64,000 bases of DNA from Chryseobacterium paludis. GTDB taxonomy: Bacteria > Bacteroidota > Bacteroidia > Flavobacteriales > Weeksellaceae. The notes under the pieces were generated by a model that saw only the letters and a program-made list of their open reading frames with translations, did no database searches and was not told the origin of the DNA. The stretch is taken from positions 4,710,501 through 4,774,500 of the forward strand of contig NZ_CP099966.1 of NCBI RefSeq assembly GCF_025403485.1. Direction: 5' to 3'. Every line of letters begins with the position of its first letter. The stretch's first letter is position 1. This document shows, one piece after another, positions 1-64,000 of the stretch. Made by a program: the position numbers and the translations under genes.

Positions 1-44
1 TGCACATTATTTACAGGGATTATTAAATTATCGTAAAAAACATA

Positions 45-1583
45 TTATGAAAAAGCCATCCAACTGCTTTTTTCATGGATATCATCCAATGCGTTAAGGT
101 TTTTATGGTGGTGCATGGAAGCGAGAATACTTACAATTTCATGTCTTATCATCTGAATGGTATGATCTGTAAGGTCTTGATTAAATCCTGAATTATTTAA
201 TTCTAATAAATCATTTACAGTAATAATTCGCGCAATTACTTTTCCTAAATCGATCATTTTTCTCTGTGATATTACTGCATCGATCTTGAAATTCAACTCT
301 TTGCTGTATAATTTAGAAGCATTTTGTGTTAACTCATTTACAGCCAGATAATCTCCGAAATGTTCCGTTTTCTTTTTCTTCATGTCTTTCAGAATTCCTT
401 CTGATATCTGAGTGTATAGCATTTCATTGGAACCCTCAAAGATCTGAAAAGGACGACTGTCCATAATTCCTCGACCTCCAATATGGGAAGTTCTGTATCC
501 TTTTGCTCCGGAAAGCTGAACATATATTTGAGCGGATTCCTGCATCATATCAGTGACCAGAGCTTTCATACTGTTGGCATGAATACCACTTCCGGAAACA
601 TCATTATCAATGCCGCTTATTTTACAGCTTTTTGCACACATTGCAGAGCAAAGGGTAAAAAATGACTGCATTTTTGACAGCTGATACTGAACCTGATCCA
701 GACAAAAAAGGTTAGAAGTTCCTACGATCCTATCTTTGCAGTGTTGGGTAGCCTCATCCAGCATTCTTTTCAGAAAACCCATTCCCATTCCTGGAAACTG
801 AAACCGACTGCGGTGCAAAGTATCTAACATTATTTTTAAGCCCGTAGATTCCGGAATAAGCTTATAATGTTCCGGAACTTTAATATCAATCTTATTAAGG
901 CCATAAGGAATCATGTATAATCCAGCATTGTCATAATATTCAAGAACCTGAATATTCTGATCTTTTTGATGAGTGTCTGCAATAAAGAAATCAACATCTC
1001 TTGACAATTTTCCTTCAGCATTTAAATTTCGTGAAGTAATCAGCCAGTAATCCGCCATTCCTGTTAATCCCTGCCAATGTTTTGTTCCTTTTACATGATA
1101 ATAATCTCCTATCAGCTCATTCTGTGTCCTCATATTGAGTGCATCACTTCCATAATCAGGCTCTGTGATCATTAATCCTCCCATCGCCTTATGATTTAAA
1201 AAATCGTTGAAAACAGGGCCTTTTGCGGATTCACTGCCATATTTTGCCAGAGGCTCAAGAAAAAGGGCGATGTTGATTCCAAATGTTAAGGACAGAGAGA
1301 GTGATTCATAAGATGCAGCCGATAGGACTCCCAGACATTCTTTTACGTGTAATCCCCGTCCTCCAAATTCTTCCGGAATTGCAACAGAGAGTGGTTTTAA
1401 ATTCATGATCTCCTTCCATACATTAGGAGGTAGACCCCGCGAAAGGCTAAGCTGATCTATATTTTCTTCCTGAAAAAGTGTATTTAATGAAGTTTTGAAA
1501 TGGTCAAGAAATTCCGGGTATGTTTTTTGGGGTTTATCAAAAGCGAATCCATTCATAGTAGTATTGAAGTTTAAATGCTGCAC
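45..1583 (-). CDS. acyl-CoA dehydrogenase family protein
   Basis: FAD enzyme of the acyl-CoA dehydrogenase fold, expected to oxidise an acyl-CoA thioester at the alpha-beta bond in the cytoplasm. The family motif MITEPDYGSD is at about residues 138-147, and QIFEGSNEML near residue 385 carries the Glu that corresponds to the usual catalytic base. At 512 residues it is longer than the ~380-residue short/medium-chain enzymes, with an extra ~50 residues at the N-terminus and a long C-terminal helical part, so the substrate cannot be guessed. It is a lone gene; no electron-transfer flavoprotein gene lies in the window. Confidence 0.85.
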   Translation of the reverse strand: MQHLNFNTTMNGFAFDKPQKTYPEFLDHFKTSLNTLFQEENIDQLSLSRGLPPNVWKEIMNLKPLSVAIPEEFGGRGLHVKECLGVLSAASYESLSLSLTFGINIALFLEPLAKYGSESAKGPVFNDFLNHKAMGGLMITEPDYGSDALNMRTQNELIGDYYHVKGTKHWQGLTGMADYWLITSRNLNAEGKLSRDVDFFIADTHQKDQNIQVLEYYDNAGLYMIPYGLNKIDIKVPEHYKLIPESTGLKIMLDTLHRSRFQFPGMGMGFLKRMLDEATQHCKDRIVGTSNLFCLDQVQYQLSKMQSFFTLCSAMCAKSCKISGIDNDVSGSGIHANSMKALVTDMMQESAQIYVQLSGAKGYRTSHIGGRGIMDSRPFQIFEGSNEMLYTQISEGILKDMKKKKTEHFGDYLAVNELTQNASKLYSKELNFKIDAVISQRKMIDLGKVIARIITVNDLLELNNSGFNQDLTDHTIQMIRHEIVSILASMHHHKNLNALDDIHEKSSWMAFS

Positions 1584-1758
1584 GCCATCTATACAACAAT
1601 ATCATAAAGCGAAGCGAATGGCAACAGAACTTAAAAATCAAAATATCGGCAGCTCCACGTATATTTATGTAAGGTACAATTAATTAAATGGTTCTATTTA
1701 AACTGGGTGTGAATTATTCTTTTTTTAACGAAGTTCATCACACTGCCCTGAGACTGCT

Positions 1759-2277
1759 TTAAGTTTTCTTTATATCCAATTCGTAAATATGGCCAGGAAG
1801 GGAAAATGCTTTTAAAATGATATTTTCTTTAAAAATAAATCCATGATCCTTTAAAAATGAAATAATAGGGCTATTTTCAGCAATACTGATCCATATACTA
1901 TCGGTAAATGTAATAGCTGATCTGCTTTTGCTCCATAATGACTGTCTTACCTCGGGTTGATCATATTCCGGAAGTATGGCAAAATCTATAATCTCCGTCA
2001 TTCTTTTTCCTTCAGAAGAGCCGGAATAAGTGGAGCCACTTTTAAAAAGGCAGTAGCCAACGGGTTCATTGTCCGCAAATACCATGATAAGCTGAGTTGA
2101 CAGATCGTTTAAAATATTGATCATTTTTCTATACTCAACATGTTCGCTAAGGTATTCTTCTATTTTTTCCGGTGAAATATTTTCGTGATAGGCATTTCTG
2201 ATATAAGGTCTCATAACGGCAAAGAGATTGTCGATCCCCTGATCTGATCCTACTGTGAATTTTGAAATGATCTCCAT
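1759..2277 (-). CDS. GNAT-like N-acetyltransferase
   Basis: Protein of 172 residues with the general layout of the GNAT fold: an N-terminal helical part (about 15-60), a central strand pair ending in 'MVFADNEPVGYCLF' (about 64-78), then 'IDFAILPEY' (about 96-105) where GNAT enzymes carry strand beta4. The acetyl-CoA pyrophosphate loop (Q/R-x-x-G-x-G/A) is not clearly present, so activity is uncertain. It is divergently transcribed from the MocR-type regulator at 2413 and shares its 135-bp promoter region, so it may be its target. The substrate is unknown. Confidence 0.5.
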   Translation of the reverse strand: MEIISKFTVGSDQGIDNLFAVMRPYIRNAYHENISPEKIEEYLSEHVEYRKMINILNDLSTQLIMVFADNEPVGYCLFKSGSTYSGSSEGKRMTEIIDFAILPEYDQPEVRQSLWSKSRSAITFTDSIWISIAENSPIISFLKDHGFIFKENIILKAFSLPGHIYELDIKKT

Positions 2278-2326
2278 TTAGATTCTTTTTTTATTCAAAG
2301 CTACAGGATTATTAAACTAAAATGTG

Positions 2327-2391
2327 GGTACAGTTCGCGACAATTGAGTCGGTACAGTTTATTATTTTATGCCAGTACATTTGTACATTTG
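2327..2391 (+). promoter_or_regulatory. direct repeats and tandem -7 boxes upstream of mocR-type gene
   Basis: Two copies of GGTACAGTT (2327-2335 and 2351-2359) lie in the same orientation 24 bp apart. They are followed by two abutting TACATTTG sequences (2376-2383, 2384-2391), each matching the Bacteroidota -7 consensus TAnnTTTG, 22 bp or more before the ATG at 2413. MocR-type regulators commonly bind direct repeats in their own divergent promoter, so this is a candidate operator. The assignment is inference. Confidence 0.5.
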
Positions 2392-2412
2392 TTCTGAAAA
2401 AGATGAATCCTT

Positions 2413-3828
2413 ATGCAGACGTACAGATATGAGATTTTTACTTCTATCATTGAAAACAAAATAAAAAAAGGAATATTAAAACCGGGAACCCGATTACCTT
2501 CGGTCAGGGAAATTAAGGCGGACTATCATTTAAGTATAAGCTCCATTCAAAGCGGTTATGATCTTTTGGTTATTAAAGGATTGGTTAAAAACGTTCCTCG
2601 TTCCGGGTATTATGTCGCTTCGGATGTGCATCAAAGCATTTCTGAGCCTTTATTAGAACCATATGCTGTCGCGAAAAATGGGGCTTTCAATAAAAATATT
2701 GCGTTGACCTCTGTCAGAAATAAACCTTCTGAATATAGCTCTTTTAATGCAGCAACCCCAACCGATCTGTTGATACCACAAAAGCTTATTTTAAGAAAGA
2801 TGCAGGAAGTCATTCGTGAAAAAGGAGCTTCTCTTCTTCGCTATTATCCATCCAATGGTCTACCAGAATTGAGGAGTCAGATAGCTGACAGAGCCTTACA
2901 ATATGGATGTAGATTCAATCCTGAAGAATTGATCATCACAGATGGTGCATTGCAGGCACTTTATATTGCTTTGGCAAGTGTTACCAATGCGGGTGATCTT
3001 ATTGCTGTTGAAAGCCCATGTGTTTTTTCTGTTCTGGAGGTGATCACTAATCTTAAGCTTAAAGTCCTGGAAATCCCTATTCATGGTGAAGACGGATTTG
3101 ACACAGAATATTTGAAAAAGGTTTCTGCTGCCAATGATATCAAAGCACTTGTTGTTACCCCAAATTTCCATAATCCAACAGGGAGGTTAATGACTGATAA
3201 TACCAAAAAGGAGCTGTTATCCATTGCCATGGATCATCAGTTTCCGATCATTGAAAATGATCTGTATGGAGATCTTTATTTTGGTGATGAACGTCCTTCC
3301 AGCATACGCAATTTTGATGAATATGGCTGGGTGATGACCTTTTCTTCTTTTTCTAAAACATTGGCACCGGGTATTCGTCTCGGTTGGTTACATTCAGGGA
3401 GGTACCATGCAAAGGCAGAGAGGCTGAGGTTTTCTCTGGGAAGATCGGTAGCTCCAATATATCAGGAGTTATTGCTTAAATTACTTGAAGATCACAGCTA
3501 TAGTAAGCATTTACGTTCGTTTCGTAAACAATTGTATGATCAGGCTAGAGATGTTTTACAGGCGTTACGTACTTCTTTTCCAGAGGGTTCATATTTTGAG
3601 GATCCGCAAGGGGGATACAGCATTTGGGGAAGCTTATCAAAAGCAGTTGATATGAAGATGTTTTATAGGTATTGCGATGACCAGAGGATTTTATTTACCC
3701 CAGGAGAAATCTTTAGTTTGACAGATCAGTTTAGTCATCATTTTCGGATTGTTTTTGCTGACCGTATTACTTCTCACAGTTTAATATCTTTGAAAAATGC
3801 AGGCGAGAAAGTTAAAGAGCTTTTATAG
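2413..3828 (+). CDS. MocR/PdxR-type GntR regulator with aminotransferase domain
   Basis: Transcription factor of 471 residues: an N-terminal GntR winged helix (about 1-75, with 'GTRLPSVREIKADYHLS') followed by a fold-type I aminotransferase domain (about 110-470). The PLP-domain landmarks are visible: 'NFHNPTGR', 'IENDLYGDL' and the Schiff-base lysine segment 'FSSFSKTLAPGIRLGW'. Such proteins sense PLP or an amino-acid-like effector and often control one divergent gene, here the GNAT-like gene at 2277. No pdx or gab genes are nearby, so the effector is unknown. Full-length with a convincing start. Confidence 0.85.
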   Translation: MQTYRYEIFTSIIENKIKKGILKPGTRLPSVREIKADYHLSISSIQSGYDLLVIKGLVKNVPRSGYYVASDVHQSISEPLLEPYAVAKNGAFNKNIALTSVRNKPSEYSSFNAATPTDLLIPQKLILRKMQEVIREKGASLLRYYPSNGLPELRSQIADRALQYGCRFNPEELIITDGALQALYIALASVTNAGDLIAVESPCVFSVLEVITNLKLKVLEIPIHGEDGFDTEYLKKVSAANDIKALVVTPNFHNPTGRLMTDNTKKELLSIAMDHQFPIIENDLYGDLYFGDERPSSIRNFDEYGWVMTFSSFSKTLAPGIRLGWLHSGRYHAKAERLRFSLGRSVAPIYQELLLKLLEDHSYSKHLRSFRKQLYDQARDVLQALRTSFPEGSYFEDPQGGYSIWGSLSKAVDMKMFYRYCDDQRILFTPGEIFSLTDQFSHHFRIVFADRITSHSLISLKNAGEKVKELL

Positions 3829-4164
3829 CTGTTTTTTGCAATATAGTATACTTTTAACCTGACTTTTTTCAAAATGAAACAGGAAGAGGTGATTATGAAT
3901 TTTAGTTTTCTCTCAATTCGCATGAGATCTTTTTTGATATTTATAGCATATGTTTTTTCTAAAAAACGTCCTTAGCATTCCTTTTCGACAATTTATTTTT
4001 ATATGATTTTTGTCATTTAGTTATTTTTTTAAAATTTTGAATTACTTTTAATTGTCATATTTACAGGCTGTTGTAAAATCCTAACGCTTGTTCGTGAATT
4101 AATATATTAACGTTTCAATAAAATAGTTATATTTACCACCAAGGAGTTCATTTAAACTTCTTTA
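3829..4164. other. intergenic region upstream of riboswitch
   Basis: No gene is visible in this AT-rich stretch. TATATTTA near 4126-4133 is one mismatch from the Bacteroidota -7 consensus and sits about 35 bp before the riboswitch, so it is a possible promoter for the leader RNA. Confidence 0.4.
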
Positions 4165-4362
4165 TCAACCGAAACTGGTTACACTTAGCTGTGAATTAAA
4201 AGGGAATCGTGTGTAAATCACGAACTGTCGCGCAACTGTAAGTAACACTCAAAAGGTTTTTATCAATCAAGGTCCACTGTTCGCTCTTGTGAATGGGAAG
4301 GACGATAAAAATCGTTACAAGTCAGGAGACCTGCCTATTTCGAATTGACGATGCTTTCGCGA
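4165..4362 (+). promoter_or_regulatory. cobalamin (B12) riboswitch in the prpBCD leader
   Basis: The sequence carries the ordered conserved parts of the adenosylcobalamin aptamer: AAAAGGGAA (4198-4206), a P3-like stem TCGTG/CACGA (4207-4211/4219-4223), the core CTGTCGCGCAACTGTAAG (4225-4242), a variable arm, a stem ACGAT/ATCGT (4302-4306/4311-4315), and the B12 box AAGTCAGGAGACCTGCC (4319-4335). The outer limits are approximate. It lies on the plus strand about 380 nt before prpB, with no other gene between apart from a doubtful 30-codon ORF. B12 riboswitches normally switch off their gene when the cofactor is plentiful. The expression platform is not obvious: no strong GC-rich terminator follows, only an all-A/T inverted repeat (4640-4650/4656-4666). 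Confidence 0.92.
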
Positions 4363-4578
4363 TCTGAAGCTTATAGTCAGGTATGATACGTTTTGATAAT
4401 CGTGCACAACTTTTTCTGGGTACATTATCATAATTTAGAGATAGTTTGTAGTATTAGCTTTTAAAGTTATGCTGTATCTATAACTCTGGCGTATCACCCC
4501 TTTCCATAATTTTCTCTCTTACAAAGTATTGTGAAGTTTATCACCCTCTTTTTATAATGATTTATAAACATTAAAAAG

Positions 4579-4671
4579 ATGATTGTATACCCATTCAGCC
4601 GTTCGCTAAGGTTTATAGGTCGTTTGATTAATTTAACAGAATTTAAAAAAGATAATTTTTTAAATTGTTGA
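4579..4671 (+). CDS. possible 30-codon upstream ORF in the prp leader
   Basis: An ATG at 4579 opens 30 codons (starting [16 protein letters not shown]) and ends at TGA 4669-4671, 44 bp before the prpB ATG. Its last codons overlap the A/T inverted repeat 4640-4666. It could be a chance ORF or a leader peptide coupling riboswitch state to prpB translation; there is no homology evidence. Confidence 0.2.
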
Positions 4672-4715
4672 TGGTATGTGAGTTAAATACATTAAAACGA
4701 ACAATAATATTAAAG

Positions 4716-5624
4716 ATGAGTAAAAATGTTAGTTTAGAGTCTGCCGGATTACGGTTTCGGGAGGCGATGCAAAAAGAAAGTCCTCTTCAGATTGTAGGAG
4801 CGATCAATGCTAATCATGCATTGTTGGCACAGCAGGCAGGTTTCAATGCCATTTATCTTTCAGGAGGAGGGGTTGCTGCAGGTTCTTTAGGAGTTCCCGA
4901 TCTGGGAATAACAACCCTTGAAGATGTATTAATCGATATTCAACGGATAACCAACGTATGTGATCTGCCATTATTGGTGGACGTGGATACGGGCTTTGGT
5001 CCTTCAGCATTTAATGTGGCAAGAACTGTAAAATCCTTAATTAAAGCTGGAGCTGGGGCTTTACATATTGAAGATCAGGTAGGAGCAAAACGTTGTGGAC
5101 ACCGTCCTGGTAAAGAAGTAGTGAGTAAAGATGAAATGGTAGACCGCTTAAAAGCTGCGGTTGATGCAAGGACAGATGAAAATTTCGTTATCGGAGCAAG
5201 AACAGATGCTTTTGCGAATGAAGGATTAGAAAGAACATTGGAAAGAGCAGTTGCTTACAAAGAAGCCGGGGCAGATTTTATATTTGCGGAAGCTGTTCCT
5301 GATTTAAGCTATTACCAAAAATTTGTCGATGCAACAGGTATTCCCGTATTAGCCAATATCACCGAATTTGGAATGATCAGAATGTACACTGTTGATGAAC
5401 TTAAAAGTGCTGGAGTAGGTTTGATTTTATATCCACTTTCGGCCTTCCGTGCAGCGAATAAAGCTGCTCAGAATGTTTATGAACATATCCGAAAGGATGG
5501 CACTCAGGTTAATGTACTTGATACTATGCAAACCCGCGACGAGCTTTACAAAAGTATCGGCTATCACGACTATGAACAAAAATTAAATAACCTATTTCAA
5601 AAGAACAAAAATATCAATGAATAA
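4716..5624 (+). CDS. prpB: 2-methylisocitrate lyase
   Basis: Last step of the methylcitrate cycle: it cleaves 2-methylisocitrate into pyruvate and succinate. The 302-residue protein belongs to the PEP mutase/isocitrate lyase superfamily. The signature KRCGH is at residues 125-129, with C127 the expected catalytic cysteine; '[10 protein letters not shown]' (86-95) carries the Mg-binding aspartates and '[11 protein letters not shown]' follows. An in-frame ATG at 4665 would add 17 residues unlike any PrpB, so the start at 4716 ([11 protein letters not shown]) is chosen. It is the first gene of prpBCD behind the B12 riboswitch, and its end overlaps prpC by 8 bp (ATGAATAA). Confidence 0.93.
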
Positions 5625-6762
5625 TGAACCTATTTTTAAGCCCAAAAAAAGCGTAGCGCTTTCGGGTGTAACAGCTGGTAATACTGCTCTCTGCAGTGTT
5701 GGTAAAAGCGGAAATGATCTCCATTACAGAGGTTATGATATTTTGGATCTTGCGGAAAAAGCACAATTTGAAGAGGTAGCTTACCTTCTTATTTATGGAC
5801 AATTACCAACAGCAGCTCAATTAAAAAACTATAAAGCCAAATTAAAATCATTGAGAGGACTGCCTCACTCTGTAAGAAATATCTTAAAAAGTATTCCGGC
5901 AGCTGCACACCCGATGGATGTCATGCGTTCAATGGTTTCAGCGATTGGAAGCATTCAGCCTGAAAAAGATGATCATAATGTAGCAGGAGCAAGAGATATT
6001 GCTGACAAATTATTGGCATCATTCAGTTCCGGGCTTTTATATTGGTATCACTATACTCATAATGGGAAAGAGATTGATGTAGAAACTGATGATGATACTA
6101 TTGGTGGACATTTCCTGCACTTGTTGCATGGTAAAAAGGCTCCTGATTCTTGGGTAAAAGCAATGGAAGTATCCCTTAATCTCTATGCCGAGCATGAATT
6201 TAATGCTTCTACTTTTACTGCTCGTGTTATTGCTGGTACATCTTCAGATTTCTATTCCTGTATAACAGGAGCAATCGGAGCATTAAGAGGCCCTAAGCAT
6301 GGCGGTGCTAATGAAGTTGCTTTTGAGATCCAAAGCCGTTATAATTCTCCTGATGAAGCGGAAGAAGATATTAAAAAACGGATTGCCAACAAGGAAGTAA
6401 TTATTGGATTCGGACATCCGGTCTACACCATATCAGATCCAAGAAATGTAGTGATAAAAAAAGTAGCTAAAGAACTTTCCGAAGAAGCTGGAGATATGTT
6501 GCTTTATAATATTGCAGAAAGATTGGAAAAAATCATGTGGGACGAAAAGAAAATGTTCCCTAATCTGGATTGGTTTTCAGCGGTATCTTACCATTTAATG
6601 GGAGTTCCCACCTTAATGTTCACTCCATTATTTGTCGTTTCGAGGGTAACAGGATGGAGTGCTCATATCATCGAGCAGAGACAGGATGGAAAAATTATTC
6701 GTCCAAGTGCCAATTATACAGGGCCTGAAAACAAAGATTTCGTTCCTATTGGAAGCAGATAA
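5617..6762 (+). CDS. prpC: 2-methylcitrate synthase / citrate synthase
   Basis: Condenses propionyl-CoA with oxaloacetate to 2-methylcitrate. It is 381 residues long, typical for the PrpC-like short citrate synthases. The citrate-synthase landmarks are present: '[10 protein letters not shown]' (191-200), 'GPKHGGANE' with H228, and 'GFGHPVY' with H267; '[11 protein letters not shown]' follows further on. The start codon lies inside the last codons of prpB (8-bp overlap), which suggests translational coupling. The call as methylcitrate synthase rather than housekeeping citrate synthase rests on length and on the prpB/prpD neighbours. Confidence 0.92.
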
Positions 6763-6807
6763 TAAATTCAATTCAAATAAATAATAATTCAAATCAAAAT
6801 AATAAAG

Positions 6808-8259
6808 ATGTCATCACACATTTCAAATGAAAGACCACAACCGGATCGTGTATTAACCGATATTGCAGATTACGTATTGAACTACGAAATTAAAAATGAT
6901 TTAGCCTGGAAAACGGCTCATTACTGCCTTTTAGATACTATTGGATGTGGGCTGGAAGCTTTAACCTATCCTGCCTGTACCAAATTGTTGGGACCAATCG
7001 TAAAAGGAACTGTTGTTCCGAATGGCGCTAAGGTGCCGGGAACTCAATTTCAGTTAGATCCGGTTCAGGCTGCTTTTAATATTGGGGCCATTATTCGTTG
7101 GCTGGATTTTAATGATACCTGGTTAGCCGCAGAATGGGGGCATCCTTCAGATAACTTAGGCGGTATTTTAGCAACTGCAGACTGGTTATCAAGGACCAAT
7201 ATTGCGGAAGGAAAAGCACCTTTGAAAATGAAACAAGTGTTAGAGGCAATGATTATGGCTCATGAAATGCAGGGTGTTATAGCTCTTGAAAATTCATTTA
7301 ACAGAGTAGGCCTTGATCATGTACTATTAGTAAAGCTTGCGTCTACTGCCGTTGTAGGGAAATTAATTGGATTAAGCCGTGATGAGTTGATCAATGCTAT
7401 CTCTCTTGCCTTTGTAGATGGACAGTCTCTAAGAACCTACCGTCATGCTCCAAATACCGGAAGCCGTAAATCATGGGCTGCAGGAGATGCTACTTCAAGA
7501 GCGGTACGTTTAGCATTAATTGCTAAAACAGGAGAAATGGGATATCCTTCAGTGCTTACTGCTAAAACATGGGGATTCTATGATGTTTCATTTAAAGGAA
7601 ATGAATTTAAATTTCAGCGTGAATACAGTTCTTATGTGATGGAAAACGTATTATTCAAGATTTCTTTTCCAGCAGAATTCCATTCACAGACTGCAGTAGA
7701 GGCTGCTATGACCTTGCATCATAAATTAAAAAACTTGGGTAAAACTACAGACGATATCAAAAAAATTACCATTCGTACGCATGAAGCTGCGATCCGGATT
7801 ATTGATAAAAAAGGACCATTAAACAATCCTGCTGACCGTGATCATGCGATTCAGTATATGGTAGCAGTGCCACTTATTTATGGAAGGCTGACTGCAGCAG
7901 ATTATGAAGATAACATTGCTTCAGACCCTAGAATTGATATACTCCGTGATAAAATAGAATGCGTTGAAGAAGTTCAATTTACTCAGGATTATCATGATCC
8001 TGAAAAACGTTCTATTGCTAATGCATTAACAGTTGAATTAAATGACGGAACTGTTTTGGATGAAATAGTGGTAGAATATCCTATCGGACATAAAAGAAGG
8101 AGAGATGAGGGTATTCCTGAGTTGATTAAAAAATATAAAGTTAATCTGGCTCGTATTTTCCCTGAGAAACAACAAAGACAAGTGTTAGAAAACTCTTTAG
8201 AATACGATAAACTAATCAGTCTCAATGTTAATGAGTTTGTAGATCTATTGGTTATTTAA
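6808..8259 (+). CDS. prpD: 2-methylcitrate dehydratase (MmgE/PrpD family)
   Basis: Dehydrates 2-methylcitrate to 2-methyl-cis-aconitate without an iron-sulfur cluster. The 483-residue protein has the PrpD helical domain, including '[10 protein letters not shown]' (about 43-52), '[22 protein letters not shown]' (about 93-114) and '[18 protein letters not shown]'. It is 45 bp downstream of prpC and clearly in the same operon. No AcnD/PrpF pair is present, consistent with the PrpD-only version of the pathway, where hydration to methylisocitrate would be done by an aconitase encoded elsewhere. Confidence 0.93.
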
Positions 8260-8274
8260 TTAATGCAAAGTTGA

Positions 8275-8319
8275 AAATTGAAAGTTGAAAAATGGAATCC
8301 AGTTCTCAACTTTCAATTT
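8275..8319. repeat. 14-bp inverted repeat after prpD
   Basis: AAATTGAAAGTTGA (8275-8288) is the exact reverse complement of TCAACTTTCAATTT (8306-8319), with a 17-nt loop. It lies 15 bp after the prpD stop. There is no U-run and the stem is A/T-rich, so it may stabilise the mRNA 3' end rather than act as a strong terminator. Confidence 0.55.
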
Positions 8320-8355
8320 CTACCTCTCAATTCACTAAAATAGTATATCAGAAAA

Positions 8356-8501
8356 GTGAAAATATTAATCGATGGAGCTTTTATAGAAAGTAAAGCTATC
8401 GAACACTTACCTGTTGAACATCTAACTACACGAGAAGTACTGCTGAAGTACCTTTAACATGCTTATCAGAAATTGATGAAGCGATAGAGGCTGTAACATA
8501 A
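8356..8501 (+). pseudogene. 5' remnant of a methylmalonate-semialdehyde dehydrogenase-like gene
   Basis: From GTG 8356 the frame reads VKILIDGAFIESKA and runs to a stop at 8455-8457. Shifting frame near 8445 continues as EVPLTCLSEIDEAIEAVT, ending at 8499-8501. Together these resemble the first ~47 residues of MmsA-type aldehyde dehydrogenases ('INGEFVESK...NPATQEVL..VPL.T.EEIDAAV'), recalled from family knowledge. The catalytic domain is missing. The enzyme makes propionyl-CoA from methylmalonate semialdehyde, so a former place next to prpBCD fits. The minus-strand ORF 8426-8635 runs over its 3' part. Confidence 0.6.
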
Positions 8502-8635
8502 GTGTTTAAGACTCCAGCTAGGTTTGTCTTTTTGTGTAATTCTTTTTTTTGTTGCGGGAATAACACAGCTAATTGAAGAAGAAAAAGCAGGAAAGCCGCC
8601 AAGTGTAAAATCAGAATACTATTGAATAAAATCAT
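8426..8635 (-). CDS. small membrane protein, probably truncated
   Basis: The 69-residue ORF starts in a 4-bp ATGA overlap with the upstream DUF4267 gene, which argues that it was really translated. Residues 1-30 form one hydrophobic helix (MILFNSILILHLAAFLLFLL) followed by a basic stretch. The C-terminal ~25 residues are antisense to the dehydrogenase remnant at 8356-8501, so the original 3' end seems to have been lost in a deletion. No function can be given. Confidence 0.4.
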   Translation of the reverse strand: MILFNSILILHLAAFLLFLLQLAVLFPQQKKELHKKTNLAGVLNTYVTASIASSISDKHVKGTSAVLLV

Positions 8636-9030
8636 GATATTAAAATTTTATGGTTTTTTAAATAATAGAATCCACAGGACAGACAAATGATAACGGCGAT
8701 TAGATGTGAAATTAAATGGCCTGTTTTAAAGTCGGGATGAGATAATACCACACAAAAATCCATTGCAGGAATTATTGTTCCCAAAATGAGAATTAAGCCA
8801 AGAGCAAATAATTGTTTCTTCCATAAAAGAATGATAATAATTAATCCAAAGAAAAAATCCCGCACACCTTTAATATACTGAAAAGAAAAATCTCCATTGG
8901 TTACGGTATGAATGCCATAATCGATTTCTGCACCTATCGGGTTAATAAAAAAACGGATGCCGATGTAAAGAAGGCCAATCCCTGAAAGAAGGCTAAGCCA
9001 AAATGCTGTTTGTTGTTGTAAACGTTTCAT
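8632..9030 (-). CDS. DUF4267-like four-helix membrane protein
   Basis: 132 residues with four predicted membrane helices (about 10-28, 55-72, 74-92 and 106-124) and the loop 'GIRFFINPIGAEIDYGI' near residues 23-39, which matches the layout of DUF4267 proteins as I recall them. No catalytic motif is visible. It lies downstream of the Crp/Fnr-type gene at 9676 in the same direction and overlaps the next small ORF by 4 bp. An 11-bp inverted repeat ends right at its start codon. Confidence 0.6.
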   Translation of the reverse strand: MKRLQQQTAFWLSLLSGIGLLYIGIRFFINPIGAEIDYGIHTVTNGDFSFQYIKGVRDFFFGLIIIILLWKKQLFALGLILILGTIIPAMDFCVVLSHPDFKTGHLISHLIAVIICLSCGFYYLKNHKILIS

Positions 9031-9082
9031 AAGAATTTTGTTTTTGTTGATACAAAATTCTTCAACTCTTGATAAATATTAA
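9031..9082. promoter_or_regulatory. inverted repeat and weak Fnr/Crp-like site before DUF4267 gene
   Basis: AAGAATTTTGT (9031-9041) and ACAAAATTCTT (9052-9062) form a perfect 11-bp inverted repeat with a 10-nt spacer directly before the ATG. Next to it TTGAT-AAAT-ATTAA (9069-9082) matches the FNR-type box TTGAT-N4-ATCAA at 9 of 10 positions, but a few such matches are expected by chance in AT-rich DNA. Confidence 0.35.
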
Positions 9083-9100
9083 TGCACCTGGGTTAATAAA

Positions 9101-9676
9101 TCAAAAAAGGGATATTCTTTTTCTGATCCGGCTTAGAGATTGTGGCTTTACACCTACATAAGAAGCAATGTAATATTGAGATAACCGTTGTTGCAAATCA
9201 GAGTGTTCTTTAAGAAACTTCTCATAACGGGATTTTGGAGAATCAGTATAGAATGAGTTTCTATCTTTTAATGTTTGAATGAAAACCTGCTCAATAACAA
9301 TCCTTCCAAATCTTTCCCCGAGCTCTATTTCTTCATAAAATTTCTGCAGATTTTCATAAGAAATTGTCCAGATTTCAGTATCTTCTAAAGCCTGAATAAT
9401 CTGATTTGATGGGGTTTGTGGGACAAAACTTTCATAATTACAGGTAAACTCATTTTCTTTTGAAAAGCCATAGGTTTTTTCCTCTCCATCATCATTGATG
9501 TAATAACGTACAATACCATTTTTGATAAAGCCCACATACTTACAAACTTCGCCTTCTTTAAGAAAGAAATCTCCTTTTTTATATTCTTTTAATTTGAATA
9601 AGTCTTGAATTATTTCTTCTTCATCCGAACTTATTTTTATTGTACTTTGTATGGCTAGAAGTAGTGTGTTATTCAT
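9101..9676 (-). CDS. Crp/Fnr family transcriptional regulator
   Basis: 191-residue regulator: a cyclic-nucleotide-binding-like beta roll (about 20-120, with 'KYVGFIKNGIVRYYINDDGEEKT') and a C-terminal helix-turn-helix ending in 'YIASYVGVKPQSLSRIRKRI'. There is no N-terminal Cys cluster, so it is not an Fe-S FNR sensor. This short form is very common in Bacteroidota and usually controls a neighbouring small enzyme or membrane gene; here the DUF4267 gene 70 bp downstream is the likely partner. The ligand is unknown. Confidence 0.8.
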   Translation of the reverse strand: MNNTLLLAIQSTIKISSDEEEIIQDLFKLKEYKKGDFFLKEGEVCKYVGFIKNGIVRYYINDDGEEKTYGFSKENEFTCNYESFVPQTPSNQIIQALEDTEIWTISYENLQKFYEEIELGERFGRIVIEQVFIQTLKDRNSFYTDSPKSRYEKFLKEHSDLQQRLSQYYIASYVGVKPQSLSRIRKRISLF

Positions 9677-9773
9677 TTTAAAAGCAAGTTAATTACAGCT
9701 TCTAAGGTACTGCTTTTACTAAAAAAGGAAGGAGATTACTCCTTTTGTATTTTACCTTTTCACTTTTTACTTT

Positions 9774-10370
9774 TTAGAGTGCCTTGTAATCATATTCAAT
9801 ATTACTCCATAAAACTTCATCACCTGGTTCGGTCATTTCAGATGGTGTAGTAAATGAACTATTTCCGAATATGGTGGTGTATTGAGAAATTCCAAAAGTA
9901 CTATTACGAGAAACAAATAAAGGAGTAGAATTATTCCTGGGAACTTTTTTTACATATTGAAAAGTTCTTTTTAGAGTAAAAGATGGCTCTTTTTGATTGA
10001 AAGTTCCTATATACTTCAGTTCATTATTGTTAATGATAAACAAAGAATCTTTTGAAACTTTAATCGGATACGATACATCTGCAGATGTCCCGGAAAGCAA
10101 TTTTATCAAATTGCTTTTTGTATCTACACTGATCTTTTTCCAAATCGGCTCCTTATAAGAATTCCAGTAATTGTTTAGATATGACTCCCCGGGATCAGAT
10201 TCATGAGCGATGGGTCCTTTGTAAAGGACAATATTTTTCAAATGGTAATTTTTATACTCGAAATTGTGTACATTCTTTTCTGCTGGCTGTGGATTTTCGG
10301 AAGTGTCATCATTTCCGCTGCATGAGACTGCTAATACAGAGGCTAAAAGGATCGTGAAAATAGTCTTCAT
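9774..10370 (-). CDS. exported lipoprotein of unknown function
   Basis: 198 residues from the ATG at 10370; an ATG 66 bp further upstream would put 22 residues before the signal peptide, so the inner start is preferred. The signal peptide MKTIFTILLASVLAVSC ends in a lipobox (LAVSC) followed by SGNDD, a typical lipoprotein N-terminus. The rest is beta-rich without known motifs. It lies on the minus strand behind the Crp/Fnr gene direction-wise, but with its own spacing, so operon membership is not evident. Confidence 0.7.
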   Translation of the reverse strand: MKTIFTILLASVLAVSCSGNDDTSENPQPAEKNVHNFEYKNYHLKNIVLYKGPIAHESDPGESYLNNYWNSYKEPIWKKISVDTKSNLIKLLSGTSADVSYPIKVSKDSLFIINNNELKYIGTFNQKEPSFTLKRTFQYVKKVPRNNSTPLFVSRNSTFGISQYTTIFGNSSFTTPSEMTEPGDEVLWSNIEYDYKAL

Positions 10371-10649
10371 TGTGCTGTTTAGATTTCTCAATCTGAGATT
10401 GGTTTTGTTTATAAATAATTCACTATAAAGGTACATATTATTGTTTGAAATCAGTGCTAATATAATGTAGAAAGGCGATTAGAAATATATTTATTGATGC
10501 AATGAGCTTGATTTTAGCTATTTAAAATTTATTTATTTTTATTAAATTTTGTTAATGAGGTTATGTTATTGAATGTTGAGTTGTTCTATTAATGAACGCT
10601 TAAGTTAGCACTACGATATATTATTAAACTATTTCCAAAAGAACATTTT

Positions 10650-12152
10650 ATGAGAAGAACAGTCTCTACTTACATTTTTTGCTTGGTACCATTATTTATA
10701 TTTTCTTTTATCTCTGGTCAAAGAAAGGATGTTGTCACATTTTTTAAAGAATTACACGCTGACCAACAATTTAATGGCAATGTATTAATTGCTGATAAAA
10801 ACGGTATTGTTTATCAGCAGTCGCTGGGTTTTGCTAACTTAACAACGCAACTACCTCTTTCATCAGATTCTAAATTTCCAATAGCTTCTATTTCTAAAAC
10901 CTTTACATCAACGGCTATATTGCAGCTTAAACAAAAAGGAAAGCTTAAACTTAGTGATCCTGTCCAGAAATATCTTGCCGATTTTCCATATAAAGAGGTT
11001 ACTATAAAGCATCTGCTCAGTAATACTTCAGGTTTGGTAGATTATTATCACCTCTTTGATTCTGTAATGGAACAGAATCCTGATAAGATTATAACCAATA
11101 GTGATATTATTCCGACATTGATTCAGTATAAAGTTCCACTTAGCTTTGCTCCCGGAGAAAAATGGGAATATAACAACGTGAATTTCTGCATTGCGGCACT
11201 GATTGTTGAGAAAGTTTCAGGAATACCATATTCCAAATATTTACAGGAAAATATCTTTAAACCAGCTGGGATGAAAAACAGTATACAGCCCTTTGATAGA
11301 AGTGTTTTACAGGAAGGAGAGGTTGAGCGTTATAGTTTTAGAAATCTTTATACAACAAAGCTTGAGAATGTTCACAGCATGCCGGAAAATTTCAAAATAA
11401 GTGAGCATAGCAATTTTTATGGGAATGGAGGAATAGTAAGCACAGCGGAAGATCTTTATCTTTTTGACCAGAGTCTTTACAGTGGTGTGTTGCTGGGACA
11501 AGAGGAACTCAATGAAGCATTTACCCGGGTAAAACTTAATGATGGAAAAACAGCAGTATATAAACTTGATGAAAAAGAAGTAGGATATGGATTGGGATGG
11601 GAGATATATTTGGATGAAAGTAATGGAAAAATTGTTTTTCATGATGGGTCTATAACGGGTCTTACAAGTATATTAGTGAGAAATATTTCTCAAAAACAGT
11701 CCGTTATTCTACTGGAAAATAATGGAAGCAATGCTGTTTTTTCTGCATCAAATGCCATGATAGCATTATTGAATCAGAAACAATATGATCCGGTTCGACA
11801 GGCTTTTTCAAGGATATACGGAAGTACACTTGTAGATAAAGGAGTAAAAGAAGCCAATCAACTGTTGAACAAATACAATAAAAACCCTCAAAAATATAGG
11901 GTCACCGAAAGAGAATTGATTCGAATGGGTTATGAACTTGCCCGACAGAAAAAATTAGCTTCAGCACTTCATGTTTTTAAAACCACGACTCAAATATTCC
12001 CGGAAAGTTGGAATGCATTTGATAGTTATGGAGAAACTTTATTACTAAATAACGAAAAGGATGAGGCGATAAAAATGTACAAAAAATCAATAGAACTCAA
12101 TCCTAAAAATGAAAATGGGAAAAAAGTTTTGAAGGGATTGGGTGAAATTTGA
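10650..12152 (+). CDS. class C beta-lactamase-like serine hydrolase with TPR tail
   Basis: Exported serine hydrolase of the beta-lactamase/penicillin-binding-protein fold, 500 residues. A signal peptide precedes residue ~24. The catalytic SxxK is SISK at 80-83, the YxN motif is Y174-N175-N176, and a late 'FHDGSITG' stands at the KTG position. The C-terminal ~100 residues (about 400-500) contain a tetratricopeptide-like 'DEAIKMYKKSIELNPKNENG'. This architecture is frequent in Flavobacteriia and mostly works on D-amino-acid peptides or esters; resistance function should not be assumed. It is followed by a terminator and has its own transcription unit. Confidence 0.82.
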   Translation: MRRTVSTYIFCLVPLFIFSFISGQRKDVVTFFKELHADQQFNGNVLIADKNGIVYQQSLGFANLTTQLPLSSDSKFPIASISKTFTSTAILQLKQKGKLKLSDPVQKYLADFPYKEVTIKHLLSNTSGLVDYYHLFDSVMEQNPDKIITNSDIIPTLIQYKVPLSFAPGEKWEYNNVNFCIAALIVEKVSGIPYSKYLQENIFKPAGMKNSIQPFDRSVLQEGEVERYSFRNLYTTKLENVHSMPENFKISEHSNFYGNGGIVSTAEDLYLFDQSLYSGVLLGQEELNEAFTRVKLNDGKTAVYKLDEKEVGYGLGWEIYLDESNGKIVFHDGSITGLTSILVRNISQKQSVILLENNGSNAVFSASNAMIALLNQKQYDPVRQAFSRIYGSTLVDKGVKEANQLLNKYNKNPQKYRVTERELIRMGYELARQKKLASALHVFKTTTQIFPESWNAFDSYGETLLLNNEKDEAIKMYKKSIELNPKNENGKKVLKGLGEI

Positions 12153-12208
12153 TAGTGTAAAGAATAATATCTTAAAACGATACGAAAGTGTTTTTAAAAA
12201 AGGTGAAA

Positions 12209-12239
12209 AAAAAACCTCTGAATTTTTCAGAGGTTTTTT
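12209..12239 (+). terminator. rho-independent terminator after serine hydrolase gene
   Basis: AAAAAACCTCTGAA (12209-12222) pairs with TTCAGAGGTTTTTT (12226-12239) around a TTT loop, ending in a T run; 57 bp after the stop at 12152. Confidence 0.9.
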
Positions 12240-12582
12240 TGGGAGATTATACTAAGTAATGACTTAATCGAAAAAAGGTAATGACAGTATTTTTTAACAA
12301 ATGGTAATTGTCAACTCAATGACAACCAGTAACTTTACAATTGTAAAACGGAGTACCTGTTCTCGAAATAGAACTTTTGTTATAATAATTTTAAAAAATA
12401 ACAGTACGGAAATTTTATATACACGAAACTGGGAAACAAATGATTTAAAAATTATTTTGTATTCAATTAAAATATCATAAAAGAGATTGCTATTTTACTC
12501 TTTTTTGAAATTATTATTACTGTATTTCTAATGATAATGATTAGAGTTTTTCATTAAAACATTAAACATTAAAAAAAAGATC
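12240..12582. promoter_or_regulatory. intergenic region with two palindromes upstream of SDR-Crp operon
   Basis: No gene is seen. TTTACAATTGTAAA (12334-12347) is a perfect 14-bp palindrome, and GTTCT-N6-AGAAC (12359-12374) is a second inverted repeat 12 bp later. They sit 210-250 bp before the operon at 12583 and could be operators for its Crp/Fnr regulator; this is a guess. Confidence 0.3.
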
Positions 12583-13611
12583 ATGAACAATAAAAGAGTT
12601 TTATTAACAGGGGTGTCTGGCTTTTTAGGTCTACACACAGCAATCCAGCTTTTGGAAAAAGGATATACAGTTATCGGGACATTACGAAACCTCGAAAGGG
12701 CAGGTGCCATTAAAGCAATCATTGAAAAACATACCTCAAATGCTCAAAATATTTCTTTTGTTGAAGCAGATTTGAAATCGACAGATGTTTGGTTTCAATT
12801 GACAGAAAATATTGATTTTATTCAACATATTGCATCACCATTTCCTCGTGTTTTACCTAAAAAAGAAGAAGAACTCATAGAACCTGCAAAATCAGGTACT
12901 TTAAATATACTAAAAGCGGCATCAGCAAATGGTGTAAAGCGTGTGGTGATAACTTCGTCCCTAGCATCAGTAATGTATGGCAAAACAAAAAATGAACTTG
13001 CTTCAACATTAAATGAAAACCACTGGACCGATGAAAATAATAAAAAAGATACAACACCTTATATCAGAAGTAAGACAATTGCAGAAAAGTCAGCATGGAA
13101 ATTTATTCAAAAAGATAGATCTGGTTTAGAATTAACTACTGTTTTACCAGGAGCTATATTAGGACCTGTATTAGAAGATGATTTCGGTACTTCTGCAAAT
13201 ATAGTGATCAAATTAATGGATGGAAGCACACCAGCATTACCTAAAATAGGATTTGATATCGTTGATGTTCGTTCTGTTGCAGACTTATTAATAAGGGCTA
13301 TGGAATTGCCACAGGCAAAGAATCAGAGATATATAGCTTCATCAGGATATTTGACTTTTAAAGATATTGCAGCAATACTAAAATTACATAATCCAGACAG
13401 GAAAATACCATCTAAAGAGCTTCCAGATATATTTGTAAAATTACTTTCTAATTTTGATACCGCTTTAAAGCCAATTTTAATAGATTTGAGAATAAAAAGG
13501 AAAATAGATACTTCAAAAGCAATAAATGAACTACAGTGGAAACCATTATCTTTAGAAGAAGCTGTTTTATCCTGTGCAAAAAGTATCAGTGAATTGGGAA
13601 TTATAAAATAA
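12583..13611 (+). CDS. NAD(P)-dependent epimerase/reductase (extended SDR)
   Basis: Extended short-chain dehydrogenase of 342 residues, similar in layout to dihydroflavonol-4-reductase-like enzymes. The Rossmann motif GVSGFLG is at 10-16, the active-site Ser is in 'VITSSLASV' (122-130), and the YxxxK pair is Y160/K164 in 'YIRSK'. The substrate cannot be predicted; such proteins reduce aldehydes or ketones with NADPH. The gene for a Crp/Fnr regulator starts 2 bp after its stop, so the two form an operon. Confidence 0.8.
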   Translation: MNNKRVLLTGVSGFLGLHTAIQLLEKGYTVIGTLRNLERAGAIKAIIEKHTSNAQNISFVEADLKSTDVWFQLTENIDFIQHIASPFPRVLPKKEEELIEPAKSGTLNILKAASANGVKRVVITSSLASVMYGKTKNELASTLNENHWTDENNKKDTTPYIRSKTIAEKSAWKFIQKDRSGLELTTVLPGAILGPVLEDDFGTSANIVIKLMDGSTPALPKIGFDIVDVRSVADLLIRAMELPQAKNQRYIASSGYLTFKDIAAILKLHNPDRKIPSKELPDIFVKLLSNFDTALKPILIDLRIKRKIDTSKAINELQWKPLSLEEAVLSCAKSISELGIIK

Positions 13612-13613
13612 AA

Positions 13614-14195
13614 ATGGAAAAGTTAAGATCATCTTTAAGTTTTGGAGGTATTTTATCACAAGAGAGCATAGATCATGTCTCATTGTTATTCAAAAAAAAT
13701 GAACTCAAAGCTAATGAGCATTTTCAACAGATTGATGGAGTTTCAAATAAAATTGGGTTTGTAGAAAATGGGATAATAAGGGGTTATTCTATTGGTAAAA
13801 ATGATACAGAGGTTACAAAATACTTTGTTCGTGAGAGTCAATTCTTTGTTGATCTGGAGAGTTATTATGCATCATTACCAAGCAAGGATGCTTTTCAGGC
13901 GGTTACAGACTCAACAATTTATTCGATCCAAAAATCGGTTATTGAAAAACTGAGTGAAGATCTTCCCAACTTTTATATTTACCTGAAAAGTATAACCGAA
14001 GCGCAACTTTTAAACAAATTAAAAGACAATGATTTTTTAAATTATGGTGATGCTAAAACGAAATATCTTGAATTTATTAGCCGTTATCCAATTTTAGCAT
14101 TACAAGTACCACAACAATATATTGCTTCTTATTTAAAAATAACACCACAGTCTTTAAGTAGGATTAGAAATATAATTTCGAAAAAAAGCAAGTGA
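13614..14195 (+). CDS. Crp/Fnr family transcriptional regulator
   Basis: 193 residues with a beta-roll sensor domain (about 25-120; 'NKIGFVENGIIRGYSI') and a C-terminal helix-turn-helix with 'YIASYLKITPQSLSRIRNII'. It lacks Fe-S cysteines. It lies 2 bp behind the reductase gene and is surely cotranscribed, so it probably controls that gene in response to an unknown ligand. It is one of three such regulators within 10 kb. Confidence 0.8.
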   Translation: MEKLRSSLSFGGILSQESIDHVSLLFKKNELKANEHFQQIDGVSNKIGFVENGIIRGYSIGKNDTEVTKYFVRESQFFVDLESYYASLPSKDAFQAVTDSTIYSIQKSVIEKLSEDLPNFYIYLKSITEAQLLNKLKDNDFLNYGDAKTKYLEFISRYPILALQVPQQYIASYLKITPQSLSRIRNIISKKSK

Positions 14196-14228
14196 CTTAT
14201 TATATGTATAGCTTGTTATCATTTTCGG

Positions 14229-14627
14229 CTACTGCCTTTTTGCAATTGTGATTTCCTCATAGGTATCACCCATTACTGTATTGAATTGTGAAACGGTTAA
14301 TTCATCTCCTTTAATTGAAGCATTATAAATAACCCCATTGAATATCATACTTCCATTGCCAAATGTTCCTTTTTGTGTAGTGTAATGATCACAGGTAGAG
14401 TAGGATACAAAAGTAGCATCACTAGGCTGAGTGATTTCATAATATGACTTTGCAGTGCAGGTGCCTTCATGTATCACAGTAAATGTTACGATATTATTTT
14501 TTCTGGTTAGTGATTTGTAAACAAAATATTTTGTAGATTTTTTGATTTCAGGAGGAGGAGCATCATAATCACCCAGGCATGAATTTAATAGGAGAATTGA
14601 AGATAAAATAAATACTAATAATTTCAT
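14229..14627 (-). CDS. small lipoprotein of unknown function
   Basis: 132 residues with a lipoprotein signal (ILSSILLLNSC, lipobox LLNSC) and a beta-rich mature part. It is convergent with the Crp/Fnr gene at 14195. It begins 22 bp after the end of lpxD on the same strand, so it may share the lpxD transcript. No recognisable domain. Confidence 0.6.
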   Translation of the reverse strand: MKLLVFILSSILLLNSCLGDYDAPPPEIKKSTKYFVYKSLTRKNNIVTFTVIHEGTCTAKSYYEITQPSDATFVSYSTCDHYTTQKGTFGNGSMIFNGVIYNASIKGDELTVSQFNTVMGDTYEEITIAKRQ

Positions 14628-14648
14628 TTTAAAACACTGATAATTGTC

Positions 14649-15662
14649 TTACGTTAGTTCGCTGATTTCTTTTTTTCCAGCCGTAAGTCTTTTAAGAAAA
14701 GCCCATTGTTTTAGAGTAGTGCGTGCTTCGGCAGCAGGATAACCAAGATAGGTTTTACCAGCAGGTACATCGCCTACAACACCAGACCCCGCACCTATAG
14801 TGGCGCCATCGCCAATAGTAGTATGGTCTTTAATAGAGGCGCTTCCACCAATAATAACACCATTACCCAGAGTAACACTCCCTGCAAGTCCACTGTTACC
14901 AGCCATAATACAAAACTTACCCAGTATACTGTTGTGACCGATTTGCACAAGATTATCGATCTTACATCCATCGCCAATAATGGTAGAGCTAAATTTACCA
15001 CGGTCAACACAAGTACCGGCACCAATTTCTACCCAATCCCCAATGATAACATTACCAATTTGTGGGACTTTTGCCAATCCCCTTTCAGGGCATGGTCTAA
15101 ACCCAAAACCATCTGCACCAATAGTTGCATTGGGATGAATTATTGTGTTTTTACCAATATGACAGTTTTCTCTAATAACAACACCGCTCCATATAGTACT
15201 GTTTTTACCAATAGTGCTTTTGTCTAAAATCGTAGCATTTGGGTAAATGGTTACATTGTCACCCAATTCTACATTAGGGCCAATATATGTACCTGCACCA
15301 ATACGTACACCTACACCAATAATAGCAGAAGGGTGTACCGAAGCTGTAGTATGAATATCTGTATCGAATTGTGGATGAAGGGGTGCAAACAATTCCAGTA
15401 TCTGCGACATGGCAAGGTCAGCATTATTAACCTTTATAAATGCTCTGTTTTCACCGGGCTCAATAGATATATCATTATTTACAACAGCTACCGATGCTTT
15501 ACTGCATGCCCAAAGTTTTTCGTATTTTTTACTACCTATAAAAGTAATTTGATGATTTCCGGCGAGCTCTATTTGCTCAGGAGAGGAAACAGAATGCGAC
15601 GTACCGCCTACTATGTAACCTTTTAATAACGTATTAATTTCTAATGCTGAAAATGATTTCAT
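14649..15662 (-). CDS. lpxD: UDP-3-O-(3-hydroxyacyl)glucosamine N-acyltransferase
   Basis: Third step of lipid A synthesis: transfer of a 3-hydroxyacyl chain from ACP to the 2-amino group of UDP-3-O-acyl-glucosamine. The 337-residue protein has the N-terminal uridine-binding part (1-100) and a long left-handed beta helix of hexapeptide repeats (about 105-300), with '[14 protein letters not shown]' holding the expected catalytic His. It is full-length. Flavobacteria usually carry lpxD next to lpxC/fabZ/lpxA; here it stands alone among accessory genes, so it may be a second copy. Confidence 0.85.
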
Positions 15663-16078
15663 AAGTAGTTGTTTTTGCTGTTTTTGCAGTAATCAAATGT
15701 TAGTGAGGGGATTACCATAAACTAAAAAGGAAAGTAATGACATTTAATTGTTGGTTTATGGGCATATATTAGTAAAACGCAAAAAAAAGAAAATTATTTT
15801 AATAAACAAGTATTTTTATTGTTAAGTTTTTAATAACCAGTCGTCAATATAAATTATTTCGATAAAATTTATGATGAATTTTTCATTTTTTGTTAATTGG
15901 AGATGGTGGGAATCTTCCCTTCTGTACTGGTGTGAGAGTCACTTTAGGGATAAAAAATAATCCTGAAAAACTGATTGATAGGCTTTTACGGCTGTATTTT
16001 GTGAACTGATATACTATGTGACAGTTTGATAATTGGGTCATTTTTCCGAAGGAAATACAAGTTGTAAAGCTATTTATA
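15663..16078. other. intergenic region, no convincing gene
   Basis: This 416-bp AT-rich stretch holds only an 80-codon minus-strand ORF (15883-16125) that overlaps the 3' end of the lipoprotein gene at 16079 and lacks domain-like composition. No repeat or RNA structure was recognised. Confidence 0.4.
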
Positions 16079-16483
16079 TTATTGCAGTATAATTTTATAG
16101 TATCCTTTTTCTTCTTTAACATCAAAACCTACTCCCGTAAATGTCAGTTTGTTTATTTGGAACCCATCACAGCCTCCTTTGAATTCGGACGACTGTATTG
16201 AAAAATTAAAAGTTTTGACTGAAGAATAGAATGTGTAATTTTTTGTGCCATTATATTCACCTACATTCTCTAAAATAATCTTGTCATCATCTGTTTTGGA
16301 AGCCTGTATCACAACTTGATTTTCGTCTTTGACTGAAAAGTTATTAAGAGTTCCGTTGGTAATTAGGTTTACATTATCAACATCAACGAATTCAAAAATG
16401 ATAGGCAAAGGAGCATTATAACAATCGTTTCCACAGGCTGTCAAAACAAAAGTCATTAAAAGAAATAGTATTATTTTTTTCAT
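16079..16483 (-). CDS. small lipoprotein of unknown function
   Basis: 134 residues with a clear lipoprotein signal peptide MKKIILFLLMTFVLTAC (lipobox LTAC) followed by GNDCYNAP. The mature part is predicted beta-rich with 'GGCDGFQINKLTFTG' near residue 104; with C23 this gives a possible disulfide. No family was recognised. It is flanked by a remnant on one side and a gene-poor stretch on the other. Confidence 0.6.
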   Translation of the reverse strand: MKKIILFLLMTFVLTACGNDCYNAPLPIIFEFVDVDNVNLITNGTLNNFSVKDENQVVIQASKTDDDKIILENVGEYNGTKNYTFYSSVKTFNFSIQSSEFKGGCDGFQINKLTFTGVGFDVKEEKGYYKIILQ

Positions 16484-16516
16484 GTGAGAGATTAATTCGG
16501 TGAAATGTGAAGTTAA

Positions 16517-16651
16517 TCATTAAACGAATGTGGTCAAAATTATAAAGAATATTCTTTACATCTCGGATCTGCAAAAATTGAGTGGTATAACGAATCACCA
16601 GAAGCAATGTTTTTCGGACGTATATTCTCTAAATTAACAATCGGTTACTAA
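16517..16651 (+). pseudogene. orphan C-terminal coding fragment
   Basis: An open stretch of 44 codons with no start ends at TAA 16649-16651. Its last part, KIEWYNESPEAMFFGRIF followed by SKLTIGY, has normal protein-like composition, unlike the other frames. The region carries no other gene, so it looks like the tail of a lost gene. The family is not recognised. Confidence 0.3.
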
Positions 16652-16660
16652 AAAATAAAG

Positions 16661-16683
16661 CCGGAAAAGCATCGCTTTTCCGG
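16661..16683 (-). terminator. terminator of the SDR gene at 16773
   Basis: CCGGAAAAGC (16661-16670) pairs perfectly with GCTTTTCCGG (16674-16683). On the minus strand the stem is followed by CTTTATTTTTT, so it stops transcripts from the gene at 16773-17531. Confidence 0.8.
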
Positions 16684-16772
16684 TTGAGTACCATAACCGA
16701 AAATGTAGTTTGAAAAAAAACACTGTTAATCAGTGATAAGTCTTATTAACTTTCATTTTTGGAGTTGCGATT

Positions 16773-17531
16773 TTAAAAACCATACATACCACCCGAAACG
16801 GAAATTTGCTCACCCGTAATCCAGGCTGCATCATCTGAAGCCAGGAATACCGCAGCTTTTGCAATATCTGCAGGCTGTCCTCTGCGGCCAAGTGGTGTTT
16901 TTTCGATAAACATTTTTTCATACTCACTGCCGGCGGTAACGCCTGCACTGGTTGCACCTTCTGTTTCCGTAGCGCCGGGCAAAATAGAATTGATACGGAT
17001 ATTTTTTCCACCCAGTTCTTTAGATAATGCAATGGTGAACGCATCTATTGCGGCCTTGGTTGAAGAGTATAATGATGCATTTGGAAGTGGGTATTTACTT
17101 GCACCCGAACTAATATTGATGATGTTTCCGCCCTTATCTCCAAAAAGTTTCAGAGCTGCCTGGATAGTCAATACAGTTCCTAACACATTGACGTTGAAAC
17201 TTTGGTGGAAATCCTTTACCGAAATTTCTTCAATAGGTGCATATCCCTGAGATACCGCATTATTGACTAAAATATCCAGGGTGCCGAAAGCATTCTCGGT
17301 TTCTTTAAACAACCTGATCACATCTGCTTCGTTCGATACATCTGCTTGTACTGCAATGGCTATTCCACCATTATTTGTTATTGCTTTAACGACTTTGTCT
17401 GCTCCTTCTTTGCTGGAGGCATAATTTACAACAACCTTTGCACCTGCTGCTGCAAAATGTTTGGCAATAGCTGCACCAATTCCTTTGGAAGCACCGGTAA
17501 CTATCGCTACCTTGTTTTCTAATTTACTCAT
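16773..17531 (-). CDS. SDR-family oxidoreductase (FabG-like)
   Basis: Classical short-chain dehydrogenase of 252 residues: the cofactor motif TGASKGIG (12-19), 'NNAVSQ' at about 90-95 in place of NNAG, the catalytic Ser in 'INISSGAS' (141-142), and Y155/K159 in 'YSSTK'. It ends in '.GGMYGF'. It resembles 3-oxoacyl-ACP reductase or glucose dehydrogenase-like enzymes; the substrate is unknown. An ATG 21 bp upstream exists, but the MSKLENKVAIVTG start fits the family. A Crp/Fnr regulator is encoded 438 bp upstream on the same strand. Confidence 0.85.
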   Translation of the reverse strand: MSKLENKVAIVTGASKGIGAAIAKHFAAAGAKVVVNYASSKEGADKVVKAITNNGGIAIAVQADVSNEADVIRLFKETENAFGTLDILVNNAVSQGYAPIEEISVKDFHQSFNVNVLGTVLTIQAALKLFGDKGGNIINISSGASKYPLPNASLYSSTKAAIDAFTIALSKELGGKNIRINSILPGATETEGATSAGVTAGSEYEKMFIEKTPLGRRGQPADIAKAAVFLASDDAAWITGEQISVSGGMYGF

Positions 17532-17969
17532 GATTTCTATTATTAATTGCATTGAAATTCTTCAGGTTTTTTTCCTTCTGAAGTATATGCAAAGTTGCTG
17601 CATCATAACGAGCTGCACGTTGAGATGGATCATTGATTACAAGTGACAAATATCAATTCAAAGTGATGATTTAAATCAAATAGATATGTTAAAAGGTTGT
17701 AAAAAAGCGACTTATGGAAAATGTGAAAATGAAAAAAAGAGAATGCTAAAGGATCACAAAGGCATAAATTGCATCATTAAGTACTTTTTCATTGGGGGAA
17801 GGGACAAAATTGCATAATCCAAATTGGGGTATCCGGCGGAGGTAATTTACAAATTATACAAATCCGGGCATTGATTTATAGGATGTTTATGTCAGGTGGG
17901 TAGAAGATCCTTAGGTGATTCAATCTAACAGGCGTAAAATGATAGCGAATCCTAAGATAGTTAAAGGAT
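17532..17969. other. 438-bp intergenic region with a weak Fnr/Crp-like site
   Basis: No gene is seen. On the minus strand TTGAT-TTAA-ATCAT (17666-17679 in plus coordinates) matches the FNR-type box at 9 of 10 positions, 135 bp before the SDR start, and could be the site of the Crp/Fnr protein encoded at 17970; matches of this quality also arise by chance. Confidence 0.3.
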
Positions 17970-18554
17970 CTATTTTAAAGCGTTTTTCTTTATCCTGCTC
18001 AGAGTTTCAGATGTTAATCCAAGATAAGAAGCGATCATGTTTTGCGGAAACCGCTGAAGAAAATAAGGATAATTTTTGACGAATTCCTCATAGCGCTCTT
18101 CAGCTGAATAGTTAATAGCCAGCATCCTTTTCTGAGCTGCAATAGTATTGTTTTGGCTAATCACGTTCGACATCGCAGAAAAAGCAGGGATATGCTTGAG
18201 AAATTCTTCAATTTCCGCGTTTGTTGATTGTAGGATCTCAAGTTCCTCCAACGCTTCAATATTAAAGCGGCTTGGTGTTAGAAGGTAAAAGCTTTCAAAA
18301 TCTGTCAGCCACCAATTTTCTATAGACAATTTTAGTATATTTTCATGTCCTTTCTCATCTACTGTAAAGGTTCTGGCGGAGCCCTTTACAATAAATCCAA
18401 TATATTTGCAAACGTCTCCTTCCTGTAAAAAATATTGTCGTTTTCGAAGTTTTTTGGGTTTGAAATGTACTGTCAATAATTGCTTATCATCTTCTGATAG
18501 CAATTTTCCTGATATTTCTTGAATGTAATCAAAAAACGTTTCAAAATTGGACAT
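17970..18554 (-). CDS. Crp/Fnr family transcriptional regulator
   Basis: 194 residues: a beta-roll sensor (about 22-120; 'CKYIGFIVKGSARTFTVDEKG') and a C-terminal HTH with 'MIASYLGLTSETLSRIKKNAL'. It lacks Fe-S cysteines. It is transcribed towards the SDR gene at 16773, its likely target. It is the third such regulator in 10 kb; the three differ enough to be separate paralogues rather than a recent duplication. Confidence 0.8.
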   Translation of the reverse strand: MSNFETFFDYIQEISGKLLSEDDKQLLTVHFKPKKLRKRQYFLQEGDVCKYIGFIVKGSARTFTVDEKGHENILKLSIENWWLTDFESFYLLTPSRFNIEALEELEILQSTNAEIEEFLKHIPAFSAMSNVISQNNTIAAQKRMLAINYSAEERYEEFVKNYPYFLQRFPQNMIASYLGLTSETLSRIKKNALK

Positions 18555-18672
18555 TATAAAAGTATCTTAATGGTTTGCAATTTACTCAATTTAAAACATA
18601 TCTCTATAATGCAGAAAACATATATTAGGGTACTGCCTTTTGTAATTTGTTGATTATCAAAGTGTGTTAAAT

Positions 18673-18708
18673 AAAATGGCACTAACTGTTTTTAGTTAGT
18701 GCCATTTT
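18673..18708. terminator. bidirectional terminator after tRNA-Leu
   Basis: AAAATGGCACTAAC (18673-18686) pairs with GTTAGTGCCATTTT (18695-18708), with T runs on both strands. On the minus strand it directly follows the tRNA gene. Confidence 0.85.
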
Positions 18709-18715
18709 TCTTTTG

Positions 18716-18797
18716 TACCCAGTACCAGAATCGAACTGGTACATCTTTCGATACTAGAGTTTGAGTCTAGCGCGTCTACCAATTCCGCCAACTGGGC
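18716..18797 (-). tRNA. tRNA-Leu (anticodon CAA)
   Basis: The minus strand folds as a class II tRNA. The acceptor stem is GCCCAGT/ACTGGGT (with one G-U pair), the anticodon arm is CTAGA-CTCAAAC-TCTAG giving anticodon CAA (reads UUG), then come an extended variable arm and a T arm with GTTCGATTC. The CCA end is not encoded. 82 nt without CCA. Confidence 0.95.
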
Positions 18798-18865
18798 TTG
18801 TTTTAAATTGGTGTGCAAATATAGAAACTTTTCTGAAAATTTAAAAATTTTTTATGAACTTTTCT

Positions 18866-19633
18866 TTAAAATTTTATTTCCAAACCGTCGTAAGCAAGGT
18901 GCATTCCGGGTGGAAGTAGTTTATCTTCAACATCATGCAAACCTAGGTGATGGCTTATATGAGTAAGAAATAATTGTTTAGGTTTTAGTTCTTCATGGAG
19001 CTGGATAGCATCTGGAAGAATAAAATGAGCCGGATGGGGATCAAATTTTCGGATGACATTTAAAATTAAAACATCAAGATCTTTTAATTTTTCTTTTTCA
19101 GTTTCAGAAATAAAGCTGGCATCCGTGATGTAGGCCAGTTTTTTGAACTTATATCCAAAGATAGCTATTTGATGATGCATTACCTCGATTGGAGTTATCT
19201 CTGCATCTAAAATATGAAAAGATTTATTTTCAATTTCATGAAGATCAAAAGCTGGGGCGCCGGGATATCTCACGTCGGCAAAAGCATAAGGAAAGCGCTC
19301 TCTAATTTCATTTCCTACTCTTTTATTACAGTAAATAGGCATGTTTTCGCCACTTTTGAAAATAAGTGGCCGCATATCATCTAGCCCGATGATATGATCA
19401 TTATGCTCATGGGTAATTAGAGCGATATCTACTGTATTTTCGTGGTTTGCCAACATCTGCTGCCTGAAATCCGGGCCGCAGTCGATGAGTATTTTTCTGT
19501 TTTCTTCTGTAGAGATCATTACGGAAGATCGCAAGCGATTGTCTTTTGGATTATCCGAAGTACAGACCTCACAAGTACAGCCAATAACGGGTACGCCCTG
19601 AGAAGTACCAGTTCCTAAAAATTTCAACTTCAT
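18866..19633 (-). CDS. MBL-fold metallo-hydrolase (PhnP-like)
   Basis: 255-residue metallo-beta-lactamase-fold hydrolase. The metal motif THEHNDH is at 74-80, and 'GCTCEVC' (18-24) near the N-terminus resembles the structural zinc site of PhnP-type phosphodiesterases. Further ligands come from 'YITDASF' and 'LTHISHHLG' near the C-terminus. The likely role is hydrolysis of a cyclic phosphate or similar diester in the cytoplasm; the true substrate is unknown. Single gene, divergent from the one at 19688. Confidence 0.8.
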   Translation of the reverse strand: MKLKFLGTGTSQGVPVIGCTCEVCTSDNPKDNRLRSSVMISTEENRKILIDCGPDFRQQMLANHENTVDIALITHEHNDHIIGLDDMRPLIFKSGENMPIYCNKRVGNEIRERFPYAFADVRYPGAPAFDLHEIENKSFHILDAEITPIEVMHHQIAIFGYKFKKLAYITDASFISETEKEKLKDLDVLILNVIRKFDPHPAHFILPDAIQLHEELKPKQLFLTHISHHLGLHDVEDKLLPPGMHLAYDGLEIKF

Positions 19634-19687
19634 TTTGTTTTGAGGTTGGTATTATTTTGGTAAATTTACAAAAAATTTAATGTCCTA

Positions 19688-21115
19688 ATGTATCAGAAAC
19701 TAACTCCTAAACAAAAAGCATTAACAATTAATCTAGATCCTACTATTTATGGTACTTTCGCGGAAATTGGAGCAGGGCAGGAGACTGTTCGACATTTTTT
19801 TAGAGCAGGTGGGGCTTCCGGTACAATTGCTAAGGCGATGTCTGCATATGACAAAGATTTTAGTGATGCCATTTATGGGAAAGAGGCTAAAAACAGGTAT
19901 GTTACTCAGAACCGACTTCGCAAAATGCTTCGATATGAAGTTGCATTGATAGAAGAAAGGATTTCCAGAGAAAACAGTCCAAACAGAAAGTTCTTTTCCT
20001 ATGCTAATACGGTAACTACCATTAATTTTGATAAGACCCTTAAAGGGCACGGTTGGGTAGGAATCCGTTTTCAGGTAAAAGAAAATGAGGACTATAACGA
20101 AATTGTTATCCACGTAAAATTCAAAGAGAATGATGCTACTTTACAGCAGGAAACTCTTGGAAATTTAGGGGTAAATCTTATTTTCGGAGCCTTTACTTAT
20201 TATGACAATCCACGAACATTAATTGAGTCTTTATATGATGATGTAGCGACTGACAATCTTGAAATTGATATGATCGATTTCAGTGGTCCTGCCTTCGACT
20301 ATGTGGATAACAGATTGATGTCTTTACAACTGGTGAAAAATAACATGACTGATGCTGTTATTTTCAATAGCCAGGGTAATAATATGTTACCGGCAGATAT
20401 TCTTTACAAAAAAAATATTTTTGCGGTAAGGGGAAGTTTCAGACCGGTAACCAAAGTAAATATTGACATGCTGCAAAATGGTATAGATATGTTTATGAAA
20501 GATGCTGCTTGTACCCAGGAACAAACCGAAATTTTAATTGAAATTACAATTTCCAACCTTCGGGCTGATGGTGATATCGATGAAAGGGATTTTATGGATA
20601 GGGTGGATATCTTAGGGAAATTAGGATATACGGTAATTGTTTCGAACTTCTCAGAATATTATCGATTGATCGATTATTTTGCTTCCTATACTACCGGAAA
20701 TATTGGAGTGGCAATGGGAGTAAATAATCTGTTGATGGTGTTTGATGAGAAATACTATAAAAACCTGTCAGGTGGAATTCTCGAAGCCTTTGGTAAGTTT
20801 TTCCGTAACGGAATGAGAGTGTATCTTTATCCATATAAAGATCCGGAAACACACGAATTACTGGATGCTTCTACGCTTAAGGTAGAAGAAAATTTGAAAG
20901 AGCTTTACAAATACTTCAAATTGAACAATCGTATCGTAGACATTAAAAATTATAATCCGGAGTTCCTGGAAATTTATTCCAGAGAAATATTAAGAAAAAT
21001 TGCTTGTAATATCAAAGGCTGGGAAACTCAGGTTCCTGAAGGTGTTGCGGAAATGATTAAAGAACGTGGGATGTTCGGATATAAAGAAGAATTTTCATTA
21101 AAACAACTCTCTTAA
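19688..21115 (+). CDS. conserved 475-residue protein of unknown function
   Basis: Cytoplasmic protein without signal or membrane segments, starting MYQKLTPKQKALTINLD. I recognise it as a protein common in Bacteroidota that databases label inconsistently (for example as a nicotinate-nucleotide adenylyltransferase or even a receptor). None of the nucleotidyltransferase motifs (such as GGTFDPPH) nor any beta-barrel feature is visible, so those names look wrong. Notable segments are 'FAEIGAGQETVRHFFRAGGASGTIAKAMSAYDK' split around residues 19-50 and 'GDIDERDFMDRVDILGKLGY'. The GAF-domain gene follows 12 bp later, suggesting a joint role. Confidence 0.7.
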   Translation: MYQKLTPKQKALTINLDPTIYGTFAEIGAGQETVRHFFRAGGASGTIAKAMSAYDKDFSDAIYGKEAKNRYVTQNRLRKMLRYEVALIEERISRENSPNRKFFSYANTVTTINFDKTLKGHGWVGIRFQVKENEDYNEIVIHVKFKENDATLQQETLGNLGVNLIFGAFTYYDNPRTLIESLYDDVATDNLEIDMIDFSGPAFDYVDNRLMSLQLVKNNMTDAVIFNSQGNNMLPADILYKKNIFAVRGSFRPVTKVNIDMLQNGIDMFMKDAACTQEQTEILIEITISNLRADGDIDERDFMDRVDILGKLGYTVIVSNFSEYYRLIDYFASYTTGNIGVAMGVNNLLMVFDEKYYKNLSGGILEAFGKFFRNGMRVYLYPYKDPETHELLDASTLKVEENLKELYKYFKLNNRIVDIKNYNPEFLEIYSREILRKIACNIKGWETQVPEGVAEMIKERGMFGYKEEFSLKQLS

Positions 21116-21127
21116 AACAACAATATA

Positions 21128-21577
21128 ATGTCAGAATTAAAGAAAAGGCTTTCTTCTATTCTTGAAAGCCCAAAACATAATACAGAAGAAAAACTTCAGA
21201 AAGTTTGTCACCTGCTGGATCAGGAAATTTCCTATTTCAATTGGACGGGTTTCTATTTTAAAAATGGAGATAAGGAGGAATTGATTTTAGGTCCTTATGT
21301 AGGAGCTGAGACGGATCATACTATTATTCCATTTGGAAAAGGTATTTGTGGTCAGGTTGCAGTTTCTAATGAAACCTATGTAGTCCCTGATGTTAAGCAG
21401 GAAAGTAATTATTTGAGCTGTTCAATTGATACCAAGGCAGAAATCGTAGTTCCGATTTTTAAAAATGGAGAAAATGTTGGACAGATCGATATCGATTCTC
21501 ATAAAATAGATCCTTTTACGGATGAAGACCGTGAATTATTAGAATGGCTTTGTAAAGAAGTTTCCAAAATTTTATAA
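21128..21577 (+). CDS. GAF-domain protein, free methionine-R-sulfoxide reductase-like
   Basis: 149-residue single GAF domain with the fRMsr pattern: 'NWTGFYF' (38-44), 'GKGICGQVA' with C74 and 'LSCSIDTKAEIVVP' with C98, then 'IDIDSHKIDPFTDEDRELLEWL'. Free methionine-R-sulfoxide reductase uses three cysteines in E. coli, as I remember it; the two later ones are kept here and the first is a Thr. It would reduce free Met-(R)-sulfoxide in the cytoplasm. It is in an operon with the gene at 19688 (12-bp gap) and is followed by a terminator. Confidence 0.75.
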   Translation: MSELKKRLSSILESPKHNTEEKLQKVCHLLDQEISYFNWTGFYFKNGDKEELILGPYVGAETDHTIIPFGKGICGQVAVSNETYVVPDVKQESNYLSCSIDTKAEIVVPIFKNGENVGQIDIDSHKIDPFTDEDRELLEWLCKEVSKIL

Positions 21578-21596
21578 TCCATCTTAAAGAAAATAC

Positions 21597-21625
21597 AACT
21601 CCGGTCACAAGCCGGAGTTTTTTTG
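21597..21625 (+). terminator. rho-independent terminator
   Basis: AACTCCGG (21597-21604) and CCGGAGTT (21612-21619) form a stem with a 7-nt loop, followed by a T run; it ends the 19688-21577 operon. Confidence 0.9.
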
Positions 21626-21711
21626 TTTTTATGGTCTTAGCATTTATTCTAAAGTATCTGCGGGCAATAAAACATATTCATTTATTTAATAGAAATGGGC
21701 ATAGTCATAAA

Positions 21712-22449
21712 TTATTTAGAATCTGAATCTATCTCAGCAATCAATTCTTTAAAATAATCTTCACATTTTGCAATGTGTGTTCCATACCAGGAAAATGCTT
21801 CCCCATCAACAATCATCATTTTTTTATCGGGATAATATTCTTTTAACTCTGCAATATGTTTTTCTTTAAATGGAAAGGGTTCAGAAGAAAGCATAATGAT
21901 ATCGGTTTCAGCAAGATCTTCGACCGTAATTTCCGGATATCGGGTTCTGTCCTGGAAACTGTTTTCAAATCCTATTTCCGTTAAAATCCGGTGAATGAAA
22001 GTGTCTGAACCTATTGTCATATAAGGGTTTTTCCAAATAAGATAGGCTACTTTGATTTTTGAGTTGATTTTTGCAAGATTTAATACCTCATAGATCTTCA
22101 GATTATATGCTTTCGCTTTTTCCTCTTGATGGAAAATGTTTCCTAAGTTTTTTAATAGATAATAGTTGTCTTCTATGGTTTCAACATTTGTCACTATAAC
22201 TTTAAAATCTTCCATCAGAGCTTCAACCTGTTCTTTAATATTCTCTTCTTTATTGGCAAGAATAAGATCTGGTTTTAAGCTTTTAATCTTTTCAATATTC
22301 AGGTTTTTTGTTCCACCGATAATGGGAACATTTTTTACTTTTTCCTGGGGATGAATACAAAATTTTGTTCTTCCAATAATCTCATTTTCAGTTAACCCTA
22401 AATCAAATAATGCCTCCGTTATAGAGGGTACCAGAGAAATAACTTTCAT
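21712..22449 (-). CDS. BtuF-like helical-backbone metal receptor
   Basis: 245-residue protein of the periplasmic-binding fold with a long helical backbone (BtuF/FhuD class): 'MKVISLVPSITEALFDLGL' at the start, 'IGRTKFCIHP' (about 25-34), 'SLKPDLILANKEENI' (about 57-71) and 'SSEPFPFKEKH' near 187. No signal peptide is present, as in other Bacteroidota members, so it may be cytoplasmic or a non-transport binder. A link to cobalamin is possible given the family, but no transporter genes are adjacent. It is 19 bp downstream of the mgtE stop direction-wise and may be cotranscribed with mgtE. Confidence 0.7.
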   Translation of the reverse strand: MKVISLVPSITEALFDLGLTENEIIGRTKFCIHPQEKVKNVPIIGGTKNLNIEKIKSLKPDLILANKEENIKEQVEALMEDFKVIVTNVETIEDNYYLLKNLGNIFHQEEKAKAYNLKIYEVLNLAKINSKIKVAYLIWKNPYMTIGSDTFIHRILTEIGFENSFQDRTRYPEITVEDLAETDIIMLSSEPFPFKEKHIAELKEYYPDKKMMIVDGEAFSWYGTHIAKCEDYFKELIAEIDSDSK

Positions 22450-22468
22450 TTTTAGACTTTGCCTAAAA

Positions 22469-23815
22469 TTACAAAAGTTTACCGGTTAAGAAAAGTCCGG
22501 CTACGGAAAAGTAAATAATTAATCCTGTTACGTCCACTAACGTAGCTACAAAAGGGGCGGATGAGGTAGCGGGGTCAAGTTTTAATTTTTTTAATATAAA
22601 AGGGACCATAGAACCTGAAAGTGTTCCCCAAAGTACAATTAACACTAAAGAAACCGCGACACTTAAACCTACATATACCCAATGGGCACCGTAACTGAAG
22701 AAGCCTGCTTCATGCCAGATCATAATTCTTAAAAAGCCAATAATACCAAGGATTCCTCCTAAAAAGAGGCCTGTAAAGATTTCTTTCTTCATGACATACC
22801 ACCAGTCCTTTAAGCCTATTTCCTGCAGTGCCATAGCTCTAATGATAAGCGTTGCGGCTTGTGAGCCTGAATTTCCACCACTGGAAATAATTAATGGAAC
22901 AAACAGTGCCAATACAACTGCCTTTTGAATTTCGTCTTCAAAATATCCCATTGCTGATGCTGTGAGCATTTCAGAAAAGAATAATATGATCAACCACATT
23001 CCTCTCTTTTTTACCATTTCGATAAGCGAGGTTTGTGTATAAGGTAAATCTAATGCTTCAAGACCCCCAAATTTCTGGATGTCTTCCGTGTTTTGTTGTT
23101 CGATCTGGTCAAGGATGTCATCAATAGTTACAATCCCTACAAGGACGCCTGATTCAGTGATAATAGGAAGTGCAGTACGGTCGTATTTTTCAAAATATGT
23201 AACGGCATCCTCTTTTGAGGTCATCGTTGTTATAGCCACAAAATGATTATCAGTGAGATCAGATACCAAAGTGTCTTCCTCTGCTAATAATAAACTTCCT
23301 ACTGCTAAGTCATCAATTAAACGGTTTCTTTCATCCACCACATAAAGATGGTTCATTGTTTCAACCCTTTTTCCAACCTTCTTGATCTGTTGCAGACATT
23401 TCTTTACTGTCCACTCTTTACGGATCTGGATGTAGTAGGGGGTCATTAATCGGGCAATGGAATCAGAATGGTATCCCAAAAGTTTCAATGCAATCCTTCT
23501 TTCCTGTGGGTTAAGATGATTGATGGAATATTTAATAAGTTCATCCGGAAAATCTTCAAACAGTGCCGTCCTGTCATCTGGAGTCATCGCATTCAGGATC
23601 TCTGAAACATCATCACTTCCAATACTTCTGATAGTTTCTTCCTGGAAGTCCGGATCGAGATGAGAGAATACCTCTGCTTTGTATTCTTTGGGAACTTTCA
23701 AAAATGCCAATAGCCTCTCATCAGCAGGAAGATCGCTAAGAGTTTCGGCAATGTCGGCAGGATTTAAGATAAGTTCGTCAGTATAATTCAAAACGTGAGA
23801 TTTTTGGATACGCAA
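22469..23815 (-). CDS. mgtE: magnesium transporter MgtE
   Basis: Mg2+ channel/transporter of 448 residues in the inner membrane. Domains in order: the cytosolic MgtE N domain (about 20-120, helical repeats such as '[20 protein letters not shown]'), a CBS pair (about 130-250; '[18 protein letters not shown]'), and five membrane helices (about 280-448) with the signature '[20 protein letters not shown]'. Full-length. The BtuF-like gene follows on the same strand with a 19-bp gap. Confidence 0.92.
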
Positions 23816-23927
23816 AAATAATTCAATTTTTTAGAATTGCCCAATGATGTGGCAAAATTAAGGATTTATTAAAGTTTTATTCTTGTGATCTGTGGTAATT
23901 GGCATTGATCTATAGGGGATATTAATG

Positions 23928-23955
23928 AAAAAACATCTGTGGGGGACAGATGTTT
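23928..23955 (-). terminator. terminator of the Cys-rich peptide operon
   Basis: AAACATCTGT (23931-23940) pairs with ACAGATGTTT (23946-23955) around a 5-nt loop. On the minus strand the stem runs into TTTTTTC, just after the last peptide gene. Confidence 0.85.
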
Positions 23956-23982
23956 AAATTAGTTTAAAAAAAAATAAGTTTT

Positions 23983-24150
23983 TTATTCAAGCGGTTCGCA
24001 AACAGGAAAGGGAGATACCATACAAATTCCTCCACTGCAGCATTCTCCAGCCCAGCATTGAGTTGAATCTTTGCACTTTCTGATAAGCCCGCTGCCATTT
24101 ATTTCTTTTTGCATCAGCCTGTCCAGTTTTTTTAAATTTACATTTTTCAT
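23983..24150 (-). CDS. Cys-rich double-glycine-leader peptide (third of three)
   Basis: 55-residue peptide not found by standard length cut-offs. The leader MKNVNLKKLDRLMQKEINGS ends in Gly-Ser, a variant of the Gly-Gly cleavage site. The core holds six cysteines at 26, 32, 37, 38, 43 and 51 (pattern C-x5-C-x4-CC-x4-C-x7-C). It is 15 bp behind the second peptide and is the most divergent copy, with a longer tail. Leaders of this type are cut and exported by peptidase-containing ABC transporters; none lies in the window. Role unknown; bacteriocin-like by leader only. Confidence 0.75.
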   Translation of the reverse strand: MKNVNLKKLDRLMQKEINGSGLIRKCKDSTQCWAGECCSGGICMVSPFPVCEPLE

Positions 24151-24165
24151 GGTATTTGATTTAAA

Positions 24166-24309
24166 TTAATCTTCAATACAAGCTTGCGGTACACAGATTC
24201 CATTGCAGCACCATGCTCCAAAACATTGTGCGTGGCTGGTGCATCTTTTAAGAGCTCCGCCATTAATTGCTTTTTGTTCTTGTCTGTTAAGTTTTTTTAG
24301 ATTTTTCAT
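24166..24309 (-). CDS. Cys-rich double-glycine-leader peptide (second of three)
   Basis: 47-residue peptide: the leader MKNLKKLNRQEQKAINGG with the canonical Gly-Gly end at 17-18, and a core with six cysteines at 23, 29, 34, 35, 39 and 44 (C-x5-C-x4-CC-x3-C-x4-C). The leader is almost identical to that of the first peptide, while the core residues between the cysteines vary, which is the usual picture for secreted peptide families under diversification. It lies between two siblings, 35 bp after the first and 15 bp before the third. Confidence 0.8.
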   Translation of the reverse strand: MKNLKKLNRQEQKAINGGALKRCTSHAQCFGAWCCNGICVPQACIED

Positions 24310-24344
24310 AAGGTTTTAATATAAAGTTAAACTGATAGGTGTTA

Positions 24345-24488
24345 TTAATCTTCAAAGCACGCATCCAGAACGCAAACCCTGTGGCAGCAAAATCCTCCAA
24401 AACACTGTGAGTTGTCAGTGCATTTTATAATTCCACCTCCATTAATTGTTTTTTGTTCTTGTCTGTTGAGTTTTTTTAAATTTTTCAT
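24345..24488 (-). CDS. Cys-rich double-glycine-leader peptide (first of three)
   Basis: 47-residue peptide: the leader MKNLKKLNRQEQKTINGG, then a core with cysteines at 23, 29, 34, 35, 39 and 44. The spacing C-x5-C-x4-CC-x3-C-x4-C is the C-C-CC-C-C order seen in inhibitor cystine knot (knottin) peptides, so three disulfides are plausible after export. It is the first gene of the peptide operon. The paralogues share length, leader and an acidic C-terminus (ED). No immunity or modification gene is adjacent. Confidence 0.8.
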   Translation of the reverse strand: MKNLKKLNRQEQKTINGGGIIKCTDNSQCFGGFCCHRVCVLDACFED

Positions 24489-24616
24489 AGTGTAAAGTAT
24501 TTGGTTTTAATGTGTTACTAAAATAATGAAAATATTTATATTATTCACTCATTTGTAGAGTTAATTGTTTCCTGCTAATCTTTATCAGATGAGAATTATG
24601 GTATAAAAAACAAAAC

Positions 24617-24635
24617 ACCCGCAAAAATTGCGGGT
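24617..24635 (-). terminator. minus-strand terminator
   Basis: ACCCGCAA (24617-24624) pairs with TTGCGGGT (24628-24635). On the minus strand it is followed by GTTTTGTTTTTT. It sits after the decayed small ORF at 24674-24815. Confidence 0.8.
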
Positions 24636-24673
24636 ATAATAATGAATTTAAAAAATGAAGAGATTTATTTTGT

Positions 24674-24815
24674 TTAATTAAACTTCGGGTAGGTGGTGAG
24701 TACGATATACTCTTTTTCGACATGATCTATCAGTACATCTAAAATGCTTAGTTACATCTCAAGCTGTAACACTAGGGTTTCAATGCTTGCTTCGGGTTGG
24801 TTTTTGATTTTTCAT
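24674..24815 (-). pseudogene. decayed small gene
   Basis: The ATG at 24815 starts MKNQKPTRSKH and stops. A one-base shift gives QPEASIETLVLQLEM, then a TAA (24752-24754), and the same frame continues as LSILDVLIDHVEKEYIVL and TTYPKFN to TAA 24674-24676, shortly before a terminator. One frameshift and one nonsense change would explain this as a former ~46-codon gene. The product is unknown. Confidence 0.3.
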
Positions 24816-24955
24816 GGTCATTAGTTTGTTAGTATGAAACTAAATTAATCAAAATATTTGAATTATTCACAAATAAATTGAATTATTTTTATCAAAATTT
24901 ATTAAAATTTTGATTTCTAATGAGATGTGTGGAATGTAGTGATAGTGATGTAAAA

Positions 24956-25513
24956 CTAAAAACCAGATTCTGAAGAAGGTTTTAGTTTTCTTAATTTTTT
25001 CAGAATACTTTTTATTGCTCCGTTGGTTCCTATCTTGATAGAGTTCTCTGCTGAACCTAAAAGACGCATATTTTTACGGTAAGTATCATAATCCGATTCT
25101 GTAATAAAATTCCCCGATGCATCAAAAAGTTTCATACTTACAATAACCTGATTGGAGAAAACATACTTTCCAATTCCTACTTTGAAATATTTTACCTTAG
25201 GAACGATCGCAAAATCAGCATCATTGTTGATGCAGTAGTCAGCAATGGTTTGGGTATCTACACTATCAAAAGGGATCTGGACTTCAGTTCGAAGCATTTT
25301 ATTTTTCTTATAGCCGCTTAAATGATCTGAGACAGCACTAAAAAATGCATGATTGGTAGGCTCTTTTATTTCTTCAATATCAGGTTCTACTTCAGGATTA
25401 AAGTATAGAACTTTTTTTATTTTGTCCTCTGAAGCACCTTTTTGTGCTTTTACTGAAGCGATACCGATCAGTAAAAGAGTAGAAGCCGTGGTAAAAAGTA
25501 AAATTTTTCTCAT
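24956..25513 (-). CDS. exported protein of unknown function
   Basis: 185 residues with a Sec signal peptide (about 1-23, ending 'ASVKAQ') and a soluble mature part. The order 'DYCINNDADFAIVPKVKYFKVGIGKYVFSNQVIVSMKLFDASG' (about 92-134, cited in part) suggests an alpha/beta unit like the anticodon-binding-like domains of TolB/CsgG-type periplasmic proteins, but no firm family can be named. The gene diverges from rpsO, with a promoter region of about 170 bp between them. Confidence 0.6.
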   Translation of the reverse strand: MRKILLFTTASTLLLIGIASVKAQKGASEDKIKKVLYFNPEVEPDIEEIKEPTNHAFFSAVSDHLSGYKKNKMLRTEVQIPFDSVDTQTIADYCINNDADFAIVPKVKYFKVGIGKYVFSNQVIVSMKLFDASGNFITESDYDTYRKNMRLLGSAENSIKIGTNGAIKSILKKLRKLKPSSESGF

Positions 25514-25621
25514 TTGTATTCGTTTGCAAAATTACTGTCTTTTAACGGGATGGCATAAAATTTATTAAGAAATTTTTAACATTTTTTTCTATCATTTTTG
25601 ATATATGAAATCAATAATGTT

Positions 25622-25651
25622 TTGCTGACTTAAAAAATAGTTGTACTTTTG
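25622..25651 (+). promoter_or_regulatory. rpsO promoter
   Basis: TTG (25622-25624), a 19-bp spacer and TACTTTTG (25644-25651) match the Bacteroidota promoter (TTG at -33, TAnnTTTG at -7), 35 bp before the rpsO ATG. Confidence 0.75.
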
Positions 25652-25686
25652 CACCCGTTACATAATAATCATTAAACAATATTGGA

Positions 25687-25956
25687 ATGTACTTAACAAC
25701 AGAAAAAAAGCAGGAAATTTTCTCAAAACACGGGAAATCTGCACAAGACACAGGAAGTGCTGAAGGACAAGTAGCTCTTTTCACTTTCAGAATCAATCAC
25801 TTATCTCAGCATTTAAAGGCTAACCGTCACGATTTTGCAACGGAAAGATCTTTGGTGAAATTAGTAGGTAAAAGAAAAAGTTTATTAGATTACCTTAAAA
25901 ATAAAGATATCGCAAGATATAGAGCAATTATTGCTGAACTAGGTTTAAGAAAATAA
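25687..25956 (+). CDS. rpsO: 30S ribosomal protein S15
   Basis: 89 residues, the normal S15 length. The signature 'DTGSAEGQVALFTFRINHLSQHL' region (about 21-43, cited in part as family-typical) and 'DYLKNKDIARYRAIIAELGLRK' are unmistakable. S15 binds 16S rRNA in the central domain and nucleates platform assembly. It has its own promoter and terminator. In many bacteria pnp directly follows rpsO; here it is 3.3 kb away with two unrelated genes between. Confidence 0.97.
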   Translation: MYLTTEKKQEIFSKHGKSAQDTGSAEGQVALFTFRINHLSQHLKANRHDFATERSLVKLVGKRKSLLDYLKNKDIARYRAIIAELGLRK

Positions 25957-25979
25957 TCTACAAAGATTTTCAAAATAAA

Positions 25980-26003
25980 AAGCAACTTCGAAAGAAGTTG
26001 CTT
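25980..26003 (+). terminator. rpsO terminator
   Basis: AAGCAACTTC (25980-25989), GAAA loop, GAAGTTGCTT (25994-26003), then a T run. Confidence 0.92.
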
Positions 26004-26098
26004 TTTTGTTGGTTTAATAGTAATTTGAAATTTAATTTAAATAATTATTAATTTATTGTGAATGAATGGTTAGATTTGCCAGTCTTTAAACTAAATTG

Positions 26099-27271
26099 AT
26101 GTTTTTTAGGTATTTCTGTCTGATTGTACTTTCTTTAATTTTTGATTTTTGCATTGCGCAGGAAAAAGAAATCATAGTGCCATCTTCTTTGGCATTCTCC
26201 GGTGGAACGGAGTACGGAAATTTTTTTCGCACCAATGACCCCCTGAAAAGTTATCAACGAAGTGACTATATGGGATATTCTTTTCAGGTTTTAAAACAGA
26301 CCAATGGTAAGAAGGATTGGGAAAAGGCTTATAATTATCCTCAATATGGTATTGGATTTTTCGCTTTTGACTTTCTCAAAAACAAGGAAATGGGAAGTCC
26401 ATTTGGAATCTATGGTATTTATAATGGAAAGCTCAAGCAGTGGGGTAAGCTGAAATGGTATCATAGTGTTAACTTCGGAATTTCATTTAATTCTAATCCA
26501 TTTGATGAAGATCATGGCTATTACAATACATCTGTAGGATCTAAAACGAATATGTTTATCAGTTTAGGAACCGGAATGTATTATGAATTAGGAAAGCATT
26601 TTGATCTAGGATTAAATCTCAAGTTTAATCATCTTTCCAACGGATCATTAAAATTCCCGAATAAAGGTCTTAATACTTATGCCCCTCAGTTAAGTCTTGT
26701 TTATTATCCCGAGCGGGCAGTATCTCATGTACGAGATACCGTTTTTGTTGATCATAAAAGGTATAATACACTGGAATTCTCAGTTTTTGGAGGACGGAAA
26801 AATATCTTTTATCGAGGTGGACAGCGTGATGAGTTAAGAAAACGGTATGATGGGTTTAATTACTCAGTATATGGTGCAGAAGCTTTTTATATGCGGCAAT
26901 ATTCTCCAAAATCAGCTTATGGAATCGGTATTGGTGTTACTCATGATGAGCAATATAATCACACCATGTATATATCAGATAGTACACTGTATCAGAAAAA
27001 ACGTTTCTCGAATGATCGGTTGCTATTCAGTGTTATTCCTACTTATCGGTTAATGATTGGTAAATTGTATGTAAATATTGGTGCAGGATATTACATTTTT
27101 AGAAAAGAACGGAAATATGACAGTCCAGCTTTTTTTCAAAAAATAGGCTTGCATTATCAGATCACCGACCGGCTTTTTGCTTCATTTGGAATTAACGCGT
27201 ATGATCTACATATTGCTGATTATCTTGAATGGAGATTAGGATATACATTTTCTAAAAAAGAAAGAAGATAG
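26099..27271 (+). CDS. PagL/acyloxyacyl hydrolase-like outer membrane protein
   Basis: 390 residues from the ATG at 26099 (a TTG just before is also in frame). A signal peptide ends near 'DFCIAQ'. The N-terminal half resembles lipid A 3-O-deacylase PagL: alternating beta strands and 'LKFNHLSNGSLKFPNKGLN' near residues 178-196, where HxSN corresponds to the His-Ser of the PagL active site. The C-terminal ~170 residues look like further beta strands ending in 'WRLGYTF'. A likely outer membrane barrel that may trim lipid A. Flanked by terminators. Confidence 0.7.
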   Translation: MFFRYFCLIVLSLIFDFCIAQEKEIIVPSSLAFSGGTEYGNFFRTNDPLKSYQRSDYMGYSFQVLKQTNGKKDWEKAYNYPQYGIGFFAFDFLKNKEMGSPFGIYGIYNGKLKQWGKLKWYHSVNFGISFNSNPFDEDHGYYNTSVGSKTNMFISLGTGMYYELGKHFDLGLNLKFNHLSNGSLKFPNKGLNTYAPQLSLVYYPERAVSHVRDTVFVDHKRYNTLEFSVFGGRKNIFYRGGQRDELRKRYDGFNYSVYGAEAFYMRQYSPKSAYGIGIGVTHDEQYNHTMYISDSTLYQKKRFSNDRLLFSVIPTYRLMIGKLYVNIGAGYYIFRKERKYDSPAFFQKIGLHYQITDRLFASFGINAYDLHIADYLEWRLGYTFSKKERR

Positions 27272-27299
27272 ATCCGAAATCGAATTTTAAAAATTAAAT

Positions 27300-27353
27300 A
27301 GGCTTCATTAAAACCAGTTCTAATCATTCAGGTGATCGATTTTAATGAAGCCT
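27300..27353. terminator. bidirectional terminator between convergent genes
   Basis: AGGCTTCATTAAAA (27300-27313) pairs perfectly over 14 bp with TTTTAATGAAGCCT (27340-27353), between the stops at 27271 and 27380. Confidence 0.75.
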
Positions 27354-27379
27354 AAGCTTTTATAATATAATAAATTAGT

Positions 27380-28810
27380 TTAATGTCCTGACTTGGCTTC
27401 TGTAGTTTCTACATGTCCCAGATATTTAGTGCAATAGGCTCCGAAAATCAGAATGACCAGATAACAAAATACTGGAATAATAAAGGAGTGCTGCACGCCA
27501 AACTGATCAGCAAGGAATCCCTGGAAAATAGGAACAATAGCACCTCCTAAAATGGCCATAACCACTAGAGATGAACCCTGGCTCGTATATTTTCCTAATC
27601 CTGAAATAGCAAGTGTGTAGATATTAGAGAACATGATAGAATTGAAAATCCCGATTCCTAAAATACTATACATGGCCAATTCACCATGATTCACCATAGC
27701 GGAAATCAGCAATATGACATTTACTGCAGCGAAAATAGACAATGTTCTTGCAGGAGCTGCCTTACCAATGAAGAAAGCAATAAAATTAAGTACGATAAAT
27801 ACAAGGAAAAAGCTAATCTGAGAAAAGGTAAGATTAACGATACTGAAGATGACTAGAAAGACAACAGTAGCAGCTCCAAGCATGTAAATAGCCTTTTTTC
27901 CCTGACTGATCGATTGGTTTAAAGAAATAGCTCCTAAAAAACGTCCGATCATAGCGCCACCCCAATATAAAGAAAGATAGTTCTTGCTGATGATTTCATT
28001 AAAGCCCATCACTTGTGGCTGCTCCAGGAAGCTGATGATAAAACTTCCAACAGCTACCTCCCCACCTACGTAACAGAACATAGCAAAAACGCCAAATTTC
28101 AAATGGCTGAATTCCAATGCTCCCCAACCTTTTATAATTTCTTCTTCATTAGTCTGAAAAGAGGGAAGTTTTACTCTTGAGATCAATAAAGCAACTAACA
28201 AAAGGATTCCTGCAAAGATTAAATAAGGGATTCTTGTTGCTACTGCACTGAATGATCCGTCTGGTGCTGAGAAAAATTCGAAAATTAAATGTCCGCCTAA
28301 TACCGGAGCAATAGTTGTCCCAAAAGCATTGAACGCCTGAGTCATATTTAAACGGCTGGAAGCAGATTCTTCACTTCCTAATAAAGAAACATATGCATTC
28401 GCTGTAATTTGTAATACGGTGAATCCCAGGCCTAGAATAAACAGGGCACCCAGAAATAAAGGGTAGTAAGAAAAAGTAGCGGCTGGATAGAATAGAACAC
28501 ATCCAAAGGCAGCCAGGAAAATACCAAATATAATTCCTTTTTTATAACCAACTTTATTAATAGGATCTCCACTAGAAATAGAAATGAAAAAGTAAATTAA
28601 TGAACCAATAAAATAAGCTCCGAAGAAACAGAACTGTACCAACATAGATTCGAAGAAGGTGAGATTGAAAAGCTGCTTGAGATAAGGGATCAAAATATCA
28701 TTCATACAGGTAATAAATCCCCACATAAAAAATAACAAGGTGATGGTGATCAAAGGAACCGTATAATTCCTGCTTTGCGACTTTACTTCTTTATTTTTAA
28801 TCATAAACAT
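27380..28810 (-). CDS. sugar MFS transporter (FucP/GluP family)
   Basis: 476-residue inner membrane transporter with 12 hydrophobic helices. The N-terminal 'LLFFMWGFITCMNDILIPYLK' region and 'SSRLNMTQAFNAFGTTIAPVLGG' are typical of fucose/glucose:H+ symporters of the FHS family. It would take up a monosaccharide with protons. It is alone, with a good promoter (28914-28945) and a terminator, and has no adjacent kinase; glucokinase is encoded 22 kb away at 49898. Confidence 0.88.
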   Translation of the reverse strand: MFMIKNKEVKSQSRNYTVPLITITLLFFMWGFITCMNDILIPYLKQLFNLTFFESMLVQFCFFGAYFIGSLIYFFISISSGDPINKVGYKKGIIFGIFLAAFGCVLFYPAATFSYYPLFLGALFILGLGFTVLQITANAYVSLLGSEESASSRLNMTQAFNAFGTTIAPVLGGHLIFEFFSAPDGSFSAVATRIPYLIFAGILLLVALLISRVKLPSFQTNEEEIIKGWGALEFSHLKFGVFAMFCYVGGEVAVGSFIISFLEQPQVMGFNEIISKNYLSLYWGGAMIGRFLGAISLNQSISQGKKAIYMLGAATVVFLVIFSIVNLTFSQISFFLVFIVLNFIAFFIGKAAPARTLSIFAAVNVILLISAMVNHGELAMYSILGIGIFNSIMFSNIYTLAISGLGKYTSQGSSLVVMAILGGAIVPIFQGFLADQFGVQHSFIIPVFCYLVILIFGAYCTKYLGHVETTEAKSGH

Positions 28811-28913
28811 TTATTTAAAAGAAAGAGATGATGATATACTCTTTCAACGAGTTATAAAAGTTGGAACTTTAAAACTGTTTTATCATACATAAAACAGACT
28901 TTAAAAAGCAAGG

Positions 28914-28945
28914 CAAATATAGGGGAACAACTTTTTTTTCTGCAA
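28914..28945 (-). promoter_or_regulatory. promoter of the sugar transporter gene
   Basis: On the minus strand TTG (28943-28945), a 21-bp spacer and TATATTTG (28914-28921) match the Bacteroidota consensus, about 100 bp before the start at 28810. The remaining 28811-29294 region holds no convincing gene. Confidence 0.6.
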
Positions 28946-29219
28946 CTTTTCTTAACCTTTTTATGTTAATTTTATCCTTAAACACAATTATTATCTCTGA
29001 TTGAGACAAAAATAGACCAAGAAAATTTTCATAGATAAATAAAAGAGTGAAAAGTGGAGTTAACTTTAATAGATATACTTTTGAATTGCTCAATATGATA
29101 AGCTTCACAGTTTGAAATGGGCAGTGACTTTTAAAAATCTGACTAAGTTGTTGCTAGATAGTTATTTAATGACTGGATCTCTTTTCTTTTTTATGCTGGC
29201 AGTTACCGAGAAAATAGCT

Positions 29220-29227
29220 TATATTTG
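29220..29227 (+). promoter_or_regulatory. pnp -7 element
   Basis: TATATTTG matches TAnnTTTG, 68 bp before the ATG at 29295. It supports that start over an in-frame one at 29112, which lies upstream of the promoter. Confidence 0.55.
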
Positions 29228-29294
29228 CAAACGAAATTTTAGACGAATTTATATCAATCACACTCAATACGGAGTGTTTAAACAAAAATTATTT

Positions 29295-31517
29295 ATGAGT
29301 ATACCTCAAGCGTTTACAGAAACGATTACTCTTGCAGACGGCAGAGAAATCACAATTGAAACAGGTAAATTAGCAAAACAGGCTGATGGTTCTGTAGTAG
29401 TAAAAATGGGTGGAACAATGCTTTTAGCAACTGTTGTAGCCAATAAAGAAGCTAATCCTGGAGTAGATTTCTTGCCATTAACAGTAGATTACAGAGAAAA
29501 ATTCTATGCAGGAGGAAAGATTCCTGGAAACTTTTTCCGTAGAGAAGCAAGACCTTCAGATCAGGAAATTTTAACAATGCGTTTGGTGGACAGAGTTCTT
29601 CGTCCGCTTTTCCCTGAGGATTTTCATGCTGAAGTTCAGGTTATGATTTCCCTTATTTCTTATGATGGAAAATCTATTCCTGATGATTTAGCAGGTTTAG
29701 CTGCTTCTGCTGCAATTGCTATTACTGATATTCCTTTTAACGGACCAATGTCAGAAGTTAGAGTAGTAAGATTTGACGGAAAACTTTCTGTTAATCCAAG
29801 TTATGAAGATCTTAAGAACTCTGAGCTTGATATTATGGTTGGAGCTACTAAAGATTCAATTGTAATGGTAGAAGGAGAGATGAAGGAGATCTCTGAGCAG
29901 GAAATGCTGGAAGCGATCATCTTTGGACATGCCGAAATTAAAAAGCAGATTGAAGCTCAGGAAAGATTAGCTGAAAAAGTTGGTAAATCTTTACCTAAAA
30001 GAGAATATAACCACGAAAATCACGATGAAGCAATCCGTGAAAAAGTGTGGAAAGAAACTTACGATAAAGTTTATGAAGTTGCAAGAACTCCATCTGGTAA
30101 AGAAGAGAGAGGAGAAAAATTCAAAGCGCTTCGTGAAGAGTTTTTAGCTCAATATGTTGATAATGCTGAAGAATTAGAAAGAGTAACACCTTTCGTAAAA
30201 GTATATTATCATGATGTAGAGAAAGAAGCAATGCGTCAGATGATCTTAGAAGACAATATCCGTCTTGATGGTCGTGATCCTAAGACGATCCGTCCTATCT
30301 GGTCAGAAATTGATTACCTTCCGGGAGCTCATGGTTCAGCAGTTTTCACAAGAGGTGAAACTCAGTCTTTAACAGCTGTAACTTTAGGATCTGTAAAAGA
30401 TGCTAATATGGTAGACAGCGTTATGGCAAACTATGATGAGAAATTCTTCTTACATTATAACTTCCCTCCATTCTCAACTGGTGAAGCAAGACCTTTAAGA
30501 GGAACTTCAAGAAGAGAAGTTGGACATGGAAACTTAGCTCAGAGAGCTTTACAGGCGGTTATTCCTGCTGAAAATCCATATACGATCAGAATTGTTTCTG
30601 ATATTTTAGAATCTAACGGTTCTTCTTCTATGGCAACAGTTTGTGCTGGAACATTAGCATTAATGGATGCTGGGGTACAGATTACAAAACCAGTTTCTGG
30701 TATTGCAATGGGTCTTATTACAGATACAAAATCTGGAAAATTCACCGTACTTTCTGATATCTTAGGAGATGAAGATCACTTAGGAGATATGGACTTTAAA
30801 GTAACAGGAACTGCAGATGGTATCACAGCTTGTCAGATGGATATCAAAATCCAGGGACTTTCTATGGATATCATGGAGCAGGCTTTAATGCAAGCTAAAG
30901 ACGGAAGATTACACATCTTAAATAAAATTACAGAAACTATTGCAGCACCAAGACCAGATGTGAAACCTCATGCTCCGAAAATGGTAGTGTTAGAAATTTC
31001 TAAAGACTTTATTGGTGCGGTAATCGGACCTGGTGGAAAAATCATTCAGCAGTTACAGAAAGATACAGATACAGTTATTGCGATTGAAGAAGTTGGTGAA
31101 ATCGGACGTATTGAAATTGCAGGAACAGACAGAGAGAAGATCAATGCTGCTATTGCAAGAATCAACGAAATTACTTTCGTACCTGTAGTAGGTGAAGTAT
31201 ATAAAGGAAAAGTAGTGAAAGTAATGGATTTTGGAGCTTTCGTAGCAATTGCGAAAGGTACTGAAGGTTTACTTCACATTTCTGAGATCGAATGGTCTCG
31301 TTTGGATAAAGTTCCTTATGCAGAAGGTGATGAAGTGGAAGTGAAATTTATGGGTTATGATGACCGTAAGAAAATGAAGTTGTCTCGTAAAGTTTTGTTG
31401 CCAAGACCTCCAAGACCGGAGCAGAAGCCAAGACAGGAACAACAAGCAAGACCTGAAGGTGACAGACCTTCAGCTCAAGCTCCAACAGAAAATCAAAATC
31501 CTTCTTCTGAAGCATAA
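29295..31517 (+). CDS. pnp: polyribonucleotide nucleotidyltransferase (PNPase)
   Basis: 740-residue 3'-5' exoribonuclease of RNA turnover. Order: RNase PH domain 1 (about 15-145), a linker helical domain, RNase PH domain 2 (about 330-545, '[21 protein letters not shown]'), a KH domain ('[12 protein letters not shown]', about 575-590), an S1 domain ('[20 protein letters not shown]'), and a Pro/Gln/Arg-rich tail of ~40 residues that may bind RNA. The start at 29295 gives the usual [17 protein letters not shown]; the longer ORF from 29112 adds 61 non-homologous residues. Confidence 0.96.
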
Positions 31518-31540
31518 AATTTTAGTCTTACTAATATATA

Positions 31541-31563
31541 AAATCCCTCTTTATGAGGGATTT
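31541..31563 (+). terminator. pnp terminator
   Basis: AAATCCCTC (31541-31549) and GAGGGATTT (31555-31563) form the stem, followed by a T run. Confidence 0.9.
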
Positions 31564-31614
31564 TTTTGGAATAGAACTATTTCTTTTAATAGCTTTTCAT
31601 AATGACTATACTTG

Positions 31615-34600
31615 CTATATCATTTTAAATAATCTATCGATTTCTTTTTTAGTAGAGTCATTTGGGCTCACTTTGTAAAATTCCTTAAGTAAATCTAAAC
31701 TTGTGGGCTTTTTCGGATATTGATTATTTAAAAGGAAGTTTTTCAAGGCCATATTTACCTTTTCTTCTCCAAGCAGTTCACTTAGTTTTACCATTGCGAC
31801 GGCCCCTTTCGAATAGGCAATATGTGGGTTATCTCCTGATACCCTGTAAATAGGTTGGTTTTCGGATAAACCTTTTTCATTATCATAGATCTGCTGATGC
31901 ATTTTTATTCGATCCATCATTTTTTCTTTTCCATGCATTTTTTTATAAAGCATCATTTCAGTGTACATGGCAACCGTCTCTGTTAGCATTACTGAGCCTT
32001 CTCTGTCGTCAGGATCGATCTGGCTATTTCCCCACCAGAGATGGGAAAGTTCATGACCCGCCAGTTCATTGATAACATCCTGTTCTTTATCTGCATGAAT
32101 ATTAGCATGAAAAACCATGTCTTCGGGCATAAAGATCGCTGAAGGATAAGCAGTAGCAGCAAAGCCTTTAGTAAAAGAGGAAATTTCCGTAAAATTAATT
32201 GATTTAAAAGGATATTTTCCAAAATTCCTGATACAGTAATCTAAGGTGATTTTGGCATTTTCAATAAGATGATCTACGTTTTCAATATGTTTTGATGGTA
32301 GTATAGATTGATAGCAATTCCTTTATAGTTAGTACCTTTATGCATATAGCTTGCTGAAGAAACGGCAAATCGGAATGGGATACTATTGACCTTATACTGA
32401 AAATAATTTCTATTGCCATTTGTCCATTGTTTTATTAAATCTCCAGTTCCGATCGCTGTTTGATCCTTCTCTGTTGAAACAGTCATATTTAAATTAATAA
32501 AATCCTTTTTAAATACTTCCTGAGCTTCAAGTCTTTTGAGCTTTGAAGCTTTTCCCAATTTGAAGTCTTTTCTTCTTTTTTCATCCTCAATTTCATAACT
32601 TTTCTGATAGCCAATACTTGGATAATATCGGCTTATTCTCATAAAAGAACCATTTTCAATAATAGCATTAAAAGATTCATGGCCGTTTACAGCGACCCAT
32701 TGATAGGATAATCTGAAATTTAAAGTTGCTGTCTCATTAGGTTGTAAAGATCGTTTTAAATGAATTTCTGTCACTTCCGCACTCATTTTCTTTGATTCGA
32801 AAGAGGTTGCAAAAACGGCTGATTGTATCTTTAAATTTGGATTAAAATTAATTAAAACCTTTTCCATCATTTTATCCGTATCATTGATAAGTGTATACTT
32901 TCCTTCAATTATATAAGAGTTTTCTGAAGGATGCAGCATAATTTCCGTAACAACATCCGTTATCGTAGGTTGAGGCAGATTTTCGTAAACTCTGAATTTT
33001 TTTTCATAATGAACCGCTTTTATAATCGTTTCTTCATCATCATGAGGAATAAAACCCCTCATAAAAAGAGATCCGCTGATCATTCCTGTGACTAACATGA
33101 TGAAAGCGAAAATTGTTTTTTTAATCGTCCATTTTTTAGTTTTAATTAATGGAAGGATTATCCATAAAAATATGATCAAACCCGCTCCAAATAAGAGTCT
33201 CCCGGCAAAAGAGTTCTCATAGATCCCATAACCGTTGAAATCACTGTATACACCTTTGAAATCAGAAAATATTCTTAACAAAGGATAAGTGATGACTTTT
33301 TTTGATATTGGGCCGGTCAATAGGAAAACAGCCAAAACAGAAATTCCCAATGCTACAAACCTGTTTTTAATACTGTCATTGATGAGTAATAAAAAACCGG
33401 AAAAAAGAATTAATGGTAAAGTATTAAAAAGGATAGTACCAAGATATGCACTCCAATCAATATGAAAATAACGGTATCCCAACTGAAAGATCAATCCTTC
33501 AATAATATGGATCCCCGTGAAAAAGAAGATCAGAATACTTGCTGAAAGGAAATGTCCACCCAATTTATTACTTGAAAAATATGTGCTTTTTTCAATCATG
33601 TAAAATCCTGAAGACTGACTTCTCCAATAAAGATCGTTAATGAAATAGGTCATAATCAATAGACCTATAAAATGAAAATTTTCAGAAATAGTTGTTGCCA
33701 TCAATCCCGAACTGGCATATTTTTGTGGCAGTCGGATTCCCTTTTCGATTTCAGCATACATTTCCATACCTACAGCAAATAGTAACAGGATAGAAATAGC
33801 TATGATGGTAATACTCTTAAAAAGGTAGATCAAATCAATTTTCGCAAATGATAAAACAGATTTAAAAGAGGTTATACTTCCGAAGTCTGATTGTGTAATA
33901 TGATAATCTGATATAATCGTTTTAAGGGAAGCAAAGGATTCATTTTTCTTTTTGGATTTTTTGTTTGAAAGACCTCTAAAAGAAAAGAATCGATAGGAGA
34001 GTACTAGGAATAATATGGACAGGATGATGAAAATAGATCTGTTGATCAAAAGATATCCTGAGAATGGGACGACCAATTTGTTTTTCTGATGAATTGTATA
34101 TTCTTTAGCATCAAAAAAGTAAGATGATATACCAAACGGATCAAGTAAAGCCGACAGTTGTTGTGCTTTTTCTGATTGGGGCAGACTTCCTGCCATAAAA
34201 GGGGAATTAGAAAATAGCAGGACTACCATATACAGAACATAAAGCAGTAAACCACCGACTACGACCAAAAGTTTTCTTTTAGTAGAAAAGGATATGAGGA
34301 ATAAAAGACTACAGACTAAAAAACAATTGATAAAACCTAAAATAAATAGAGGATATATATAATACCAAAGATTAAAATAAGGCTGTATTTCTGTTCCTGT
34401 TCTTATATTTTGACCGATTATAAAGCCTGATATCAATAATACAAAACTGAGAAAAGTCTGTAGAAAATAGGATATAAATTTTCCTGTCAGGTAAGTCCAT
34501 TTTGAGAATGGGAAAGAAAAAAGGATACTATCAAATTTTGAATCCCAGTCTTTAAAAAGCTGTTGGTTCGCGTAAATGATTGCCAAAAAAAGTATGGAAA

Positions 34601-34781
34601 GACTTAACATCCCAATCATAAAACCTATTGTATATGGTGAATTGAGATAAATCCCTTCCCCAACACTAAGATTGAACTGATTTCCACAAAAGACACCAAG
34701 CATTACGAGGGTTATGGCAACAAGATAACTTAGCCAATGCTTACTGCTGCGCTTGGCTTCGAATAAAAATAATGGATTCAT
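31615..34781 (-). pseudogene. ABC-2 permease / M1 aminopeptidase fusion, frameshifted
   Basis: Frame 1 (34781 to 32274, 835 codons) encodes an ABC-2-type permease with about 12 membrane helices and the N-terminal beta domain of an M1 peptidase. Near 32290-32293 the coding strand reads CAT CAA AAC ATA; one extra A would give HQKHIENVDHLIENAKITLD and continue openly to 31615. The second frame carries the zinc motif HELSHLWWG and a downstream Glu in 'MLTETVAMY'. The restored protein would have 1055 residues, the usual form of these Bacteroidota fusions. The lesion is in a homopolymer (A4 against A5), so a sequencing error is as likely as true inactivation. The ABC ATPase gene is 2 bp upstream. 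Confidence 0.85.
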
Positions 34782-34783
34782 GA

Positions 34784-35656
34784 TTAAGGTTTTTGTCTGA
34801 GAGTATGGAAGTAAACGTGCTCCAATAAGGGAGAAACAGAGTTAAAGCCATTTGGCTGCTCTTCGGAAAATGTCGTGATATACAATTCCCTTTCAATCAG
34901 CTGCTGACTGATGATATGGTGGCTCAGCTGATAGGTTTCCCATTCATTTTTATCAATAGGTTTTGACCAGATTCTGTTTTCGAGTTCAGAAATAAGATCA
35001 TTGGGTTTTCCTTTTCGGAGAACCTGACCCTTATCCATAATAGCCATTTCAGAACATAAATTTCTGACATCTTCTACAAGATGAGTAGAAAGGATCACGA
35101 TAACCTCTTTACTGATGTCGTTTAATAAAGAATTAAAACGGTTACGCTCTTCCGGATCTAAGCCTGCTGTTGGCTCATCAACGATAATGATCTTAGGATT
35201 TCCCAGTAAGGCCTGAGCAACTCCAAAACGCTGTTTCATACCGCCGGAAAAAGTATGGACTTCTTTATTTCTGAAATCAGATAAATTAACTTTTTCCAAT
35301 AAATTAAAGACCTGATCCTTACGCTCAGAATGCTCTTTAATCCCCTTTAGAATAGCTATATGATTCAATAGATCATAAGCTGAAATTTTTGGATAGACTC
35401 CAAAATCCTGTGGTAAAAATCCTAGATTCTGTTTTATGCAATCAGGGTTTTTAGAAATGTCGTTTCCATTAAAAAGGATATTTCCGGAACTGGGCTTCTG
35501 CAGACCGACAATTGTTTTCATTAAAGAAGATTTTCCGGCTCCATTCGGGCCAAGCAAACCGAACATGCCGTTTCCGATCTCCAATGAAATGTCTTTAATT
35601 GCCTGAGAGCCATTTTTATAGGTCAGGCTGAGATGGTTGATAGATAATGTGTTCAT
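34784..35656 (-). CDS. ABC transporter ATP-binding protein
   Basis: 290-residue ATPase: Walker A 'GPNGAGKSS' (about 38-46), the signature 'FSGGMKQR' (about 138-145) and Walker B 'IIIVDEPTAGLD' (about 158-169). The start MNTLSINHLSLTYKNG at 35656 is family-typical; an ATG 42 bp upstream is unlikely. It pairs with the permease/peptidase fusion 2 bp downstream, as is usual in Bacteroidota, where the pair is thought to work on the cell envelope; the substrate is unknown. Confidence 0.9.
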   Translation of the reverse strand: MNTLSINHLSLTYKNGSQAIKDISLEIGNGMFGLLGPNGAGKSSLMKTIVGLQKPSSGNILFNGNDISKNPDCIKQNLGFLPQDFGVYPKISAYDLLNHIAILKGIKEHSERKDQVFNLLEKVNLSDFRNKEVHTFSGGMKQRFGVAQALLGNPKIIIVDEPTAGLDPEERNRFNSLLNDISKEVIVILSTHLVEDVRNLCSEMAIMDKGQVLRKGKPNDLISELENRIWSKPIDKNEWETYQLSHHIISQQLIERELYITTFSEEQPNGFNSVSPLLEHVYFHTLRQKP

Positions 35657-35830
35657 AATCTTGAGTTTGGGTAATAAAATAGCTGGCAATGTTTCCATTG
35701 CTTTTTGAAAATGATATGTGGTTGTGATTAGTTGATGATGATGTAGGAGGGATTTATGATTTTTAGAATAAAGAATAAAGAGAAATAAAACTTTAGAGGT
35801 TCAATTTTAAACTTTTATTCCAGATCCTTA

Positions 35831-36034
35831 CTACTCTCTATACTCGAGAATATCTCCGGGTTGGCATTCCAGGATTTTGCATATTGCTTCCAGCGTATCG
35901 AAACGGACACCTTTGGCTTTTCCTGTTTTTAGAATAGATAAATTAACAGGTGTAATTCCTAATTTTTCTGCCAATTCTTTACTCTGCATTTTTCGTTTGG
36001 CAAGCATCACATCTAAGTTGACTATAATCGGCAT
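35831..36034 (-). CDS. small XRE-family regulator (YozG-like)
   Basis: 67-residue single helix-turn-helix protein: MPIIVNLDVMLAKRKMQSKELAEKLGIT, then 'NLSILKTGKAKGVRFDTLEAICKILECQPGDILEY' (cited in part), the form always found next to DUF2975 membrane proteins. The start at 36034 leaves 1 bp after the DUF2975 stop; a longer in-frame ATG at 36094 would overlap that gene. It likely represses the shared promoter at 36574-36611. Confidence 0.88.
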   Translation of the reverse strand: MPIIVNLDVMLAKRKMQSKELAEKLGITPVNLSILKTGKAKGVRFDTLEAICKILECQPGDILEYRE

Positions 36035-36035
36035 A

Positions 36036-36551
36036 TTATATAAATAGGTCTTGTTCGTTTTGCAAATGTAGTCCTTGCTTGAAGATATTAGCAAGAAACA
36101 GACAGAAAATTCCTAACATGAAATGGATAAAAACCAGTCCCCATATCATACTTTCCACTTCCACGAAAAAACTTGCTATAATCACAATAGGCAAAGGAAG
36201 GAAAATATTGTATATGTAAAATCTTTTAAGCTGTATGATATTTTTTTCGTTGAATAGCTTTGGTTGAAAAAAAACTTTAAAAACTCTCGCCGAAAACCAG
36301 AAGAAAATACCATATGTAATTAAAACTGTCATAAATGAAAATAAAATGTAAGGATAATTATTCTCAATATTGAGAAAAGGCTGATCCGTAAAAGGAAAAT
36401 TGATATGAAGAAATTTGTTTTCCTTGTATGGAGTAGTAGCAAAGCCTGTAATAAGACAGAAAACAGAATATACTGCCGTCAACATATAACCTGCTGACAA
36501 TACAAGGCAGAGATAGTAAAGAATCCTTGAAATAATTTTAGTCTGGTTCAT
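36036..36551 (-). CDS. DUF2975 membrane protein
   Basis: 171 residues, four membrane helices (about 10-33, 66-90, 112-130, 136-158). The 'LNEKNI..LKRFYIYNI'-like segment between helices 2 and 3 and the XRE gene directly behind (1-bp gap) identify the DUF2975/YozG pair. Function unknown; these pairs are often linked to stress or spore/biofilm states in other bacteria, but nothing here shows that. Confidence 0.8.
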   Translation of the reverse strand: MNQTKIISRILYYLCLVLSAGYMLTAVYSVFCLITGFATTPYKENKFLHINFPFTDQPFLNIENNYPYILFSFMTVLITYGIFFWFSARVFKVFFQPKLFNEKNIIQLKRFYIYNIFLPLPIVIIASFFVEVESMIWGLVFIHFMLGIFCLFLANIFKQGLHLQNEQDLFI

Positions 36552-36573
36552 AGCACGATTAATATTAATAATG

Positions 36574-36611
36574 CAAATGTATAATTAATTATCGTAAAAC
36601 AATAATTAATT
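36574..36611 (-). promoter_or_regulatory. promoter and repeat operator of the DUF2975-XRE operon
   Basis: On the minus strand TTG (36600-36602), an 18-bp spacer and TACATTTG (36574-36581) form a promoter 23 bp before the ATG at 36551. Two copies of ATAATTAATT (36581-36590 and 36602-36611), 21 bp apart, i.e. two helix turns, cover the -33 region, a natural place for the XRE repressor. Confidence 0.5.
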
Positions 36612-36644
36612 TACTTTTTATTTTTTGCTAAAAAGATAAAAGCG

Positions 36645-36674
36645 AAAAAACCTCCGAGAAATAGGAGGTTTTTT
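36645..36674. terminator. rho-independent terminator
   Basis: AAAAAACCTCC (36645-36655) and GGAGGTTTTTT (36664-36674) with an 8-nt loop; A/T runs on both sides allow function in both directions. It lies after the gene at 36795 on the minus strand. Confidence 0.85.
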
Positions 36675-36794
36675 CTAATTACTACAAATTAAAACGAACA
36701 ACTTTTTATAAAGTTATTTTTGCGGTTGATGAATTTGGATTATCCTTTCCAAACAATATCTTTATAACATCTCAACATGTCAATTTAGCATTAC

Positions 36795-37994
36795 TTAAGT
36801 GATCATTTTCTGTGCAGTTACTTTAGGGATTATAATTAAATAATCATAGCCACCCAGTAAATTTTTAAGAGTACCTGATTTAACAGAAGTATTTTGTTTC
36901 TTTATCTCTTCGTTAATTTTAGTGAGGTCAAATAAGAGCCATTGATTTTCCTTATTGACCAATCGATAAAAGGGTCTTAAGAATAAAACATATTCAGCGT
37001 CATTGCTTTCCGAAAGAAAAGAGCCGGTTTTACCAGATTTTTGTATAATAGCGATATGTAAAGATTTTTCCTTTTCTGAATCAGCTAAAGCAGAAGCTAG
37101 ATTTCCAATATCAGAACTGTTTTGTAATAAGCTTTTATCTTTAGCAGCATGGTTTGCTCCAAACTTAAACAAATTTCTTTTGCCTTTAATTTTATCAAGA
37201 TTTTCAAGAAAATTCTCTTTCATCGACGAGCTTCTCAAAAAGTTAGATTCTGCTTCTTTTTCTTTATTTTCGAGGATGTATATCTCGTTGCTGGTTTTCA
37301 GTTTATTGATAGCACGATATTCGTAGTCTGACAGTTTTAATTTTTGAAGCTCTGCAAGATTCTTACCCAGATCATCAGAAAACAGATAAGGGCGATTGGA
37401 ACCATCCTTAAGCGGAACCAGGTTTGATTCTTTTTTATATCTATCCCATCGGGTTGTGGATTCTTTTAATAAAGCTTGATATTTTGTTTTTGCTACTTTA
37501 TTGGTTGTTATTTTAATAAGTTCCTGGAAAATAACTGCATCAGAATTGTAATAAACCTGATCAAGACCTATCACAGTCTTATTGTTTTCGAAAAAATAAT
37601 CTAATAGATTATGATCTTTATTAAATGAGAAAAAAGAAAATTTATCATTAGAGTTAGGTGCAATAGACTGATGGTCTTTATTTTTTTTACAATCTTTTTT
37701 AAGGATATCAATAGTGAACTGATCAGTTTCTGTGATATAATTGTCGAAGTTGATATGATTAGTAAGGTAAGTTGTAAAATCCAGGACTTCATTATTAAGA
37801 TGATCCTCACCAATTAGAACATATTTATGCTTTGCAATAGTCTGAGTAAGGTTTGTAATTCCTTCACCCGAAAAATGGTTATTCTCGAAATTTATAATTT
37901 GATAATGTTGTGACGCAATCTTAGTAACTAAAGAATCCTGTGCCTGGATGGTGAAGCTAAGCAAGAATGCAGTTAAAAAATATACTACTTTCAT
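36795..37994 (-). CDS. exported EreA/ChaN-like protein
   Basis: 399 residues with a Sec signal peptide (MKVVYFLTAFLLSFTIQAQ). The segments 'YVLIGEDHLNNEVLDF' (about 53-68), 'ITETDQFTIDIL' (about 83-94), 'VIGLDQVYY' (about 136-144) and 'LFKFGANHAAKD' (about 275-286) follow the GE.H / E / G.D / G..H order of the erythromycin-esterase/ChaN/TraB superfamily. It is probably periplasmic; the substrate is unknown and antibiotic resistance should not be inferred. Confidence 0.55.
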   Translation of the reverse strand: MKVVYFLTAFLLSFTIQAQDSLVTKIASQHYQIINFENNHFSGEGITNLTQTIAKHKYVLIGEDHLNNEVLDFTTYLTNHINFDNYITETDQFTIDILKKDCKKNKDHQSIAPNSNDKFSFFSFNKDHNLLDYFFENNKTVIGLDQVYYNSDAVIFQELIKITTNKVAKTKYQALLKESTTRWDRYKKESNLVPLKDGSNRPYLFSDDLGKNLAELQKLKLSDYEYRAINKLKTSNEIYILENKEKEAESNFLRSSSMKENFLENLDKIKGKRNLFKFGANHAAKDKSLLQNSSDIGNLASALADSEKEKSLHIAIIQKSGKTGSFLSESNDAEYVLFLRPFYRLVNKENQWLLFDLTKINEEIKKQNTSVKSGTLKNLLGGYDYLIIIPKVTAQKMIT

Positions 37995-38118
37995 TATTTT
38001 TTTTACAAATTTAGATTACTATCAGCGCCAAAAATTGTAAAAATGTAAAGCATATCTATACACTAAATCTGTCATTGCGATGAATTAATCTCTAAGTCAA
38101 CTCTTAGTACTTTCAATT

Positions 38119-39177
38119 TTAACCATACAATCTTTCTCTTATTTCAACCAATATCTTTGTTGTCTTTTCCAGATCCGGTTCTTCAGGAAGTGTAGAAACT
38201 GAGTGGTATTGATCAATAGACTTTACCAGATCTTCAGCTTTTTTCATTACCTCATCATAAGACCAGTTTCCAGCTTTAATATCTAATAATTCATCTCGAT
38301 TTTCAACACGGATATGCATCGATCCAGTTTTAAAAATATGTTCACAAGACTGCAATAAACGGATGGTATGCATCATGTTTTTGCTGTCATAGTTTTGTCC
38401 ATGATTTTGATTCACGTTATAACGGTCTTCATTTCGTTCTGAGACCCATTTCCAGTATTCTTTATAATCTTTACAATACACAGAGTAGGCATCAAGATTG
38501 CAAAAGAGATAGGCAGCGGTTTTTTCTCCTTTAGGAACAGAGGATACTGAAACCTGATTAGCTTCCTCATTCCGGATAATTCCTTTATAACCTAATGTGT
38601 GGGTATTATCATAAAATAAAGCAAACATTCCTTTAGTATGATCGATGCTGACCAATCCACATTTCTCCTGAACTTTTTCATTTCTGAAAAGCCATTCTTT
38701 CAACGGTACTGAGCGGTGATCTTCAAGAATAAAACAGAAATCGAGAATGGATTTCCTTTCTTGATCTATAGGATTTAGGATTTTCTTATTTAATCCTTTA
38801 GCCTTTTTGATCTGTGAGATAGCATATCCTGCAAAGGTGTCTTTGCATAATTTTGACAGGAAGTCTTCGGGTTTTAGAAGATCCATCAGAGGGTGTTTCT
38901 CTAAAATACAATCTTCCGGACTGGCCAGAATCTCAAGAATGTTCGGATTGTTTTTTTGCAGTAGCTCTATGAGCCTTCCGATTTCATAGTAGGTAATATC
39001 ATTAGTCTCATTAGAGATTTGCGGAACATAATTCAGTCCAAAAAAATCTTCTTTCGGAATATAATATATCCCTCGGATATCGGTGTCAGAATTTTCCGTC
39101 GCCAATCCGAAAGCACGGCTTCCGGAAATGGCTTCGAAAAGGATTAGTTTTTTATTTTTAAGATCCTGGATCGTCAT
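38119..39177 (-). CDS. RlaP-like pol-beta nucleotidyltransferase
   Basis: 352 residues. The N-terminal catalytic core reads 'GSRAFGLATENSDTDIRGIY' (19-38), the GS-x10-DxD pattern of pol-beta nucleotidyltransferases, followed by 'ITYYEIGRLIELLQKNNPNILEIL'. This matches PF10127 (RlaP), a family associated with RNA ligases in proposed RNA-repair pathways. The C-terminal ~200 residues are helical. A second family member is encoded just upstream (39253-40002) and RtcB lies 4 kb away. The in vivo substrate is not known. Confidence 0.75.
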   Translation of the reverse strand: MTIQDLKNKKLILFEAISGSRAFGLATENSDTDIRGIYYIPKEDFFGLNYVPQISNETNDITYYEIGRLIELLQKNNPNILEILASPEDCILEKHPLMDLLKPEDFLSKLCKDTFAGYAISQIKKAKGLNKKILNPIDQERKSILDFCFILEDHRSVPLKEWLFRNEKVQEKCGLVSIDHTKGMFALFYDNTHTLGYKGIIRNEEANQVSVSSVPKGEKTAAYLFCNLDAYSVYCKDYKEYWKWVSERNEDRYNVNQNHGQNYDSKNMMHTIRLLQSCEHIFKTGSMHIRVENRDELLDIKAGNWSYDEVMKKAEDLVKSIDQYHSVSTLPEEPDLEKTTKILVEIRERLYG

Positions 39178-39252
39178 ATTGAATTGTTATTATTACTGAA
39201 ATTCTATGTTTTTCAAAAGCTTTAATATATTGAAATACTTATCATCTTTTAT

Positions 39253-40074
<822 letters not shown>

Positions 40075-40200
40075 TTAGAATATTATTGAATAAAAAATTG
40101 AATTTGTAAGATTTGCAGTTTTAAATAATTTTAATGCATCAATGAATGTTTTTACCAAGGCGATTACATTTTTTGTAATATTGTAATTTAAACAAGAAAT

Positions 40201-41232
40201 ATGACATTAATAGGTGATCTGGGCAAAATTATTGCTTTTTTGTTTTTGCTGCTTGTGATCTTTTTGATAACAGCAAAAAGTAAAAGAAAATTACCTAATT
40301 ATTTATTTGCTTCATTTCTTCTCGTTTCTTCCATTGATTTATCGGGTCTTTTTTGGTCTCCTTCCAGCACTTTTTTTAGAAGCTTTAAATCTGCCAGTGT
40401 CTTATTACAGATGCCTCTGTATTATCTGTATGTAAAATCAGCCTGTTATTATAATTTTAACTTAAACAAAAAACACCTTTTACATGCATTACTATTCTTA
40501 CTTTCCTTTGTTTTATTTATTTCAACAGACATTTCAAAACAAGGCTATCGGTTATTTGATATGCTATTGACAGTACAATATTACTATTATATTGTTGCCG
40601 TATTTCTTGTGCTGAGAACATTTAAGAAACTATACCGGGAAAATTACTCGAGCAATCATCAACAAGTTTATCAATGGTTGTTAAGAACTACAATTTTATT
40701 TTTAATAGGTAATTTTTTTGTACTGCTCAGGGGTTTCATTAAGAATAACGACATTCTGTTGTATTTGTATACATTTACAGGTTTCTTTGCATTATTTATG
40801 ATCAGTTGGTTTGTGTTAAATTGCTTATACAGACCGGATTTATTTGCTGGAATAGATAAAGATTTAGTTCCGGTAAAGAAAGCTCCTGACTTTAAGGAGG
40901 AATCAGAACAGTTAAAAGATCTCCTGATTCTGATGGAGATGGAAAAGCCTTACTTAGATGATACGTTAACGTTACAAAAACTAGCAGAGAAAATCAACTT
41001 GCCGGAAAAACAACTATCATTGTTGATCAATCAGTCAGTGGGAAAACATTTTTTTGATTTCATTAATGAATTCAGAATTAACAGTGCTAAAACTCTTTTA
41101 AAGGAAAATCCACAGCTAACAGTCTTGGAAGTATTGTATCAGGTAGGTTTTAATTCTAAATCTTCATTTTATACAGCATTTAAAAAAGAAACGGGTGTTA
41201 CCCCTACAGATTACAGAAAATCAATCAGTTAA
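40201..41232 (+). CDS. membrane-anchored AraC-family regulator
   Basis: 343 residues: about six or seven membrane helices (1-225) followed by a cytoplasmic AraC-type DNA-binding domain (about 245-343; 'LTLQKLAEKINLPEKQLSLLIN' and 'VLYQVGFNSKSSFYTAFKKETG'). Such proteins are common in Bacteroidota and may sense envelope signals. It is immediately upstream of the serine hydrolase gene (114-bp gap), which is its probable target. Confidence 0.85.
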   Translation: MTLIGDLGKIIAFLFLLLVIFLITAKSKRKLPNYLFASFLLVSSIDLSGLFWSPSSTFFRSFKSASVLLQMPLYYLYVKSACYYNFNLNKKHLLHALLFLLSFVLFISTDISKQGYRLFDMLLTVQYYYYIVAVFLVLRTFKKLYRENYSSNHQQVYQWLLRTTILFLIGNFFVLLRGFIKNNDILLYLYTFTGFFALFMISWFVLNCLYRPDLFAGIDKDLVPVKKAPDFKEESEQLKDLLILMEMEKPYLDDTLTLQKLAEKINLPEKQLSLLINQSVGKHFFDFINEFRINSAKTLLKENPQLTVLEVLYQVGFNSKSSFYTAFKKETGVTPTDYRKSIS

Positions 41233-41346
41233 ATACTGTTCGACTTTAAGTCGGACTGATTTTTCTAAACAAAAGAGTCCGATTTTCGGTATCCGGATAT
41301 TTATTTCAGCGCAAAGTTTCAGATTTGTTTCATTAAAAATTTAAAA

Positions 41347-43005
41347 ATGAAATCACACATTAAACTTGCGTTATGTATTTTCTTTCTAATGGGCTTTGGA
41401 TTAGGATTATATTCCAGTCAATTCACTCCAAAAAATGAAATCAGAAAAGCCGATTCGCTATTAAATACATATGCTAAGGCGAATGCTCCCGGAATGGCCA
41501 TAGGGATCATAAAAGATGGGAAAGTAATCTATAAGAAAACATATGGGCAGGCCAATCTGGAGGATCAAATTTCCGTAACAGATTCCACTGCTTTCAATAT
41601 AGCATCAGTTTCCAAGCAGTTTACAGCGTTGGTTGCACTTATGGCCGTAAAGGAAGGAAAGCTTTCTTTAGATGATGATATCAGAAACTATCTTCCTGAG
41701 CTTAGCAGTTTACCTTATAAAATCAGCGTCCGCCAATTGGCGAATCATACCCATGGCTTACCCAATTTTACGGAAATTAATGAATTACAAGGTTTTGGTG
41801 ATGAGTTCAGACTGACAAATAATGAAGCTGTACAGACCGTTTTAGGAATTAAAAGTATTAACTATACTCCGGGAGAACAGTATCAATATAATAATACAGG
41901 TTTCATGCTGCTTGCGGAAATCCTCCGCAGAGTATATAAGAAGGATTTTGCCCAGATACTAAAGGAATTCATTTTTAATCCACTTGGTATGAAGCATAGC
42001 GTAGCAATAGATGATCCTGAAAAAATAATCCCAAATAAGGCAGAACCATACCTGCAAAAAGGAAATATATTTTTAAAATTTCCAATCGGACAAATGGTTT
42101 ATGGAGCATCTAATATTTATATTACTTTAAATGATTTATGTACATGGGCCATCAATTTTCAAAAGCCAACCGTTGGCAGTCGTGAACTTTTTAATACCAT
42201 GCAGAAAAATACAATATTAAATAATGGAAGTCATATCGAATATGGTTTAGGACTGCAAACAGGAACGTATAAAGGGTTGAATTTAGTTTTTCATGGTGGT
42301 GGTACTGCAGGTTATTGCTCTTATATTCTTCATATTCCTTCTCAAAACTTCTCTCTTGTTGTATTAGGAAATAAGAGGGCTTTTGACGGTTTCTTAATTG
42401 CCTATCAGCTGATTGATTTATTTCTTGCCAATAAGCTAACTCCAGATATTAGACCACAAAAAACAACATATACACCATCAGAATTAAAGAACTTTGAAGG
42501 GGTATATGAACTGAGTCCGGGAAACTATCTTGAAATTTCAGCAGATGGGAAAGATCTTTATGTAGGGACCTATAATCATAAAGGTAAAGAAGTTTTACCA
42601 GGAGTAGGGGACGGTAAATTTAATATTACTTCTATTCCTACCGCAAGTCTTACATTTAATGGAGGATTAGTGACCTTTAGAATTGGTGATTTTACATACA
42701 CCGCAAAAAGAGTAACATTGAATCCGCCTAAAGCAGAGACCATGGATTTGAAACAGTTTGTTGGATTTTACAGAAATGACGAGTTTAATACAACTTATCA
42801 ACTGGTTATTGAAAATAATAATCTGGTAGCAAAACACCCTATAAATGGCGATATTCCAGTATTTCCTCTAAAACAGATGAGTTTTAATTCGACGCAATCC
42901 TATTTTGGACAGCTCGATTTTAAAGTGGGAAAAGAAGGTGATATAAGCGGATTTATGCTGTCGGGTTCCAATCTTGTCAATATAGAATTTAAAAAAATAA
43001 ACTAA
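41347..43005 (+). CDS. class C beta-lactamase-like serine hydrolase
   Basis: 552-residue exported hydrolase: a signal peptide/anchor in 1-24, the SxxK motif SVSK (87-90), the YxN motif Y181-N182-N183, and 'FHGGGTAGY' near 317 at the KTG position. The C-terminal ~150 residues are two lipocalin-like beta segments ('FEGVYELSPGNYLEISADG' and 'FVGFYRNDEFNTTYQL'), a usual add-on in this group. Likely a D-peptidase or esterase of the cell envelope. It lies downstream of an AraC regulator. Confidence 0.85.
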   Translation: MKSHIKLALCIFFLMGFGLGLYSSQFTPKNEIRKADSLLNTYAKANAPGMAIGIIKDGKVIYKKTYGQANLEDQISVTDSTAFNIASVSKQFTALVALMAVKEGKLSLDDDIRNYLPELSSLPYKISVRQLANHTHGLPNFTEINELQGFGDEFRLTNNEAVQTVLGIKSINYTPGEQYQYNNTGFMLLAEILRRVYKKDFAQILKEFIFNPLGMKHSVAIDDPEKIIPNKAEPYLQKGNIFLKFPIGQMVYGASNIYITLNDLCTWAINFQKPTVGSRELFNTMQKNTILNNGSHIEYGLGLQTGTYKGLNLVFHGGGTAGYCSYILHIPSQNFSLVVLGNKRAFDGFLIAYQLIDLFLANKLTPDIRPQKTTYTPSELKNFEGVYELSPGNYLEISADGKDLYVGTYNHKGKEVLPGVGDGKFNITSIPTASLTFNGGLVTFRIGDFTYTAKRVTLNPPKAETMDLKQFVGFYRNDEFNTTYQLVIENNNLVAKHPINGDIPVFPLKQMSFNSTQSYFGQLDFKVGKEGDISGFMLSGSNLVNIEFKKIN

Positions 43006-43028
43006 CAGTTTTATTGTCTTAAATGATT

Positions 43029-43061
43029 AATACCCTTGTACTTATAAAGCGCAAGGGTATT
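43029..43061. terminator. hairpin between convergent genes
   Basis: AATACCCTTG (43029-43038) pairs with CAAGGGTATT (43052-43061) around a 13-nt loop, between the hydrolase and rtcB stops. No clear U run follows, so termination strength is uncertain. Confidence 0.5.
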
Positions 43062-43154
43062 TAAAAAAATATACTTGTAATTGATTATAATTAAATTTTT
43101 TTGAATTACATAATTTAATCTCTTGCAGGTTTTACAATTGTGGCAGATTAATAT

Positions 43155-43192
43155 TATAAAAAATCTACGTGATCTGCTTAATCTGCGAGAGT
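43155..43192. repeat. 'ATCTGC' intergenic repeat
   Basis: The stretch holds three near copies of the unit ATCTRCG/TTR (ATCTACGTG, ATCTGCTTA, ATCTGCGAG), a pattern I recall as frequent between genes in flavobacteria. No coding potential. Confidence 0.4.
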
Positions 43193-43224
43193 AAAATATA
43201 TTCAATAATCAATCAGGCTTAGTA

Positions 43225-44637
<1,413 letters not shown>

Positions 44638-44719
44638 TTACGCAAGTGTGCAATGTTTTTGCGTAGATGATTTTTTTTTGATTATTTTTACATCAATCTT
44701 TTTAAAAAATAAATATTGT

Positions 44720-45052
44720 ATGTTATTGGAACAATTAAAGAACTCACCTGAAGAGATTCATTTCAAAGACGTTATTACTTATATCGATGAGAATTATAAC
44801 TTTACACCAACAAAATTTAAAAACGGAACTACAGCGAATGAAGCAGATCAAAATAATGGATCTTGTAAAGTATTTAGTTTTGCAAAGCTGAATGATCTGT
44901 CAAAAAGGGATGTTTTAAATCTTTTTGGAGAATTTTACAGAGAAGATGTTCTTAAAAATCCTGAAGGGGTTGATCATCAGAATATCAGAAACTTTATGGA
45001 GTTCGGATGGGACGGGATTGTTTTTGAAGGGGAAGCGTTAAGAAAGAAATAA
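44720..45052 (+). CDS. HopJ-family protein
   Basis: 110 residues from the ATG at 44720 (MLLEQLKNSPEEIHFKDVI); a longer frame from 44606 overlaps rtcB and is rejected. The sequence 'DENYNFTPTKFKNGTTANEA' and 'FYREDVLKNPEGVDHQNIRNF' is typical of proteins named HopJ type III effectors. They occur widely in free-living bacteria without type III secretion, so the name does not indicate an effector here. It is divergent from rtcB, with 112 bp between the two start codons. Confidence 0.85.
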   Translation: MLLEQLKNSPEEIHFKDVITYIDENYNFTPTKFKNGTTANEADQNNGSCKVFSFAKLNDLSKRDVLNLFGEFYREDVLKNPEGVDHQNIRNFMEFGWDGIVFEGEALRKK

Positions 45053-45084
45053 TTCTGGCACAGCGATAGTAAAATACGATGAAT

Positions 45085-45118
45085 GAGATTGCTTCACCTT
45101 CGGTTCGCAATGACGATG
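45085..45118. repeat. dispersed intergenic repeat
   Basis: GAGATTGCTTCACCTTCGGT, continuing TCGCAATGACG, is a form of the 'ATTGCTTC..TTCGCAATGAC' intergenic element that I recall as abundant in Chryseobacterium-like genomes. The A(T)TTGC/GCAAT ends are inverted, so it can form a hairpin. Confidence 0.45.
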
Positions 45119-45156
45119 TAGCATAAGCCAGCCAATACCCACTAAACACAAGAAAA

Positions 45157-46170
45157 ATGTCATCCAATAAAAACGCTCTGATCCGCTATAAGACTCTGGA
45201 TAAATGCCTTAAGAACAAATACCGCCAATACACATTAGAAGACCTGATCGATGAATGTTCCGAAGCGTTGTTTGAGTTTGAAGGAAAGGAATCCTTTGTA
45301 AGCAAACGTACCATACAGCTGGATTTGCAGAATATGCGCAGCGAAAAGTTCGGTTATGAGGCTCCTATTGAAGTTTATGAGAGGAAATATTACCGATACA
45401 GTGATCCTGAATACAGCATTCATAATATTTCGGTGAATGAAAGCGATCTGAAAGCAATGAACAATGCCGTTCAGATCTTGAAGCAGTTCAAAGATTTTTC
45501 TATGTTTAAAGATATGAATGGGGTGATCCAGAAACTGGAAGATTCAATTCATTCAACCAATCAGAAATCCATTATTCATCTCGATAAAAATGAACGGCTG
45601 AAAGGATTGGAACATATTGATATTTTATATGAAAGTATTTTAAACAGGAGGGTATTAAAGATTCTGTATAAAAGCTTTAAAGCAAGGGAATCTGATTATT
45701 ACATCGTTCATCCGCAGTTACTGAAAGAATATAATAACCGTTGGTTTCTTATCTGTTGGTATAAAAATAAAATGTATAATCTGGCATTAGACAGGATGGA
45801 AGAAATCTCTATTGAAGAAGCTGTTACATACATCGATAAGGAGTTTGATTCTGATCGTTATTTTGGAGAAGTGATCGGGGTTACTGTTTCAGATGGGCAA
45901 CGTCCTCAGAATGTTATTTTTAAAATCAATGCCAAGCACGCTCCGTATGTTAAAACAAAACCTTTTCATCATTCTCAGGAAATTATAAATGAAGATGATA
46001 GTGGGACAACATTTAAAATATGTGTGCAGCTTAATTTCGAATTAGAAAGGATGATCCTGGGATTGGGTGAGTTTATTACTGTTTTAAAACCGGAACGGCT
46101 TAAGAGAAGAATCCAGGCCAGCCTGAAAGAGGCTTTTCAGAATTATCAGAATCTTAATGAAGGGGTCTGA
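45157..46170 (+). CDS. WYL-domain transcriptional regulator
   Basis: 337 residues: an N-terminal winged HTH (about 1-95, 'YTLEDLIDECSEALFEFEG'), a middle linker, a WYL domain (about 155-235, 'YYIVHPQLLKEYNNRWFLICW') and the C-terminal WCX extension. WYL domains are ligand sensors, in some cases for nucleic acid ends. Because rtcB and two RlaP-like genes are close, it is a good candidate regulator of RNA repair, but it could also act elsewhere. Confidence 0.85.
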   Translation: MSSNKNALIRYKTLDKCLKNKYRQYTLEDLIDECSEALFEFEGKESFVSKRTIQLDLQNMRSEKFGYEAPIEVYERKYYRYSDPEYSIHNISVNESDLKAMNNAVQILKQFKDFSMFKDMNGVIQKLEDSIHSTNQKSIIHLDKNERLKGLEHIDILYESILNRRVLKILYKSFKARESDYYIVHPQLLKEYNNRWFLICWYKNKMYNLALDRMEEISIEEAVTYIDKEFDSDRYFGEVIGVTVSDGQRPQNVIFKINAKHAPYVKTKPFHHSQEIINEDDSGTTFKICVQLNFELERMILGLGEFITVLKPERLKRRIQASLKEAFQNYQNLNEGV

Positions 46171-46218
46171 TTTAATAAATGGCGCAAAAATTGTAATTGT
46201 TAATCAAAATAAATAAAT

Positions 46219-46347
46219 ATGAAATCAAGAATTCTTAAAGCAGTCATTGCTATAGTTGCCCCACTTGTTATCGAGTATATCGTAAAAAAAGTGAGTGAAA
46301 AATTAGATAAAAAGGATGAGGCTAAAAAAAAGCAGATTACAGCTTAA
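46219..46347 (+). CDS. 42-residue single-helix membrane peptide
   Basis: Short ORF MKSRILKAVIAIVAPLVIEY followed by a strongly basic/acidic tail rich in Lys (VSEKLDKKDEAKKKQ). Residues 7-21 are hydrophobic, so one membrane helix is likely. It starts 48 bp after the WYL gene, follows normal codon use, and ends 25 bp before a terminator, which together suggest a true gene. Function unknown. Confidence 0.6.
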   Translation: MKSRILKAVIAIVAPLVIEYIVKKVSEKLDKKDEAKKKQITA

Positions 46348-46369
46348 GTTAGACATCATTCACTATGAT

Positions 46370-46402
46370 AAAAAGGCTGTCTGTTATGGACGGTCTTTTT
46401 TA
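46370..46402. terminator. bidirectional terminator
   Basis: AAAGGCTGTC pairs (two G-U) with GACGGTCTTT around a short loop, with A and T runs on both sides; it separates the plus-strand peptide gene from the minus-strand DUF1501 gene. Confidence 0.75.
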
Positions 46403-47584
46403 TATAAAATCATAGACACCGTTTTTCCAGCCCAATACTTTTGAAGAATCTGCTTTTAGCCAGTTCCTGAGGATCGTAGCATATACTTTCCTGAAATCTT
46501 CAGTATAGATCAGATCACCCTCATTCAGGTTTTGTAAATCGGGAAGGGTATTTAGAAATCCTTTCTTTTTAAGCCCGCCACTGATAAAAAACATTTGATT
46601 TGCTGTTCCATGATCGGTTCCATTACTGGCATTCTGAGCAACACGACGTCCGAATTCTGAAAAGGTAATTAGAAGGATGTTGTCAAAGAGCCCGTTCTCC
46701 TTCATATCGGCCACAAAAGATTTTACTGCTTCATTGATATCTGTGAATAGCTTTTGTTGCCTTTCATTCTGATTAACATGGGTATCGAAACTTCCTACGG
46801 AAAGATAATAGACCTGTGTATTAATGTCTGATTTGATCAGTGATGCTATTGTTTTGAAGTCTTTACCCAATGTTGAATTTGGGTAGGTTTGATCCGTTTG
46901 TTTGGATTTGCTTTTTTCAAAAATGTAACTGGCATTATTGATCGTAGAACCTAAGGTCTGATAAAGATAAGAGACAGTTTCATCTTCGTGATGGTGGTCA
47001 TAAAGTGATTTGAAATATTTTTCCTGACTGGTTTGATAGAGTCTCTTTGGATCTTTGAAAGCAAATGCCTTATTATTTTCGCCTTTTAATGCCAGGCTCA
47101 GCATATCATCAACTTCCAGAGCCTGAGTAGGATGTTCACAACGGTAACATTCTTCATCGAGAAAGCGTCCCAACCAACCAGTTTCTAAGAACTCATCACT
47201 TTTACTTGCGGACTGCCAGATATCCATGCTTCTGAAATGTGATTTGTCAGGATTCGGATAGCCGACATTGTTCAAAATAGCCAATTCTCCATTGTCGAAA
47301 AGATCTTTGAAATAGGAGAGAGCAGGATTGATTCCTGTTTCATCATTTAATCTTAGAGAATTATTGATCGCAATATTTTTTCTTTCCCTGAAGTACACAT
47401 CATTTTTTATCGGAATAATTGTATTTAATCCGTCATTCCCTCCTGTAAACTGTAGCACGATCAAAATATTTTGACTGGGTTGTAGCGCGTTATCCAACCT
47501 CATGGATCTCAGGAAGTTTGGAACTACCAGTGAAGCTGTCGCTAACGAACTTATCTTTAGAAATTCTCTTCTTTTAATTAACAT
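46400..47584 (-). CDS. DUF1501 protein with Tat-like signal
   Basis: 394 residues. The N-terminus MLIKRREFLKISSLATASLVVP has the RRxFLK twin-arginine motif, so export in folded form is likely. The DUF1501 core has 'VLQFTGGNDGLNTIIPI' (about 42-58), 'VGSFDTHVNQNERQQ' (about 265-279) and 'SEFGRRVAQNASNGTDHGTANQ' (about 308-329). The family is related to alkaline-phosphatase-fold enzymes. It is encoded 19 bp behind the DUF1800 partner, an almost fixed pair in Bacteroidota and Planctomycetes. Reaction unknown. Confidence 0.88.
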   Translation of the reverse strand: MLIKRREFLKISSLATASLVVPNFLRSMRLDNALQPSQNILIVLQFTGGNDGLNTIIPIKNDVYFRERKNIAINNSLRLNDETGINPALSYFKDLFDNGELAILNNVGYPNPDKSHFRSMDIWQSASKSDEFLETGWLGRFLDEECYRCEHPTQALEVDDMLSLALKGENNKAFAFKDPKRLYQTSQEKYFKSLYDHHHEDETVSYLYQTLGSTINNASYIFEKSKSKQTDQTYPNSTLGKDFKTIASLIKSDINTQVYYLSVGSFDTHVNQNERQQKLFTDINEAVKSFVADMKENGLFDNILLITFSEFGRRVAQNASNGTDHGTANQMFFISGGLKKKGFLNTLPDLQNLNEGDLIYTEDFRKVYATILRNWLKADSSKVLGWKNGVYDFI

Positions 47585-47603
47585 CTTACTGCTTTTAAGG
47601 AGG

Positions 47604-48983
47604 TTACATCAATTGATACTCTGGTGTGGACATCAGATTAATTATATTCATTTTTACACTCTGATCAGAAAAGTTTTTCACAGAACTCATATCCAGGGAT
47701 TTCGAGTTTTGGAGAAGATAGTCCTCCCCTTTTTTATTCTGAAAAACCTTTTCTACACGATTCCAGTCGATGGTGATATTTGGATTTTTAAACGCTTTAT
47801 TTAATGCTGTTTCACGGGACTTCATTCCCATATCAATATCATCATCCTGTCGGGGGCTGTATTCTAAAGGTCTTAATCCGGACCAGATCTGAGGGATCTG
47901 AAGTCTTAGCATCAGTGTAGAACTGTCGATCCAGGATTTCCCACTCGGCCATCCCGCCACATTGGGTGGATAAAGAAGCATCTGTCCTAATAGTTTTTGA
48001 TAGACGATGAGGTTTTCAGGAGCTTGAATATTCATAGGTAAAACTCTCATCATTCCTACCATGAGCTCAATAGGGGATTTTATTTTTGTTCCGATATTTT
48101 TTGGATCATAAAACCATGAACCTGAAAAAATGTGCTGCAAAAGCTTTTTTATATCGTAACCTGAATGGTAAAAATCCTCACTTAATCGATTGATAATGGT
48201 ATTGTCAATGTTTTCGTTAACGAAAAATTTATAAATTTTAGTTGTTATGAATTTGGCCGTAGCCTTTTGTTCCAGAATAATATTTAAAATATCATCGCCT
48301 GTGAAATTTCCAGTTTTTCCTAAAAACGTTTTGGTTCCTGTATCGTGAAGTCTTTTTCTTTCATTAAAATTTCCATCCTTATCATATCCCCATCCTGTAA
48401 AGGCTCTGGCGGCTTCTCTGATATCTTTTTCATTATAATTTCCCCGTCCCATGGTAAATAATTCCATAACCTCGCGGGCGAAGTTTTCATTGGGATGGTC
48501 TTTTTTATTCTGTTGATTGTTGAGGAAACTCAACATAGCAGGAGAGCGGCTGACATCAAAAAGCAACTCTTTAAAATTACCCAATGCATTTTTTCTGATA
48601 CTGTTTAATAACTGTCTGTTGAATTTTGAATTATTAATTCTTGTAGCGAAATGGCCATGCCAGAAAAAAGCCATCTTCTCTCTGAGTTGATCTGGACTGT
48701 TGATCATGCTATCAAGGAAATTAAGGTTAAGCTCATTATTCTGCTCTCTGTTGATCTTCTGATTTTCTTTTCTCTTTTCGGCAGGTGTTGGTGAGTTCAT
48801 ATAATCAACAGCAGCTACATCCGGGGTATTATAGGTCAGTTCAGTAAAAGCTTTTTCTTTAAACAATTCATCGATCAAAGTTTTATTTGATAGAGTTTGT
48901 ATGTCTTCAAACTGGCTAATGCCGGGACCAAAGCCTGCACGCCAAAGTAAGTGCTTGTTATGAAGTATTACAGGAAATGCCAT
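47604..48983 (-). CDS. DUF1800 protein
   Basis: 459 residues with the DUF1800 pattern: 'LLWRAGFGP' at 13-21 (usual HLLRRAGFG), 'REKMAFFWHGHFATR' (about 98-112), 'NENFAREVMELFTMGRGNYNEKDIREAARAFTGW' around 160-195 and 'PPNVAGWPSGKSWIDSSTL' (about 334-352). No signal peptide is obvious. It forms an operon with the DUF1501 gene. The pair is usually seen together in surface-associated gene sets, but its chemistry is unknown. Confidence 0.88.
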   Translation of the reverse strand: MAFPVILHNKHLLWRAGFGPGISQFEDIQTLSNKTLIDELFKEKAFTELTYNTPDVAAVDYMNSPTPAEKRKENQKINREQNNELNLNFLDSMINSPDQLREKMAFFWHGHFATRINNSKFNRQLLNSIRKNALGNFKELLFDVSRSPAMLSFLNNQQNKKDHPNENFAREVMELFTMGRGNYNEKDIREAARAFTGWGYDKDGNFNERKRLHDTGTKTFLGKTGNFTGDDILNIILEQKATAKFITTKIYKFFVNENIDNTIINRLSEDFYHSGYDIKKLLQHIFSGSWFYDPKNIGTKIKSPIELMVGMMRVLPMNIQAPENLIVYQKLLGQMLLYPPNVAGWPSGKSWIDSSTLMLRLQIPQIWSGLRPLEYSPRQDDDIDMGMKSRETALNKAFKNPNITIDWNRVEKVFQNKKGEDYLLQNSKSLDMSSVKNFSDQSVKMNIINLMSTPEYQLM

Positions 48984-49167
48984 GAATAGATTTGTATTTT
49001 GGATATCATAAACTTAAAGAGGTTAAAAATTAGAACGTTTAATACGTTCATAGATTGTTTTTTTAACATTAATTAAACATTTATTTAAATTTTAACAAAA
49101 ATTAACTATTTGATTTTCATGCGTTTGTGTTTCTTGTAGATGTTAAAACAGTGAAAAAGTGCCTGGT

Positions 49168-49183
49168 TGGCATGATTTTTACA
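49168..49183 (+). promoter_or_regulatory. possible sigma-54-type promoter
   Basis: TGGCAT-GATTT-TTACA resembles the -24/-12 element TGGCAC-N5-TTGCA, with C to T and G to A changes, 36 bp before the ATG at 49219. No TAnnTTTG box is evident at this gene. Similar TTGGCA..TTTTTGC sequences are remembered before flavobacterial outer membrane protein genes. Confidence 0.4.
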
Positions 49184-49218
49184 TCATACTGATTAGTAAA
49201 ATTTAAAGATCAGAAATT

Positions 49219-49782
49219 ATGAAAATGTTTAAACAAGCAGTTTTATTAGCTGGAATTTTAACAGCAGGTATTGCAAGTGCACAAAGCGTACAAATGAATA
49301 ATATGCTTAAAGTAGGAGCAAATGTTGGATTAGCTGTTCCTTCAGATAATCTTTCCGCTGCTGTAGGGGTGGATGTGGCTTACCAAAATCTGATTACTCC
49401 GGGATTCGGATTAGGTATCGCAACTGGTTATTCCCATTATTTTGGAAAAGAAAACAATGGATATAAAAATAATGATGTGGGAGTAATTCCTGTTGCAGCA
49501 TTAATAAGAATTTATCCAAAACAAACTGGTTTCTATTTTGGAACTGACTTAGGGTATGGTTTCTTGGTAGGTGATGATAAAGTAGCTTCAAATACTTTGG
49601 TTGACAGACCAAGTGGAGGTTTTTATATCAAACCTGAAATTGGATACCATAACAAAGACTGGAATTTCTTCGTACAATATCAGAAGGTATTTACAGGAAG
49701 TAAAGGCGATTTAGTGAATCAAGACTACAATGTGGGTAACATTGGTGTTGGATTTTCTTACAATATTGCGTTAGGAAAGTAG
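49219..49782 (+). CDS. outer membrane beta-barrel protein
   Basis: 187 residues with a Sec signal peptide (MKMFKQAVLLAGILTAGIASAQ) and a mature part of alternating hydrophobic residues with Gly/aromatic turns, closing with 'NIGVGFSYNIALGK'. This is the porin-family/OprF-N-terminal type of small barrel common in Flavobacteriia. It probably sits in the outer membrane; ligand unknown. Own terminator downstream. Confidence 0.75.
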   Translation: MKMFKQAVLLAGILTAGIASAQSVQMNNMLKVGANVGLAVPSDNLSAAVGVDVAYQNLITPGFGLGIATGYSHYFGKENNGYKNNDVGVIPVAALIRIYPKQTGFYFGTDLGYGFLVGDDKVASNTLVDRPSGGFYIKPEIGYHNKDWNFFVQYQKVFTGSKGDLVNQDYNVGNIGVGFSYNIALGK

Positions 49783-49811
49783 TTAGATTTATATATAAAC
49801 AATTATTAGCC

Positions 49812-49841
49812 AAAACCTTTTCATTTTTTTGAAAAGGTTTT
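49812..49841 (+). terminator. rho-independent terminator
   Basis: AAAACCTTTTCA (49812-49823) and TGAAAAGGTTTT (49830-49841) pair over 12 bp and run into T's; an in-frame start of the glk ORF at 49829 lies inside this stem and is not used. Confidence 0.9.
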
Positions 49842-49897
49842 TTACTACCATATACGATTTCCGAAAACTATTATTATATTTGATAAAATTTGTGATT

Positions 49898-50944
49898 ATG
49901 AACTTAAATCCAAAATTTCCCCTTTATTTACCGGGTGTAAAAGACAGTAATAATGATGATGTTTCTATCATTGGAGCAAACTTACGTGAAGATATTACTA
50001 CATTGGGTTATTACATATCTGGCAACGGAGGACTCGATATAAAATTACAAACCAGCTATCCGACAAAAGAGTTTTCCTCTTTTTCGGCGATCCTGAAAAA
50101 GTTTATTCAGGAGAATCAGCTGAATAATGTAAAACGTTTAGGAATAGCTGTTCCGGGACCTGTCCTTAACGGGAAAAGTAGTCCTGTAAGATTGGGCTGG
50201 AATTTCGATGTTGAAGAATTTAAAAATGAATTCGGTTTCGAAAAAGTTGATATGCTTAACGACCTGGAGGCATCTGCATATGGAATGGGACTTCTAGAGG
50301 ATAGTGAACTGGACGCAATTTATACAAGCGGGCATCTGGAGAAAGGAAATGTAGCTATTTTAGCACCAGGAAATGGGCTGGGAGAAGCGGGGTATTTCTT
50401 TGATGGAAAGTATCTAAGACCATTTGCAACAGAAGGTGGTCATTCTGAATTTTCTCCAAGAACAAATGTTGAAGTGGAGTTTTATCAATTCTTAAATAAT
50501 ATTTATGGAATTGTAAGTTGGGAAAATGTTCTTTCTAAAACAGGATTATTTAATATTTACAGATTCTTAAGAGATGTAAAAAGACACCCTGAACCGGAGT
50601 GGCTGGCAGATCGTTTGGCAAATGGAAACTTCTTACAGGAAATTTATAAAGCCGCTGTAGAAGAAGATGTGCTGATCTGTAAAATTGCTTTGGATACATT
50701 CCTTGAGTTTCTTGCAAGGGAAGCTAATAACCTTACTTTAAAGGTTAAGGCTACCGGAGGTTTATTGATCTCAGGAGATATTCCTCAGATGCTGATCGAC
50801 TATATGGATAAAACGAAATTCTATGAGAAGTTTAAGATAAGCGACAAAATGGAGGATATGCTCAGAAATATTCCAATCTACCTTATTAAAAGTAAGCTGA
50901 CAGGATTACATGGCATAGCGCTTTATACCGCCTACTATGAATAA
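49898..50944 (+). CDS. glk: glucokinase
   Basis: Phosphorylates glucose with ATP. 348 residues of the bacterial glucokinase family: 'GIAVPGPVLNGKSSPVRLGW' (about 85-104), 'MLNDLEASAYGM' (about 119-130), 'ILAPGNGLGEAGYF' (about 153-166) and 'FATEGGHSEFSPR' (about 175-187), where His/Glu bind sugar. The start at 49898 (MNLNPKFPLYLPG) is chosen because the longer frame begins within a terminator hairpin. A FucP-type transporter at 27380 could supply its substrate. Confidence 0.88.
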   Translation: MNLNPKFPLYLPGVKDSNNDDVSIIGANLREDITTLGYYISGNGGLDIKLQTSYPTKEFSSFSAILKKFIQENQLNNVKRLGIAVPGPVLNGKSSPVRLGWNFDVEEFKNEFGFEKVDMLNDLEASAYGMGLLEDSELDAIYTSGHLEKGNVAILAPGNGLGEAGYFFDGKYLRPFATEGGHSEFSPRTNVEVEFYQFLNNIYGIVSWENVLSKTGLFNIYRFLRDVKRHPEPEWLADRLANGNFLQEIYKAAVEEDVLICKIALDTFLEFLAREANNLTLKVKATGGLLISGDIPQMLIDYMDKTKFYEKFKISDKMEDMLRNIPIYLIKSKLTGLHGIALYTAYYE

Positions 50945-50953
50945 ATAAATATC

Positions 50954-50980
50954 AACTCCGGAATTTCCGGAGTTTTTTTA
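50954..50980 (+). terminator. glk terminator
   Basis: AACTCCGG (50954-50961), loop AATTT, CCGGAGTT (50967-50974), T run. Confidence 0.92.
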
Positions 50981-51007
50981 TGCCTGATATTATTCATGAA
51001 AATAATT

Positions 51008-51059
51008 GATTTTATTGATCTACATCAATAAAATCTATCGAATAAGATAGCTACATTTG
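51008..51059 (+). promoter_or_regulatory. yceI promoter with perfect FNR/CRP-type box
   Basis: GATTTTATTGAT (51008-51019) and ATCAATAAAATC (51024-51035) are perfect inverted repeats around CTAC. The centre reads TTGAT-CTAC-ATCAA, an exact match to the FNR consensus TTGAT-N4-ATCAA. TACATTTG (51052-51059) is a -7 box; with transcription starting near 51066 the box centre lies about 44 bp upstream, close to the position of class II activators. Confidence 0.65.
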
Positions 51060-51093
51060 TATCGTTAAATAAACAATTAAATAACTTTATTCA

Positions 51094-51660
51094 ATGAAAA
51101 AAATATTATTATTAGCGGTTTTAGCTAGTGGATTGGTTTTCGGACAATCAAAAAAAGTAGTAGCATCTGATGTACACTGGTGGGGATACAAAGTAGCAAA
51201 GTCTGAGGCTAGTTCTCACGATGGTACTGTAAAAGTGAAGTCAGGAAATCTGGTAATGAAAGGAAATAACCTTGTAGGTGGATCTTTTGTTCTTGATATG
51301 ACTTCTATTACTTCCACAGATCTTACCGGAGAATATCAGACTAAATTAAATGGTCACCTTAAAACAGGAGATTTCTTTGAGGTTGAAAAATATCCTACAG
51401 CTGCTTTTAAAATTACTTCTGTAAAGAAAAACGATGACAAAGTATATAACTCTTTAGTAACTGGAGATCTTACAGTAAAAGGAAAAACAAACAGTATTTC
51501 TTTCCCTGCAAAAATTGCTTACAGCAAAGGAGTAGCAAGTTTAGTATCTAACAAATTCTCTTTCGACAGACAAAAATTTGATATTGCTTACAAATCAACA
51601 ATGCAAGATGTTTTTGTGAAAGATGACATTGATATGCTTGTAAAAGTGACTGCTAAATAA
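51094..51660 (+). CDS. YceI family periplasmic protein
   Basis: 188 residues: a signal peptide (MKKILLLAVLASGLVFGQ) and one YceI lipocalin-like barrel (about 22-187), with 'DVHWWGYKVAKSEASSHDGTV', 'HLKTGDFFEVEKYPTAAFKIT' and 'FDRQKFDIAY' as landmarks. YceI proteins bind isoprenoid-like lipids in the periplasm. A paralogue follows 78 bp downstream after a terminator. An FNR-type palindrome just upstream suggests redox or stress control. Confidence 0.85.
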   Translation: MKKILLLAVLASGLVFGQSKKVVASDVHWWGYKVAKSEASSHDGTVKVKSGNLVMKGNNLVGGSFVLDMTSITSTDLTGEYQTKLNGHLKTGDFFEVEKYPTAAFKITSVKKNDDKVYNSLVTGDLTVKGKTNSISFPAKIAYSKGVASLVSNKFSFDRQKFDIAYKSTMQDVFVKDDIDMLVKVTAK

Positions 51661-51682
51661 TTTAATCAAAAAAAGATTGTTA

Positions 51683-51705
51683 AAAGTGTAGAAGTTCTAC
51701 ACTTT
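51683..51705 (+). terminator. terminator between the two yceI genes
   Basis: AAAGTGTAGA (51683-51692), AGT loop, TCTACACTTT (51696-51705), then a T run. Confidence 0.9.
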
Positions 51706-51709
51706 TTTT

Positions 51710-51717
51710 TATTTTTG
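51710..51717 (+). promoter_or_regulatory. -7 box of second yceI gene
   Basis: TATTTTTG matches TAnnTTTG 21 bp before the ATG at 51739; the box begins in the T run of the preceding terminator. Confidence 0.45.
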
Positions 51718-51738
51718 TTGAATTGTAAATAAAAAAGA

Positions 51739-52365
51739 ATGAAAAGATTACTATTGTTTGCTATGATGTGTGTGAGCATATCATTTGTTTCTGCTCAAAG
51801 AAAATTTGATAAGGTTTCTAAAGTTACTTCTTCTGAGATAAGATGGACTGGCTATAAGGTTGTAAAAACCGTGGCATCATCACATTCGGGTACCGTAAAA
51901 CTGAAAAGCGGAAAATTCAATTTTGATAAAACAGTTTTGGTAGATGGTGAATTTGTAATTGATATGAGAAGTTTGATGGCTGGAGATGTTTCCGATGAGG
52001 ATCAGATCAAGCTAACCAACGATCTTAAGAGTACTAATTTCTTTGAAGTTAAAAAATTCCCGATCGCTCTATTTCATTTAACCAAAATTATTCCTTTGGC
52101 AAACAGTGAGTACAATTCAACAGTATATGGAGATTTTACATTAAAAGGGGTTAGAAAGACAATTACTTTCCCGGCTAATGTTTATGTTACTCAGTTTACT
52201 GTTGTTGTAGAGTCTGCTAAGTTCTCGCTAAACAGAAGAGACTTTAAAGTATTCTATCAGTCTTCATTAAAAGATTATTTCATTAAAGACGAAATGGACA
52301 TTCAGTTCAAAGTTTCTACTGAGAAATTGGATAACGATAACAGAATTCCTGTAAAGAAAAAATAA
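51739..52365 (+). CDS. YceI family periplasmic protein
   Basis: 208 residues, a paralogue of the preceding gene with the same plan: a signal peptide (MKRLLLFAMMCVSISFVSAQ), a YceI barrel (about 28-195: 'EIRWTGYKVVKTVASSHSGTV', 'FFEVKKFPIALFHLT', 'FSLNRRDFKVFY') and a short charged tail 'NDNRIPVKKK'. The two copies differ throughout, so the duplication is old. It has its own -7 box and lacks the FNR-type palindrome of its neighbour. Confidence 0.85.
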   Translation: MKRLLLFAMMCVSISFVSAQRKFDKVSKVTSSEIRWTGYKVVKTVASSHSGTVKLKSGKFNFDKTVLVDGEFVIDMRSLMAGDVSDEDQIKLTNDLKSTNFFEVKKFPIALFHLTKIIPLANSEYNSTVYGDFTLKGVRKTITFPANVYVTQFTVVVESAKFSLNRRDFKVFYQSSLKDYFIKDEMDIQFKVSTEKLDNDNRIPVKKK

Positions 52366-52392
52366 AAGGAATTACTTTTAACAATAAATTAG

Positions 52393-52422
52393 ATATGGGC
52401 AGCTTTAAATAGTTGCCCATAT
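52393..52422 (+). terminator. rho-independent terminator
   Basis: ATATGGGCA (52393-52401) and TGCCCATAT (52414-52422) pair, followed by TTTTTTATT, shortly before the hydrolase gene. Confidence 0.85.
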
Positions 52423-52438
52423 TTTTTATTTTAGCAAT

Positions 52439-53080
52439 ATGAAAATTTACATAGTAAGCGGACTCGGTGCAGATTTTAAAGTGTTGGAAAAATTACAGTT
52501 TCCAGATCACCTTGAAGTGGTGTTTATTGATTGGCTGATCCCGGGACTGAATGAGAGTTTTCTGGAGTATATCAACAGAATGGCATCTAAGATTAATGAT
52601 TCTGAACCTTTTTACCTTTTAGGGTATTCGTTTGGTGGAATCATGGTACAGGAGATCAATAAAATAAAGCCTGCTGAAAAAGTAGTGATCCTGGGAAGTA
52701 TAAAATCTGATAAAGAAAAATCCAAATTAATAAAAGCAGGACAGATTACCGGAATCCCCAAGATTCTGCCGGTTCGTTTCTTTAATGAAAGGAGCGCAAC
52801 GGCTTACTCTGTTATGAGAAAATTTTTCGATCCTAAGAACCCGAAGGTGTTACAGTATTTCAGAGTTAAAGATCCTTATTACCTAAAATGGTCTATAGAA
52901 AAGATATCAGATTGGAGTTTTGAAGAAAATCCTGATGTAATTCAGATATTGGGAGATCGAGATATTGTTTTTCCTGTGAAAAACTCAAAACCCAATTATA
53001 TCATCAAAGGTGGGACGCACCTTTTTCCAGCCACAAAACCTAAAGAAGTTTCAAAAATTCTAAATGAAATATTTCAGTGA
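52439..53080 (+). CDS. alpha/beta hydrolase
   Basis: 213 residues, a compact alpha/beta-hydrolase fold without a signal peptide. The nucleophile elbow is 'LGYSFGG' (about 60-66), an acidic residue is in 'QILGDRDIVFP' (about 173-183) and the late His in 'GGTHLFPA' (about 194-201). The start of the chain, 'MKIYIVSGLGADFKVLEKL', gives the oxyanion region. Cytoplasmic esterase or thioesterase of unknown substrate. Confidence 0.8.
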   Translation: MKIYIVSGLGADFKVLEKLQFPDHLEVVFIDWLIPGLNESFLEYINRMASKINDSEPFYLLGYSFGGIMVQEINKIKPAEKVVILGSIKSDKEKSKLIKAGQITGIPKILPVRFFNERSATAYSVMRKFFDPKNPKVLQYFRVKDPYYLKWSIEKISDWSFEENPDVIQILGDRDIVFPVKNSKPNYIIKGGTHLFPATKPKEVSKILNEIFQ

Positions 53081-53119
53081 AATATTATTATTTTGATTTT
53101 ATCTTAAAATATTTAGGGG

Positions 53120-53127
53120 TATTTTTG
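53120..53127 (+). promoter_or_regulatory. amt -7 box
   Basis: TATTTTTG lies 61 bp before the amt ATG; TTG at 53093-53095 is 24 bp upstream, slightly longer spacing than usual. Confidence 0.4.
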
Positions 53128-53187
53128 TTTTAAAATATGTTTTTATAAAATTTATCTCTATTTTTGATAGGGTTAAAATTAAATTTT

Positions 53188-54534
53188 ATGAAAATTGGTT
53201 TAAAATGGAAGATCTCCTTTGCTGTGATCACAATTGTAGCGATTGGAGGTTTATTCTGGACTCCGGCAGCAGATCTGCCTAATTCAGGTGAATTTTTAAG
53301 CGAGGATAAAATCGTTGGCGCCGATGTCGCATGGATCTTAGCAGCCGCAGGTCTCGTCTTGCTTATGACGCCGGGATTATCATTCTTCTATGGTGGAATG
53401 GTAGGTAAGAAGAATGTTATTTCGACCATGCTGCAAAGTTTTATTGCTTTAGGAGTAATTTCTATTTTATGGGTGGTCGTTGGATTTTCGTTATCATTTG
53501 GTGATTCTCTGGGTTTTGAAATGAATGGAGAACATTATGGATTAATAGGTAATCCTTTAAGCTATCCATTTTTCAACCATGTCGGTGTTTTACCGCATAA
53601 GGCTATGGCTTCTACAATACCGTTTATTCTGTTTGCCTTATTTCAGATGAAATTTGCTGTTATAACCCCCGCGCTGATTACCGGTTCTTTTGCAGAAAGG
53701 GTGCGTTTTATTTCCTATCTGTTGTTCATGGTTCTTTTCAGCATCTGTATTTACACCCCACTTTGTCATATGGTCTGGCATCCAGATGGCCTTTTGAATA
53801 AATATTTTGGTGTCAAAGATTTTGCGGGTGGAACAGTCGTTCATATGAGTGCCGGATTTGCGGCATTAGCTGGTGCGATGGTTGTTGGAAACAGGAAGAA
53901 TCCTCATCACGAACCTTCTAATATTCCTTATGTTCTCTTAGGTACAGGAATGCTTTGGTTCGGATGGTTTGGGTTCAATGCGGGATCTGCTTTAGGAGCT
54001 AATGCGACAGCTGCCACAGCCTTTGGAACCACTACCATAGCATCTGCTTCAGCAATGATGACCTGGATATTTTTTGACAGGATCAATGGAAGGAGTGTTT
54101 CTGCATTAGGAGCATGTATTGGTGCAGTAGTAGGATTGGTAGCCATTACACCTGGTTGTGGTTTCGTCTCCATTTCGGAAAGTCTTTTCATAGGTTTTAT
54201 AGCTGCGATCGTTTCCAATATGATGATGAACTGGAAAAAACTCAAAAAGATCGATGATACACTGGATGTGTTTGCCTGCCATGGAGTAGGGGGAATCATG
54301 GGAATGATCTTAACAGCTATTTTTGCTCATGGTGAAAATGCCAGTCTTCTGCATGGTGGTATTGAGGTTTTCGCCCATCATATGATGGCTCTGGTTTTGG
54401 TTTCTGCATTTGCCTTTTTTGGATCTTTAATGTTGTATAAGATTACAGATATGATCATTACTTTAAGAGTATCAGAAGAATCGGAAAATATAGGTCTGGA
54501 TATCTCTCAGCATGAAGAGAGTTTGAAGTGGTAG
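53188..54534 (+). CDS. amt: ammonium transporter
   Basis: 448 residues with about 11 membrane helices. Amt/MEP/Rh signatures include 'GADVAWILAAAGLVLLMTPG', 'SFFYGGMVGKKNV' (about 71-83), 'FAGGTVVHMSAGFAALAGA' (about 213-231) with the first pore His, and 'DVFACHGVGGIMG' with the second. The start at 53188 is an ATG; the frame extends 24 bp up to a TTG. No glnK gene is next to it, unlike in many bacteria, so PII control, if any, is from elsewhere. Confidence 0.93.
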   Translation: MKIGLKWKISFAVITIVAIGGLFWTPAADLPNSGEFLSEDKIVGADVAWILAAAGLVLLMTPGLSFFYGGMVGKKNVISTMLQSFIALGVISILWVVVGFSLSFGDSLGFEMNGEHYGLIGNPLSYPFFNHVGVLPHKAMASTIPFILFALFQMKFAVITPALITGSFAERVRFISYLLFMVLFSICIYTPLCHMVWHPDGLLNKYFGVKDFAGGTVVHMSAGFAALAGAMVVGNRKNPHHEPSNIPYVLLGTGMLWFGWFGFNAGSALGANATAATAFGTTTIASASAMMTWIFFDRINGRSVSALGACIGAVVGLVAITPGCGFVSISESLFIGFIAAIVSNMMMNWKKLKKIDDTLDVFACHGVGGIMGMILTAIFAHGENASLLHGGIEVFAHHMMALVLVSAFAFFGSLMLYKITDMIITLRVSEESENIGLDISQHEESLKW

Positions 54535-54595
54535 AAGGTGTTTAAATATTTATTTAATCCTTAGCTGAAGAGAAGTAAGATAAAGATTTATCATG

Positions 54596-54603
54596 TATCT
54601 TTG
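54596..54603 (+). promoter_or_regulatory. sdaA -7 box
   Basis: TATCTTTG (TAnnTTTG) ends 2 bp before an ATG at 54606; transcription would begin at about 54610, so that ATG cannot be the start and 54630 is preferred. Confidence 0.55.
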
Positions 54604-54629
54604 TTATGAGGAAAAATGATGAATCTTTT

Positions 54630-56048
54630 ATGGAATCAATATCAGTATTTGAAATTATTAAAGTAGGGATAGGTCCGTCGAGTTCGCACACGATGGGACC
54701 TTGGAATGCAGCTTCTGCATTTATCAGAATTATAAAAAGGGAAAGATCAATCGCAGAGGTGAAGGAAGTTTTCCTTGAATTTTTTGGGTCTTTAGCGAAA
54801 ACCGGGATTGGACATGGAACAGATATCGCCGGAATGCTGGGACTAAATGGTGAAGATTTTAAGACCATCAATACTTCAAAAATTGATGAAAAAATAGAGA
54901 AAATAAAAAAAGACCAGATTATTAACCTGGGTGGAGAAAAAGAAATTCCTTTTATCTATGGCTATCATTTGATTTTAAATATGCAGAAATCTCTGGATTT
55001 CCATCCCAACGGAATGATTTTTAGAGCTGTTTTTGAAGATGGAACCGAGCTTGTTCAGGATTTTTATTCTGTAGGTGGTGGGTTTATTGCAAGTCAGGAA
55101 AAAAACTCTATAGAAAAACACTGTATCCGAACGCTGTACCCATGTCATCATGGTTCAGATATTATAAAATATTGTGAAAAGTTGGGATTTCAGAAGTTTT
55201 CAGATCTGATCCTGATCAATGAAGAAAGCTGGAGAACTCAGGAGGAAACAAGACAAGAGGCACTGAATATCTGGAAACAGATCAAAGAATGCGTCTATAA
55301 AGGAGTAAACAAAGAAGGAATTTTGCCGGGTGGTTTAAATGTTACCAGAAGGGCAGCCGGGATCAACAGAAAACTTTTAGGAGATAAGATCTATAAAAAT
55401 ATCGATGAATGGTTTCAGCAGGTAGTTGACGCCGAAGAAAACTTTACCAATATCAATAAATGGATCGCCTGTTTTGCATTAGCCGTGAATGAGGAGAATG
55501 CGAGCTTCGGAAGAATTATCACAGCTCCTACGAATGGAGCAAGTGGTGTTATTCCTGCTGTTTTAATGTATGCTCAGGCTTTTACCCCTTTTACAAGTGA
55601 GGATGATATTGTAAGATTCCTATTGGTTGCCGGAGAGATCGGAACCTTATTTAAAAAGAATGCCACTATTTCCGCTGCAATGGGTGGATGTCAGGCTGAG
55701 GTAGGCGTTTCTTCTGCAATGGCAGCAGCGGGCTTAACTGAGATCTTGGGCGGAAGCATAGGCCAGGTATTGATGGCTGCTGAAATAGCAATGGAACATC
55801 ATTTAGGTTTAACCTGTGACCCTATCAAAGGACTGGTACAGATTCCGTGTATTGAAAGAAATACAATGGGTGCTATGAAAGCCATTACTGCAGCCAATAT
55901 CGCTCTTGAAAGTGATCCTGCAAAAGCAAAAGTAACTTTAGATGAAGTTATTCAGACCATGTGGGAAACCGCACAATCGATGAGTGACCGATTTAAGGAA
56001 ACTTCTGAAGGTGGATTGGCTATTGCAGTGAATGTTCCTGAATGCTAG
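54630..56048 (+). CDS. sdaA: L-serine ammonia-lyase
   Basis: Iron-sulfur L-serine dehydratase, turning serine into pyruvate and ammonia. 472 residues from ATG 54630 (MESISVFEIIKVGIGPSSSH). The beta domain has 'GPSSSHTMGPWNAA', the alpha domain 'MGGCQAEVGVSSAMAAAGL' and 'GLTCDPIKGLVQIPCIERN', giving the conserved cysteines of the [4Fe-4S] cluster. It is the single-chain form. It follows amt by about 95 bp but has its own -7 box; ammonia released by it and amt import may be linked only loosely. Confidence 0.93.
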   Translation: MESISVFEIIKVGIGPSSSHTMGPWNAASAFIRIIKRERSIAEVKEVFLEFFGSLAKTGIGHGTDIAGMLGLNGEDFKTINTSKIDEKIEKIKKDQIINLGGEKEIPFIYGYHLILNMQKSLDFHPNGMIFRAVFEDGTELVQDFYSVGGGFIASQEKNSIEKHCIRTLYPCHHGSDIIKYCEKLGFQKFSDLILINEESWRTQEETRQEALNIWKQIKECVYKGVNKEGILPGGLNVTRRAAGINRKLLGDKIYKNIDEWFQQVVDAEENFTNINKWIACFALAVNEENASFGRIITAPTNGASGVIPAVLMYAQAFTPFTSEDDIVRFLLVAGEIGTLFKKNATISAAMGGCQAEVGVSSAMAAAGLTEILGGSIGQVLMAAEIAMEHHLGLTCDPIKGLVQIPCIERNTMGAMKAITAANIALESDPAKAKVTLDEVIQTMWETAQSMSDRFKETSEGGLAIAVNVPEC

Positions 56049-56345
56049 GTATATATATTGCTATTTTTCTCTGTCATTCCGACGAAGGAAGAATCTCAAT
56101 AAATTATAAAATTAACATTTAGTAATTCCTTTTCTTTTGTCTTGAAACAAAAGAAACAAAAATTCAAGACTGGAAACTACGACTAAAAATAAGATTCTAT
56201 TCTCTAAAAACTCTAAAACTCGTGCGGATTTTAAGTATGTTTATTATTAACTATTTATCCCGCACTCAGACAGTAGAATTTTTTATACGTTCATAGAATT
56301 TATTTTTTTAACGTCTCCGCTTCCTAGGTCGTTATTTAAAAATAT
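56049..56345. repeat. gene-free stretch with dispersed repeat elements
   Basis: No gene. 'TCATTCCGACGAAGGAAGAA' near 56082-56101 and TTCTTTTGT...ACAAAAGAA (56132-56140/56147-56155) followed by 'ACAAAAATTCAAGACTGGAA' are sequence types I recall as common repeats between genes in Chryseobacterium-like genomes; the second forms a 9-bp hairpin. Confidence 0.45.
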
Positions 56346-56384
56346 AAAATAAGAGGATTACTTATCAAGTATTCCTCTTATTTT
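56346..56384 (-). terminator. tyrA terminator overlapping the gene end
   Basis: AAAATAAGAGGA (56346-56357) and TCCTCTTATTTT (56373-56384) pair over 12 bp; on the minus strand it starts inside the last codons of tyrA and ends in TATTTTTAAA. Confidence 0.7.
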
Positions 56385-57203
56385 ATTAGCATTGGAAATT
56401 AATTCCGTCAAATATTCATAATTCTCTTTTTCTAACGCGGCTTTAAACTTTCGGAGCTGAGAGATATGTTCATTAAGGACATCCAGTACATTTTCTTTAT
56501 TCTGCTCGAAAATAGGAACCCACATTTCAGGATGTGATTTTGCCAATCTTACGGTACTGGAGAAGCCTGAACTCGCCAGCTGAAAAATGGTATCTTCCTC
56601 TCTTTCTTTCTCTAAAACCGTATTAGCCAAAGCATAAGACGTAATATGGGAGATATGGGAGATATAAGCAGTATGTACATCATGATCTTCAGCATTCATA
56701 TAGATGAGGTGCATATCAAGACCCGCTACAATTTTTTGAACAAGCTCCAAAGCATCGGCTGCTGATTCTTCTTTATTGCAGATCACCCCGGCTTTTCCTG
56801 AAAAACTCTCGGCAATAGCGGATTTTGGACCACTATTCTCGGTACCCCACATCGGGTGAAAAGCTACAAATCTTGATCTTTTCGGATGGTCTTTTACACC
56901 ATTCACAATTCCGGCCTTTGTAGATCCGGCATCCATTACGGTTTGATCATCAGAGATCAGATCCAAAACTGCAGGTAGGAGCTTTCTTGCCGAATCCACA
57001 GGAATAGCTATGATAACAAGATCTGAGTTTTTAATACCATACTCCAGATCTACCTTTGCATCAATGATCTTTAAGCTTAAGGCTTCATCAAGATGCCTGC
57101 TGCTGTTATCTATTCCATATATAAAATCAGCAATCCCTTTTTCTCTTAGTTTTAAAGCGATAGAACCTCCAATGAGTCCTACACCAATAATACTTATTTT
57201 CAT
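56358..57203 (-). CDS. tyrA: prephenate dehydrogenase
   Basis: Converts prephenate to 4-hydroxyphenylpyruvate in tyrosine synthesis, using NAD(P). 281 residues: the Rossmann motif GVGLIGGS (7-14), 'VIIAIPVDSARKLLP' (about 64-78), 'VMDAGSTKAGIV' (about 90-101), 'FVAFHPMWGTENSG' (about 112-125) with the active-site His, and 'HISHITSYALANTV'. There is no chorismate mutase or ACT domain. The gene stands apart from other aro genes and is preceded by a leader with a terminator and a Tyr-rich ORF. Confidence 0.92.
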   Translation of the reverse strand: MKISIIGVGLIGGSIALKLREKGIADFIYGIDNSSRHLDEALSLKIIDAKVDLEYGIKNSDLVIIAIPVDSARKLLPAVLDLISDDQTVMDAGSTKAGIVNGVKDHPKRSRFVAFHPMWGTENSGPKSAIAESFSGKAGVICNKEESAADALELVQKIVAGLDMHLIYMNAEDHDVHTAYISHISHITSYALANTVLEKEREEDTIFQLASSGFSSTVRLAKSHPEMWVPIFEQNKENVLDVLNEHISQLRKFKAALEKENYEYLTELISNANKIRGILDK

Positions 57204-57225
57204 CTTTTTAATATTTAAAATAAAA

Positions 57226-57247
57226 AACCCCGTCCTAGGACGAGGTT
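57226..57247 (-). terminator. attenuator-type terminator before tyrA
   Basis: On the minus strand AACCTCGTCC (57247-57238) pairs with GGACGGGGTT (57235-57226; one G-U), then TTTTTTATTTT, ending 23 bp before the tyrA ATG. A strong terminator between promoter and gene suggests conditional termination. Confidence 0.75.
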
Positions 57248-57268
57248 GTATATCATTTATAAGAATCC

Positions 57269-57325
57269 CTATCCCAGATCTGAGCTAAATATTCTATAGT
57301 AGTATGTTCCGTTATTTGTAATCAC
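57269..57325 (-). CDS. possible tyrA leader peptide with Tyr run
   Basis: From GTG 57325 the frame reads (M)ITNNGTYYYRIFSSDLG and stops at TAG 57269-57271, 21 bp before the terminator stem. Three successive Tyr codons (8-10) and a Phe codon (13) in an 18-codon ORF before a tyrosine-pathway gene fit a ribosome-stalling leader. The GTG start and lack of SD are weak points; another frame (ending YLAQIWDRDSYK) also stays open here. Confidence 0.4.
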   Translation of the reverse strand: MITNNGTYYYRIFSSDLG

Positions 57326-57415
57326 GAAGCGAAGGTATAAAATATTTTTTAAATGATAAATATGATTTTTATGTAAAGTGACTGAATGTTGAGTTTCACT
57401 TCAAATAATGACCCT

Positions 57416-57541
57416 CTACTTATTCTTCCCCAGAACTTGCAGATAGCTTTCGAAAATGCCGGTCAGTTTTTCTTTAGATTCACTAGACGATTGCAAATTT
57501 TCTTTTTCTTTTGAAGCTATTTTGGAATTAGAATTCTGATA
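57416..57541 (-). pseudogene. remnant of a DUF3347-like lipoprotein
   Basis: 41 open codons without a start, in frame with and directly after the TGA of the gene at 57542, read ...SNSKIASKEKENLQSSSESK then EKLTGIFESYLQV and a short tail to TAG. The 'KEKLT.IFESYLQV' step resembles the first helix of DUF3347 copper-linked lipoproteins as I remember them ('LT.VFDSYLQVKNAL'). Signal peptide and the rest of the domain are missing. It probably marks the edge of the inserted effector cassette. Confidence 0.4.
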
Positions 57542-58357
57542 TCACTTTATTACATTAATTATTTTACTATTAATCATTTTGTTATAATCTCCTTCAAAAA
57601 GATTATTATCATATTTCTTATAAAAATCAAGCTTATTTGTTGAAAATATATAATACGAAAGACCATTCTTTGAAAATTGTTTGCCATCAAGATAATTTGG
57701 ATAATTTTTATAATCTGAATCTTTTTCAATAAAATATTTACTTGGGATTTTAACTGAAATACTATCTTTCAATTCGTAAATCTTTAATATGTCAGAATAA
57801 TTAATATTAGATTCTTCATATTCAGGTTTCCAGTACATCACTCTTTGACCTACCGGATACAAAATTTTATTCTTATATAAGTAAATTTTCCAACCAAAGT
57901 GATTGTCCCCGTCAATTGGAAAGAAAATAATATGATTTTTAGATTTACTAGAAAAATATATCAAAGGTGTAGATGTCTTCATATCTTCATTATTAATTTT
58001 TCGAATGATAGCTTTTTCTATATCTTTAAAAGAAATGGTAACAAGCTCGTATTTATTATTACCATTTCCTTCTAATACAGTATTTGATATTTTAATGTTA
58101 TAGCACTTTAATGTATAATTTGGAGAATCAGATTTTTCTGGCTCACAATTGATTTTAATTAACTCAAATGGTTCTTTCTGTAATACTTGATTAATTTGAT
58201 CAGCTTGTTTTGTCTTTCTGTATATTTTTTTAATGGCCAATTTTTCAAAACGTTCTGATGTTTCAGTCTGTTTTTTCTCATCTTTATCTTGTCCTTTACA
58301 AAATTGTAAAGGATTAAATACTAAAACGGAAATAATTAAGTATAAAAATTTATGCAT
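57542..58357 (-). CDS. exported protein, possible immunity factor 2
   Basis: 271 residues with a Sec signal peptide (MHKFLYLIISVLVFNPLQFC, then KGQDKDEKK). The mature part is Lys/Asn/Tyr-rich and beta-like, with no recognised domain. It is the last gene of the minus-strand effector operon, 66 bp after the lipoprotein gene. Export to the periplasm and position behind a peptidoglycan-degrading toxin suggest immunity. More AT-rich codon use than the housekeeping genes to its left. Confidence 0.55.
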   Translation of the reverse strand: MHKFLYLIISVLVFNPLQFCKGQDKDEKKQTETSERFEKLAIKKIYRKTKQADQINQVLQKEPFELIKINCEPEKSDSPNYTLKCYNIKISNTVLEGNGNNKYELVTISFKDIEKAIIRKINNEDMKTSTPLIYFSSKSKNHIIFFPIDGDNHFGWKIYLYKNKILYPVGQRVMYWKPEYEESNINYSDILKIYELKDSISVKIPSKYFIEKDSDYKNYPNYLDGKQFSKNGLSYYIFSTNKLDFYKKYDNNLFEGDYNKMINSKIINVIK

Positions 58358-58423
58358 TACTTTTCTTATAGTGATAAGTGTAAAGTGTTTTTATTTTAGT
58401 AATATAATACAATAAAAATATTT

Positions 58424-59290
58424 TCAATTTTTAAATTTCTTGAAAATATAGGGTGACTTTACTTTGATCCGTATTGCATTGCTCAAATTTTCTGACTCTG
58501 TAATATCATCAGATATACCATAAAATTTCTTTCCATTTTTATATAAAGTTAAAACTGGGCTAATGTTAATTCTATTCATTTCTTTTGGTTGTTTATCTGT
58601 ATTATTAGTTTTCTCAAATAGACTTATCGTGTCTCCGGTGATTTTATAATTACATTTATAATTAATATATAATCCCCCTGGAGACTCTGTAGGGAATTCT
58701 GATTCCATTCTTTTATCACTTTCAAAAGTTATTTCATCTGCTTTTATGGTCAGTTTATACCAACCTACTCTTTTTATAATAGAAGCATATGATTCCATTT
58801 TTTCTATATCTGTATTTAAATATACACCATGCCATGCATTTAAGCTCTTTTGAATTTTAGAGGAATCATCAAAAAACAAAGTATATTCTTTTTTAAAATT
58901 AACTAAGTCTACATTTTTAAATTTTTTATTCTTGTATAATATTGAATACCAGCTACTATTAAATTTTGGGATAGTTTTTATTTTAAACCTATCTATATAA
59001 GCTATTGTTATGTTTTCATATTGGTTTGAATATTTTCCATGTAACGAATCCATAAATTCTATTGCATTGGCATAGTAGTAATTGGCATCATCTGCGATAA
59101 TGTAAAAATCTTCTCCATGTTTTTTTTTCAATTCTTCAATTCTTTTGCTACTAGGTAATATAAACAAAACAGTGTTCTCTTTTAATAATAGAGTGTCTTT
59201 ATTTGTAAGACTGATTTTGTCTACATTTTTTTTACAAGAAATTGGAAAAAAAAATATTGATATGAATATTATTATAAATATATTTTTCAT
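58424..59290 (-). CDS. lipoprotein, possible immunity factor 1
   Basis: 288 residues. The signal MKNIFIIIFISIFFFPISC ends in a lipobox-like ISC, then KKNVDK, so it is probably anchored in the inner or outer membrane facing the periplasm. The mature part contains 'SLNAWHGVYLNTDIEKMESY' (about 145-164) and beta segments around 'GWYKLTIKADEITFESDK'. It starts 5 bp after the toxin gene stop, the usual place for a cognate immunity gene. No known family recognised. Confidence 0.6.
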   Translation of the reverse strand: MKNIFIIIFISIFFFPISCKKNVDKISLTNKDTLLLKENTVLFILPSSKRIEELKKKHGEDFYIIADDANYYYANAIEFMDSLHGKYSNQYENITIAYIDRFKIKTIPKFNSSWYSILYKNKKFKNVDLVNFKKEYTLFFDDSSKIQKSLNAWHGVYLNTDIEKMESYASIIKRVGWYKLTIKADEITFESDKRMESEFPTESPGGLYINYKCNYKITGDTISLFEKTNNTDKQPKEMNRINISPVLTLYKNGKKFYGISDDITESENLSNAIRIKVKSPYIFKKFKN

Positions 59291-59295
59291 AAATA

Positions 59296-61911
59296 TTATT
59301 GTTTTATTTCGATGTGATAACAGCGATTTTCATCTAGTACTTTATACGCTTTTAAAGTAATCTCGTACTTGAAATCTTTTGGATTACTCATCGTTTGAGC
59401 TACGTCAAATACATTCATTATTTCTGGATCTTCACAATGTTTAGACACGGTTGTCGCTCCCAATTCACGTATTTTAACTTCCATCTCTTTAATTGTTTCT
59501 TGCTTATTTTTGTTTTTTGATATCTCATAAATATCCAATACTTTTTGTCCTGGAACTTTATAAATTTTTCTTTGTTCTTTTATTCCTGTCTTTGCTATAT
59601 TCTCGTACATAACTCTCGCTTGGCTGTATGGATCTCGTGCTGTGCTTGTAATTGTTATAATAAAATTTTTAGTTTTTTCTCCTACTTCTTGTAAAATACG
59701 TAATGATTTTTCGCTAATTACAGATTCATCTGCGTTACTTCCAAATTTGATTATTACTTTTGATGTACCTTGATGTTTTGAATTTAACTTTTTTCTCGAT
59801 ATACATTCATCAACGCGAAATATAAATTTCATTGAATCTTCTTCCTTAATGGTATATGACTTTTTTGAGGTATCATCATCTATATACCATTTTCCACCAA
59901 GAAGATAAGCGATTCTTTTTGTTTTTGATTTTGTAGCACTATTAATAATTTTGATAACTTCTAAACATACATCTTTGGTTAAACCTTTTTTAGCAGGAAT
60001 ATACATTTTATGAAAATGCCAGTCACCAAGACCAGATAATAAGGCTTCTGTTGGTGTGAATTTAGAATTGTATTTTCTACCTGATTTAATACTTAAAATG
60101 TTCTTACCTAAAACAAAATTGACATGTTTTTCTACATTGATGTAATTATTTTTTCCAGTAATTTGGAGCATTCCTCTACCTCTGTATCTCCAACCTTCAT
60201 TAAAAACTTCGCTTAAGTTTTTATTATCTTCTGGAGCAACATTTCCCAAATCTTTAGCTTTTGGATTTAGTCCATAAATAAAATTAGCAATCTTAATTTG
60301 TCTTTCTATTGATAAAGAACCCTCATTCTCTTTTCTCCCCAAATCTCTAGCCATTTCGATTCCGTTTTTATTTCCAAATAGATATCTGGAGGAAACATTT
60401 TTTAATCCAGTATTTAGTAATCCACTTATAGAGTAGTTCATACTTTCACCATCAATAGCTGGAGATAAGGAATCTGTACTTTCTTGTTTTGCTTGTGCAA
60501 AAAAATGTGCCTTTAAGGTACAAGTATTGATATTAAATTTATCACAATATAGATTAAATGAGCTAACAATTTCTGTGATTAATTTCTGATTTAGTGCGTA
60601 CGGAAATACTGCTTTTAGCTCTTTTTCTGTAAGTTTTTTGCATCGTGGGCATTCTCCATCTTTATTTTTTTCCAGACTTTGTTGATTTTGTACAATTATT
60701 GGACTATTTCCTGTATCCAGTAGCTTCGGTTCTTCGAGTAACCCCACATCAATAATCTGTGATTTTGTAGAGATACTATGAAAGATTACTTCTGCAAAAA
60801 TTTCCTGCCACCTTCCGGTCCAGTATTCACAGCTCTCTGGATTTTTTGGATCTTTACCTACTTCACCTATTTTACGCATTTCATCAGTTAGAGTAATTAG
60901 TACTTCTTGCTTATCTGCGTTAAAAATATGGGTATTATTGTATACCAGATCATTGTCTCCGGTGTTATCATGTTCCCAGAGTTTGAGAGTGTATTTTTTT
61001 CCAATAACATCTTTACCTTCTATAATGAGTTTTATGGTTTCTCCGAAGTTCGGTTTTCTGGAAAAAGCTTTCCCGTTTTTATCTACGAGTTTTATGTTGT
61101 GGATATTTCCTTTTTGGTCAGGCTTATTATTTGTTGAATTTGGGTTAGTAGATCCTTTAGGGGTTTCAGGTTTGGGTTGAGGCTTTTTAACGGATAGGGG
61201 AGGAACTTTGTATTGTGGATTATTGGTATTTACGTTATCGGAAGCTTGTATCTTTCCATTGTATTCTGCGGTTACGTAATATTCCTGATATTTTTTATTG
61301 TCCTCTCTTTTAAGGGATAACGTTACAAAAGTTGGTATTAGATTGAAATTCCAACGGGCATAGCCTTTAGTATCGACCAAAATAGGTGGGGATTTAATAA
61401 TCAGTTTGTTCTTTTTACTGTGACCATTACCTTTTTCATAATTTTCCCAAAGCCCTAAATTAATGAATTGTCCCTCTAAGTTTTTGCAATGTGCAATAGC
61501 ACGAAGTCTATCCCTATAACTTAGTGGTTTGGTCACTCTCGAGCCGTCTTGGTAAGTAATTTTCACCCCTGTAATGGCTTTTTCTTTTGACAACTTTTCG
61601 TTGCTTAGCTGAGGCTGAACGATAATAGCCATTGGTTCTTTACCTTCAGGTCTATGCAGGTAGCCTTCTACTTTGAAAGTAAATTGATGACTTTTTCTTC
61701 CAAAAGTAAATTCACCGATTCCTCTTTTTTTGATACCCGTTGTTATAAATCTGCCATCTTTATTTTTCCTGAATAACTCCCAGACGATCATTGATTCTTT
61801 GCGATCGGAGGAAGGGGTATCAGGATACCATTCTGTAACTTTGTACAAAGTTTTATCTCCTGTTTTAGGTTTACTGTTGCCCGTGATTTTATAAACTCCT
61901 TTTTTAGCCAT
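59296..61911 (-). CDS. peptidoglycan-targeting toxin: GH19 and M15-like domains
   Basis: 871 residues from ATG 61911 (MAKKGVYKITGNSKP); a TTG 24 bp earlier overlaps the preceding gene. Residues 1-240 and 270-400 are beta-rich, Ig-like modules joined by a Pro/Lys/Asn linker (about 235-268). A GH19 chitinase/muramidase domain follows (about 430-690) with 'FFAQAKQESTD' and 'WRYRGRGMLQITGKNNY' (about 574-590). The C-terminus has an M15-type D,D-peptidase pattern: 'STARDPYSQARVMYEN' (about 756-771), 'SKHCE' (823-827) and 'FDVAQ' (835-839). It would cut both glycan and peptide of a rival's wall. Confidence 0.75.
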   Translation of the reverse strand: MAKKGVYKITGNSKPKTGDKTLYKVTEWYPDTPSSDRKESMIVWELFRKNKDGRFITTGIKKRGIGEFTFGRKSHQFTFKVEGYLHRPEGKEPMAIIVQPQLSNEKLSKEKAITGVKITYQDGSRVTKPLSYRDRLRAIAHCKNLEGQFINLGLWENYEKGNGHSKKNKLIIKSPPILVDTKGYARWNFNLIPTFVTLSLKREDNKKYQEYYVTAEYNGKIQASDNVNTNNPQYKVPPLSVKKPQPKPETPKGSTNPNSTNNKPDQKGNIHNIKLVDKNGKAFSRKPNFGETIKLIIEGKDVIGKKYTLKLWEHDNTGDNDLVYNNTHIFNADKQEVLITLTDEMRKIGEVGKDPKNPESCEYWTGRWQEIFAEVIFHSISTKSQIIDVGLLEEPKLLDTGNSPIIVQNQQSLEKNKDGECPRCKKLTEKELKAVFPYALNQKLITEIVSSFNLYCDKFNINTCTLKAHFFAQAKQESTDSLSPAIDGESMNYSISGLLNTGLKNVSSRYLFGNKNGIEMARDLGRKENEGSLSIERQIKIANFIYGLNPKAKDLGNVAPEDNKNLSEVFNEGWRYRGRGMLQITGKNNYINVEKHVNFVLGKNILSIKSGRKYNSKFTPTEALLSGLGDWHFHKMYIPAKKGLTKDVCLEVIKIINSATKSKTKRIAYLLGGKWYIDDDTSKKSYTIKEEDSMKFIFRVDECISRKKLNSKHQGTSKVIIKFGSNADESVISEKSLRILQEVGEKTKNFIITITSTARDPYSQARVMYENIAKTGIKEQRKIYKVPGQKVLDIYEISKNKNKQETIKEMEVKIRELGATTVSKHCEDPEIMNVFDVAQTMSNPKDFKYEITLKAYKVLDENRCYHIEIKQ

Positions 61912-61928
61912 ACCAGTTTGTATTAAAG

Positions 61929-62711
61929 TTACCAAGCATCGGCTTCATTTTCTTCCATTTCCTCTTTGAATTCATCAAAATTAACCACAGGATTGTAGAT
62001 TTGTTGCTCTAGGCACTGGGCATTACCGATCTGAATATTGGTTACCTCACTCTGTTGCCCATGTTTAAAAATACTTATCTTTCCTCCTGTACAGCACGTT
62101 AATTCAGAAATTTCAGTAAGGCAGCTTTTCCCCATTATTTTCACTTTTTCATATGTTTTCTGCCATTTTCCTGAAGGGATATAGGTGCAAGGTAAATATC
62201 CTCCAGAAGTTGGTTTTAATTTACATTGTCCAAATGGCTGTACACTAGGATCAAATTGCAGGTCATCTTCTGTAACAGCAAGATAATCGGCTTTACCTTC
62301 CGAATCATTCCAGTAGTGTTTTTGGTGGCTGGTTACTTTAAATTTTGGAAATTTAAAACCCTGATTGCATTGAACCAGTCCTTTTTGTACAATAAAATAT
62401 TTGCTTTCATGAGAACTCTCTTTCTTTTCATCTTTTTCTAATGTCGTTTTTTCTTGTCCCGGATCATTATAGCGGCTATTCATATGATTAACAAGAAATG
62501 GAGAATTGTTTTTTACCCTTTTACTTTCTTCTAACAGGAACTGCGGATCTTGGGGGATGAGAATACTTTTACCGGGAATAGGTTCCTGCATGATATCTTC
62601 CTGACGGCAATAAAGATTATGGTAGGTCTTTAATGTTCCTTCATTCTTGATTTTGAATAGTTTTGAAAGCGAACTGAAAGTATCACCTTTCCGGATAACA
62701 TAATTTTTCAT
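61929..62711 (-). CDS. LysM-DUF4280 PAAR-like spike protein
   Basis: 260 residues: an N-terminal LysM domain (1-52, 'YVIRKGDTFSSLSKLFKI'), a charged linker (about 75-103) and a DUF4280 domain (about 105-250) with 'VQKGLVQCNQG', 'PFGQCKLKP', 'YLPCTYIPSGKWQ' and 'ELTCCTGGKISIFKHGQ'. DUF4280 is a PAAR-like tip that caps the spike of contractile injection systems and carries cargo. It overlaps the preceding gene by 4 bp (ATGA) and lies 17 bp before the toxin gene, so the toxin is probably its cargo. Confidence 0.8.
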   Translation of the reverse strand: MKNYVIRKGDTFSSLSKLFKIKNEGTLKTYHNLYCRQEDIMQEPIPGKSILIPQDPQFLLEESKRVKNNSPFLVNHMNSRYNDPGQEKTTLEKDEKKESSHESKYFIVQKGLVQCNQGFKFPKFKVTSHQKHYWNDSEGKADYLAVTEDDLQFDPSVQPFGQCKLKPTSGGYLPCTYIPSGKWQKTYEKVKIMGKSCLTEISELTCCTGGKISIFKHGQQSEVTNIQIGNAQCLEQQIYNPVVNFDEFKEEMEENEADAW

Positions 62712-63727
62712 ACGATTTGTGTTAGAATTAGATTGTGTTTTTGATATAGTATTCCTTCATGAGAGATCACCATAGTAGATTCTGCTTCAAGTAGGTTTTT
62801 ATTTATTTTGTCGGTTTTATACTTTATGCATATTTCTGCATTTAAAGCTTCCTGGGAGTCTCTGTCGGGATCTCTTACTCCTCGTTTTAATTCCTGTAAA
62901 CTGTAAGATTCTTGTAAATTTCCTTTAATCATTGTTTCTACAAAATCAGGATGATTATGATCTGTTTCAGTTTTTAATACAAATGGAACGGAAAATGAAT
63001 TTTGGAAGAGATAAAAATTCTCTATCCAGGAATTTTTTCGATGGAACCAATCCATTTTTGGAAATAAGGTTTGAAAAAGAAAAGTGGATTGGAGTTGCTT
63101 AAAAAAATACTTTTCATCACAAATAGATTTTTCAAAAGAATCGATATAAATTTTCGAAGCTTCACCGGTATAAAACTCTTCTAAATCAAAACGTAGGTCT
63201 TTGAACCTCTTAAGAATCTGATCATAATCATGAAATCCTGCTATTTTCCCTGTAGGTGTTAAAATGATGGAAATAGGAGAGATGTTTCGCATACAAGCCA
63301 GAGAAAGATCACTCATTTTATCATCAGGTGATTCCCCATTGGTTTTAAAATCTTGTCGATCAAAATTTACAATCTGATATTCATTAAATTTATCAATCCC
63401 TAGATTTACAATATAATTTATGAAAAAAAACTTTTTAAATGGATCTTCAATGGTTTCCTGAGCAGCATATTTCTTAGAATAAAAGGAATCAAACAATTCT
63501 AAATATGGAAGCTCATTCTTTCTATCACTTTCTTTTTGATTTTCTGTTTTAAAATGAAGTGGGATAAGAAGAAAATCAACATAATTGAGATTGGAAAACC
63601 AGATAACATCCATTTTTTCGCAATGGGTATTATGGAACAGCTTAAGTTCCTCTTCAGTAATGCCTAACCGAAGGGATATAGAGTTGAGTGTATCACCATT
63701 TTGTATTTTGTATTTTAAAAATTCCAT
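62708..63727 (-). CDS. LysM-domain protein of the effector operon
   Basis: 339 residues with an N-terminal LysM (1-50, 'YKIQNGDTLNSISLRLGITEEELKLFHN' in part). The rest is mixed alpha/beta with no known family; there is no signal peptide. First gene of the operon and translationally coupled (4-bp overlap) to the PAAR-like gene, which fits an adaptor or chaperone that loads the toxin. Related LysM proteins are common next to DUF4280 genes in Bacteroidota. Function inferred from context only. Confidence 0.65.
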   Translation of the reverse strand: MEFLKYKIQNGDTLNSISLRLGITEEELKLFHNTHCEKMDVIWFSNLNYVDFLLIPLHFKTENQKESDRKNELPYLELFDSFYSKKYAAQETIEDPFKKFFFINYIVNLGIDKFNEYQIVNFDRQDFKTNGESPDDKMSDLSLACMRNISPISIILTPTGKIAGFHDYDQILKRFKDLRFDLEEFYTGEASKIYIDSFEKSICDEKYFFKQLQSTFLFQTLFPKMDWFHRKNSWIENFYLFQNSFSVPFVLKTETDHNHPDFVETMIKGNLQESYSLQELKRGVRDPDRDSQEALNAEICIKYKTDKINKNLLEAESTMVISHEGILYQKHNLILTQIV

Positions 63728-63921
63728 TTCTTTTGAAAATGAATTCGAATAAATCTATAAAAAAAAATTAAAATGGATTTTTGGATGATTATAATAAGCT
63801 TTTGTATTGCTGCAGAATTATTTCCTTATAAAGATTTATAATACGACAATTTTTGTCGCATTAGAGGGATAACTTTGTAAAAATGAAAGAGATGAGGCTC
63901 ATTATTTTTAATGATTTTTTT

Positions 63922-63949
63922 TTGCTGTGACGTAAAAAGAGTATTTTTG
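63922..63949 (+). promoter_or_regulatory. promoter near the right edge
   Basis: TTG (63922-63924), a 17-bp spacer and TATTTTTG (63942-63949) fit the Bacteroidota consensus, 41 bp before an ATG at 63991. Confidence 0.6.
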
Positions 63950-63990
63950 CGGAATTATAAAATAAAACTAAAACTCATTAAACATAAGGC

Positions 63991-64000
63991 ATGAAAAAAC
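63991..64000 (+). CDS. start of a gene cut by the window edge
   Basis: ATGAAAAAAC at the last ten bases, behind a well-formed promoter, is likely the first codons (MKK) of a gene, perhaps with a signal peptide; nothing more can be said. Confidence 0.4.

What the first reader, a model, noticed from the sequence alone, without database searches (positions are those of the whole stretch)
23983..24488. Operon of three double-glycine-leader peptides with a knottin-like cysteine pattern
Three tandem genes (47, 47 and 55 codons), missed by length cut-offs, share the leader MKNLKKLNRQEQK.INGG or a variant of it and cores with six cysteines in the order C-C-CC-C-C (first two: x5, x4, x3, x4 spacing). 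The leader points to export by a peptidase-type ABC transporter; the core resembles inhibitor cystine knot peptides, which are hardly known from bacteria. They could be secreted toxins, signals or bacteriocins.
Basis: partly seen in the sequence, partly recalled or inferred. Interest (0 to 1): 0.8.

Follow-up and report, generated by a model that had tools for sequence, protein, structure and literature searches.

The report
Bacterial knottin-like exported peptide array
A soil-type bacterium carries an array of genes for tiny, probably exported, disulfide-rich proteins whose predicted shape resembles the knottins of plants and venoms, and elsewhere in its genome lies an export and disulfide-forming machine that could make them.

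Summary
Three minus-strand genes (P1 24345-24488, P2 24166-24309, P3 23983-24150) encode double-glycine-leader peptides with six cysteines, C-x5-C-x4-CC-x3/4-C-x4/7-C. In 38 of 38 named Chryseobacterium/Weeksellaceae loci the array sits beside the same mgtE gene; cysteines are nearly invariant and selection is purifying. P1 and P2 pass the cut-off of NCBI's leader_Chryseo family ("bacteriocin-like protein"), so the leader is known; the core matches no family over its cut-off. AlphaFold2 models (pLDDT 79.7 and 74.9) resemble cystine-knot peptides most, P3 clearly, P2 less so; Foldseek E-values are not significant and disulfide pairing is untested. The genome has 35 leader hits over cut-off; 45 of 47 leader peptides examined have even cysteine counts. 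A hub elsewhere encodes a C39 peptidase-ABC exporter, HlyD and a VKOR-thioredoxin fusion with a degenerate C39-like N-terminus. That fusion occurs in 61 of 64 leader-positive genomes and 6 of 133 leader-negative ones; in relatives knottin-pattern peptides are encoded inside the hub. Best reading: knottin-like miniproteins exported and oxidised by this hub in trans. Activity is unknown; no immunity gene was recognised. New variant of a known kind (compare bacteroidetocins).

The parts
24345..24488 (-). P1, first gene of the array: 18-residue GG leader plus 29-residue core, Cys spacing 5-4-0-3-4
   Evidence: ORF; NF047798 36.3 bits, cut-off 23.5
24166..24309 (-). P2, second gene: GG leader plus 29-residue core, Cys spacing 5-4-0-3-4
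   Evidence: ORF; NF047798 34.8 bits; AlphaFold2 model of GG+core, pLDDT 79.7
23983..24150 (-). P3, third gene: variant leader ending Gly-Ser, core with Cys spacing 5-4-0-4-7
   Evidence: ORF; same type is found with the other genes in relatives; AlphaFold2 model pLDDT 74.9
24518..24548 (-). Promoter-like array motif GTGAATAAT-N-TATTTTAG, 29 nt before the P1 start codon
   Evidence: One of exactly two matches in the whole own genome, control 0; relaxed motif in 22 of 38 named loci, 24 hits, all on the array strand, 18 of them 21-30 nt before a leader gene
24840..24870 (-). Second copy of the array motif, 24 nt before a very short ORF
   Evidence: The other of the two genome matches (window positions)
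24780..24815 (-). Very short ORF (11 codons and stop) behind the second motif; possibly a decayed array member (inference)
   Evidence: Read from the sequence; not listed as an ORF of 25 aa or more
23931..23955 (-). Terminator-like hairpin after P3 (10 pairs; also reads as a terminator on the + strand)
   Evidence: 4 terminator-like sites found in 23800-24960 against 0.4 in shuffles
22469..23815 (-). mgtE, conserved downstream neighbour (context, not part of the system)
   Evidence: Pfam MgtE; beside the array in 38 of 38 named loci
24956..25513 (-). Conserved upstream neighbour of unknown function (context)
   Evidence: No Pfam family at E 1e-5; present in 37 of 38 named loci, L124 being cut by its contig end

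Best explanation
The array encodes precursors of small disulfide-rich miniproteins with an inhibitor-cystine-knot-like fold. The leader docks on the C39 peptidase domain of an ABC exporter encoded elsewhere in the genome, is cut after Gly-Gly (or Gly-Ser/Gly-Ala), and the core leaves through the exporter and its HlyD partner. A membrane VKOR-thioredoxin fusion of the same exporter locus, probably drawn to precursors by its degenerate C39-like N-terminal domain, oxidises the six cysteines to three disulfides. The products are most likely secreted inhibitors or toxins used against competitors, predators or their enzymes. Shown from sequence: the genes, their conservation and constraint, the hub, its co-occurrence and physical linkage with leader peptides. 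Inferred: export of this array in trans, disulfides, fold, activity (activity is the weakest step, about 0.35).
For: Leader family match; 35 leader hits over cut-off and two C39 exporters in the genome. Hub L036: HlyD, leader peptide, C39 exporter, VKOR-thioredoxin. 45 of 47 leader peptides with even Cys counts. Six relay cysteines of the fusion invariant in 17 of 17 sequences. Leader family and fusion together in 61, leader only 3, fusion only 6, neither 127 of 197 family genomes; outside the own genus 13, 3, 6, 125. Of 18 fetched fusion loci 15 hold the exporter (one as a fragment) and 16 hold GG peptides; knottin-pattern peptides lie inside in L172 and L177-L180. Six Cys kept in 174 of 177 distinct array-type peptides (after setting aside 2 internal-start artefacts and 2 distant ones). 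N-terminal domain against C39: hhalign probability 78.6 and 59.8, 13 control segments at most 0.4. Model of P3: the first six of 61 Foldseek matches are cystine-knot peptides. Published precedent: GG peptide, thiol oxidoreductase and exporter in bacteroidetocin loci (PMC6671954, passages).
Against: Foldseek E-values are not significant (0.47 at best for P3, 1.7 for P2); for P2 the first two matches are Dkk4 and nicastrin and two scorpion toxins of another fold appear. hhalign in global mode gives the C39 comparison a probability of only 17.4. Array leaders have Gln or Ala at -7 in 104 of 109, where Leu at -7 matters for PCAT1 (PMC6959990, passages). The array is not next to the hub in this genome, so export in trans is inferred. 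The co-occurrence test ignores phylogeny. No expression data.
Confidence: 0.62

Rival explanations
1. Same export and oxidation, but the core is not an inhibitor cystine knot: another six-Cys fold, for example Dickkopf-N- or WAP-like, with other disulfide pairs.
For: Sub-threshold Pfam hits: Dickkopf_N E 0.0071 (L178 peptide), WAP E 0.034 (L138 peptide). First Foldseek match of the P2 model is the Dkk4 N-terminal region, E 1.7; Dkk entries also appear for P3.
Against: No entry named as a WAP domain in the 11 rows for P2 or the 50 of 61 rows shown for P3; P3's first six rows are cystine-knot peptides. The best PDB sequence for the core profile is conotoxin GXIA, E 0.056. Closeness of the spacing to WAP domains is recalled.
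Confidence: 0.25
2. The peptides are ordinary antibacterial class II-type bacteriocins and the disulfide framework is incidental.
For: NCBI names the leader family bacteriocin-like; bacteroidetocins have the same GG leader, four Cys and an oxidoreductase; a paralogue scores 23.0 against 27.1 for Bacteriocin_IIc.
Against: No immunity gene recognised by Pfam among the eight flanking genes (small unknown immunity proteins could be missed); chromosomal array in fixed synteny, low dN/dS, mean net charge -0.74 over 93 distinct cores.
Confidence: 0.3
3. Protease inhibitors that shield the cell's surroundings or act on hosts, prey or predators.
For: Nearest structures are mostly squash trypsin inhibitors, and a carboxypeptidase inhibitor also appears; carboxypeptidase A inhibitor is P2's best Pfam hit, E 0.014, below cut-off. 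Steady inheritance fits a lasting role.
Against: The knottin scaffold serves many functions; no inhibitory loop was identified; the Pfam hit is below cut-off.
Confidence: 0.25
4. Secreted signals or matrix components, as for some cyanobacterial GG peptides needed for biofilm formation.
For: GG-motif small secreted proteins in Synechococcus biofilms (PMC4997328, abstract start in the listing).
Against: Many diverged copies per genome with conserved disulfide framework; no receptor or regulator gene recognised beside the array.
Confidence: 0.12
5. Non-coding or decaying sequence: the ORFs are chance.
For: Short ORFs; three relatives have lost one cysteine and a very short ORF lies behind the second motif (sequence).
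Against: dN/dS 0.094 and 0.178 over 71 pairs; cysteine, synteny and motif conservation.
Confidence: 0.01

Closest known systems
NCBIfam NF047798 leader_Chryseo, 'bacteriocin-like protein'
   Same: 18-residue leader; P1 and P2 are over the curated cut-off; several dozen members in this genome
   Different: The model covers the leader only and says nothing of the core, fold or oxidase; P3 is not matched
Bacteroidetocins (proposed class IIf bacteriocins of Bacteroides), PMC6671954, passages read
   Same: GG leader, Cys-containing core, C39 exporter and thiol oxidoreductase in one locus; mobility change on reduction reported
   Different: 15-residue leaders, 42-aa cores with four cysteines, described as related to class IIa; killing shown there, not here; here six Cys in knottin order and an array away from the exporter
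Inhibitor cystine knots (squash trypsin inhibitors, conotoxin GXIA)
   Same: Six Cys in the order C-C-CC-C-C; best-scoring structures for the P3 model
   Different: From plants and animals; no significant sequence or structure E-value; export through a GG leader here
NCBIfam NF047792 CCPGW family putative bacteriocin
   Same: Shares a leader-like start and a CC in the core region by alignment range
   Different: 14.8-17.5 bits against a cut-off of 80
Chryseoviridins (graspetides of Chryseobacterium), PMC8939145, passages read
   Same: Same genus; multiple tandem precursors; GG cleavage by C39 peptidases discussed for such peptides
   Different: ATP-grasp lactone/lactam peptides; no ATP-grasp gene was recognised beside the window array; the words VKOR, knottin and disulfide do not occur in that paper's main text

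Membership tests
NF047798 leader_Chryseo | Score over curated cut-off 23.5 bits | tested here: met
   P1 36.3, P2 34.8 bits; P3 not reported at E up to 1, so not met for P3
NF047792 CCPGW family | Score over cut-off 80 bits | tested here: not met
   17.5, 15.7 and 14.8 bits
Inhibitor cystine knot (knottin) | Six Cys in the order C-C-CC-C-C with short loops | tested here: met
   P1-P3; 108 of 109 leader peptides in 38 named loci
Inhibitor cystine knot (knottin) | Disulfides 1-4, 2-5, 3-6 forming a knot | not testable with these tools
   Model coordinates not available; only single Cys losses in nature
Inhibitor cystine knot (knottin) | Fold: small antiparallel sheet with cystine knot | tested here: inconclusive
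   AlphaFold2 pLDDT 79.7 and 74.9 with a two-strand hairpin; cystine-knot peptides rank first for P3 (E 0.47-0.96) and are about half of the 11 rows for P2 (E 1.7 or more)
Inhibitor cystine knot (knottin) | Match to a curated knottin sequence family | tested here: not met
   No Pfam family over cut-off
Class II bacteriocin / bacteroidetocin | GG leader with C39 exporter | tested here: met
   Leader; two C39 exporters in the genome, none beside the array
Class II bacteriocin / bacteroidetocin | Antibacterial activity and immunity | not testable with these tools
   No immunity gene recognised in the flanks by Pfam
Lanthipeptide | LanC-type cyclase in the genome | tested here: not met
   PF05147: 0 matches in the own genome; LanB and LanM were not searched separately
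Graspetide | ATP-grasp ligase with the precursor | not tested
   Only the eight flanking genes of the array were checked, none ATP-grasp; the genome was not searched
WAP / Dickkopf-N | Pfam score over cut-off | tested here: not met
   WAP 14.9 against 20.8 (L138 peptide), Dickkopf_N 17.1 against 25 (L178 peptide); none for P1-P3

The most novel reading that the evidence does not exclude
Chryseobacterium runs a venom-like programme: dozens of different cysteine-rich miniproteins per genome, true knottins among them, share one leader and are fed to one export hub in which a leader-binding (dead C39) VKOR-thioredoxin oxidase folds them on the way out. This would be a general, leader-guided bacterial factory for disulfide-knotted peptides.
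Probability: 0.35. Interest if true: 0.85.

Novelty: new variant of a known kind. Interest (0 to 1): 0.62.

Why it matters
Knottins are prized drug and pesticide scaffolds known mainly from plants, fungi and animals (recalled). A bacterial genus that makes arrays of them, with an export and oxidation locus, would offer a genetically tractable source and possibly a production route. It would also make testable how Bacteroidota put disulfides into exported peptides, and whether a dead peptidase domain hands precursors to an oxidase.

Tried and rejected
Lanthipeptide reading: no LanC in the genome. CCPGW or a Pfam knottin family: below cut-offs. Wider spread of this core: 35 of 197 family-level genomes, all own genus; 29 of 346 order-level genomes, 27 own genus and two weak matches with a stop inside. 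Sigma-70 promoter scan: 3 sites against 5.9 in shuffles, uninformative. Pairing from natural Cys losses: only single losses. Positive selection between orthologues: not seen. The leader-plus-core search of the genus (137 of 148 genomes) was set aside because the leader drives it. Phage or mobile origin was not searched. Papers: no hit for six phrasings of bacterial knottin/cystine knot or for Chryseobacterium with 'bacteriocin-like protein'; listings for VKOR with GG peptides held nothing that I recognised as joining the two, but bacteroidetocin loci have a thiol oxidoreductase. The library lacks most subscription journals.

Limits of counts. The 47 peptides are the 51 matches less four (three without a leader, one longer start of the same gene); the leader model itself gave 56 hits at E up to 1, so 47 is not all. 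The expression missed some array peptides, for example L115:4827-4976 and a five-Cys gene of L133. The table was typed, with 50 own-genus genomes read from their lists; the three leader-only genomes have one weak hit each. Alignments A2, A3 and A5 were chosen for the six-Cys pattern, so their invariant cysteines are by selection; searches are the fairer tests, and one search used a model built from A5. Cys codons were kept out of the dN/dS because identical by construction. My notebook says the ISL-6 peptides are 100% identical; in fact P3 differs at two residues. My note says the weak PDB hits are all cystine knots; in fact scytovirin and fd gene 3 protein rank first for P2 and scytovirin for P1.

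Full report
1. The observation. The window holds three minus-strand ORFs, P1 24345-24488, P2 24166-24309 and P3 23983-24150. P1 and P2 share MKNLKKLNRQEQK[T/A]INGG and the spacing C-x5-C-x4-CC-x3-C-x4-C. P3 has a longer leader that ends in Gly-Ser and the spacing C-x5-C-x4-CC-x4-C-x7-C. The genes are 35 and 15 nt apart and a terminator-like hairpin follows P3.

2. Known leader, unnamed core. P1 and P2 pass the curated cut-off of NCBIfam NF047798 leader_Chryseo, whose description is bacteriocin-like protein; P3 does not appear for it. No Pfam family is over its cut-off; the best sub-threshold hits are carboxypeptidase A inhibitor for P2 (E 0.014) and LEAP-2 for P1 (E 0.086).

3. A large set in one genome. 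The window lies in a 5.05-Mb single-contig genome. The leader model gives 56 hits at E up to 1, 35 over cut-off; among 14 control genomes 2 had hits, none over cut-off. Of 47 leader peptides read at these places 45 have an even number of cysteines (binomial p 1.6e-11 against one half, paralogy ignored), cores hold 14.2% cysteine and leaders none, and 7 of 26 six-cysteine peptides have the knottin pattern against 0.01 by shuffling. Even counts are what disulfide-bonded peptides should show (inference).

4. Conservation. A close alignment brought 41 named loci. The nearest is Chryseobacterium sp. ISL-6, where P1 and P2 are identical and P3 differs at two residues. In 38 of 38 Chryseobacterium or Weeksellaceae loci (L112-L149) the array lies beside the same mgtE gene, and in 37 the upstream neighbour is present too (L124 is cut by its contig end). 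The other three loci (L150-L152) had no match to any of the flanking genes tested. A search for leader peptides that did not ask for cysteines found 109, of which 108 have the six-Cys pattern; the other is a different peptide beyond mgtE. This search missed some members. A profile scan of all held loci found 174 distinct six-Cys members, 3 with a cysteine lost, 2 artefacts of an internal start and 2 distant Tenacibaculum peptides. dN/dS is 0.094 in leaders and 0.178 in the non-Cys core over 71 pairs: real, constrained genes with no sign of an arms race between orthologues. A core-only profile found 35 of 197 family-level genomes, all in the own genus (35 of the 50 own-genus genomes listed), and 29 of 346 order-level genomes, 27 in the own genus and two weak matches with a stop. 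The precise core is therefore a family of this genus, as far as these samples show.

5. An array-specific upstream element. The motif GTGAATAAT-N12-22-TANTTTAG occurs exactly twice in the whole genome, with none for the reversed control: 29 nt before P1, and 24 nt before a very short ORF at 24780-24815 that may be a decayed member. A relaxed form occurs 24 times in 22 of 38 named loci, always on the array strand; 18 of the 24 lie 21-30 nt before a leader gene, five had no start found by my script and one precedes another reading frame.

6. The machine. The genome has two C39-type exporters. One (L036) lies with HlyD, a leader peptide (22.4 bits, just under the cut-off) and a 501-aa protein with VKOR and thioredoxin domains. 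The six cysteines at 174, 186, 253, 256, 365 and 368 of that protein are invariant in 17 of 17 aligned sequences, as a complete VKOR-to-thioredoxin relay would need (role recalled). Its first 110 residues or so resemble the C39 domain in local profile comparison (probability 78.6 and 59.8 with two sets, against at most 0.4 for 13 control segments); a forced global comparison gave only 17.4; the part lacks cysteine in the own-genome protein, so it cannot be a working C39 peptidase. In 197 family-level genomes the leader family and this protein occur together in 61, leader alone in 3, protein alone in 6, neither in 127; outside the own genus 13, 3, 6 and 125 (Fisher p 1e-11, phylogeny not corrected). 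Of 18 loci fetched around the protein (chosen by it), 15 hold the exporter within the stretch, one of them as a fragment, and 16 hold GG peptides; in L172 (another genus) and L177-L180 peptides with the C-C-CC-C-C order are encoded in the same stretch. No LanC was found in the genome, and the eight flanking genes of the window array show no tailoring, transport or immunity gene of a peptide by Pfam.

7. The fold. AlphaFold2 gives the P2 core a mean pLDDT of 79.7 and the P3 core 74.9, both with a short hairpin around the CC pair and the fifth cysteine. Foldseek lists 11 PDB matches for P2, Dkk4 and nicastrin first, with squash trypsin inhibitors (three rows), an atracotoxin, conotoxin GXIA and a cyclotide among the rest and two scorpion toxins; all E 1.7 or more. 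For P3 it lists 61, 50 of them shown; the first six rows are engineered cystine knot 2.5F, conotoxin GXIA, EETI-II (three rows) and MCTI-A, E 0.47-0.96, probability 0.77-0.85. Such E-values are weak, as expected for 31-39 residues, and no coordinates were on hand to measure cysteine distances. The best PDB sequence for the core profile is GXIA, E 0.056; single-sequence searches put scytovirin first for P1 and P2 and a theraphotoxin for P3, E 0.22-1.2. A Dickkopf- or WAP-like arrangement is a live rival for the pairing.

8. How it most likely works. Leader docking, cleavage and export by a C39 exporter follow from established work on such transporters. One caution: the array leaders have Gln or Ala at -7 in 104 of 109, where Leu at -7 and -12 mattered for PCAT1 (PMC6959990, passages); Leu/Ile/Met at -12 and Ile/Val at -4 are conserved. 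Oxidation by the VKOR fusion is inferred from co-occurrence and gene order. Precedent: bacteroidetocin loci hold a GG peptide, a thiol oxidoreductase and an exporter, and those peptides change mobility on reduction (PMC6671954, passages). Activity is unknown: cores near neutral to acidic (mean net charge -0.74 over 93 distinct cores) argue against a cationic membrane-active peptide; the lack of a recognised immunity gene and stable inheritance argue against a classical bacteriocin; the fold would suit a protease inhibitor. I commit to secreted inhibitors or toxins, at about 0.35 for that step.

9. Novelty. GG leader, exporter and oxidase are known together in Bacteroidota. The knottin-like core, its arrays, and the link of a C39-like VKOR-thioredoxin protein to the leader_Chryseo family did not turn up in the ten paper searches made (listings, with passages of five papers), in a library that lacks most subscription journals. 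I rate it a new variant of a known kind.

Noticed in passing
window 24780-24870 (-): Second copy of the array motif followed by a very short ORF starting MKNQK; looks like a decayed array member.
   Followed up: partly
L036:9273-10778 (-), own genome C1:4115275-4116777: VKOR-thioredoxin fusion with a C39-like N-terminus, tied to leader peptides across the family; NCBIfam gives it no name (one spurious sub-cut-off hit).
   Followed up: partly
L006 and L044, own genome about C1:4252200-4253750: A second large array of leader peptides, mostly with six cysteines in another pattern.
   Followed up: no
L039, own genome about C1:1621400-1622700: A cluster of leader peptides with a divergent, longer leader (KGKKLNKRELRTITGG type) and mostly four cysteines.
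   Followed up: no
L050:5534-9066 (-), own genome near C1:4662321: Second C39 exporter, next to a protein with a sub-threshold JmjC match; its cargo is unknown.
   Followed up: no
L150 (Tenacibaculum caenipelagi), about position 5000: GG-leader peptide with six cysteines in the same C-C-CC-C-C order but longer loops, outside this family of cores.
   Followed up: no
L133, L105, L099: Array members that have lost one cysteine each (one by truncation), probably decaying copies.
   Followed up: no
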